A DNA stretch of 34,563 bases, taken from positions 1 through 34,563 of the IMG/VR virus record IMGVR_UViG_3300031727_000005; one strand, written 5' to 3'. The notes under the pieces are model-generated. The model searched no databases and was not told where the DNA came from. It worked only from the letters and a program-made list of their open reading frames with translations. This stretch comes from a virus. Position 1 is the stretch's first letter. Every line of letters starts with the position of its first letter. This document shows, piece after piece, positions 1-34,563 of the stretch. The translations under genes and the position numbers were made by a program.

Positions 1-1
1 G

Positions 2-373
2 ACGATCACCGACAACGGTATCGAGGTCGAGGGCGAGATCGCCAAAGACACCGACCTCGACTACATCGAAACCGCCTGGAAGCAAATCAAGGCGAAGCTG
101 GTGCGTGGTCTGTCCATCGGCTTCCGCGCCATCGAGTACAGTTTCCTCAAGGATACCGGCGGCATCCACTTCAAGGAGTGGGAATGGATCGAGCTGAGCG
201 CGGTGACCATTCCGGCCAACGCTGATTGCACGCTTGCCACTATCAAGGCCTTCGACCAAGACCCGGTCAAGCGGTCTCAGGTCATCGATGCTCTGTCCGA
301 GCGCAACCAGAAAGTTGAACAAGCCCTTGCTCGTATTAAACGCGCCAAGGCAGCATTGAGTATGCGCAAATGA
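2..373 (+). CDS. HK97-type prohead protease, C-terminal part (gene runs off the left edge)
   Basis: The reading frame is already open at the window edge, so the start and the N-terminal part are missing. The visible part has the signature of the S78/U35 prohead protease family: a GLSIGF segment, in which the Ser is the likely nucleophile, followed by an aromatic EWEWIELSAVTIPAN stretch near the C-terminus. In HK97-like phages this serine protease cuts the scaffold (delta) part off the capsid protein inside the prohead and then degrades itself. The next gene, the capsid protein, starts within its stop codon (ATGA overlap), the usual arrangement for this pair. The family call is confident. The catalytic His lies in the missing part and cannot be checked. 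Confidence 0.9.
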   Translation, partial: TITDNGIEVEGEIAKDTDLDYIETAWKQIKAKLVRGLSIGFRAIEYSFLKDTGGIHFKEWEWIELSAVTIPANADCTLATIKAFDQDPVKRSQVIDALSERNQKVEQALARIKRAKAALSMRK

Positions 374-1875
374 ACATTTCCGACAAGATCCTGAACCTGG
401 CTGCGGACCTCGGTCCGAAGCAGAAAGAGTTGAAGGCCCAGCAGGAGAAGCTGGCCGAACTGACCGACGAGGTCGCCAAGGTCGAAGACGCCGAGAAGGA
501 GGAGCTTCTCCTGGCCGAGATCGACGAGGTCGGCAAGTCCGTGGACACCTTGATCACTGACGTCGAGAAGCTCGAGAAGCGCCTCGGCGAATATCGCGAG
601 ATCGAGAAGCGTCAGGCCGGCAGCGCCCGTCCGGCGGAGCCCTCCGGCCCGGCCTTGATTCGCCCGGAGCGCCGGCAGTCCAAGGGCCTGGATGTTTTCG
701 TCCGCCACGCCGTCGTGACCGCGCTATCTCACGCCAAGCGTGTTCCTGAGCAGCAGGTGATGGATGAACTGTACGGTGACGACCTGCGCCTGAAGTCCGT
801 GATGCCGCTGATCACCAAGACCGAGGCACCGATCGCCACCACGACCGACACCGGCTACGCCGCCGAGTTGGTTCAGGAGGACATCCGCGGTCTGCTGGAG
901 GAGATCGAGTCGCAGTCCGTCGCCGCCGCACTGGCGCTGTGGGCGAGTCGCTCCGGCGGTATGATGATCAACTTCGGCCGTGCACAGACCGTTACCATTC
1001 CGCGCCTAAACCCGACCGGCGCCAACCCGACCGAACCGGCCTGGGTACAGGAAGGCGGTGCGATCCCGGTAGGCTCGATCTCTCTCGGTTCGCAGACGAT
1101 CAACCGTTACAAGTTGGCCGAGATCCTGGTCACCACTATGGAGCTGCGCGAGCGCGCGGTCACCGACATCGAGTCGGTCTTCCGCCGTGCTATGCAGCGG
1201 GCCTATGTAAAGGTGCTGGACAACGCGTTGCTGAGTAACGCCGCTGCCGTCGCGGGTGTGCGTCCCGCGGGCCTGCTCAACGGGCTCTCGGGTGCCAACA
1301 CCGGGACGGGCGATGCCACGGGCGGCATCCCGTCGGTGGTGGAGGATATCAAGGCTTTGATGGGCGCTCTGCTGGCGGCCAACGAGAGCGCCGTGCCGGT
1401 GCTGCTGCTGAATAATCAGACCCGCATGGGGCTGACGTTCCTCACCGACGCGCTGGGCATGTTCACCTTCCGCGACGATCTTAACTCCGGCAATTTGCTG
1501 ACGGTGCCGGTCATCAGCTCCGGTAACGTGCCGGCCGACGTGGCGGTGATGGTGGATGCCTCCAGCGTCGCGATGGCGCTGGACGCCCCGATGTTCGACA
1601 TCAGCCAGGTCGCCACTGTGGTCATGGCCAACGCCGACGCCACCGCGCCGACAATGGCCGATGACGGGGCCACAGGAGTAGTTGGCACCGCCGGGCAAGT
1701 CCCGACTGGTATCAACGTGGTGCCTTCGGCGGCTGCCGCGGCTGGCGCAGGCCTCGGCTACGGGGCGCGCAGCATGTTCCAGACGTACTCGGAAGCGGTT
1801 CGCATGATCGCCCCAACGTCCTGGGCCTTGCTGCGACCGAACGTCGTGGCACAACGCACGTCGATTGCTTGGTGA
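370..1875 (+). CDS. Major capsid protein, HK97 fold, with N-terminal scaffold-like domain
   Basis: This 501-residue protein follows the prohead protease with a 4-base overlap. Residues about 12-80 are highly charged and predicted coiled coil (Lys/Glu/Leu heptads), as expected for the delta domain that acts as internal scaffold and is removed by the protease. A Pro/Arg-rich linker (about 85-105) leads into a typical Phage_capsid domain. That domain has a two-helix region around 150-185, an AWVQEGG segment at about 224, and a long helix rich in Arg/Glu around 255-285. The C-terminal half has a small Ala/Gly/Asp-rich stretch (about 425-465) that may be a surface loop. The protein forms the icosahedral shell. 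The scaffold cleavage site is probably in the linker but cannot be fixed by eye. Confidence 0.93.
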   Translation: MNISDKILNLAADLGPKQKELKAQQEKLAELTDEVAKVEDAEKEELLLAEIDEVGKSVDTLITDVEKLEKRLGEYREIEKRQAGSARPAEPSGPALIRPERRQSKGLDVFVRHAVVTALSHAKRVPEQQVMDELYGDDLRLKSVMPLITKTEAPIATTTDTGYAAELVQEDIRGLLEEIESQSVAAALALWASRSGGMMINFGRAQTVTIPRLNPTGANPTEPAWVQEGGAIPVGSISLGSQTINRYKLAEILVTTMELRERAVTDIESVFRRAMQRAYVKVLDNALLSNAAAVAGVRPAGLLNGLSGANTGTGDATGGIPSVVEDIKALMGALLAANESAVPVLLLNNQTRMGLTFLTDALGMFTFRDDLNSGNLLTVPVISSGNVPADVAVMVDASSVAMALDAPMFDISQVATVVMANADATAPTMADDGATGVVGTAGQVPTGINVVPSAAAAAGAGLGYGARSMFQTYSEAVRMIAPTSWALLRPNVVAQRTSIAW

Positions 1876-1908
1876 GTGTGATAGGGGCGAAGGATCGCCC
1901 CGTCACAC
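1876..1908 (+). promoter_or_regulatory. Strong stem-loop just after the capsid gene
   Basis: Immediately after the capsid stop codon the sequence can fold into a 13-bp stem. GTGTGA (1876-1881) pairs with TCACAC (1903-1908), and GGGGCGA (1884-1890) pairs with TCGCCCC (1895-1901), closed by an AGGA tetraloop with small internal bulges. No T-run follows, so it is not a classical Rho-independent terminator. It lies in the only gap between head genes, which are otherwise overlapping. The likely role is to stabilise or punctuate the capsid mRNA, or to act as a partial terminator that makes capsid message more abundant than portal message. Confidence 0.65.
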
Positions 1909-1923
1909 GAATGAGGAATTCTA

Positions 1924-2220
1924 ATGCCCGAAGCACTTTACAAGCCCCACGGCATGTCACACTTTCGGCGTATCTCGCTGAAGGAAGCGCAGGCCCTAGA
2001 AGCTGCTGGTAAAGCCTACCGGCCCTCGGCGCATCAGCCGGGCGTCTACTACGGCCGCGCCGTGGTACCGGAGAACCTGAACGCCGTTCCGGATGAGGAG
2101 CCGCCACCCGCTAAGGAGGAGCCGGTCAAGGAGGAGCCGGTCAAGGAGCAGGTCTATGAGACTCGCGCGATGGAGGCGAAGCCCCGCACCAGTGGACGTC
2201 GGACGCTGAAGGGCCGATGA
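1924..2220 (+). CDS. Small protein between capsid and portal, function unknown
   Basis: This 98-residue protein is preceded by a GAGG ribosome-binding site about 10 bases upstream of its ATG, and its stop overlaps the portal start (ATGA). The N-terminal half (about 1-55) looks like a compact domain with aromatic residues and a VYYGRAVVP stretch. Residues about 60-75 are a Pro/Glu/Lys-rich linker with a doubled EEPVK unit, and the last 25 residues are basic. The position between capsid and portal suggests a virion-associated or assembly role, such as an adaptor or capsid-associated protein. I do not recognise a family, and nothing in it shows an enzyme. Confidence 0.75.
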   Translation: MPEALYKPHGMSHFRRISLKEAQALEAAGKAYRPSAHQPGVYYGRAVVPENLNAVPDEEPPPAKEEPVKEEPVKEQVYETRAMEAKPRTSGRRTLKGR

Positions 2221-3626
2221 CCGATCAAGCTCTCCAGATCGTCGATTCTCGCGGCCGCCCGATCGTTGCGCAGAAGTCGTTTGGCTGCGACAACGGTGAG
2301 GGGTCTTGGCGCGGGCCGTTCACGTTCATTGGCGAGCTGGGCGGGCGTTATGAGCTGACGCCCTGGGAAGACGGCTGGCAGCGCAACCTCTCTCCGTGGC
2401 TGCAGCGCACCTGCGGTGCGGTCTATGCGTGCAAGAATGTGCAGGCGCAAGCCATTGCCACCATGCCTGCCTATCATCAGCGGAAACTGGAGAACGGCGG
2501 GCTGGAGACGATTACGACGTCCCCGCTATCACGTATCCTGCGCAATCCGAACGAGTACCAAACCTCGTCAGACTTCTTCCTGAACTTGCTGTTCGAGCTG
2601 CTGAGCTACGGCAACGCCTACGCCCTGGTTTTCCGCGACAAGTCGGAGCGCATCGAGTCGATCCACCTCGTGCCCTCGAATAGCACGCAAGCCTACATCA
2701 CGCCCGAGGGCGCGATCTTCTATGGCGTGGGCACTAACCCGATCATCGGCGAGCTGCAAGCGTTGATCCCGGCGCGTGATGTGCTGCACCTGCGGCTGCA
2801 CACCCCGCGGCATCCGTTGATCGGCGTCAGCCCGATCGAGTTTGCCACGATGGCTATCCAAATCAACACCGCGATCGGCAGTAACCAGGCGGCGTTCTTC
2901 TCGAATATGAGTCGACCGAGCGGAGTACTGACCACGGACGAAAAGCTGACCAAGGAGCAAATGGAGGCGTTGCGAAACGCTTGGTACGAGAAGAGCCGTG
3001 GACTGGCGACGGGCGAGGTGCCTGTGCTCAGTTGGGGGCTGAAGTGGAACCCGATGACGGTTACCAGCCAGGACGCACAGCTGATTGAGGCGTATCGGAT
3101 GTCCATCGAGGACATCGCTCGTGTCTACCGTGTTCCGCTGGCCCTGATCGGCGACTACACGAAGGCGACCTACAACAACGTCGAGCAGCTCATCAACCAA
3201 TGGTTGTCGACGGGGCTCGGCTTCCTGATGACGCACATCGAGCAGGCGTTCGGTCGACTGTTCCGCCTTCCTCCTGATGAGATGATGGACTTTGACACCG
3301 ATTCTCTGCTCCGGACGGACTTTGAAAATCGACTGAAGACCCTCGGCAACGCGATCACGACGGGGCTCATGTCCCCGAACGAGGCGCGCCGGCGCGAGCG
3401 GTTGCCCGCGGTCGAGTTTGGCGAGGAGCCTCGTGTCCAGCAACAGGTTGTGCCGCTGTCGCAGATCGGGCGGATGCCGGAAGCTCCGCCCGCCCCGCCT
3501 GCGCCTGAGCCAGCGCCGGCTGCGGAGCCCTCTGAAGAAGACACACAGCGCAACTTCCTGGTGGAAGCTCAGAAGAAAGCCAGCGCCAAGGCCGCGTTAC
3601 TGCAAAGCATGGGACTCGCAGCATGA
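2217..3626 (+). CDS. Portal protein (HK97-family)
   Basis: This 469-residue protein has the features of the Phage_portal family. The N-terminal region contains a PLSRILRNPNE stretch and a following helix ending in LLSYGNAYALVFR. The central part has a LIGVSPIEFA motif, and a later helix region carries IARVYRVPLALIGDY followed by the TYNNVEQ segment typical of HK97 gp3-like portals. The dodecameric portal sits at one capsid vertex and is the channel for DNA packaging and exit. The C-terminal tail (about 420-445) is Pro/Ala-rich and ends in a short charged helix. Here the portal comes after protease and capsid, whereas in many HK97-like phages it precedes them. The call is secure. Confidence 0.95.
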   Translation: MTDQALQIVDSRGRPIVAQKSFGCDNGEGSWRGPFTFIGELGGRYELTPWEDGWQRNLSPWLQRTCGAVYACKNVQAQAIATMPAYHQRKLENGGLETITTSPLSRILRNPNEYQTSSDFFLNLLFELLSYGNAYALVFRDKSERIESIHLVPSNSTQAYITPEGAIFYGVGTNPIIGELQALIPARDVLHLRLHTPRHPLIGVSPIEFATMAIQINTAIGSNQAAFFSNMSRPSGVLTTDEKLTKEQMEALRNAWYEKSRGLATGEVPVLSWGLKWNPMTVTSQDAQLIEAYRMSIEDIARVYRVPLALIGDYTKATYNNVEQLINQWLSTGLGFLMTHIEQAFGRLFRLPPDEMMDFDTDSLLRTDFENRLKTLGNAITTGLMSPNEARRRERLPAVEFGEEPRVQQQVVPLSQIGRMPEAPPAPPAPEPAPAAEPSEEDTQRNFLVEAQKKASAKAALLQSMGLAA

Positions 3627-4675
3627 GCGACTTCGATACCCGGCACCTGGTCCAAGCGACGGGAGAGATCCTTCGCGAGCAGCGTGAGCAGATCAACACC
3701 GATTTGTGGTCGCTGAAAGAGCAGATCCTTGAGCTGAAGGATCTTCACGGCGCGGAGGTTGAGAAGACCCGCGGCGATTTGCTGACTCGTATCGACGACC
3801 TGAACCACCGCTACGAAGCGCTCAGCGCTAAGCTTCGCGCCGTGCCCGAGGACCGGGGCGAAGAGATCGCCGAGCTACGTGGGCGGCTCCTGCAATTGGA
3901 GCGCACGCCTGGCCCGCCCGGTAAGGATGGGAAGGATGGTGCCTCCCCCGATGTCGAGGACGTAGCGAACGTCATTGTCCTGCGGCACGCCGACCGTCTC
4001 CGGGGCGAGCAGGGCCCGGTGGGTGCGCAGGGCCCCGTCGGCGGCACCGGCGCTCCCGGCAAAGACGCAGATCCCAACGCGGTCGCGGACAGCTTGTTCG
4101 AACGCCACGGTGCTGCACTCCGCGGCGAGCCCGGTCAGTCGGTTTCCTGTGACGAGGTCGCCGCCGAGCTGAAGCAGGACCAGCAGTTCCTGACGCTTGT
4201 CCGCGGCGAGCCCGGTCAGTCGGTTTCCTGCGACGAGGTCGCCGTCAAGCTGAAGCAGGACCAGGAGTTCTTGACGCTTATCCGCGGCGAGCCCGGCAAG
4301 TCAGTCTCCCGCGATGAGGTCGCCGCCGAGCTGAAGCAGGACAAGGAGTTCCTGACGCTTGTCCGCGGCGAGCCCGGCAAGTCAGTCTCCCGCGATGAGG
4401 TCGCCGCCGAGCTGAAGCAGGACCAGGAGTTCTTGACCATCGTCCGCGGGGAGAAGGGTGAACCCGGACAGTCGGTCTCCCGCGACGAGGTCGCCGCCGA
4501 GCTGAAGCAGGATCAGCAGTTCCTGGCCATCATCCGCGGTGAGCGCGGCCCTGCGGGCGAGCGCGGCCCCGAAGGTCCTGTTCCCGATATCACTGCCTTA
4601 CTCGAAGCCTCGATGGCAGAGTTCCGTCAGCGTGAGATGGCCGAAATCAAAGCCGTGTTTGCCCGCTATGCTTGA
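3623..4675 (+). CDS. Collagen-like repeat protein with N-terminal coiled coil, probable virion fibre
   Basis: This 350-residue protein starts inside the portal stop (ATGA). Residues about 10-90 are charged heptads consistent with a coiled coil. Gly-X-Y collagen-like blocks appear at about 96-106, 130-150 and 305-320. Between them, residues 167-304 consist of five tandem repeats. Each repeat joins a short GEPG collagen turn to a helical SVSxDEVAAELKQD segment ending in a hydrophobic FLTLV-type step. This alternating collagen and helix architecture is typical of trimeric phage fibres. The position directly after the portal, together with the head-fibre-like motif in the next gene, favours a fibre on the head or neck over a tail-tip fibre, but that is inference. 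The exact attachment is unknown. Confidence 0.8.
   Translation: MSDFDTRHLVQATGEILREQREQINTDLWSLKEQILELKDLHGAEVEKTRGDLLTRIDDLNHRYEALSAKLRAVPEDRGEEIAELRGRLLQLERTPGPPGKDGKDGASPDVEDVANVIVLRHADRLRGEQGPVGAQGPVGGTGAPGKDADPNAVADSLFERHGAALRGEPGQSVSCDEVAAELKQDQQFLTLVRGEPGQSVSCDEVAVKLKQDQEFLTLIRGEPGKSVSRDEVAAELKQDKEFLTLVRGEPGKSVSRDEVAAELKQDQEFLTIVRGEKGEPGQSVSRDEVAAELKQDQQFLAIIRGERGPAGERGPEGPVPDITALLEASMAEFRQREMAEIKAVFARYA
4121..4534 (+). repeat. Five tandem coding repeats (4 x 81 bp + 1 x 90 bp)
   Basis: Units begin at 4121, 4202, 4283, 4364 and 4445, each opening with CGCGG(C/G)GAG. The first four are 81 bp (27 residues). The fifth is 90 bp because one extra Gly-X-Y triplet has been inserted. Units are nearly identical in DNA, not only in protein, so recent duplication or gene conversion is likely. 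Positions that vary include the Cys/Arg before DEVA and the Gln/Lys after GEPG. Confidence 0.9.
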
Positions 4676-5942
4676 CGACCTTACAACTCCCGGCGGTCTA
4701 CTTGCCGAAGAAATCGCGAAGCTCACTACGCGCCGGATCGAGCGGGCGGTTGCTGAGATCGAGGTTCCAGCCGGCAAAGACGGGCTCGGCTTTGACCTTA
4801 AGACTTATGCCAAGGGGCAGGTCTATCGCGAGGGCGATTATATCGCCACCGCCTGGGGCAAGATCTATGTTGCCGTGCGTGACACCGCGGATGCTCCGCG
4901 CAAGTCCGATGCGTGGAAGCGCGTGGGTCCTTGGGGGTTGGAGTTTCTCGGCTTAAAGCCGGAGGACGTTAACACGCTGGAGTGCGGCGACCTCTACATC
5001 GACGGCGGCAGCCTGTTTGGTGTGCTCCCCGACGGGCGCGTCAAGATGCTCGTGCAGCGGGGTAAGGAGGGCAAGCAAGGCCCCGCGGGCAGGGACGGCA
5101 AAGACGGGCGCCACGGGGCGAGCATTATCGCTGGAGTCGAAATTGAGAACGGTATCAGGCTTCGCAGCGACGATGGAACCGATATCGACGTTCCGCTTCC
5201 CATGTTGCATGAGAAGATTTATGGCATCGTCGAAACGGTGGCGAAGAATACTACTAACGCCACGTTAAAGGCGTTTTTCGAGGCAATAGAGGTAGACGAC
5301 GAGGCGGTAGCTGTTCGCGCGCATCGTGGTCCCTGGTTACCCGGCACAAGCTATAGTAAAGGCGACTTAGTCAACCGCGGTAACGCGCTTTACCTATGCA
5401 CGGCCGCCCAAGTAGCCGGGCAGGTAATGTCGTATGATAATTGGCGTAAGATTGCTGGCGGAAGCGGCGGCAATGGCTCAGGGGGAGCCCTGTATGAACT
5501 GCCGGTGGCGTCTGAAACGGAGCTTGGCGGAGTCAAAATCGGTTCAGGCATTTCGGTGTTGGCCGACGGCACGATCTCTACAGCGGCTCTGCCTGGAACA
5601 GGCACAGATCTAGCCTACACGCCGTCAACGCGGTTGCTGGAATCCAGCAGCGGCAATGATGTAACGTTGCCGTTAGTTGTAGCTGGTGGTAACGCAGGCT
5701 TGATGGAGGGAGCGCAGGCAGCACAGTTGGCAGATCACGAGAGTAAGCTCTCTACTATTGACGCCGATGAACTGGCGGCGATCAATGGGGCGAACGCGCC
5801 AAGTGCTGGCAACGTGTTTGCGACGATGGACGATGTGGCTGCCGCGGGCGGCGTGACGGCTCCACCATCTGACCCTGGAAGGTATTTTGCTTGGAAAGAC
5901 GGTGCTTGGGTCGATATAACCAACAAGATCATAAATCCATGA
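4668..5942 (+). CDS. Second collagen-like fibre protein with carbohydrate-binding-like modules
   Basis: I start this 424-residue protein at the ATG that overlaps the previous stop by 8 bases. A longer in-frame start would put 43 implausible residues over the preceding gene. Two segments (about 50-90 and 220-265) share a Y..GD.V...G..Y pattern ending in a Trp, resembling small chitin/cellulose-binding (CBM5/12-like) folds. A Gly-X-Y block lies at about 131-150. Near residue 286 is an ELGGVKIGSGI stretch followed by a DGTIS turn, the hallmark repeat of phage head-fibre proteins (Phage_fiber_2-like). It probably forms a trimeric fibre together with the upstream collagen-like protein. The glycan-binding role is inferred from domain resemblance only. 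Confidence 0.75.
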   Translation: MLDDLTTPGGLLAEEIAKLTTRRIERAVAEIEVPAGKDGLGFDLKTYAKGQVYREGDYIATAWGKIYVAVRDTADAPRKSDAWKRVGPWGLEFLGLKPEDVNTLECGDLYIDGGSLFGVLPDGRVKMLVQRGKEGKQGPAGRDGKDGRHGASIIAGVEIENGIRLRSDDGTDIDVPLPMLHEKIYGIVETVAKNTTNATLKAFFEAIEVDDEAVAVRAHRGPWLPGTSYSKGDLVNRGNALYLCTAAQVAGQVMSYDNWRKIAGGSGGNGSGGALYELPVASETELGGVKIGSGISVLADGTISTAALPGTGTDLAYTPSTRLLESSSGNDVTLPLVVAGGNAGLMEGAQAAQLADHESKLSTIDADELAAINGANAPSAGNVFATMDDVAAAGGVTAPPSDPGRYFAWKDGAWVDITNKIINP

Positions 5943-6451
5943 ACATATTGATTGGTTTTCTTCTGTCGTTGTTTGTTGGGTCCGCATTGGCTGCGGAAGG
6001 GGACGTCCCCATTGAGCAAAGCAATGGAAGTATTACCACGCAAGCCATTAGCGGCGATGTCACGCTCACAGCCACAGGTGTTGCGACGGTGCAGGCTGTT
6101 AATGGCTCGGCAACGCGCCCGTGGCAGTATGAACGGACGATCACAAATCCAGCAGATACTGACGATTGGCTGTGGTTCAAAGCTGACACGGCCTTGACGA
6201 TGACGGCTGTTGACTGTGTAGCGCAAGGTACAACGCCAAGTATCACTGTGGATATTCAGGAGTGCGATGCCGATGGCGGTAACTGCGCGACAAGCCTGTC
6301 GTCCGCTATTACTTGCGATGGCGGAAACGATACCGGGACAATTGTTGACTCAGTAATCGATTCAGGTGATTGGATGAAGATATTGCTCGGTGCACCGAGC
6401 GGAACGGTTGATGCGATTTCCGTTCAAATCTATGGCACAAAGGCGCTGTAA
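5939..6451 (+). CDS. Secreted or signal-anchored protein of unknown function in the fibre cassette
   Basis: I chose the ATG inside the upstream stop (ATGA). It gives 170 residues opening with a clear signal peptide (hydrophobic ILIGFLLSLFVG core, likely cleavage after ALA at about residue 18-19). The rest is a beta-rich, Thr/Asp-rich domain with several cysteines (VDCVAQG, ITCDGG and similar), ending in a VSVQIYGT-like strand. Similar beta domains occur as C-terminal pieces of phage and metagenomic virion proteins, but I cannot name the family. A Sec signal is unusual for a virion protein. Either it is exported to the host envelope during infection, or the hydrophobic N-terminus serves in particle assembly. 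Confidence 0.7.
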   Translation: MNILIGFLLSLFVGSALAAEGDVPIEQSNGSITTQAISGDVTLTATGVATVQAVNGSATRPWQYERTITNPADTDDWLWFKADTALTMTAVDCVAQGTTPSITVDIQECDADGGNCATSLSSAITCDGGNDTGTIVDSVIDSGDWMKILLGAPSGTVDAISVQIYGTKAL

Positions 6452-7185
6452 TGATTAAAAATCGCTTTTTGCTTACTCTGATACCGAGTCTGGCGCTTGG
6501 TCTTCTGATGCAACCTGCCAACTTGCAGGCGGATTTCATTCGTGGGACTGGCGGAGGGCCCCCGGCTGGCTTCACTTGTGGCACCTCGACGGTCGATGGC
6601 GTCGGCGGCATCACCTATGGCACGGTGGTTGGTGAAGATGGCAACTGCTGGTTGGATCGCAATCTTGGCTCACCACAGGTAGCAACAGCGTCTAACGACT
6701 CGGATGCTTACGGCTATTATTACCAGTGGGGGCGTTTATCAGATGGGCATCAGATAGATACTTCTGGCACAACGACCACTTTATCAACAACCGACATACC
6801 TGGGCATGGTGACTTTATTACGCCCCCAGCTAATCCATACGATTGGCGAGATCCAGGAAACAATGAACTTTGGCAGGGTGTTTCTGGGATTAACAATCCC
6901 TGCCCGTCTGGCTTTCGTCTTCCGACAAAAACCGAGTGGGATGCGTATATAACGGCTGCAAATATTATAGATCAAGAGACAGCGTATACAAGTAATCTTA
7001 AAATCACTGCTACTGGTCGGCGTCAATATGATGGTGTTTTTGACAGACGAGGATCGCGCGGGTATTACTGGAGTTCAGACATTTTGGGCGGTGAGAATTC
7101 ATGGTACTTGAATGTCGCCGCTGTTGTTGAGACCTCATATTGGTATAGAGGTTATGGTAATACTGTGCGCTGCATACGAGATTAG
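6451..7185 (+). CDS. Secreted FISUMP / C-type-lectin-like protein
   Basis: This 244-residue protein starts within the TAATG junction with the previous gene. The first ~27 residues form a signal peptide (FLLTLIPSLALGLLM core, probable cut after LQA). The remainder matches the Fibrobacter succinogenes major paralogous (FISUMP, TIGR02145-like) pattern: CWLDRNLG near 70, AYGYYYQWGR near 90, a DWR..NNELWQG stretch, NNPCPSGFRLPT near 150, YYWSS near 208 and a terminal GNTVRCIRD. This family is predicted to have a C-type-lectin/formylglycine-enzyme-like fold, the same class of scaffold used for receptor binding in several phages. Its base composition is clearly more AT-rich than the head genes, which hints at separate acquisition. 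Ligand and location are unknown. Confidence 0.8.
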   Translation: MIKNRFLLTLIPSLALGLLMQPANLQADFIRGTGGGPPAGFTCGTSTVDGVGGITYGTVVGEDGNCWLDRNLGSPQVATASNDSDAYGYYYQWGRLSDGHQIDTSGTTTTLSTTDIPGHGDFITPPANPYDWRDPGNNELWQGVSGINNPCPSGFRLPTKTEWDAYITAANIIDQETAYTSNLKITATGRRQYDGVFDRRGSRGYYWSSDILGGENSWYLNVAAVVETSYWYRGYGNTVRCIRD

Positions 7186-7188
7186 ACC

Positions 7189-10100
7189 ATGACCACTGTT
7201 GTTCCTTCCTATTCCCTGCAACTGGCAGCAGTGCTGGAAGACACCCCAGGTGTCACGCCGACTAATCCCGTTTTTAACCTGTGGCGGACGACGGGCGAGG
7301 GCCTCGTGTTTACGCCGCAGACCCAGGACAATATCGAGCTTAATGGCACCCGCCGGATGCGCAAGCCCGGCAACGTGACCGGTGTATCGGTCGCGGGGGA
7401 CATCAATTTCGAGTTGGCTGAGTTTCCTGCGTTGTTTGAAGCCCTTGCCGGCGTGCTGGCAAACGACTGGGGCATCTGCCCGGTTACTGGGACGCCAGCC
7501 GGCGCGATCAAAAACGCCACATACCTCAGTGTTGGTAAAACGCTGCGAACTTATACTATTGAGAAGCGGTTTCCCAACTTGGCTTTTGTGCGCGGTGACG
7601 CGGTCACGGCTAGTGTGACTTCGGCAGCACCGGGCGCGACAGCTGAGATCACTGTAGCGCCGCCCGCCAGTGGTAGTACCTACACAGGCACTGGGCTGAT
7701 CGTGCTGGATATCGCCGTGGACGGCGGTATCTCGCAGCATGTCGCGGTTGACGTGAATGTGGGAGACGATGAGAACGTCGCCGCTACGGCGTTGGCGACG
7801 GCTATTACGGGGCTTAACGGCGTGACGGCAACGGCGGTCGGTCCGGTAGTGACGATCACGCCAGATACCGCTGTGGTGGATAAGTTAAACCTGCGTGCAG
7901 GTCCAGATGAATATTTCTATCAACGGTTCAAAGGGACGACCTATAACAGCTTTTCGCTTAATGTCGAGCCCAACCAGATAATAACGGGCAGAGTCGGTAT
8001 CGTCGGCGGCACACCTGAGCTGGATGTGGTGCCGTTATCCGGTGCGGCCTATATACCGGCAGGCTCCAAGCCTTTGTTCACGGCATCGGAAGTGCTGGAA
8101 TTGACCCTTGGTGACCTGACGGTCAATTCGCACTGCTTTTTTAATTTTAGCATTAACCTGGATAGTGCCAATCGGGGCATCGCTTGCGTGGGTACACGAG
8201 GCGAGCGTGAAGTGGTGCTCGGTAAGTTAGCGGTCGACGTGAATGGCGAAGTCTATTTCGCTGACCAAACGGTGTTGGAGAAATTACTGGATAACGAGAC
8301 TGTCGGCGACGGCACGGTGACGTTGACCAATAGCGATGGGAACTATCTACGTTTTGATTTCTTCGATCTCAAACCGATCGCGGGGCAAGCGATAGCGGGC
8401 GGGGAGGGACAGGACGTGACTGTTCCCATGACCTTACAGCCGACTCCTGCGGTCGTCTGTTCAGGCCCAAGCTCGTCGTGGGAATCTCCGCTGCTCATCA
8501 TCAGCGAGAATGCTCTATCGGGTTGCATTGGCATCTGTGTCTCAGGCGTTCTGTCGGCATCTTCGACCGAAGGCACAAACCCTGACGCTCTGACCCTCAT
8601 CATCAACGCAACCGACGACAATGGCGACCCCATCGCCTGGAGCATCTCGGAGAGCCTCACGTGGGCGAGCTTCTCTCCGGCTTCTGGTACGGGTACGACT
8701 TCCGTAACCGTTACGTTGGACCCGACGGGCGTGAGCCTGGCACCGGGGACGTATGAGGGCGAGTTTGTGATCACGGCCGCGGGCGCGGCGAACAGCCCCT
8801 ACACGGGCACGCTGAGCTTGACCCACTACGCGACGCCCGTCCTAAATGTTACGCCCGTGTCGTTGGACTTCGGGCAGATCATCGAGGGGGATGGGCTCCC
8901 CGCTGCGCGGACCTTGACCGTTACCAACTCGGCGAGTCCGGCCGGCCCGATGACATTCACGGCAGCGGGGCCGAGCTGGCTCACTGTGTCGCAGTCCGGC
9001 GCGACGGTGACAGTGCGTCCAAATACGGGCGCCATTGGTACGTACAGCGACGATGTGACGATCACGTCAGCATCGGCTTCCAATAGCCCGTGGACCGTCC
9101 CAGTGACGTTCGATGTGCAGGAGCAGCCGGCGATTATCGTTCTGAGTGCATCGTCACTACTGTTTGCCGCCGAACCGGACAGCGCACCAGCAAATCAGAC
9201 CGTTACGGTAACAAGCGGAGGAACTACTCCCGTAAACTTTACGGTATCCGATGATGCTCCGTGGCTTACTGTGGTGCCGACGAGCGGCACCGACGGTCAG
9301 GTGTTGACGATCAGCTGCTCCGCACAAGCAGTCGAGGACACGTACAACGCGACGATTACCGTGACGGACCCGGCGGCAATCAATAGCCCACAGACGATAG
9401 CCGTCAATTACGCTGTCAGTGTCAATCCCATCGTCGGGGAGAACCTCAACAGCGCCGACGCAATGTCGTTGACCACCAACGATTACGGGGACATCGCCAA
9501 CCAGGGTTTCGCCACCGAGCAGTCGGTTAACGTCGGTGAGACCATTGACTTCAAGGTGCACGGCGACTGCCAGGTCATCGACATCTTCCGGTGCGGGTAC
9601 TACGGGGGCGGTGTCTACCGGAAGGTCGCCACGATCTCGAACACACCTACCAGCCAGCCGGCGGCTGTCACGATCCCGGACACCAACGGGGCAACGACCT
9701 GTGCCGCTTGGTCTGTGACGGCGAGCTGGGACGTTCCTACAGATGCCGTATCTGGCATGTATATCGCCGTGGTGCGTAACGCGGCGCTCAACGACTTCAG
9801 TAACATCATTTTCTTTGTGCGCGAGGATGCCCGTGAGGCCGACATTGTGGTGAAGGTCTCGGATTCGACCTGGGGCGCGGCTTATAACCCCTTCAACACG
9901 ATGGGCAATGCTGCAACCATCGAGAACGGTGCGGACCTGTACGGTGTTGGCTACTTGGGCTCGATTGAAACGCGTAGTACGCAGGTATCGTTCGACCGAC
10001 CGCTTATTACTCGAAACAACGTAGTTAATCACCCCTACAACTACGAGTTGGGATTAATTTCTTTCTTGGAGGAGCAGGGTTACAACGTCAAATACGTGAC

Positions 10101-13100
10101 TTGCTACGACCTGGACATCAATCGCGGTATTGGCACGCCAAAGGTGCTGATCAGCGCAGGCCACGATGAGTACTGGTCGCAGAATATGCGCGATCGGGTG
10201 ATTGCTCTGCAGAACGCCGGCACGCACATCCTGTGGATGTCGGCCAATGACATCTTCTGGCGCATCCGGTATCTGAACAGTCGAGTTATTGAATGCTTTA
10301 AGGACACGATGAACGGTCCAGGCGGGCATGTCGGCGGCACGCCATTAGACCCAACAAGCTGGACGGGTACGTGGCGTGATACTCGGTGGGCGGGGCGCAA
10401 GCCTGAGAACGAGATCTTCGGCACGACGTTCCGCATGAACGGCATCTACAACTACAACGCCGTTATCTCGACCGACCCTTACGGTCAGCATCCCCTGTGG
10501 CGCGGGACCGCAGTAGAGTCAGCCAATACGACGCTAACGAGCCACATCGGCTTCGAGGCGAACACTTACGATCCGCCGTCTCAGATGTGGGTCGGTCGAG
10601 CAGCAGCGACCTTGATCAACATCAACGGTGCCTACGCCAACGACGACGGGCAGTTTTACGACGGCAACGGCAACCTGGATTGGGGCATAGTGGTATCCCG
10701 CTATGAGCCGACGCAGGGTGTCAACGTCTCGTTTGCTTCCATGGACTGGATCTGGGGGCTCAGTAACAATCAGCTCGGCCAGGCGGTTGAGAACGTGACG
10801 ACGCGGCAGGCGACGGTCAACCTGCTGGTGGATGCCGGTGTGGCAGCGGCTACGCTGGCGACCGGGCTGTCGGAGCCCACACCTTTGTCGTTGAGCTACT
10901 ACGGTGTCGGCGACTCGGCGCTGCCGAATGTTGATGGAAGCTTTGACTACTTCCAGGACTTCGATGGCGACTGGGTCACCGGGCTGTCTTACAACCCTGG
11001 CAAGGTCGTTGTGAACCGCTGGCGGACGTTTGAGGCTCTTTCCGGGCACACGTCTGCTGCCGGCACCGAGCCTGGTGTAGGGGCCTCTTGGCAGACTGTC
11101 TGGCGTGAGGTGAACCCGGTCCTGGCACCGCCGACGCCGGCAACCATCGTGCTCGACAAGGCGTCACTGACGTTCAACGCGCTGCCGGATGCCGCTCCCA
11201 ATACTCAGACCATCACAGTCTCGAATAGCGGCGAGACGCCTCTGAGCTTTACAGTATCCGACGACGCTGCCTGGCTCACAGTAACGCCCACAAGCGGTAC
11301 GGATGGCACGGTACTAACAGTGTCTTGTGCAGCGCAGTCGGTTGAAGACACCTACACCGGCACAATCACAATCACAGATCCGAATGCCAGCAACAGCCCT
11401 CAGACGGTCTCTGTGACTTATACGGTAGCCACCGCCGCACCGGGCGAGGTGTTCTTCGTCGGAGATCCGACTCCACCGAGTACAGGAAATGATGGTGTAG
11501 ATTACACGCTTGGAATGCAGTTCTACTCCTTTACGACTCCGGGGCAAGTAACGGCAATTCGTGCTTATAGGCCTGCAGGTGCGGATAGTGGAAGAACGCT
11601 GACTGGAAGCATTTGGTCGGAAAGCGGTACGTTGCTTGGATCGGCTACGTTTGGTGACACTTCCGCTGGTGGCTGGTTCGAGGCAATCTTGGCTGGGCCA
11701 ATTGCGATAGTGCCAAGCACTTATTATGTTGTCGGTGTTAGTCCGATCCGAGGGTATGCGTATGAGCTTAGCTACTTTGATGGTTCACCTTTCTTTACGA
11801 ATGGCGAAAATTTATATGTTGATGCGATAGGGGGAAGGCTAACCGATCCTCCGGGTTTTCCAGATAGATCCACAACTACAGCATTCTTTGTCGACGTAAA
11901 GTTTGTTGCAGGAGTTGTATCGACCTCTATCGTTCTCGATAAAACATCACTAAACTTCAATTCGGAGCCAGATGCTGCTCCTACTACTCAGACCATTACG
12001 GTGTCAAATCCTGGTGAGACGCCCTTGAGCTTCACGGTGTCCGATGACGCTGTTTGGCTTACAGTGACGCCCACGAGCGGCACAGACGGGACGGTGCTAA
12101 CAGTGTCTTGTGCAGCGCAGTCGGTCGAGGACACCTATACCGGTACGATCACGATCACCGACTCAAATGCTGTAAACAGCCCGCAAACGGTCTCTGTGAC
12201 CTATGCGGTAGCAGCACAAAGTGCAACAATTCAGAACCTTTATCCGACTAATCCGGCGCCAGATGTTGTTGAAACTACCGATACTGATCGATATACATTA
12301 GGGTGCGCGTTTACCGCTGACGTGCCTGGACAGGTAGTCGGGGTGAAGTTCTGGAGACCAGCAGGGGACACCGGGCCTTGCTCAATTGGACTTTATGCAG
12401 AAAGTAGTGGGTTTGGAGTAGCGCCACTGTTAGCAAGCAAAACGGGAATAGACACGTCCGCTGGTGGTTGGATAGAGGCTTTCTTTGACACGCCTGTTTC
12501 GCATACTCCTGGCGTTACCTCGTTTGTTGCTTGTTTCAATATGGGCACAAATCAAGGTTACGGAGTAATGCCGGCTTTATTTAACACGAATTTGGTTGTG
12601 GGCAATTTAACGGCACCCGGATTGCCGATTTACAATAATACATTTGTAGTTGGAACATCCCTAGCACCTACCACTGATCATTCTGGTAATCAAAACGGAT
12701 ATTGTGTAAGTCCAATTTTTGCTACAGGAGCTGTACCAACTTCTATCATTCTCGATAAAACATCGCTGAGCTTTGGTTCGGAGCCAGATGTTACTCCCAG
12801 TACTCAAACCATTACGGTTTCAAATCCTGGTGAGACGCCTTTGAACTTCACGGTATCCGACAACGCTGCCTGGCTTACAGTGACGCCCACAAGCGGCACA
12901 GACGGGACGGTGTTGACAGTATCTTGTGCGGCGCAGACGGTCGAGGACGTTTACACCGGTACGATTACCATAACCGATTCAAACGCCAGCAACAGCCCTC
13001 AGACGGTCTCTGTGACCTATGCGGTGGCGGCAGCGCCACAAGGTGCGGTGTTCTTCGACACCACGCCTGTCGCGGTATCCAATGAGCCGGGCACGAACTA

Positions 13101-14022
13101 CACGATGGGGACTCTGCTTATCCCATCGGGTACGGACGGCTTGATAAGCGGTATTCGGGCCTACAGGCCGCCTGGAGTGGATGCTGGAAATACCATTAGT
13201 GCCGTGTTGTGGTCGGCTCCGACAATTGGGGATAACTGGAAAATTATTTTTGAACGAGATTTTCCGGATACCTCTGCTGGCGGGTGGTTTACCGTGCAGT
13301 TCGATGCTCCGATTGCAGTAGCGGATGGGGCGCTGCTGGTTCCGGCAATCAGGACAATAAGTGATTATTCTTATGAAGCTGGATATTTCGCAAACGCCGT
13401 TACAAAGGGAGATATTCTAGGTCCAAGTAATGCGGGTCGTTATTCAGATACACTGAATGGTCTGCCATATGTTCCAAGTGCATTCGCCTATTTTGTCGAT
13501 TACGTATTCCAAGCACAATCGACGGTCAGGCAGGTTATGTTCAACGACAACTGGATTCCGGCGTTATCGGCATCGGACCCAGGTGTCGATTACACCTTTG
13601 GGACGCTTTTCCATGTAGCCGAGCGTGATGGCAATATTGTCGGATTCCGCGCTTACCGACCGGCCGGTGCAGATAGTGGGGTAACTCTGACTGGCTATCT
13701 CTGGACTGATGCCGGAGTGCTGCTTGGCTCGAAGCAATTTGGCGATACCTCGGCAGGCGGTTGGTTTGAGACCTTATTAGATACACCGATTCCCGTTACG
13801 GCTGGCTCGGCATATGTTGTCGGCATAAGCCCAATACAAGAGTTTGTGTATCAAGATGGGGTATTTTTGGACAATGCTCGGTTTGGCGGCAACTTGTATG
13901 TAAATGAGTATAGCGGCAAATTTATCGGGACAGCCGGCACGTTCCCGACACAATCGCCTGATTTTGGACTAAGGCAGCGCGCTTATTTTGTCGATGTGTT
14001 GTTTGAGGCAGACCCATTGTGA
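7189..14022 (+). CDS. Giant tail-tube-protein fusion with Ig/BACON, dimethylformamidase-beta-like and DUF4082-like domains
   Basis: This protein has 2277 residues. Residues 1 to about 440 align end-to-end with the phage's own tail tube protein at 19,295; both have WRTTGE, INFELA and KRFPN motifs. Three Ig/BACON-like domains follow (about 455-747). Residues ~750-1225 resemble the N,N-dimethylformamidase beta-subunit family: an RCGYYGGGVYRKV strand, then GHDEYW at 991-996 and Asn1020. A CBM-like segment (about 1226-1318) precedes three Ig + DUF4082-like pairs (starting at 1320, 1581 and 1853) and a final DUF4082-like domain (about 2112-2277). Each DUF4082 copy has a DTSAGGW motif. No signal peptide is seen. 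It probably enters tails as a minor tube subunit carrying a huge outward appendage. Domain names are from pattern recognition; the fusion itself is plain in one uninterrupted frame. Confidence 0.85.
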   Translation: MTTVVPSYSLQLAAVLEDTPGVTPTNPVFNLWRTTGEGLVFTPQTQDNIELNGTRRMRKPGNVTGVSVAGDINFELAEFPALFEALAGVLANDWGICPVTGTPAGAIKNATYLSVGKTLRTYTIEKRFPNLAFVRGDAVTASVTSAAPGATAEITVAPPASGSTYTGTGLIVLDIAVDGGISQHVAVDVNVGDDENVAATALATAITGLNGVTATAVGPVVTITPDTAVVDKLNLRAGPDEYFYQRFKGTTYNSFSLNVEPNQIITGRVGIVGGTPELDVVPLSGAAYIPAGSKPLFTASEVLELTLGDLTVNSHCFFNFSINLDSANRGIACVGTRGEREVVLGKLAVDVNGEVYFADQTVLEKLLDNETVGDGTVTLTNSDGNYLRFDFFDLKPIAGQAIAGGEGQDVTVPMTLQPTPAVVCSGPSSSWESPLLIISENALSGCIGICVSGVLSASSTEGTNPDALTLIINATDDNGDPIAWSISESLTWASFSPASGTGTTSVTVTLDPTGVSLAPGTYEGEFVITAAGAANSPYTGTLSLTHYATPVLNVTPVSLDFGQIIEGDGLPAARTLTVTNSASPAGPMTFTAAGPSWLTVSQSGATVTVRPNTGAIGTYSDDVTITSASASNSPWTVPVTFDVQEQPAIIVLSASSLLFAAEPDSAPANQTVTVTSGGTTPVNFTVSDDAPWLTVVPTSGTDGQVLTISCSAQAVEDTYNATITVTDPAAINSPQTIAVNYAVSVNPIVGENLNSADAMSLTTNDYGDIANQGFATEQSVNVGETIDFKVHGDCQVIDIFRCGYYGGGVYRKVATISNTPTSQPAAVTIPDTNGATTCAAWSVTASWDVPTDAVSGMYIAVVRNAALNDFSNIIFFVREDAREADIVVKVSDSTWGAAYNPFNTMGNAATIENGADLYGVGYLGSIETRSTQVSFDRPLITRNNVVNHPYNYELGLISFLEEQGYNVKYVTCYDLDINRGIGTPKVLISAGHDEYWSQNMRDRVIALQNAGTHILWMSANDIFWRIRYLNSRVIECFKDTMNGPGGHVGGTPLDPTSWTGTWRDTRWAGRKPENEIFGTTFRMNGIYNYNAVISTDPYGQHPLWRGTAVESANTTLTSHIGFEANTYDPPSQMWVGRAAATLININGAYANDDGQFYDGNGNLDWGIVVSRYEPTQGVNVSFASMDWIWGLSNNQLGQAVENVTTRQATVNLLVDAGVAAATLATGLSEPTPLSLSYYGVGDSALPNVDGSFDYFQDFDGDWVTGLSYNPGKVVVNRWRTFEALSGHTSAAGTEPGVGASWQTVWREVNPVLAPPTPATIVLDKASLTFNALPDAAPNTQTITVSNSGETPLSFTVSDDAAWLTVTPTSGTDGTVLTVSCAAQSVEDTYTGTITITDPNASNSPQTVSVTYTVATAAPGEVFFVGDPTPPSTGNDGVDYTLGMQFYSFTTPGQVTAIRAYRPAGADSGRTLTGSIWSESGTLLGSATFGDTSAGGWFEAILAGPIAIVPSTYYVVGVSPIRGYAYELSYFDGSPFFTNGENLYVDAIGGRLTDPPGFPDRSTTTAFFVDVKFVAGVVSTSIVLDKTSLNFNSEPDAAPTTQTITVSNPGETPLSFTVSDDAVWLTVTPTSGTDGTVLTVSCAAQSVEDTYTGTITITDSNAVNSPQTVSVTYAVAAQSATIQNLYPTNPAPDVVETTDTDRYTLGCAFTADVPGQVVGVKFWRPAGDTGPCSIGLYAESSGFGVAPLLASKTGIDTSAGGWIEAFFDTPVSHTPGVTSFVACFNMGTNQGYGVMPALFNTNLVVGNLTAPGLPIYNNTFVVGTSLAPTTDHSGNQNGYCVSPIFATGAVPTSIILDKTSLSFGSEPDVTPSTQTITVSNPGETPLNFTVSDNAAWLTVTPTSGTDGTVLTVSCAAQTVEDVYTGTITITDSNASNSPQTVSVTYAVAAAPQGAVFFDTTPVAVSNEPGTNYTMGTLLIPSGTDGLISGIRAYRPPGVDAGNTISAVLWSAPTIGDNWKIIFERDFPDTSAGGWFTVQFDAPIAVADGALLVPAIRTISDYSYEAGYFANAVTKGDILGPSNAGRYSDTLNGLPYVPSAFAYFVDYVFQAQSTVRQVMFNDNWIPALSASDPGVDYTFGTLFHVAERDGNIVGFRAYRPAGADSGVTLTGYLWTDAGVLLGSKQFGDTSAGGWFETLLDTPIPVTAGSAYVVGISPIQEFVYQDGVFLDNARFGGNLYVNEYSGKFIGTAGTFPTQSPDFGLRQRAYFVDVLFEADPL
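11146..11427 (+). repeat. Ig/BACON coding repeat, copy 1
   Basis: This is the first of three ~282-bp copies within the giant gene that encode near-identical 94-residue domains. They run from a IVLDKxSL start, through AWLTVTPTSGTDG and SNSPQTVSV, to a terminal TV strand. It is followed by a DUF4082-like domain, so the larger repeating unit is about 0.8 kb. Confidence 0.9.
11929..12210 (+). repeat. Ig/BACON coding repeat, copy 2
   Basis: This second copy lies 783 bases after the first. Long stretches are identical in DNA to copy 1, notably around the TSGTDG and SCAAQSVEDTY codons. The DUF4082-like domain after it is strongly diverged from the others, so the Ig-coding part is kept uniform while the DUF4082 part varies. 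Confidence 0.9.
12745..13026 (+). repeat. Ig/BACON coding repeat, copy 3
   Basis: This third copy lies 816 bases after the second. It shares the same boundaries and nearly the same DNA sequence, with Thr in place of Ser in the AAQ(S/T)VED segment. Two DUF4082-like domains follow it with no further Ig copy between them. Confidence 0.9.
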
Positions 14023-14369
14023 CCCACTATTTTGGTTTTCGCGATCAACCTTTCAGCGATGAAACGCCGCTCTACGTAAAGGTCACTGAAGAGATGGTTG
14101 TCAATTCGCGAACATATCGATCTCTGTTGCTTGCTGATCTTCTGCAATCAATGGCCAGTGAAGGCTATTCGCCGAAGCCTGGTGAGATAGACGCATCGCC
14201 AGAATGGGAAAGCCTCCATCATGGCTGGTGGACGTACGATGACGTGGACCCGCCGATTGATGGCGGTGATGGCGTTCGGTCATTTACCAAGTGGGATGAC
14301 GGACTTACGTTCTGGGACGTCAATGCTCGCGCTAATCTACCTTCAACTGGATGGGACAACATACGATGA
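14019..14369 (+). CDS. Small protein of unknown function
   Basis: This 116-residue protein starts at a GTG that overlaps the giant gene's stop (GTGA), so it is coupled to it. It is acidic and rich in Trp, Asp and aromatic residues (HHGWWTYDD, FTKWDDG, FWDVNA). It has no signal peptide, membrane helix or recognised motif. Its coupling to the giant gene and to the next coiled-coil protein suggests a partner or chaperone of the appendage protein, but nothing in the sequence proves that. Confidence 0.65.
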   Translation: MTHYFGFRDQPFSDETPLYVKVTEEMVVNSRTYRSLLLADLLQSMASEGYSPKPGEIDASPEWESLHHGWWTYDDVDPPIDGGDGVRSFTKWDDGLTFWDVNARANLPSTGWDNIR

Positions 14370-14875
14370 CCAGCAATATCAACCCCGCATGGCCGCGAGA
14401 GCAGCAGGCCAAGACGGCCAACGTCCGCGCCAACTTCGCGGCGGCGAAAGCCGAGATCGAGGCGCTTCAGGCCGAGGTCGAAGAGCTGAAGCGCGTGGTG
14501 GATACCCAGTCGCTGGCTGGCGTGTGGCGGTATTTGACCGACGCGGATATGGCCACGCCGCCGGGCAACGGCAACATTAAGTCCGATGGTGCTTCGCAGG
14601 GCGAGATCAGCCGATTCTCGGTGTCGCGGTACACCAAGGGGTGGATCGACGGCGCCAACGTGTTTCGGGCACTGGCTGCCGGAGACCGGGTATACTTTCA
14701 GGAAGAGGCGAACGCCGATAACTCCGGCACGCTGCAGATCACCGGTAAGTCTGAGCAAGCGGACTACACGATTTTCGATGTCGAGCTGGTCAAACAGACG
14801 GGCTCGGCGATTCCGAAGAACGCGGACGTGGTGGTGCGGTTCACGTTCCACCAGCCGCTGAGAGACCAACCGTGA
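14366..14875 (+). CDS. Coiled-coil plus beta-domain structural-type protein, function unknown
   Basis: I use the ATG in the ATGA overlap, which gives 169 residues beginning TSNINPAWP; an ATG 15 bases upstream is less likely. Residues about 20-45 form a charged helix with coiled-coil heptads. The C-terminal ~110 residues look beta-rich, with GDRVYFQEE and VVVRFTF strands, like the small C-terminal heads of trimeric phage spikes. It may be a small fibre or spike. No family was recognised. Downstream it is coupled by GTGA to a membrane protein. Confidence 0.65.
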   Translation: MTSNINPAWPREQQAKTANVRANFAAAKAEIEALQAEVEELKRVVDTQSLAGVWRYLTDADMATPPGNGNIKSDGASQGEISRFSVSRYTKGWIDGANVFRALAAGDRVYFQEEANADNSGTLQITGKSEQADYTIFDVELVKQTGSAIPKNADVVVRFTFHQPLRDQP

Positions 14876-15219
14876 CCCAAGAAGCTGCTAATTTCTTTGA
14901 GCTGATCCGCCGCGAAGGGCTTATCGTCCTGGCGCTGGCCGCGTTGGTCTGGCAGGTCTACTGGTTGACCACGACGACGGTGACGATGGATCAGGCGTGG
15001 CGCGAGGAGCTGAAGGCGTACCGGGAGCTGGAGATGAAGCAGCACACCGAGCGGCTGGAAGCCTACCAGGAGCTGTCTGTGGCATGGACTAAGCTGGACG
15101 AGCGGGTGGCGCGGATGAAAAGGGTGCTGATCGACCAGGAGCACGCCTGCCGCACCTTGTTCAGCAAGACTGACAGCTTCGAGACCCTGAAAGACCTCGT
15201 GGAGGACAGTGAACAATGA
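14872..15219 (+). CDS. Small membrane protein with long cytoplasmic or periplasmic coiled coil
   Basis: This 115-residue protein starts at a GTG within a GTGA overlap. It has one predicted membrane helix (about 17-37, LIVLALAALVWQVYWL), followed by about 75 residues of charged helix likely to form a coiled coil. The topology resembles i-spanins or small holin partners. It lies at the head of a group containing another tiny membrane protein, a lipoprotein and an amidase. A lysis role is therefore plausible but unproven, as no spanin or holin family signature is visible. Confidence 0.65.
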   Translation: MTQEAANFFELIRREGLIVLALAALVWQVYWLTTTTVTMDQAWREELKAYRELEMKQHTERLEAYQELSVAWTKLDERVARMKRVLIDQEHACRTLFSKTDSFETLKDLVEDSEQ

Positions 15220-15350
15220 CTGAGAAACCGTTTGCCAACGAGACCAAAGCGTTCACAGCCCTGGCGGCCCGTGTCGAGGCGCTGGCACGGTTCCAGGTGT
15301 GGATGGCCGGCATCGGGGCGGCAGCCTTTATCGTGCTGCTGGCCCGCTGA
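15216..15350 (+). CDS. 44-residue single-span membrane protein, holin candidate
   Basis: This tiny gene begins in the preceding stop (ATGA) and encodes 44 residues. A charged N-terminal helix is followed by one hydrophobic segment (about 26-43, ending FIVLLAR). Coupling to the upstream membrane protein, and an amidase gene 1 kb downstream, make it a reasonable candidate for a small holin or holin-associated protein. The size is below most holins, so the functional call is weak; the reading frame is well supported by its overlap and composition. Confidence 0.6.
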   Translation: MTEKPFANETKAFTALAARVEALARFQVWMAGIGAAAFIVLLAR

Positions 15351-15362
15351 GGAGCCCTTGCA

Positions 15363-15581
15363 ATGAGCGACTGGGCGGCACACGCGAAAGAGCAGTACCA
15401 TGAGCTGGGGAAGCAGCTGTCACAGTTGCGACTGTTCCTCAGCGATGAGGAGGGATCTCGGGAGGCGATTGGCGAGGCCAATGTGGCTATACTGCGGGCA
15501 CATGCTGTCGCGATGGAGCTGTACTTGGAGACGCTTGCTGATCGCTTGGAGCAGGCTGAAGAGAATAAGCTTGAGCAATAA
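15363..15581 (+). CDS. Small helical protein, function unknown
   Basis: This 72-residue protein has a good AGGAG ribosome-binding site 8 bases before its ATG. It is almost entirely helical and charged, with a Leu/Glu-rich C-terminus (LYLETLADRLEQAEENK). No membrane helix or motif was recognised. It is the last gene before the AT-rich lipoprotein insert. Confidence 0.65.
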   Translation: MSDWAAHAKEQYHELGKQLSQLRLFLSDEEGSREAIGEANVAILRAHAVAMELYLETLADRLEQAEENKLEQ

Positions 15582-15592
15582 AGTGCTCTAGT

Positions 15593-16150
15593 ATGAATAT
15601 TTCAAAGAAAATAATTATTGTTGGCCTGATGAGTTTTATAGTTTTAACTGGTTGCGCCAGTATAAACGAAAAAGCGGCAACTCCTTTTGCTGCCTCGATA
15701 GGACAAGCAGCAGATGTAGGCACAACTGCTTGGGCTCTTGCTGGATCGGGTGTAATGGAAGGAAATCCGTTACTAGCAGGACTTGCTTCAGGAAGTGTTA
15801 TTTTATGGGTAGTATTTTCATCTAAAATCTTTGTACCATTGCTTTATGATAATGGGTGGATGAATAAACCCACTTGTGAAGCAGCGTTCAGAGCAAACGG
15901 ACTTATTGGATTTGGTTTTGCTGGCTCAAATGCTATTGTTATTGGTATGAATGCTGCGAGTGCAACAATCTCAACAATGGCTTGGCCCATAGCTGGAGGC
16001 ATTGCCTTAGCTGTCCTTCTTGATGGTTGGCTCAAAGAAAGTGCTAAGCTACATTGTGCAAACCTTCCCGATGAAAAAGAGCTTGAAGAAAAGATTTTAG
16101 AAAAGCGACAAGATGCTGAAGATGGCCGCACGACCTGGCTTGGTTGGTAA
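15593..16150 (+). CDS. Membrane lipoprotein, AT-rich probable moron
   Basis: This 185-residue protein has a lipoprotein signal: Lys-Lys start, hydrophobic core, and an LTGC lipobox with Cys21. It should be lipidated and sorted to the envelope. It also has three hydrophobic segments (about 63-84, 103-121 and 125-146) and a DVGTTAWAL...EGNPL stretch reminiscent of DUF5658-like membrane proteins. The C-terminus is charged. The gene and its ~40-base downstream flank are strikingly AT-rich next to GC-rich neighbours. It has no good Shine-Dalgarno sequence and is not overlapped with either neighbour, a typical moron pattern. Superinfection exclusion or envelope modification is a guess. An outer-membrane lysis (spanin-like) role is less likely given the multiple spans. 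Confidence 0.7.
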   Translation: MNISKKIIIVGLMSFIVLTGCASINEKAATPFAASIGQAADVGTTAWALAGSGVMEGNPLLAGLASGSVILWVVFSSKIFVPLLYDNGWMNKPTCEAAFRANGLIGFGFAGSNAIVIGMNAASATISTMAWPIAGGIALAVLLDGWLKESAKLHCANLPDEKELEEKILEKRQDAEDGRTTWLGW

Positions 16151-16192
16151 AAACTTTAAATATAGGTTACTTTGCTAAAGATAGAGCAACTA

Positions 16193-16324
16193 ATGAGCGA
16201 CTCTGAAAAACTGATCCAGTTGATCGAAGAGCTGCGAAAGCGGCACCAGATCCCGCCGGCCATGATGACAAACATCCACGCCCTCGTGGGCCTGATCCGC
16301 TACTCGGAGATCGTGCAGCAATGA
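16193..16324 (+). CDS. 43-residue protein upstream of the endolysin, function unknown
   Basis: A short frame of 43 residues ends in an ATGA overlap with the amidase start. It is helical with Lys/Arg/Glu-rich turns (LIQLIEELRKRHQIPPAM) and lacks a convincing membrane span. The exact stop/start coupling to the amidase and the return to phage-like GC content support it as a real gene, possibly serving translational coupling of the endolysin. Confidence 0.55.
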   Translation: MSDSEKLIQLIEELRKRHQIPPAMMTNIHALVGLIRYSEIVQQ

Positions 16325-17037
16325 GCTTCAACAGCCTCGGCAAGCCGTTTGAGCGGTATGAGCGCCCCGGCCGTGCAATCAACCGGGTGTTCATCCACTG
16401 TGACGCCAGCAGTAACCCCAACCTGACGGTGCAGGACATTCACCGGATGCATAGTGATCCGCCACCACGCGGTCGCGGTTGGAGTGGCATCGGCTACCAC
16501 ATCTACATCGATCATGATGGCCGGGCGTGGCACGGGCGTGACCTCTCCACCGCGGGAGCCCACACCAGCGGCTACAACACAGGCTCTATCGGCATTTGCC
16601 TGAACGGCTTGCACTTGGCGGACTTCAGCGAGGACCAGTTCGACGAGCTGCGCCGGATCTGCGAGCAGATTAACGAGGCCCACGGCGGCGGGATGCGATT
16701 CAGCGAGCACAACGATGTGGCTAACAAAGCGTGCCCGGTGTTCGATGCCTATGCGGTCCTGGGCTTAGACTCCAAGGGTTATATGGCCGATGGTGGGCGC
16801 CCGCCACCGTCAACGATCCAGATGATCCAGATGACGGTCAACTTGGCGCAGGTCGGCCTTGGCGATCGGCACGGTGATGTGGCGATGATCCAGCGGCTGC
16901 TGGAGATAAAAGCCGACGGGATCTTTGGTCCACAGACTGAAGCTGAGGTAAAGGAGTACCAGCGTAACCAAGGGCTAGCAGTAGATGGTATTGTTGGTCG
17001 TGCTACTTGGGAGCGTTTGTTAGGTGTAGGCACCTGA
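16321..17037 (+). CDS. Endolysin: N-acetylmuramoyl-L-alanine amidase with C-terminal peptidoglycan-binding domain
   Basis: This 238-residue protein belongs to the Amidase_2 / T7-lysozyme family. The zinc ligands are visible as His26 (FIHCDAS), His130 and Cys138 (H-N-D...K-A-C). Lys136 and Tyr59 correspond to the catalytic Lys and Tyr of T7 lysozyme with the expected spacing. Residues about 174-238 form a PG_binding_1-like domain (VAMIQRLL, DGIFGPQT, VDGIVGRATW). It cuts the amide bond between N-acetylmuramic acid and the stem peptide to release progeny. It has no signal peptide, so it needs a holin. Unusually, it sits between the fibre cassette and the head-tail connectors, before most tail genes. 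Confidence 0.93.
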   Translation: MSFNSLGKPFERYERPGRAINRVFIHCDASSNPNLTVQDIHRMHSDPPPRGRGWSGIGYHIYIDHDGRAWHGRDLSTAGAHTSGYNTGSIGICLNGLHLADFSEDQFDELRRICEQINEAHGGGMRFSEHNDVANKACPVFDAYAVLGLDSKGYMADGGRPPPSTIQMIQMTVNLAQVGLGDRHGDVAMIQRLLEIKADGIFGPQTEAEVKEYQRNQGLAVDGIVGRATWERLLGVGT

Positions 17038-17129
17038 TCATTGTCCCTCTCACGGCGCGATCCTGCTTCCTGGTGTCGGTCCGGGGCGTCGTGCGGAGGG
17101 GCACCAACAACCGATAGAGGTAACCTAGT

Positions 17130-17450
17130 ATGAAAAAGCTGTTTGCAATTCTTCTTGCACTGGTCCCCGCCCTGGCTATGGCGCAGGACGATGTGTTCTG
17201 GCACCCCGAGGCGGCGGGCGTGGCTCTGGCAGGCCCAGAGACGGGCACCGCGTGCTACTACACGAGCGGTACGTGCACTCAGGTCCCATGCGACAGCGAA
17301 TGGGTATGTGAGAGCGTGGCGCTGTCCGGGGCCAAGGAGCCCGTGTACCTTTCGCTGCCGAGCGTAGGCCCAGTCAAGGTCTTTGCCCGTTGGGCCTACG
17401 CGATAGACGCCGAGGGCGTCCTGGTGCCGATGAGCCGCTGGATGCCCTAG
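17130..17450 (+). CDS. Small secreted Cys-containing protein, function unknown
   Basis: This 106-residue protein has a clear Sec signal peptide (MKK start, FAILLALVPALA core, likely cleavage after AMA at residue 18). An AGAGG ribosome-binding site lies about 9 bases upstream of the ATG. The mature part has four cysteines (at least two likely disulfides: ACYYTSGTC and VPCDSEWVC) and is beta-rich. It follows the endolysin after a 92-base gap without evident hairpin or promoter. A periplasmic role, such as a lysis accessory or host-envelope effect, fits. No lipobox is present, so it is not an o-spanin of the usual kind. Confidence 0.65.
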   Translation: MKKLFAILLALVPALAMAQDDVFWHPEAAGVALAGPETGTACYYTSGTCTQVPCDSEWVCESVALSGAKEPVYLSLPSVGPVKVFARWAYAIDAEGVLVPMSRWMP

Positions 17451-17713
17451 TGACCAGCCTTTACGATTGCGGTACCGGCGGCGCCTATCTCCATATCGGA
17501 GTGGAGGCGCCGGGCACCCCGGCTGAGAACATGCTGTGGCTTGATCCTTCGTCGAGCGCGCTTTCCATCTATCAATCCGGCGCATGGCAGCCGCTGATAC
17601 TCAGTCTCGCTCAGGCACCAACCTACGCTGACGAGACGGCAGCAGCGGCCGCGGGGCTAGCCTCCGGGAGCGTCTACCAAACGCCCACGGGCGAGTTGAG
17701 GGTGAAGCTGTGA
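17450..17713 (+). CDS. Small virion-type protein of unknown function
   Basis: The start is taken as the GTG overlapping the previous stop by one base (TAGTG), giving 87 residues. The upstream in-frame ATG would put 20 Arg-rich residues over the neighbouring gene. The C-terminus has an ADETAAAAAGLASGSVYQT segment followed by TGELRV. This Ala-rich helix leading into a G..Y.T..G turn is common at the ends of small phage particle proteins. It is coupled by GTGA to the connector gene, so a structural role is likely. Confidence 0.65.
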   Translation: MTSLYDCGTGGAYLHIGVEAPGTPAENMLWLDPSSSALSIYQSGAWQPLILSLAQAPTYADETAAAAAGLASGSVYQTPTGELRVKL

Positions 17714-18309
17714 CATGGAGCCTTGACACCGCGCGGGCCGTGGCCGGCTTCGCCCCGGACGACAATACGCATGACGTGGCGCTGCAGTTGGTCATGGACT
17801 CCGTACTCGCCGCGGTCGAGACGAAGCTGGAGCGTGGGCTGCTCAAGCGTCAAGAAACGGCGAAGTTCTACCACGTCAACTTTTGCCGGATCTATCTGCC
17901 GCGCTACCCAATCGAGCAAGTGATCAGCCCCACGGGGGTGTGGCACGTGCATCACCGCAACGGCTGGATCGAGGGTATGGGCGGCAGCGAGGTCGAGGTG
18001 ACTTGGATCGGGGGCTTCGACCCGCTGCCGTCGGATCTGGAGCGCGCCCTCTGGGGCGCGTTTCTGGCGGAGTGGGCGAACTCGGACCCGTTGACCGGTG
18101 CGCCGATAGCGGGGGCCTCAGTGCTGGTGGGGTCGGGCGAAATGAAGTCGCTGACTGTCTATGATGCTTACAAGGTGGACTTCGACGTGGGCGCAACTAG
18201 TGTCGGCGGGGCAAGTGGCGTCGGCAAGATCGACGAGGCGTTCTGGGGCGCGTTGTCGCCCTGGGCGGACATCCTGATGGCTTACCGCCGGAACGTCGGA
18301 GGCTGTTGA
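17710..18309 (+). CDS. Head-tail connector protein (gp6-like)
   Basis: This 199-residue protein starts at GTG in a GTGA overlap. The N-terminal helical part (DNTHDVALQLVMDSVLAAVE...ERGLLKR) and the following strand with LPRYPIEQV match the gp6/gp15-like connector pattern. In that pattern a helical bundle is followed by a beta strand and ryPi turn. Connectors form a ring beneath the portal and prepare the site for the stopper and tail. It precedes the stopper-like and tail-terminator genes as usual, but it lies about 14 kb from the portal gene. Confidence 0.8.
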   Translation: MTWSLDTARAVAGFAPDDNTHDVALQLVMDSVLAAVETKLERGLLKRQETAKFYHVNFCRIYLPRYPIEQVISPTGVWHVHHRNGWIEGMGGSEVEVTWIGGFDPLPSDLERALWGAFLAEWANSDPLTGAPIAGASVLVGSGEMKSLTVYDAYKVDFDVGATSVGGASGVGKIDEAFWGALSPWADILMAYRRNVGGC

Positions 18310-18632
18310 TGGCGGTCATACAGTTTGGGCAGTACAACGCGCTCATCCGGCAAGCGTTCCAAGACAACGGGCTGGACGCGCGTGTGCGTCGACGTGATCT
18401 GACGGAGTTCGATACTAAGGTCTTCGAGCGCCGTTACCGCGGCACGGAGCTGACCGAGGGTCTGACGCAGCAGGACTACCGGGTCCGCGTCATTGCGAGC
18501 GACTGGGACCGCCTTGCAGGCGGCCCGCCCGAGAAGGGCGATCAGGTCACGATCAGCGGCAGACGACACGCTGTAGAGAGCTGGCAGCGCCACGCGTTGG
18601 CGGACCAATACTATCTCCTGTTGCACGGCTGA
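18309..18632 (+). CDS. Head closure / stopper-like protein
   Basis: I choose the ATG in TGATG overlapping the connector stop by one base (a TTG lies one codon earlier), giving 107 residues. It is a small beta-rich domain with paired strands (YRVRVIASDWDRLAG and GDQVTISGRRHAVESW), like the SPP1 gp16 / HK97 gp7 group of adaptor or stopper proteins. The middle GDQVTISG..Y/H.V turn is typical of this fold. Position between connector and tail terminator supports it. The family assignment is by order and general pattern, not by a diagnostic motif. Confidence 0.65.
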   Translation: MAVIQFGQYNALIRQAFQDNGLDARVRRRDLTEFDTKVFERRYRGTELTEGLTQQDYRVRVIASDWDRLAGGPPEKGDQVTISGRRHAVESWQRHALADQYYLLLHG

Positions 18633-18811
18633 TGGCGCGCTACACGTTCTTCTTGGACGAGCAGACAGCTCTGGCGCTGCGGCGCTTGGCGCTGCACGAG
18701 GAACGAACCCAGGCGTCGCAGCTACGCATACTGATTCGCCGTGAAGCACAGGCCAAGGGCGTTTGGACGCCGCAGCAACGCCCGCACGTCATCACCAAGG
18801 CATCACGGTGA
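18632..18811 (+). CDS. 59-residue ribbon-helix-helix-like protein
   Basis: This short frame starts in the stopper gene's stop (TGATG). The order of elements fits an Arc/CopG-type ribbon-helix-helix DNA-binding protein: an N-terminal strand ARYTFFLDE, a helix QTALALRRLALHEE, a turn with Thr, and a second helix SQLRILIRREAQ, then a basic tail. Such dimers bind operators with the N-terminal strand. It sits in the middle of the structural operon, and a terminator-like hairpin overlaps its last codons. It could therefore control late transcription. Its size and fold could also suit a small virion protein, so the regulator call is tentative. Confidence 0.6.
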   Translation: MARYTFFLDEQTALALRRLALHEERTQASQLRILIRREAQAKGVWTPQQRPHVITKASR

Positions 18812-18820
18812 CGCCTTTTT
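18797..18820 (+). terminator. Rho-independent terminator-like hairpin inside the structural operon
   Basis: AAGGC and TCA (18797-18805) pair with TGA and GCCTT (18809-18817), with one A-C mismatch and a CGG loop, followed directly by a run of T. It overlaps the stop codon of the 59-residue gene. The next gene starts 36 bases later without a clear Shine-Dalgarno or promoter. It may reduce transcription of tail genes or be antiterminated. Confidence 0.6.
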
Positions 18821-18856
18821 ACTTCTTTCGCGTCTTGATCCGCTAGACTGCCGACT

Positions 18857-19276
18857 ATGGCCAGCACGCACTGCTATGACGAGATCAAAGCCTACCTGCA
18901 GGGCGTGATGGCGCCTATGGCGGTGCTGGATTGGGACCAGATCGAGCCGACGCTGGAGCAGTCCGAGAACCAGTTTCTTGCAATCGAAGACGCCTACGCC
19001 GACGAGGAGATGGCAGCGTTCGGTAACCCGCAGGCGCTTTGCATGCGCGAGGCGGGCGAGATCGTCCTCCATTGTTTTGTCCCGGCTCCGGAGTCTTCTG
19101 GCGTTGCTCGCGCGCTGGCGGGGCAGGTGCAGGGGCTGATCCGTTTACAGCGCATTTCCGGATTGCGGATCATCTCGTCCGCCCCGCCAGAGATTGACCG
19201 CATGAACGACGGTCTCTGGACCACCGCGGCCGTGCCCGTCATCTACGAGTACGACTACTTCGTTGCTCGCCCTTGA
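18857..19276 (+). CDS. Tail terminator protein
   Basis: This 139-residue protein resembles the DUF4128 / lambda gpU-like tail terminators. It has an N-terminal helix, then an ALCMREAGEIVLHCFVPAPE strand region, a long helix (ARALAGQVQGLIR) and a closing ISSAPPEI...WTTAAVPVIYEYD pair of strands. Terminators form the hexameric ring that stops tail-tube polymerisation at its correct length and joins to the head. It lies between the connector genes and the tail tube, which is the standard place. Confidence 0.8.
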   Translation: MASTHCYDEIKAYLQGVMAPMAVLDWDQIEPTLEQSENQFLAIEDAYADEEMAAFGNPQALCMREAGEIVLHCFVPAPESSGVARALAGQVQGLIRLQRISGLRIISSAPPEIDRMNDGLWTTAAVPVIYEYDYFVARP

Positions 19277-19294
19277 GCTTTTTGGAGAGCCACC

Positions 19295-20626
19295 ATGCCT
19301 GTCATTTCTGCAGATACCCTGCAACTATCGCACGCTGTCGAGACATCGCCAGGCATACTGCCTGCCAGCCCGGTTTTCCACACTTGGCGCACTACCGGCG
19401 AGTCCCTGGTGTTCGCACCCCAGACCAGCGATTCCGCCGAGCTGGGCGGCCCTGGACGGTTCCAGAAGCCGGCCACCGTCACGGGCACCACGATCTCCGG
19501 CTCAATCAATTTCGAGCTGGCTAAGTTCCCGGCGTTGGAGGAAGCCATGGCGGGCGTTTTCGCTGCCAACTGGGGCGAGTGCCCGTTGACAGGGGCGGTC
19601 GGCGGAGGCATTGACTCGGTCAACGATATTACGGTCGGCAAGACTTTGAAGACCTTCACGATCGAGAAGCGTTTTCCAAACCCGGCCTTTGTTGCCGGCA
19701 CGCTCCCGACCGCGTCCGCGGGCAGCACGGGCACTCAGACTTCTGATGTCACGATCGGCGCTGCTACTGCGACGGGCACAGGAACCGTCAAAGTTACGGT
19801 CAAGACCAGCACCGGCGCAGAAGCGACGGTACTGGCACCGATCAATGTGGGCGACGATGAAGCCGCTGTGGCCTCGACAGTCGCTGCGGCTTTGACGGCG
19901 GACGGTATCACGGCTACTGCTTCGACTAACACAGTCACGATCGACGCGGGGGCTGGTAACACTATCGTTACCTTGACGGCTGTCGCGGGTTCTGACGAGT
20001 TCTTTTACCAGCGGTTCAGCGGAGTGACCTATTCAGCGCTTTCGCTGTCGGTTGCGCCCAATCAGACCATCACGGGCAGCGTTGATATCATCGGCGGTGT
20101 GCCGTCCCTTGATACCCTGCCGCTCAGCGGGGCGACTTATCAGTCCGCCGGATCGAATCCGATTTTTACCTCTCCGGAGGTTATGGAGCTGTCGGTCGGG
20201 CAGGCGCTGGGAGTAGGTACGCACTGCTGGACCAGCTTGAACATCAATATTAACTCGCAAAACAGGGGTATCCCCTGTATCGGGTCCAAAGGCGATCGTG
20301 AAGTTGTGCTCGGCACATTGACGGCCGAGGTGTCCGGTGACGTGTACTTCAGTGACCAGGATATCCTTGACGCCCTGCTGAACAACAAGACCATCGGCGA
20401 TTCGGTTATCACCTTGACCGATACGAACGGCAATCTCTATCGGTGGGATTTCTTTAACATGAAACCGACCGCGGGGCAGGTCGCAGCGGGTGGCGCGGGG
20501 CAAGACTTGACGATTCCGCTGACGCTACAGCCCACTCCGGTTTCTGTGTGCGAGGATGGTTCGGGTAACGTTTGGGAGAGCGGGTTTATCCTGTCCACGG
20601 AGAACACCGCGCCGACGTTGCCGTGA
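19295..20626 (+). CDS. Tail tube protein (major tail protein, Phage_tube_2-like)
   Basis: This 443-residue protein has a GGAGA ribosome-binding site. Motifs include THTWRTTGE-like text near 30, INFELAKFPALEEAMAGV near 70-90, TVGKTLKTFTIEKRFPN near 110, and a C-terminal AGGAGQDLTIPLTLQPTP block. A ~100-residue insertion (about 150-230) carries repeated Thr/Ala/Val strands and a VNVGDDE-like INVGDDE motif. It probably forms an Ig-like surface domain. Hexameric rings of this protein stack to form the non-contractile tail. It is the stand-alone paralogue of the N-terminal domain of the 2277-residue giant. Its place between terminator and chaperones marks it as the main tube subunit. Confidence 0.88.
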   Translation: MPVISADTLQLSHAVETSPGILPASPVFHTWRTTGESLVFAPQTSDSAELGGPGRFQKPATVTGTTISGSINFELAKFPALEEAMAGVFAANWGECPLTGAVGGGIDSVNDITVGKTLKTFTIEKRFPNPAFVAGTLPTASAGSTGTQTSDVTIGAATATGTGTVKVTVKTSTGAEATVLAPINVGDDEAAVASTVAAALTADGITATASTNTVTIDAGAGNTIVTLTAVAGSDEFFYQRFSGVTYSALSLSVAPNQTITGSVDIIGGVPSLDTLPLSGATYQSAGSNPIFTSPEVMELSVGQALGVGTHCWTSLNININSQNRGIPCIGSKGDREVVLGTLTAEVSGDVYFSDQDILDALLNNKTIGDSVITLTDTNGNLYRWDFFNMKPTAGQVAAGGAGQDLTIPLTLQPTPVSVCEDGSGNVWESGFILSTENTAPTLP

Positions 20627-20656
20627 TCGGTTGCGGAAGCATGGGCCACCGGTGCC

Positions 20657-20734
20657 GTGGGAGCGCCCGGTAGCGGGGTACTGGCTCATGTTTTCGCTCT
20701 ATCTTTTGGCGCTCCACCTATATAGGCGCTCTAC
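20657..20734 (+). promoter_or_regulatory. Possible switchable RNA structure upstream of the tail chaperone
   Basis: GTGGGAGCGCC (20657-20667) is complementary, with one bulged G, to GGCGCTCCAC (20708-20717). It is also complementary, with one wobble, to a second copy, GGCGCTCTAC (20725-20734), that abuts the chaperone ATG. The 109-base gap is one of the largest in the late operon, and the chaperone lacks a good Shine-Dalgarno. Alternative pairing could hide or expose the start. No protein or promoter is apparent here. Confidence 0.4.
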
Positions 20735-20735
20735 T

Positions 20736-21167
20736 ATGCAATTCGACACAACTGGCCTTGAGAACTACATCACCGACGAGAGCCTCGAAAACAGCAAAGG
20801 CGTTTGGTTGAAGTTCCCCGGCGACCGTTCCTTCCACGTCCTCCGGGCGGGCGGCAGTAACCATGCTTTCGGTCGTCGCTTCCAGGCGCTGATCAAGCCC
20901 TACCGCAAACAGATGGATCGCGGCACGCTCGACCCTGATACCTCCGACGAGATCTTGCGCCGAGTCTACGCCGAGACTGTCGTCAAGGGATGGGAAGGCA
21001 TCAAGGACCCGATGGGCACGGAAATCCCGTACAACGTTTCCACGGCGATGGAGTTTTTCAAGGCGTTCCCGGAGCTGTTCGGCGAGATCGTCGATCTGGC
21101 ATCTTCCTACGCCACGTTCCAGAACGCTCAGGCAGAGGAGGCGCAGGAGGTGCTGGGGGAAGCCTGA
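20736..21167 (+). CDS. Tail assembly chaperone, short (zero-frame) form
   Basis: I start at the ATG giving 143 residues (MQFDTTGLENYIT); longer in-frame starts include Arg-rich, unlikely sequence. The protein is a small alpha/beta domain with LKFPGDRSFHVLR early and a helical C-terminal half (STAMEFFKAFPELFGEIVDLA) ending in a Glu/Ala-rich tail. It lies between tail tube and tape measure, as for lambda gpG-type chaperones that bind the tape measure and help the tube assemble around it. Its 3' end overlaps the frame that encodes the extended C-terminal part, so a second, longer form is expected. Confidence 0.75.
   Translation: MQFDTTGLENYITDESLENSKGVWLKFPGDRSFHVLRAGGSNHAFGRRFQALIKPYRKQMDRGTLDPDTSDEILRRVYAETVVKGWEGIKDPMGTEIPYNVSTAMEFFKAFPELFGEIVDLASSYATFQNAQAEEAQEVLGEA
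21155..21161 (+). other. Candidate -1 ribosomal frameshift site
   Basis: The run G-GGG-GAA lies two codons before the zero-frame stop. A -1 slip here moves ribosomes into a frame open for another ~320 bases. The P-site GGG codon can re-pair perfectly; the A-site pairing is imperfect, so this is a weaker slippery site than lambda's GGGAAAG. A nearby alternative cannot be excluded. Confidence 0.5.
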
Positions 21168-21481
21168 AATGGGCGCTGACCTACGGTAAGCAGCATGAGG
21201 CGCTAGAGAACATGGCGGCAGCCGGCATGATTGTGCCGGCGATCGAGAGCCGCCCTTCTCTGGTAGGGTTCGGGTGGCTGTGGGAAGCGTACCAGGCCCT
21301 ATCCACGTGCCGGGCGATAGGGATGTCGGTGGGGCCGATACCGTGGTCAGCGGTCCAACTTTACGCGGATGCGCATCGACTGTCCGAAGAGGAGGCATGG
21401 CTTCTTCACCGGGTAGTTCGCCACATGGACGAGGTCTATCTGGATCACGTTCACAGTAAAGCGAAAGCAAAGGCCAAGTGA
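21161..21481 (+). CDS. Tail assembly chaperone, C-terminal extension read by -1 frameshift (gpT-like)
   Basis: This frame has no ATG, GTG or TTG between the zero-frame stop and its conserved-looking start (WALTYGKQHEALENM). The first usable ATG would drop that part, so frameshift expression as a fusion of about 245 residues is the best explanation. The segment is helical with a SLVGFGWLWEAYQALSTCR core, a GPIPWSAVQLYAD stretch and a Lys/Ala-rich end. This matches the pattern of gpT-like chaperone extensions that act on the tape measure. It ends one base before the next gene's ATG. Confidence 0.7.
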   Translation, partial: SLKWALTYGKQHEALENMAAAGMIVPAIESRPSLVGFGWLWEAYQALSTCRAIGMSVGPIPWSAVQLYADAHRLSEEEAWLLHRVVRHMDEVYLDHVHSKAKAKAK

Positions 21482-22360
21482 ATGCCCATCCGCTACACCA
21501 AAGACGCAGACTTCAGAAGCGGAGACGCTTTTGCGGCCGCGTTGTTTGGCGCTAAACCGGGCAAGAGCTTCTACCAGGTTGTAGAGGACAATATGCAACA
21601 GGGGCTCAAGGAAGAGCTACCAGCCCTCGATAGGGCGGTAAACAACCAATGGCCCCCCGGTAGGACCGGTCGGCCGGGGGAAATACCCAGATGGGATACC
21701 GTGCAAATAGGACGCACGCGACTCAAGAACTGGGACGGACTGCCTTACTATCTGCTACCCGAGTTTAATATCGGGGATACGGCTAACTGGTACGCCGACC
21801 CAGGGCTTGCCGATGACCTGTGGCCCATCCTTACGCAGATCCAGAAACAGCTTGTTCGCAAGTCGCCGCAGGGCCGAGCGCCCGGAGTCTACGGCGCTCC
21901 CAGTAATCCACAGTACCATAAAGCGCATCGAATCTTTTTCGATGGCGTGCATGTCACTTCCAGGCCCCGCTCTCCTCGTCCAGGGGCGTTTGGCTGGGTC
22001 GTCAATCTGACCGAGTATGCGTCTACCCTGGAAACGCCAGACTTTAGCTACCAGCGGTTTCGCACGTATCAGAAAGTCTTTCGGTGGGCAGTGCGCCGGT
22101 TCAGCGATGACGCGGATATCATGCTGATGTTCGGTGACCCGAATTCCATGGGCGGGCATCTATATACCAAGCGATGGGCACAACGAAGGCGTCCGGTTTA
22201 TGCCGTACCGTTGATTGCCGTTGCACCGCTTAACCTGTTCCCCAGATCGCAACGGTCGCAGTTCAATGCGCAATTCCGGCGTACCTTGAACAAAGGCTCG
22301 CGTAGTAAGGGCATTCGCATGAACGTGCTCGCAATACAGCGGCGTCGTAGGAGATCCTGA
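21482..22360 (+). CDS. Protein of unknown function between tail chaperone and tape measure
   Basis: This 292-residue protein begins directly after the chaperone extension and ends two bases before the tape measure start. It has a central mixed alpha/beta region with many Trp/Tyr/Pro residues (RLKNWDGLPYYLLPEF) and a strongly basic tail (TLNKGSRSKGIRM, then RRRRR). I see no signal peptide, membrane segment or known motif. The basic end could bind nucleic acid or the acidic tape measure. Its position predicts a tail-assembly or minor tail role. Confidence 0.65.
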   Translation: MPIRYTKDADFRSGDAFAAALFGAKPGKSFYQVVEDNMQQGLKEELPALDRAVNNQWPPGRTGRPGEIPRWDTVQIGRTRLKNWDGLPYYLLPEFNIGDTANWYADPGLADDLWPILTQIQKQLVRKSPQGRAPGVYGAPSNPQYHKAHRIFFDGVHVTSRPRSPRPGAFGWVVNLTEYASTLETPDFSYQRFRTYQKVFRWAVRRFSDDADIMLMFGDPNSMGGHLYTKRWAQRRRPVYAVPLIAVAPLNLFPRSQRSQFNAQFRRTLNKGSRSKGIRMNVLAIQRRRRRS

Positions 22361-22362
22361 CC

Positions 22363-25300
22363 ATGCCGGCCACCGTCAAGAGAACCGTTACTACCCGCTA
22401 TACGCTCGATGCGAAAGGCGCGCTGAAGGATCTCCGGTCTATCGCGCAAACGTCCGCGGCGACAGCCAAAGGACTGGGGCGAACCAACGAGAGTCTGAAC
22501 AGGCTCAACAAGACGGCACAGCGTACAGAGTCGAGTATCAACCGCCTCGGAAAGCAGTTTGGCTTTCTGAAGAACATGGTTGTTGCCTGGCTCTCTTATA
22601 AGTCTCTTGACTACTTCAAGTCTATCTCTGACGCGGCGACCGATACCGAGGTGCGGCTCCGTGGCCTCGCCGGGCAGTTTGAATCTGCCGCGTCCGCGGC
22701 GGATGTCGGCGGGCAGATATTCGAGGATCTAAAAGAGCAAGCTTTAGAGGTGGGCACGGGCGTGGATACGCTCGCCGAGACCTACGCCAAGCTGGCCTAC
22801 GCCGTGCCGACCGCGGAGCACGAGGAGCTGATCGGTGTCACCAAGACGCTGTCGGATACCTTGGCGAAGACGGGCGCGAGCACGCAGCAGGTCAACGCGG
22901 TGCTGCTGCAGATGGCGCAGGGTCTCGGAACCGGGGCGCTGCAAGGCGACGAGTTCAAGTCCGTGCTCGAGAACGCCCCGGCGTTGCTGTACGCCTGGCA
23001 GGAGGCGCTAGGCAAGACCTCGGTCGGCATTAAGACTTTGTCGGAGAACGCCGATCTGACCACGGAGAGCTTCATCGAGCTGTACCCGGAGATCCAAAGG
23101 CTCGTTGAAGAGATGACGGGCGTGGAGGAGGTGCCGATCACCTTCGGCCGCGCGTTCGAGAATCTCCGCACGGTTCTGATAGGGCTGTTCCAGGATCTCT
23201 CCGGCGAGGGGTCCGGTAGCGTCTTCCAGCCCCTGGCCGAGGGGCTCAACGACATGGCGTTGGCACTCGACAAGCTCACTCCGAAGATAAAGAGTGCCCT
23301 GGGCGAACTGGCGGTTTTTGGCCCGGCCGCGCAGGAAGCGGGAAGGCTTGCTCTGCGGGCTTTTGACGGGATGGTGGAAGGCGCGAAGGCCGTTGTCGAA
23401 GTTATGGTTCGCGCAAACGTGGCGGCCATCGGTGGGTCGGAAAGCGATCCTCGCGGCAACCCGTTCCATCCGGACTACCTAAGCAATCTGGCGATGGAGA
23501 CGGAAAAGGAGCTGGCGACTATCGAGGTGCTCTATGAGTACACGCGAGATGCGCTAACAGTCACTTTTACCGGTATATGGGAGTCTTTTAAGGAAAACTT
23601 TGGTGAGCCGATAATTGAATTTTTCAAGGATCTGCCCAGGCTTTTCAAAGAAGCGATGCAGTTTGTATCAGACCTGCTTTCGGCGGCTGCTAAGGATCTT
23701 TTGGATATCTGGAACAGCGAGGCAATGGAGCCGCTTAGAGCGGCTTTCGAGAAGATAGCGGGATTTTTCAAAGAGTATGTTATCGAGCCCATCATGGAGA
23801 TGTGGGATGTCCTCACCGGGTGGATAGCCGAGAAGTGGGAGCAATTTAACCCGTTCTCCAATGGTTCGGTCGATGCTGGGACGCCGATAGCCGCTCCCGG
23901 TAGCCAGTTCGGGGCGGCAGAGAGCTGGGCGGAAGTAGCTTTCACCGCTGGAGCGAAAAGCGGTTGGGATAAGGTAGATGAACAGCTTCGCGCAGAAGCC
24001 TCTCGGCTTGCGCGAGACCTGGAGGCTATCGGGATTGAAGTGACCGTGACGTCCGGGTATCGCTCAGGGTCAGGTAGTAGTCAGCATAATTACGGAAATG
24101 CCTTAGATTGGGTGTTGAGCGATTGGGAGAAGGCCAGGGACTATATGCGTCAGCATGGGGATAAGTACGCGCTGCGTTTCCCCGTTAAGGATGAAGGTCC
24201 GGAAGATTGGTCAGCGAGGACTTACGGCCGAAGCAAGAACGGTACGCCAGAGCATTGGCATGTCCAGCTAGACGAAACTAAAGCAAGGGTAGAAAACTTC
24301 GCAGAAGCAGTAGAAGAGACCAACGATAAAGTCACTGAACTCGGCGAGAACGCCGCGACCGAGCTGAAGCGCCGGTGGGAGGAGATCGAGGCGAGGCATG
24401 CCGAGGCGGCCAACCGACCCGCGACTGAAGGCGCGGAAGCCGCTCTTGAGAGAATCGACATCGGCAATCGTAAGGTCTCGGCCTCTACCTCAGAGCTTAC
24501 CAAAGCAACTCAGGAACAGACGAAAGCCGAAAAGAGCGCCGTAAAAGAGCGCGAAAAGCTTGCGAAGGCCGTCGAGGATTTGCGCCAGGAGTATGACCCT
24601 CTACGTAAGCTGCAGAAGGATTATGAAGCTCAGATAAAGACCATCAACCGGGCCGAAGCCGACGGGCTGATCACGCTGCAAGAGAAGAACACGCTGCTTC
24701 AGCAGGCTAATGACGCCTACCGGGCCGCTAAGCAGGAAGGCATGGAAGAGTACCGCAAAGGCATCGAGTCGCTGAAGAGCGCCGATGACGCTCGACACGA
24801 AGCGATGCTGAAGCATCGTGAAGAGTTGGCGATGCTGACCGAGGCTTACAACAAGGGGGTCATACCGTCTCTTGCGGAATTTGAAGAGCTTGTTCAGGTA
24901 TCGCGCGATAGGTACGACCAGTCACTCGCTACCATTGTAGCGGAAGAAGCCGAAGCCGCGCAGGTTAAGCTGGAAGAGGTCGTCGGCAAGCTCTACACGC
25001 TGCAAGACGGCTACAGGGATCTTGTGCAGAACATGCGCAGCGGGCTGGAAGGTGCCTTTGCGGATATGTTCTCCGGGTCACTGAAGAGCGCCGAGGACTT
25101 CGTCAAGCGGCTTGGTAAGATCTTGCTGGATAACCTCGCGCAGATCGCGGCCAAGATTGCCTCGCAGGCGATTATCGTCCCGATCGTTGCTGCTTTCACG
25201 GGCACTGCCAACGCCGCCGGCGGTAGCACTGGCGGAATCCTGTCCGGGCTCTTCGGCGGCAATGGTGGCGTCGGCGGCATCCTGTCCGGGATCTTTGGTG

Positions 25301-27387
25301 GCGGCGGTAGTGGCGGCGGCCTGGGCGGGATTATGACCAACATAGGCAGTGGCATTGGCAAGCTGTTCACCAGCAACAGCATTGGCAACAGCATGGCCAA
25401 CTTCGTCGCTACGAACCTCAATGCGAGCGGCAGTAGCCAGATGCTGACGGGCTTTGCCAAGGGCCTGCAGGGCACGCCTAACTGGGCGTTTGGGGTCGGC
25501 AGCATCGCGGGCGGCATCATCGGTGGCGCGCTGTTCAGCAAGGGGTACGGAAAAACCGGAAGCACGATAGGCGCTACCGCCGGCGCGGCCATCGGCTCGG
25601 TGGTGCCCGTGATCGGCACCATCATCGGCGGCATAGTCGGCGGCGTCGCCGGCGGCTGGCTGGGGTCTAGGTTCGGGCTCACCAAGACGCCCAAAGGGTA
25701 TGCCGGGGTGCAAGGCGGGATGATAACGACGGGCGGAACGGCTCAGATGCAACAGCAGGCGGCCGGCGCCAACAATCTACTTGGGCAACTCGCCGCGTTT
25801 CTTGGCCCAGATGCGCAGCGGGTTTTGGCTGGGGAGAATAGGAACCCAGGAAAACTTAGTGAAGAGATCTTTGGCGAGGCTGTAAAACACTGGACCGCCA
25901 AGTCCATAGACAAGATGGTGAACGCGACCACGGAGGCGTGGCAAAGGGAGAAAGGCGCTCTCGGGAACGAGATGGCTAAAGTGTTTTACGATATCTACCG
26001 GAACACGGACACGACTTCTCCGGAGAAAAGAGCAGCAGCGGCTCAAGCGGCGACAAAAGCGGCGGCGGAGTTGGAGTACGGGCTAATGAGCCTTGCTGTA
26101 GCTTTTGAGCAGGTGTACAACGTAGATATGCAGCACGCCATGAATGTGGTGGCGGAGCTGTATAGTCAATTGGGCGGTGAGCTGGAAAATTTGCTTCCTG
26201 GCTTCGAGCGTTATCTGCAGATCCTTGAGTCTCTGAAAACGGAAGAGGAGCTGGTACAACGTTCGACAAATAGAGTCAGTGAGGTATTTGCCCAATTTGG
26301 GCAAACTCTTCCGACAACAGCAGAAGGGTTGACTGCGGCTATCAAGGGTGTCGACACCACAACCGAGGCCGGCTTCCGGTTTGCCTCCGCGTTGGGGGAG
26401 ATCGCAGACGACATCGCTGTGTACATGAACAGTTTGAGCGGGCCTATAGAAGAGACTGTTGACCCGACGGTGCGAAGGAACCTGGAAATCCAGATTATGC
26501 AGCTAGAAGGCCGAGAGCTTGAAGCGATTGCCGCTGTGCGAGAGATGGAGCTTGAGTCGACAACCGAGGGGCTGCATGAGCTAATGAACCGAATCTATGC
26601 GCTGCAAGACGAGCAGCGCGTGTTGGAAGAGCAGCGCGCGGCGCGAAGCTTGGAGATCCAGATCATGGAGCTGGAAGGCAAAACAGAAGAAGCGCTTGCC
26701 GCTTCCCGAGAGCTGGAGCTTTCGACGATGGACGAAGGGTTGCGTGCGTTGATGGAGCGCATCTACGCGTTGCAGGATGAACAACGCGCGGCGGAGGAAG
26801 CGCAACGCGCTCTGGAAGAGACCGAGGCATCGATTCAGCGGTTCGCGGACGCCGCGGTCAACATTACACGCGGGCTAGACGCGACACGCAACGACATTGA
26901 GAGCTTCGGGCTGTCACCGGAAGAGCTGTGGAAGAAGAATAAAGCGGAAGCCGACGCGCTTATGGACGCGTTGGGCGAGATGACCGATCCGAAGATGATC
27001 GAGGACACGGTCAACAAGATCAATAGCCTGATTACGTCCGGCTGGGGAAGCCTGGACGATACGCAAAGGGAAAAATTGAAACAGCCTTTCCTCGATTATC
27101 TGGACGAGATCGAAGCTGTTGCGACGGAACGTCTGTCGGTTGGTTTGGCTCCGTTTCTGGACCCGGACGAGGAGTACAGCTTCGAGGGGTCGATGGTCAA
27201 GTTCAGTGAGATGCTGGAGGCTTTGGACGGCAGCCTCGGGGCCAGCAGCAAGGGGTTCGAGGAGTCGAGTGAGGCGCAGCGGGCGGCAGCGCGCGAGATG
27301 ATGAACGCCGCCACGGAGATGACAAATGCGGCAAGATCCATTCCCACCACGTTGACGGTTCGCGTGGGCGAGGGGGAGACGAGCTAA
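22363..27387 (+). CDS. Tape measure protein with embedded M15-type peptidase domain
   Basis: This protein has 1674 residues, with a GGAG site before the ATG. Residues about 75-250 carry the tape-measure N-terminal domain (LAETYAKLAYAVP, GLGTGALQGDEFKSVLENAPALL). A peptidase M15-like domain lies at about 540-640: SQHNYGNALD gives His575 and Asp582, and EHWH gives Glu630 and His633, the expected His/Asp/His zinc set with ExxH. Coiled-coil heptads follow (about 700-880). Gly-rich hydrophobic segments at about 947-1010 and 1046-1108 may insert in membrane, and two 56-residue repeats occur near 1374-1485. The protein sets tail length and is ejected into the cell. The peptidase probably opens a hole in the peptidoglycan at DNA entry. 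The tape-measure call is very secure; the enzyme call is motif-based. Confidence 0.93.
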   Translation: MPATVKRTVTTRYTLDAKGALKDLRSIAQTSAATAKGLGRTNESLNRLNKTAQRTESSINRLGKQFGFLKNMVVAWLSYKSLDYFKSISDAATDTEVRLRGLAGQFESAASAADVGGQIFEDLKEQALEVGTGVDTLAETYAKLAYAVPTAEHEELIGVTKTLSDTLAKTGASTQQVNAVLLQMAQGLGTGALQGDEFKSVLENAPALLYAWQEALGKTSVGIKTLSENADLTTESFIELYPEIQRLVEEMTGVEEVPITFGRAFENLRTVLIGLFQDLSGEGSGSVFQPLAEGLNDMALALDKLTPKIKSALGELAVFGPAAQEAGRLALRAFDGMVEGAKAVVEVMVRANVAAIGGSESDPRGNPFHPDYLSNLAMETEKELATIEVLYEYTRDALTVTFTGIWESFKENFGEPIIEFFKDLPRLFKEAMQFVSDLLSAAAKDLLDIWNSEAMEPLRAAFEKIAGFFKEYVIEPIMEMWDVLTGWIAEKWEQFNPFSNGSVDAGTPIAAPGSQFGAAESWAEVAFTAGAKSGWDKVDEQLRAEASRLARDLEAIGIEVTVTSGYRSGSGSSQHNYGNALDWVLSDWEKARDYMRQHGDKYALRFPVKDEGPEDWSARTYGRSKNGTPEHWHVQLDETKARVENFAEAVEETNDKVTELGENAATELKRRWEEIEARHAEAANRPATEGAEAALERIDIGNRKVSASTSELTKATQEQTKAEKSAVKEREKLAKAVEDLRQEYDPLRKLQKDYEAQIKTINRAEADGLITLQEKNTLLQQANDAYRAAKQEGMEEYRKGIESLKSADDARHEAMLKHREELAMLTEAYNKGVIPSLAEFEELVQVSRDRYDQSLATIVAEEAEAAQVKLEEVVGKLYTLQDGYRDLVQNMRSGLEGAFADMFSGSLKSAEDFVKRLGKILLDNLAQIAAKIASQAIIVPIVAAFTGTANAAGGSTGGILSGLFGGNGGVGGILSGIFGGGGSGGGLGGIMTNIGSGIGKLFTSNSIGNSMANFVATNLNASGSSQMLTGFAKGLQGTPNWAFGVGSIAGGIIGGALFSKGYGKTGSTIGATAGAAIGSVVPVIGTIIGGIVGGVAGGWLGSRFGLTKTPKGYAGVQGGMITTGGTAQMQQQAAGANNLLGQLAAFLGPDAQRVLAGENRNPGKLSEEIFGEAVKHWTAKSIDKMVNATTEAWQREKGALGNEMAKVFYDIYRNTDTTSPEKRAAAAQAATKAAAELEYGLMSLAVAFEQVYNVDMQHAMNVVAELYSQLGGELENLLPGFERYLQILESLKTEEELVQRSTNRVSEVFAQFGQTLPTTAEGLTAAIKGVDTTTEAGFRFASALGEIADDIAVYMNSLSGPIEETVDPTVRRNLEIQIMQLEGRELEAIAAVREMELESTTEGLHELMNRIYALQDEQRVLEEQRAARSLEIQIMELEGKTEEALAASRELELSTMDEGLRALMERIYALQDEQRAAEEAQRALEETEASIQRFADAAVNITRGLDATRNDIESFGLSPEELWKKNKAEADALMDALGEMTDPKMIEDTVNKINSLITSGWGSLDDTQREKLKQPFLDYLDEIEAVATERLSVGLAPFLDPDEEYSFEGSMVKFSEMLEALDGSLGASSKGFEESSEAQRAAAREMMNAATEMTNAARSIPTTLTVRVGEGETS
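26482..26817 (+). repeat. Two 168-bp tandem repeats near the 3' end of the tape measure gene
   Basis: Units start at 26482 and 26650. Each encodes LEIQIMxLEG at its head and IYALQDEQR near its end, with a charged helix between (56 residues). They differ at many silent and some coding sites, so the duplication is older than those in the collagen-like gene. Confidence 0.8.
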
Positions 27388-27725
27388 TGGCAATTCCTTA
27401 CATCGACCTGCCGCAGTGCGAGCCAACCGGCCGGGAGGAGATTACAACCCTGCTAACTGATGTATCGGAGAACGGGGTGATACGGGCCCGAGTGATGCAC
27501 GACCAGCCGACATATCGGCTGAGCCTATCCCACACGGCTTTGACCATGGACAAATTTGCGCAATGGGAAGCCTGGTGGAGGTCGTCGTTCAACAAGGAGG
27601 TTGAAGTAACTTGGGTTGTCGACGGGGAGAGCTACGTGGGCGTCTTTCAGCAGCCTCCTCGTATAGAGTATGAGCCGTGGCAGCGCGTCAGTGTGTTTGT
27701 TGTACTGCTGGTGAAACATGCCTAG
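27387..27725 (+). CDS. Distal tail / minor tail protein
   Basis: This 112-residue protein starts in the tape measure stop (TAATG) and ends with an 8-base overlap into the next gene. The sequence is a compact beta domain: RARVMHDQPTYRLSLSH strand pair, an aromatic FAQWEAWWR helix, VEVTWVVDG, and a final VSVFVVLLVKHA strand. It lies just after the tape measure, where lambda gpM-like and distal tail proteins occur. I do not see a specific family signature, so the call rests on order and size. Confidence 0.7.
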   Translation: MAIPYIDLPQCEPTGREEITTLLTDVSENGVIRARVMHDQPTYRLSLSHTALTMDKFAQWEAWWRSSFNKEVEVTWVVDGESYVGVFQQPPRIEYEPWQRVSVFVVLLVKHA

Positions 27726-28215
27726 TCAATACAGTCTACGAATTGCCGATAACCTCGTCACAGCGCCTCAGTATCTCATTGAGATGGGCTTTGAGCAGCC
27801 GTTGTACTTGACTAGCGGACCGGACTTAACTTGGGACGGGCACGACTGGAAAGCGGCGCCTATCGGTGTCAGCGGTATTGACCTGGACGTGACGGCGCAG
27901 CAGAACGTGTCGTTGGAGATTGCCAATCATGACAGAGTGTTTGGCGCTCTGGTGATGTCCGAAAATGCGCACGGCCAACCGGTCAAGATCTGGCTGACTT
28001 ATCGTGAGCCACTCTTTGAGCCGATGCTATTGGCAGACGGACAGATGGACGGGGCGGTTATCGGGGAATTTGTCCGGATCAATGTCATCTCCCGGTCAAC
28101 TGCCTATGGCACGACCCCGCGGATTGTTTGCGCACCGCCACTGTTCAACCATCTGCCTGCGCCGGGATCTATTATTGAGTTGGGCACTGTCAAAATCACC
28201 ATAGAGTCTCGTTGA
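27718..28215 (+). CDS. Minor tail protein, tail-tip component
   Basis: This 165-residue protein is beta-rich, with LYLTSGPDLTWDGHDWKAAPIG and repeated short strands. It resembles the BR0599/DUF2163-like proteins found between tape measure and tip protein in many siphophages (a typical feature is an L...G..l.wdG..w turn). The stop is overlapped by the J-like gene (TGATG). It likely forms part of the ring connecting tube to tip. The family call is moderate. Confidence 0.65.
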   Translation: MPSQYSLRIADNLVTAPQYLIEMGFEQPLYLTSGPDLTWDGHDWKAAPIGVSGIDLDVTAQQNVSLEIANHDRVFGALVMSENAHGQPVKIWLTYREPLFEPMLLADGQMDGAVIGEFVRINVISRSTAYGTTPRIVCAPPLFNHLPAPGSIIELGTVKITIESR

Positions 28216-30386
28216 TGTCTACTCGACTTCCTTATGAGTATCCAGGCTGGGTTCCGCCGGCGCCGGACTCCAGCCAACCGGGTCGTACCCCTATCAACAA
28301 CAGCGCGCGGGATACGCGCGAAGAGTCCATTGCTGCGGCAATGGCTAGCCCGTTGCCGATTGCTTACGGGCGCAATATTCTCAAGCCGCTGATATTTGCG
28401 GCGCAGGTTTACAACAGCTATCTGTACCTCGGCTGTGCGTGGTGCCTTGGGGAAATCGAAGAGATCGTGCAGATCTACGATGGCGATGAGCCGATCACTT
28501 CCGTATGGGTTAAAAACAACTACACCGGCGTCGCTACGCAGTTGCCGGACCCTTTTCTGGTCACCGCTATACCCGACTACAATGATACGCTGGTGACGAC
28601 GATCCGCGGTGAGACAGTATCCGTTGCCTACTCCGTATTGGTGATCCCTGTCACCGCGGATTTCCCGGATCTGTCGGCCGAGGTGCTGGGTAAGCGCAGC
28701 TGGCGGCACTCCACGATCGATCTGTTTGAAAACGCTTTACCTCGTGTTCCGGACACGACAGCCGTCTGGTATAAGAACGAAGAAGATCCCGTCGCCATTC
28801 CCGAGGCGATTGACGGCAACGATGCTACTTATCCTCCGGACTTTATGCAAATTCTCTATCTTTTTCCATCCGATAACAACCAGGACTTAGTGGTATCTCC
28901 TGATGTGATCGTAGTGGAGGCGCTGTTACCTCAGACCGTTCAAGCGGAGCAACAAGTTGTTCTAAACTACCGCGATGCGCGCCCTAACAGACTTTATCAG
29001 TTCAGCCCTATTCTAGAAAGCGCTGATGCACTCGTTGAATACCGAGACGCCACAGACGCGTGGCAAACGTTGGTGCAGACAACCATTGGCCGCCCTGTTA
29101 AATACGGTCAAGAAATCACTACTTCTACCGTATATCAATTTTGGAATATCACGTTTCCTATTGCGACTCCGATAGACGTGACGGGTATTCGGCTTACGCT
29201 GTCTAATACAACGTGGTCAAATTGGTACGGTCAAGAATATGTCTCTGTCAATGGCGCAGATCCTATCTGGCGAGACGTTAAAAGATGGCCCTATATTTCA
29301 CCTTCGGAGTTTGAGCTTTACGCCTTTTTCAGTGTTCAGTTTCAATACAGTAACAACGCGGCTCTGTGCCTGGCAGACCTTATTGAAGACAAAGCCTATG
29401 GCTTAGGTATTCCAGTTAACCAACCGGCTTTGAAAGAACTTGTCGAATGGTGTGAAGAGCAGATGCCCGATGGCTCGCTGCGTCATCAACTTGATTTAGC
29501 ACTTACCCAGCGAAACCGGATCGAGCAGTACATAGAGACGCTGAGAATGTACGCTGAATGCTACGTTGTAAAAGAAGGCGATGAGGTCTTCTTGATACCG
29601 GATCGCCCCTCGCCCGTGGCGGATGTCTTGACTGAAGACGACATGGTGGAAGGGACGTTTACGCTTCAGCAGCAGTCGCAGCGGGATAAGCCCAACGTCG
29701 TTGCAGTCAGCTACACAGACCCCGTCGATACGCCAAACTGGAAGACCCCGCAAAATACACAGTACCATCCGGATCTTGCAACTGGCCTCGTCGAGTACCG
29801 CCGAAATGATCTGCGACTGGAGGGGTTGCATGATGAAAGGCCCGCGCGTCGCGCAGCGATCAAGCGGTTGAATTACTTCACGCTTGTCAATCTTTACGTC
29901 GAGTGCGTCGTGATGGACAAAGCCGTGCGTTGGCGCCTCGGGGACGTGATCCAGGTCAACCATCAATGGGGCTTGGAGAATAAGCCGATGCGGCTTGTCG
30001 GGATCAATGCGATCAGCGCGGGCCGGTATCGCTGCTCTTTTGAAGAGTACGATCCGAAAATCTACAGCGACACGATTGAGACGGTCCCCAGCTACCCGGA
30101 CACGGCGCTTGCTGCGCCCTCAAACGTCCCGACGGTGGAGATCCTAAGTGCTAGCGTAGATGCTGAAGGGGTTGTTTTTGTGGAATGGACTCCGGCTACG
30201 CTATATCCGTACCCGCACGAGTTCGAGCTGCAAGTTGGCCCCAGCGTCGTGGTCACGGAGACCACGACCGGACAAGTTTCGGGACTATCCTCGGGGACTT
30301 ACGATGTCACGGTGCTCGTGCGCGGTACGTGGCAGTCAGTGGTCTACACCGGGCAGCCCACCGCAGCGGTGCAGGTCACCATTTGA
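28215..30386 (+). CDS. Tail tip / central fibre protein, J-like, with C-terminal FN3-like domain
   Basis: I start at the ATG of TGATG, giving 723 residues. PIAYGRNI near 50 followed by CLGEIEEIVQIYDGD near 75-90 is the hallmark of J-like tip proteins (gp27-fold-like hub). Later segments (LADLIEDKAYGLG near 395, VVKEGDEVFLIPDRPSP near 455, RLNYFTLVNLYVECVV near 555) fit the Phage-tail_3 group. A fibronectin-type-III-like domain occupies about 638-723 (VEILSASVDAEGVVFVEWTPA, then a YDVTVLVRG strand). It probably forms the tip trimer and contacts the host. This protein is the last gene on the + strand; no separate downstream receptor-binding gene is present. Confidence 0.85.
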   Translation: MSTRLPYEYPGWVPPAPDSSQPGRTPINNSARDTREESIAAAMASPLPIAYGRNILKPLIFAAQVYNSYLYLGCAWCLGEIEEIVQIYDGDEPITSVWVKNNYTGVATQLPDPFLVTAIPDYNDTLVTTIRGETVSVAYSVLVIPVTADFPDLSAEVLGKRSWRHSTIDLFENALPRVPDTTAVWYKNEEDPVAIPEAIDGNDATYPPDFMQILYLFPSDNNQDLVVSPDVIVVEALLPQTVQAEQQVVLNYRDARPNRLYQFSPILESADALVEYRDATDAWQTLVQTTIGRPVKYGQEITTSTVYQFWNITFPIATPIDVTGIRLTLSNTTWSNWYGQEYVSVNGADPIWRDVKRWPYISPSEFELYAFFSVQFQYSNNAALCLADLIEDKAYGLGIPVNQPALKELVEWCEEQMPDGSLRHQLDLALTQRNRIEQYIETLRMYAECYVVKEGDEVFLIPDRPSPVADVLTEDDMVEGTFTLQQQSQRDKPNVVAVSYTDPVDTPNWKTPQNTQYHPDLATGLVEYRRNDLRLEGLHDERPARRAAIKRLNYFTLVNLYVECVVMDKAVRWRLGDVIQVNHQWGLENKPMRLVGINAISAGRYRCSFEEYDPKIYSDTIETVPSYPDTALAAPSNVPTVEILSASVDAEGVVFVEWTPATLYPYPHEFELQVGPSVVVTETTTGQVSGLSSGTYDVTVLVRGTWQSVVYTGQPTAAVQVTI

Positions 30387-30828
30387 CCGGCTCCCCCGGC
30401 TGGTGAGCGGCCTGTAGCCGTTGCCGGTACGCCGTTAGCACCGCCTCGGCGCGCTGCCTGGCCGCCAGGACCCGCGGGCTCTTGTGCGGGTCGGGGCGCT
30501 CTAGGAAGTCCTCGCTCGCATCCGTGCGCTCGACTAGGCCCAAGACCCGGCGCATGTTCCACACCGCGTTACGGCTGCGCTTGGGCATCCGCTTGGCGAT
30601 GTCGACATCACTGAGCCCTTCCGCCACGTACTGCTCAAGCCGGCGCTTCTCCGCGTCAGTCCACGCCTTCGGGCGCGGTGCAGCGACCTTGCCGACCCGC
30701 GTCCGGCGGTAGCGCACCTTCCGCTCGGAGATGTCCATGAGCTGGGCGATCCTGGCGTCGGGCAAATTTCTGGAGAGGCACTCCAGCAGCACCTCTTGTT
30801 GTTCTTCTGTCCAGCGGGTTTTAGGCAT
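30376..30828 (-). CDS. Tandem helix-turn-helix (SANT/Myb-like) DNA-binding protein
   Basis: This 150-residue protein lies at the end of the leftward operon and overlaps the tail-tip gene by 11 bases, tail to tail. Two repeats are seen: residues about 4-46 (TRWTEEQQEVLLECL...DARIAQLMD) and 54-98 (AWTDAEKRRLEQYV...DVDIAKRMP). Each has a W-T-x-E start, a helix, then an IA.r/l.. recognition turn followed by Arg-rich residues. This resembles SANT/Myb or GcrA-like helical DNA binders. A short charged C-terminal helix follows. It may regulate late transcription, or mark DNA for packaging or nicking. No catalytic residues are visible. Confidence 0.7.
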   Translation of the reverse strand: MPKTRWTEEQQEVLLECLSRNLPDARIAQLMDISERKVRYRRTRVGKVAAPRPKAWTDAEKRRLEQYVAEGLSDVDIAKRMPKRSRNAVWNMRRVLGLVERTDASEDFLERPDPHKSPRVLAARQRAEAVLTAYRQRLQAAHQPGEPVKW

Positions 30829-31045
30829 TCTCTTGCACCATGCGGATGTAGTGCCGCGAGCAGTACAGTTGTCCGTCGTGGCGGAAGGTGGCCGGCTGAT
30901 TGCACTTACAGCAGATCTGCTTACTCCTGGCGGCGACGGTCAGGCGGAAGGTGCCGTCGTCTGCACGCGTCAGCTTGAAGCCCCCATTGATTAGCGCGGT
31001 CTGAAGAGGCTCGAACCGCACTTTCTTGTCGACGTGGATGATCAC
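30821..31045 (-). CDS. Small zinc-finger-like protein
   Basis: I choose the GTG start in a GTGA overlap with the upstream stop, with a GGGAG site about 8 bases before it, giving 74 residues. An ATG 15 bases earlier lacks such a site. The C-terminal half has a probable zinc ribbon: C45-x2-C48 and C62-x2-H65. The N-terminal half is a small alpha/beta unit with Lys-rich start. Function is unknown; nucleic-acid or protein binding is the usual role of such tiny fingers in phage early operons. It overlaps the tandem-HTH gene by 8 bases. Confidence 0.65.
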   Translation of the reverse strand: MIIHVDKKVRFEPLQTALINGGFKLTRADDGTFRLTVAARSKQICCKCNQPATFRHDGQLYCSRHYIRMVQENA

Positions 31046-31278
31046 GCGATGCGCTCCCATTCACGGCTACCGTCGACGTAGTGAACTGAAGTCAGCCACA
31101 CGCCGGGTAAAAACTTGTGCGGATCACGCTCCGAGCGAATGCGGCAGCCGACCTCCCAATGTTCGGCGGTGCCAGTCTCCTCCTCGCGGCGCCACTTGAT
31201 CACCATCACGAGAATGTAGGACACCAGCATGGCCGGGATAAACAGTGACAAAAATATAAGCATCTGGAACAGGGTCAT
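31042..31278 (-). CDS. Small membrane protein, function unknown
   Basis: This 78-residue protein has one N-terminal membrane helix (about 5-28, MLIFLSLFIPAMLVSYILVMVI), then a basic patch (KWRRE) and a soluble ~45-residue domain. The positive-inside rule places the C-terminal part in the cytoplasm. A GGAG ribosome-binding site precedes the ATG, which overlaps the stop of the diphosphohydrolase-like gene (ATGA). Possibly involved in host takeover or superinfection functions; no family recognised. Confidence 0.65.
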   Translation of the reverse strand: MTLFQMLIFLSLFIPAMLVSYILVMVIKWRREEETGTAEHWEVGCRIRSERDPHKFLPGVWLTSVHYVDGSREWERIA

Positions 31279-31616
31279 GGTTGTTTCTCCTCAGGAACGG
31301 AGAGTTGAACATATTCTCCTTTTGGTGCTGTGTCAAGCCTATTTTCAAGGATAAACAGCAGCGATGCGATAGCGTGCGCTAGGTGTGGCAGCTCTGACTC
31401 CTGGTCAGCGATCTCGCCGCGGGCGTGGGCGGCGATATGACGGAGTGCCGCGGACAGGTAGCGGTTCTCGAGGTCCTCGACGCGCTTCCAGTTGTCACGC
31501 GAGTACTTCACGGCACCGTAATCCTGCACCAGGACGACCAGCTCCAAGGCGTTCCATTGCAGGTAGGCCCACTCGGGCTTACCCGTGTCGTGCTTAACCC
31601 CTGAAGTCTCTGCCAT
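31275..31616 (-). CDS. dATP/dGTP diphosphohydrolase-like protein (MazZ / DUF5664 family)
   Basis: I start at an ATG with an AGGAG site 7 bases upstream, giving 113 residues. The start lies within the 3' end of the helicase gene. Motifs fit the dATP/dGTP diphosphohydrolase N-terminal family (formerly DUF5664): KHDTGKP near 8-14, an all-helical body with YGAVKYSRDNW (33-43), RYLSAALRH (52-60), GE..DQES.LPHLAHA (67-82). Members relate to MazG-type enzymes that split dNTPs to dNMP and pyrophosphate. In 2-aminoadenine phages the homologue (MazZ) supplies dGMP for the modified base. The family also occurs in phages with ordinary DNA, so its role here is not settled. Confidence 0.8.
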   Translation of the reverse strand: MAETSGVKHDTGKPEWAYLQWNALELVVLVQDYGAVKYSRDNWKRVEDLENRYLSAALRHIAAHARGEIADQESELPHLAHAIASLLFILENRLDTAPKGEYVQLSVPEEKQP

Positions 31617-33042
31617 ATTTCTGCTCCTGATAGCGCTTGATAGCGTCCCGAAGACCGGCTTGGTCCTCGATCTTGTTCTCCAGCGCATAGACGACCGTGC
31701 TATCGATCGTGTTGCGCGCCAGAATCCTGTGGATGATGACACGGTCGTTGGCCTGCCCCGGACGACGTAGCCGGGCGTTGAGCTGTAGCCAACCTTCGAG
31801 GTTGTAATCACAACCATACCAGACGATCTGGTGTCCGCCGTACTGGAGGTTGAGGCCGTGCCCGCCGCTGGCGTAGTGAAGGCACAGCCCATCGTAGAGC
31901 CCTTGGTTCCACTCCTGGATGATCGTGACAGCCTCGGTATCCGAGACGCCCGGCCCGAGGTAAGCGAGGCGGAAGCGCTTCTCGTAGCGCTTGAGGATCC
32001 GCTCCAGGTCCGGGCGGAACAGGTAGCTGATGAGCACGCCGCCGCCCGCGGCTTCCTCCAGCACCTCGTCCAAGGCTTCGAGCTTGGCCTCGTGGACGGG
32101 CAGCAGGACCTCGCGGTCCTCGTGGTGGCGGACGATGCCGTTAGCCATTTGCCTACATTTCGCAGTCAGGGCTCCGGCGTTGAACGCCTCTAACGGGATC
32201 CCGTCCAGCTCGGTGAGCATTTCCTGCTCCAGCTCGTCGTAGGCGGCCTGCGCCTTGGGCGGCAAAGTGACGTTGAGGTCGTTGACCACGTAGGGCGGCA
32301 GCTCAAGGTAGTCGTCGACCTCCATTGAGATGGTGATGTCGGCGATGCGCTCTTCGATCTCTTCCTTCGCCCCGTCGCGCAGCCAGATGCGCCGCCGGAC
32401 AGGATCCTCCTGGAAGTACTGGCGCTTGTAGTCGGTCATCAGAACGCCGAGGCGCTGCCCGCCGTCGATGGCGAGGTATTGTCCGAATAGGTCAACGTAA
32501 CCGTTCGGCGCCGGCGTGCCCGTGAGCCCGATGCGCCGGGTAAAGTAGTCCAACAGGCAGGTGCCCTGGGTCATCGCATGCCAGGGGCCGATGCGCGCCC
32601 CCGTCGGGTGCTTTACGCGGGTGACCTCGTCGAAGACGATCACGTCGAACGGCGGGTAGCGGCCTTGGTGTAAGAACGTCGTTACGAGCTGGTTGTAGAG
32701 CCAGGGCAAGCTCTCGTAGTTGATGATCCAGACCTCGTAGGGGCGCAGCAGGTCGCGCGCCATGACGTTTTTGCTCTTTCCGCGCAGCACGCACAGGCGC
32801 ATCGTGGCGGTGTGCGCCCAGGCGCGGGCCTCGGCGGTCCAGACGGTCTCGGCAACGCGCCGCGGGGCGACGACCAGCGCGCCGCGGATCTCGAAGTAGT
32901 CGAAGAGGTCCCGGAGCGCGGTAAGGCAGACGATCGTCTTGCCGAGTGACATGTCCATCTGCAACATGGCCCGCGGGTGTTCTTTGACGAACTCGACCGC
33001 GTGCGCTTGATAGCGGCGTAGTTGGGATCTGGGTCTAAGCAT
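31594..33042 (-). CDS. SNF2-type superfamily 2 helicase / DNA translocase
   Basis: This 482-residue protein has the full set of SF2/SNF2 motifs: motif I MSLGKT (31-36, a Ser in place of the more usual Gly/Leu), Walker B FDEVT at 137-141, motif III LTGTPAPNG at about 173-181, and in the C-terminal half GHGLNLQYG (motif V) and QLNARLRRPGQ (motif VI, with arginine fingers). It is short and lacks accessory domains, as in phage replication or recombination helicases. It sits next to a VRR-NUC nuclease with an 8-base overlap, a pairing seen in many phages and suggesting joint action in recombination or branch processing. Confidence 0.92.
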   Translation of the reverse strand: MLRPRSQLRRYQAHAVEFVKEHPRAMLQMDMSLGKTIVCLTALRDLFDYFEIRGALVVAPRRVAETVWTAEARAWAHTATMRLCVLRGKSKNVMARDLLRPYEVWIINYESLPWLYNQLVTTFLHQGRYPPFDVIVFDEVTRVKHPTGARIGPWHAMTQGTCLLDYFTRRIGLTGTPAPNGYVDLFGQYLAIDGGQRLGVLMTDYKRQYFQEDPVRRRIWLRDGAKEEIEERIADITISMEVDDYLELPPYVVNDLNVTLPPKAQAAYDELEQEMLTELDGIPLEAFNAGALTAKCRQMANGIVRHHEDREVLLPVHEAKLEALDEVLEEAAGGGVLISYLFRPDLERILKRYEKRFRLAYLGPGVSDTEAVTIIQEWNQGLYDGLCLHYASGGHGLNLQYGGHQIVWYGCDYNLEGWLQLNARLRRPGQANDRVIIHRILARNTIDSTVVYALENKIEDQAGLRDAIKRYQEQKYGRDFRG

Positions 33043-33358
33043 AGGAGTCGATCAGCGCCTTACCGCGCTCCACGCTATCGATGATGTAGACGTGCTGCCC
33101 GTACTCCTGGAGGCGCTTGTGCTCGGCGAGCTGGTTGGCGCGGGCCTTCTTCCCGGGCGCCTTGAACTCCACGAAGAACAGGTGGCCCCGGGGCGAGATG
33201 AAAATCCTGTCGGGGACACCCGCACACGTCGGATCGGTGAACTTGCGGACCAGGAAGCCGCGGCTGATGGCGTATTTGCGGACCTTTGACTCGACACTTT
33301 TCTCGCGGACCTTGGGCTCGCGGATCTTGAGCGCGACCAGGGGTGGTAGGTCAGCCAT
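33035..33358 (-). CDS. VRR-NUC domain nuclease
   Basis: This 107-residue protein is a minimal VRR-NUC nuclease of the PD-(D/E)XK superfamily. Key residues are visible: Glu23 in the first helix, GVPD with Asp50, FVEFK with Glu64 and Lys66, and Gln76 in the following helix. Stand-alone phage VRR-NUC proteins cut branched (Holliday-type) or flap DNA. It overlaps the ThyX and helicase genes by 8 bases on each side, consistent with translation as one unit. All catalytic positions look intact. Confidence 0.9.
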   Translation of the reverse strand: MADLPPLVALKIREPKVREKSVESKVRKYAISRGFLVRKFTDPTCAGVPDRIFISPRGHLFFVEFKAPGKKARANQLAEHKRLQEYGQHVYIIDSVERGKALIDSYA

Positions 33359-33995
33359 GGACGAGGTGCTCCCACGACACCGGAAACTCCTGCGCCATAA
33401 CGGCGCTGATCTTGACGGCGTAGTCGCGGATCTCCTTCTGTGCGTGCGGGTCGAGGCGCAGCCCGCAGAAGCGTGCCCAGTAAGCGAGGCTACCGGTCTC
33501 GATCCACTCGGTCAGCATGGTCTGCGGCAGGATGGCGCGGGCCTGCTCCGGAGCGATCCCTCTTTGGATCATCTTGTTGTAGGCTTCTAGCGCCGCGCTC
33601 TCTACCTCCATAAAAGCCACTTTAGCGATAGCATCGAGTACAGGCGAAGCGTCTACACCGCTGCCTTGCTTGATGCTCTTGTCCGGGCGCATGCGGAAGT
33701 GATCGAACTCGAAAAAGGTGGGCTCATCGTAGACGTAGCGGCGGCTTACCTCGTTGCGCACTGTGCCGATGTTGGAGCGGAACCACTGCCGGGCGACGAA
33801 GACCGGAGCCTGGATGCGGAATTGCGCTTGCGGCTGTCCGAAGGGCGTCCAGTGCCCGTTTCGCGCGAGGTAAGCGATCAGCTTGCGGTCATCGGGCTCG
33901 ATGAAAGTCTCGTGATACTTGCCCAAGCTGACACGCGCAGCGTTGACCACGGTGAGATCGGAGCCCATGACGTCGAGCAGTTTAACAGCGGTCAT
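33351..33995 (-). CDS. thyX: FAD-dependent thymidylate synthase ThyX (atypical signature)
   Basis: This 214-residue protein has the length and layout of ThyX, which makes dTMP from dUMP with FAD/NADPH and methylene-tetrahydrofolate. Recognisable parts are NAARVSLGK (18-26), FRIQAPVFVARQWFR (59-73), the NEVSRRY end of the signature (81-87), and the PEQARAILP and RLDPHAQKEIR segments (149-157, 180-190). The signature differs from the usual RHRxxSxNExSxRY: here R-S-N replaces R-H-R and the block is one residue longer. Related variants occur in phages. It supplies thymidine for replication. The family is secure; activity should be confirmed because of the altered motif. Confidence 0.88.
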   Translation of the reverse strand: MTAVKLLDVMGSDLTVVNAARVSLGKYHETFIEPDDRKLIAYLARNGHWTPFGQPQAQFRIQAPVFVARQWFRSNIGTVRNEVSRRYVYDEPTFFEFDHFRMRPDKSIKQGSGVDASPVLDAIAKVAFMEVESAALEAYNKMIQRGIAPEQARAILPQTMLTEWIETGSLAYWARFCGLRLDPHAQKEIRDYAVKISAVMAQEFPVSWEHLVHG

Positions 33996-34179
33996 CAGGC
34001 AGATCCTCGGTTCTTAGGATAGTGGGCAACGTGACCCGCTGCGTGTGGATGAATCGTTGGTCTGGCAACGACTCGTTATGCTCGTCCCAGAGATGCCCGG
34101 AGGCGAAATTCTTGGAGGTGGCGAGCACCAGGTAGCGCTTGCGCTTAGTCTCGATGCGGTAGATATACAGCTCGTCCAT
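33982..34179 (-). CDS. Small protein of unknown function in replication operon
   Basis: This 65-residue protein lies between the DNA polymerase and ThyX. It overlaps ThyX by 14 bases and the polymerase stop by one base (TGATG). The sequence begins with a beta hairpin (ELYIYRIETKRKRYLVLA) and ends in an acidic tail. It contains no recognised motif. Overlap on both sides argues that it is translated. Confidence 0.6.
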   Translation of the reverse strand: MDELYIYRIETKRKRYLVLATSKNFASGHLWDEHNESLPDQRFIHTQRVTLPTILRTEDLPDDRC

Positions 34180-34562
34180 CAGTCTTTCTTATACCTCTCG
34201 GATGTGTAGCCGTCTGCGCTGAGGTAGAAGCTATCGTCCAGCCAATCTGGCTTGCTGGTCATGTAGCCTATCAGACGTTCTAGTGCGGTGGAGTCGTTGA
34301 TGTCGGCGAGGCACAGTAGCTCATCATAGACATCGCCTACCACCTCTAGCCCCGTATCAGCTTCTGCCAGCTCTAAGCCGTGCCAAAGTATATCACGGGC
34401 AACGGCCTGGGTTATGTTCTCTGCCCATTTCCCGCCAAATGTATCTATCCGACTCCAAACGGCTGTACCGGCGTCGCGGTCAATGCCCATGTAGCTGACT
34501 GCACGGGTCATGAAAGGCTTACCGCGCTTTGGATGGACTTCTTTATCTTCGACGCGAGGCTG
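34179..34562 (-). CDS. DNA polymerase, family A, C-terminal fragment (gene runs off the right edge)
   Basis: The frame is open to the window edge, so only the last ~127 residues are seen. They include the palm-domain end of a Pol I-like polymerase: SRIDTFGGKWAENITQAVARDIL (residues within the helix that follows motif B), then VVGDVYDELL, which corresponds to motif C. In most family A polymerases this motif reads HDE; here it is YDE. The carboxylates for metal binding (Asp, Glu) are kept. The gene begins the visible leftward replication operon. The 5'-3' polymerase assignment is solid; exonuclease domains and subfamily cannot be judged from this part. Confidence 0.88.
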   Translation of the reverse strand, partial: QPRVEDKEVHPKRGKPFMTRAVSYMGIDRDAGTAVWSRIDTFGGKWAENITQAVARDILWHGLELAEADTGLEVVGDVYDELLCLADINDSTALERLIGYMTSKPDWLDDSFYLSADGYTSERYKKD

Positions 34563-34563
34563 A

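Follow-up and report, generated by a model that had tools for sequence, protein, structure and literature searches.

The virus record IMGVR_UViG_3300031727_000005 (34,563 bases), analyzed here in full and referred to as the window, carries a gene whose product, P0001, fuses a tail tube domain to an arm of 1,834 residues in which Pfam recognizes Ig/BACON, DMFA2_C, and four DUF4082 domains. The tube domain is a paralog of P0002, the major tail tube protein of the same phage. The explanation we favor, and hold to be reasonably probable, is that P0001 is a duplicated minor tube subunit anchoring an arm with which the phage attaches to polysaccharide on the host surface and probably also alters it. 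In proposing this function, we infer the incorporation of the protein into virions, its copy number, its polysaccharide target, and its catalytic activity.

The fusion gene occupies positions 7189-14022 (+) and encodes a product of 239 kDa with a pI of 4.1. An original prediction for this DNA had described one frame of 2277 residues, and this description is borne out by a continuously open frame of 2,277 codons that begins with ATG. Its length alone rules out a chance frame. The domains are arranged as follows.

7189 to 8517, + strand: tail tube domain (Phage_tube_2), residues 1-443; PF18906 at 62.9 bits, 52% identity to the product of 19295-20626
8518 to 9129, + strand: two Ig/BACON-like spacers, residues 444-647; weak BACON-repeat similarity (39% over 82 residues), borders set by motif
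9130 to 9423, + strand: BACON domain, residues 648-745; 66% over 94 residues to the BACON domain at 1321-1420, PF19190
9424 to 10890, + strand: DMFA2_C region, residues 746-1234 (Pfam 797-1193); PF20254, E 1.8e-68
10891 to 11139, + strand: linker, residues 1235-1317; CBM5/12-like by eye only
11140 to 11442, + strand: BACON_2 domain, residues 1318-1418; PF19190, best stretch 1323-1412
11443 to 11922, + strand: DUF4082 domain 1, residues 1419-1578; PF13313, best stretch 1432-1567
11923 to 12219, + strand: BACON_2 domain, residues 1579-1677; PF19190, one of four stretches, placed by motif position
12220 to 12738, + strand: DUF4082 domain 2, residues 1678-1850; PF13313, one of four stretches, placed by alignment
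12739 to 13032, + strand: BACON domain, residues 1851-1948; PF13004, best stretch 1888-1943
13033 to 13518, + strand: DUF4082 domain 3, residues 1949-2110; PF13313, one of four stretches, placed by alignment
13519 to 14022, + strand: DUF4082 domain 4, residues 2111-2277, plus the stop codon; 46% over 157 residues to domain 1

Beyond the tube domain, Pfam thus assigns DMFA2_C (E = 1.8e-68), four DUF4082 stretches, and four BACON_2 stretches. The Ig/BACON, DMFA2_C, and DUF4082 entries of the predicted domain list are therefore all recovered. The CBM that had been proposed for residues ~1235-1317 is unsupported, as this linker has no Pfam match at E <= 0.01 and the resemblance is by eye only. A DUF4082 profile found no significant relative among solved structures, and the only mention of DUF4082 found in the open-access literature concerns a predicted secreted protein of Methylococcus. 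Codon usage is phage-like in the tube, Ig, and DMFA2_C segments (r = 0.74-0.88) and deviates in the last part of the arm (10891-14019; r = 0.55, GC3 0.50), which fits a later addition of that part.

The tube assignment rests on comparisons with the tube family and with the second tube gene of the window.

19295 to 20626, + strand: major tail tube protein P0002, in its normal place between the tail terminator and the chaperones

Residues 4-443 of P0001 align with P0002 at 52% identity over 440 residues (E = 2.8e-138), so the original claim that the first ~440 residues match the tube protein of the phage over its whole length was accurate, and the common fold predicted from this identity is not in doubt. 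Both proteins match Phage_tube_2 (PF18906; 62.9 bits for P0001 and 63.3 bits for P0002, with a cut-off of 27) as well as PHROG 290. Against an independent tube profile, for which 56 other viral sequences were used and neither window protein, they score 239.0 and 240.6 bits, respectively. In a tree of 32 tube proteins, the tube domain of P0001 and P0002 are sisters with support of 100/100, and a profile made from both window sequences matches the solved tube protein 8xan_B. The two also share an insertion about 100 residues long (around TGTG...NVGDDE...A) that is missing from most aligned relatives. AlphaFold2 prediction of P0001 residues 1-544 with P0002 gave a pLDDT of 36.5 on an alignment of two sequences, which is too few. 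Given the equal profile scores, the sister position, and the common insert, we conclude that this lineage underwent a duplication of its tube gene, after which the copy kept the sequence features of the family.

The window holds a single siphophage structural region. The order is capsid protein, portal, a fibre/adhesin cluster, the fusion gene, small genes, endolysin, head-tail adaptor, tail terminator, tube protein, chaperones, tape measure, and a J-like tip protein.

28212 to 30386: J-like tip protein gene, separate from the fusion

The tail assembly chaperone matches fall in two overlapping frames at 20556-21481, a layout usual for a programmed frameshift. By gene place, the slot between the terminator and the chaperones and tape measure belongs to 19295-20626, and for this reason we regard the fusion as a tube paralog rather than as the major tube gene. 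Its ribosome-binding site also appears weaker by eye than that of the major tube gene. Because the short copy both holds the normal place and has the stronger-looking ribosome-binding site, the fusion is probably the minor partner. The location of the fusion gene away from the tail module counts against the explanation that we favor.

The surroundings of the fusion gene are variable. Relatives found with the portal, which are 67-97% identical in that protein, have a common gene content as far as 5942, the end of the fibre gene. Where their contigs extend beyond this point, the contents are quite different (L005 encodes PKD and M14 carboxypeptidase proteins, and L011 a protein with BNR repeats), and this divergence places the fusion gene in a variable adhesin region. 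As far as these contigs reach, no tube gene was found on them. A portal-based scan of bacterial genomes for the host returned no relative. Several other features of the region merit mention. In the fibre pair at 3623-5942, a weak CBM5/12 match comes after collagen-like repeats, and the C-terminal part of the pair is swapped among the portal relatives. Directly preceding the fusion gene, 6451-7185 encodes a Fib_succ_major (FISUMP) domain protein, which is unusual for a phage structural cluster. The variable adhesin region of the close relative L005 encodes a zinc carboxypeptidase at 12630-13589 (Peptidase_M14, E 2.3e-37). Sec-signal-like hydrophobic N-termini are present on several proteins of the variable adhesin cluster (window 5891-7185, L005:8217-14006, and L010:8697-10685), an example being MIKNRFLLTLIPSLALGLLMQPANLQA at 6451. 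Such N-termini are odd for virion proteins, and perhaps these proteins are meant for export during infection.

Both the size of P0001 and the presence of a second tube gene stand out among tube-family proteins. In viral contigs, we inspected the best 80 of 252 relatives, which form a sample rather than a census, as the set includes many short contigs and several near-duplicates. Among the 82 frames compared (measured stop to stop and including the two of the window), the longest besides the fusion is 557 residues, compared with 2,278 for the fusion, and no second tube gene was found at any other locus in the best 80 of 252. Deposited phages yielded 126 matching records with one tube-family place in each. 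Single- and two-sequence scans with the tube domain found no relatives, and no relative with the same tube-arm join emerged in the scans run.

The DMFA2_C domain of the arm (PF20254) resembles the beta subunit of dimethylformamidase and scores 232.1 bits against a Pfam cut-off of 27. In the Paracoccus enzyme, iron is bound by Y399, Y440, and E521, H519 is essential, and N547 is drawn in the active site (PMC7686228). The candidate iron-site residues of P0001 are Tyr899 (position 9883), Tyr918 (9940), His992 (10162), Glu994 (10168), and Asn1020 (10246), and all five are unchanged in 14 relatives. A DMFA2_C profile of five sequences reaches dimethylformamidase (6lvb) and N-acetyl-(R)-beta-phenylalanine acylase (8huy), although weakly (E 1e-11 to 1e-15). 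Over the aligned stretch, Y399, H519, E521, and N547 of dimethylformamidase correspond to Y899, H992, E994, and N1020. The second tyrosine ligand, Y440, has no certain counterpart; Y918 may be the source of the second phenolate, but it aligns with Y435, five residues off. AlphaFold prediction of the domain with two phage relatives gave a pLDDT of 33.8, again with too few sequences. Overall DMFA2_C identity between phage and bacterial relatives is about 35-50%, and the invariance of the site residues at this level of divergence suggests selection on the metal site.

The order in which DMFA2_C is followed by Ig-type domains alternating with DUF4082 is common to P0001 and to the bacterial proteins L020 and L021, and plasmid proteins of Rhizobium and Methylobacterium (2,344 and 1,510 residues) follow the same plan with Ig/cadherin types and DUF4082. 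Proteins of this kind in Rhizobium, Methylobacterium, and Paenarthrobacter have the same domain order and candidate iron-site residues as P0001, but they lack a tube domain at the start and carry cadherin/Big Ig types where P0001 has BACON. Polysaccharide genes adjoin some of the bacterial relatives: an O-antigen translocase and exopolysaccharide biosynthesis in one case, export and pyruvyl transferase genes in a second, and a WecB-type glycosyltransferase with wecC in a third. Type I secretion genes adjoin one bacterial DMFA2_C relative. The Methylobacterium and Streptomyces relatives have no adjoining polysaccharide genes, which counts against a link to polysaccharide.

DMFA2_C also occurs in other phages. 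None of 50,697 deposited phage genomes matched the domain, the first DMFA2_C scan gave no match, and we found no paper in the open-access literature that places it in a phage. Nonetheless, the DMFA2_C scans brought out three further phage contigs. L029 encodes a 1,007-residue protein (3285-6308), located between capsid and tail genes, in which DMFA2_C is followed by an fn3 domain and a head-tail adaptor domain. The 946-residue protein of L028 combines DMFA2_C with Calx-beta and DUF4082 and is encoded near genes for a T7-type tail fibre, an endolysin, and a T7-type terminase. In L120, a DMFA2_C frame of 795 residues follows tail, endolysin, and head-fibre-like genes, close to where the contig ends. 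A single clade (100/98) unites the four phage domains, apart from the bacterial ones, for which the sampling consists of plasmids, and with that sampling the tree suggests a single phage lineage of DMFA2_C. Because L029 fuses the domain to a head-tail adaptor, DMFA2_C can be tied to a virion part, and this protein is the best independent evidence for such a tie.

A plausible route from these findings to a function can be outlined. Of the two tube gene copies, the one that follows the portal gene, within the variable fibre/adhesin cluster, is joined to a large arm. Through the tube domain, a minority of subunits would enter the polymerizing tail tube, whether dispersed between major subunits or gathered in a single ring of their own. 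Arms of ~190 kDa on every subunit would crowd, and hence sparse or single-ring use is more likely. The Ig/BACON spacers would lead the arm away from the tube's outer face, and we infer its outward display by likeness to the tube proteins of lambda, T5, YSD1, and SPP1 (PMC8718954). The DUF4082 and BACON repeats would provide a putative grip on host surface polysaccharide, where DMFA2_C, with its conserved metal-site residues, might hydrolyze an amide-like or ester-like bond, such as that of an N- or O-acyl group. More tentatively, and at somewhat less than an even chance, the phage DMFA2_C domains may represent an undescribed class of phage-borne, metal-dependent, surface-processing enzymes, predicted here to belong to one clade shared by phages and to be mounted on different virion parts, with the tail itself as the enzyme scaffold in our phage. 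The carriers would be a tube subunit in our phage, a head-tail adaptor in L029, and perhaps fibre-associated proteins in L028 and L120, an allocation that we offer with the same reserve.

It is also conceivable that the arm is purely adhesive, with the tube paralog displaying a binding appendage in which DMFA2_C is a folded, non-catalytic spacer or binding domain. Ig/BACON and DUF4082 repeats indeed make up most of the arm, known tube decorations bind glycans and do not cut them (PMC6669499), and a small subunit of the dimethylformamidase type was not seen among the annotated genes. The five invariant site residues, retained across phage and bacterial relatives of such modest identity, suggest selection on a metal site and so speak against a non-catalytic spacer, and we consider a solely adhesive role rather unlikely. 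Somewhat doubtful as well, and to a similar degree, is the possibility that the paralog assembles as a single hexamer, located at the tail tip or neck, as a collar-like or baseplate-like adhesion device, instead of being scattered along the tube. Such a ring would agree with the use of a separate gene in place of read-through of the major tube gene, six ~190 kDa arms in one ring would be easier to accommodate than many, and the tube fold is used by tail-tip proteins of other siphophages (PMC11445458). However, the tube domain of P0001 shows no visible specialization, being as good a match to the tube family as the major protein is, and the sequence gives no sign of a position on the tail.

The original prediction had weighed a minor tube subunit with an adhesive or enzymatic arm against a tail-tip protein that uses the tube fold as its anchor. 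The former gains from the finding of a true tube paralog and of both adhesive-type and enzyme-like domains in the arm. The latter is less supported, as the phage has a separate J-like tip gene and the match to the tube protein is at the level of sequence, beyond fold. Finally, the fusion might be an assembly chimera, or have arisen recently when part of a tube gene was joined by accident to a bacterial gene, and be functionless in this form. The failure to find a relative with the same join and the differing codon usage of the C-terminal repeats would be in keeping with such an origin. Yet the frame stays open across the join, which falls at a domain border, and codon usage is phage-like from the tube domain through DMFA2_C. 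Moreover, with 48% of its positions different from P0002, the tube domain cannot be a misplaced copy, conservation is seen both in this domain and at the DMFA2_C site, and DMFA2_C groups with other phages and not with bacteria. On these grounds, we judge an artifact or accident to be very improbable.

Decorated tail tubes are known from several systems. The tube proteins of SPP1 (gp17.1*), lambda, T5, and YSD1 carry C-terminal Ig/FN3 domains on the tube exterior, and in SPP1 only part of the subunits carries the extension (3:1), as we envision for P0001 (PMC8718954). Unlike P0001, these proteins add one small domain of about 100 residues, and there is no second tube gene (PMC8718954). The expectation that tube proteins carry one or two Ig domains holds for such cases but is incomplete, because tube proteins of lactococcal 936 phages (about 470-530 residues) have a carbohydrate-binding TpeX extension (PMC6669499). 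Like P0001, they consist of a tube core with a C-terminal extension, and TpeX lies beyond an Ig domain, holds a CBM, and binds host cells (PMC6669499). However, they are far shorter, arise by programmed frameshift from the same gene, and lack an enzyme-like domain (PMC6669499). P0001 has the core and the extension without the frameshift from the major gene; its carrier is a separate paralog read in one continuous frame. The neck passage structure proteins of 936 phages are also large accessory virion proteins with domains away from the tail tip, including CBM and pectin/alginate-lyase-like or esterase-like domains, but they are anchored at the neck by their own collar domain and not by a tube subunit (PMC6669499). 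The large subunit of dimethylformamidase (6lvb; PMC7686228), for its part, belongs to a cellular multimeric enzyme, and its Y440 is the ligand for which P0001 has no certain match. Thus, the principle of tube decoration is already known; what is new is that the carrier is a separate paralog, that it is so large, and that its cargo is enzyme-like. The arm of P0001 outweighs the tube domain fourfold and goes well beyond TpeX.

Tailspikes and fibres are the main known carriers of phage enzymes that open slime or capsule layers. The phage described here may hold a surface-binding or surface-cutting tool on its tail tube. If a tube subunit is truly the carrier, many copies could be distributed along the tail while the tip is left free for the receptor. 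The four phage-borne DMFA2_C domains with intact candidate iron-site residues provide a testable enzyme candidate, and a comparison of the two paralogs offers a natural way to test the limits on the cargo of a tube subunit.
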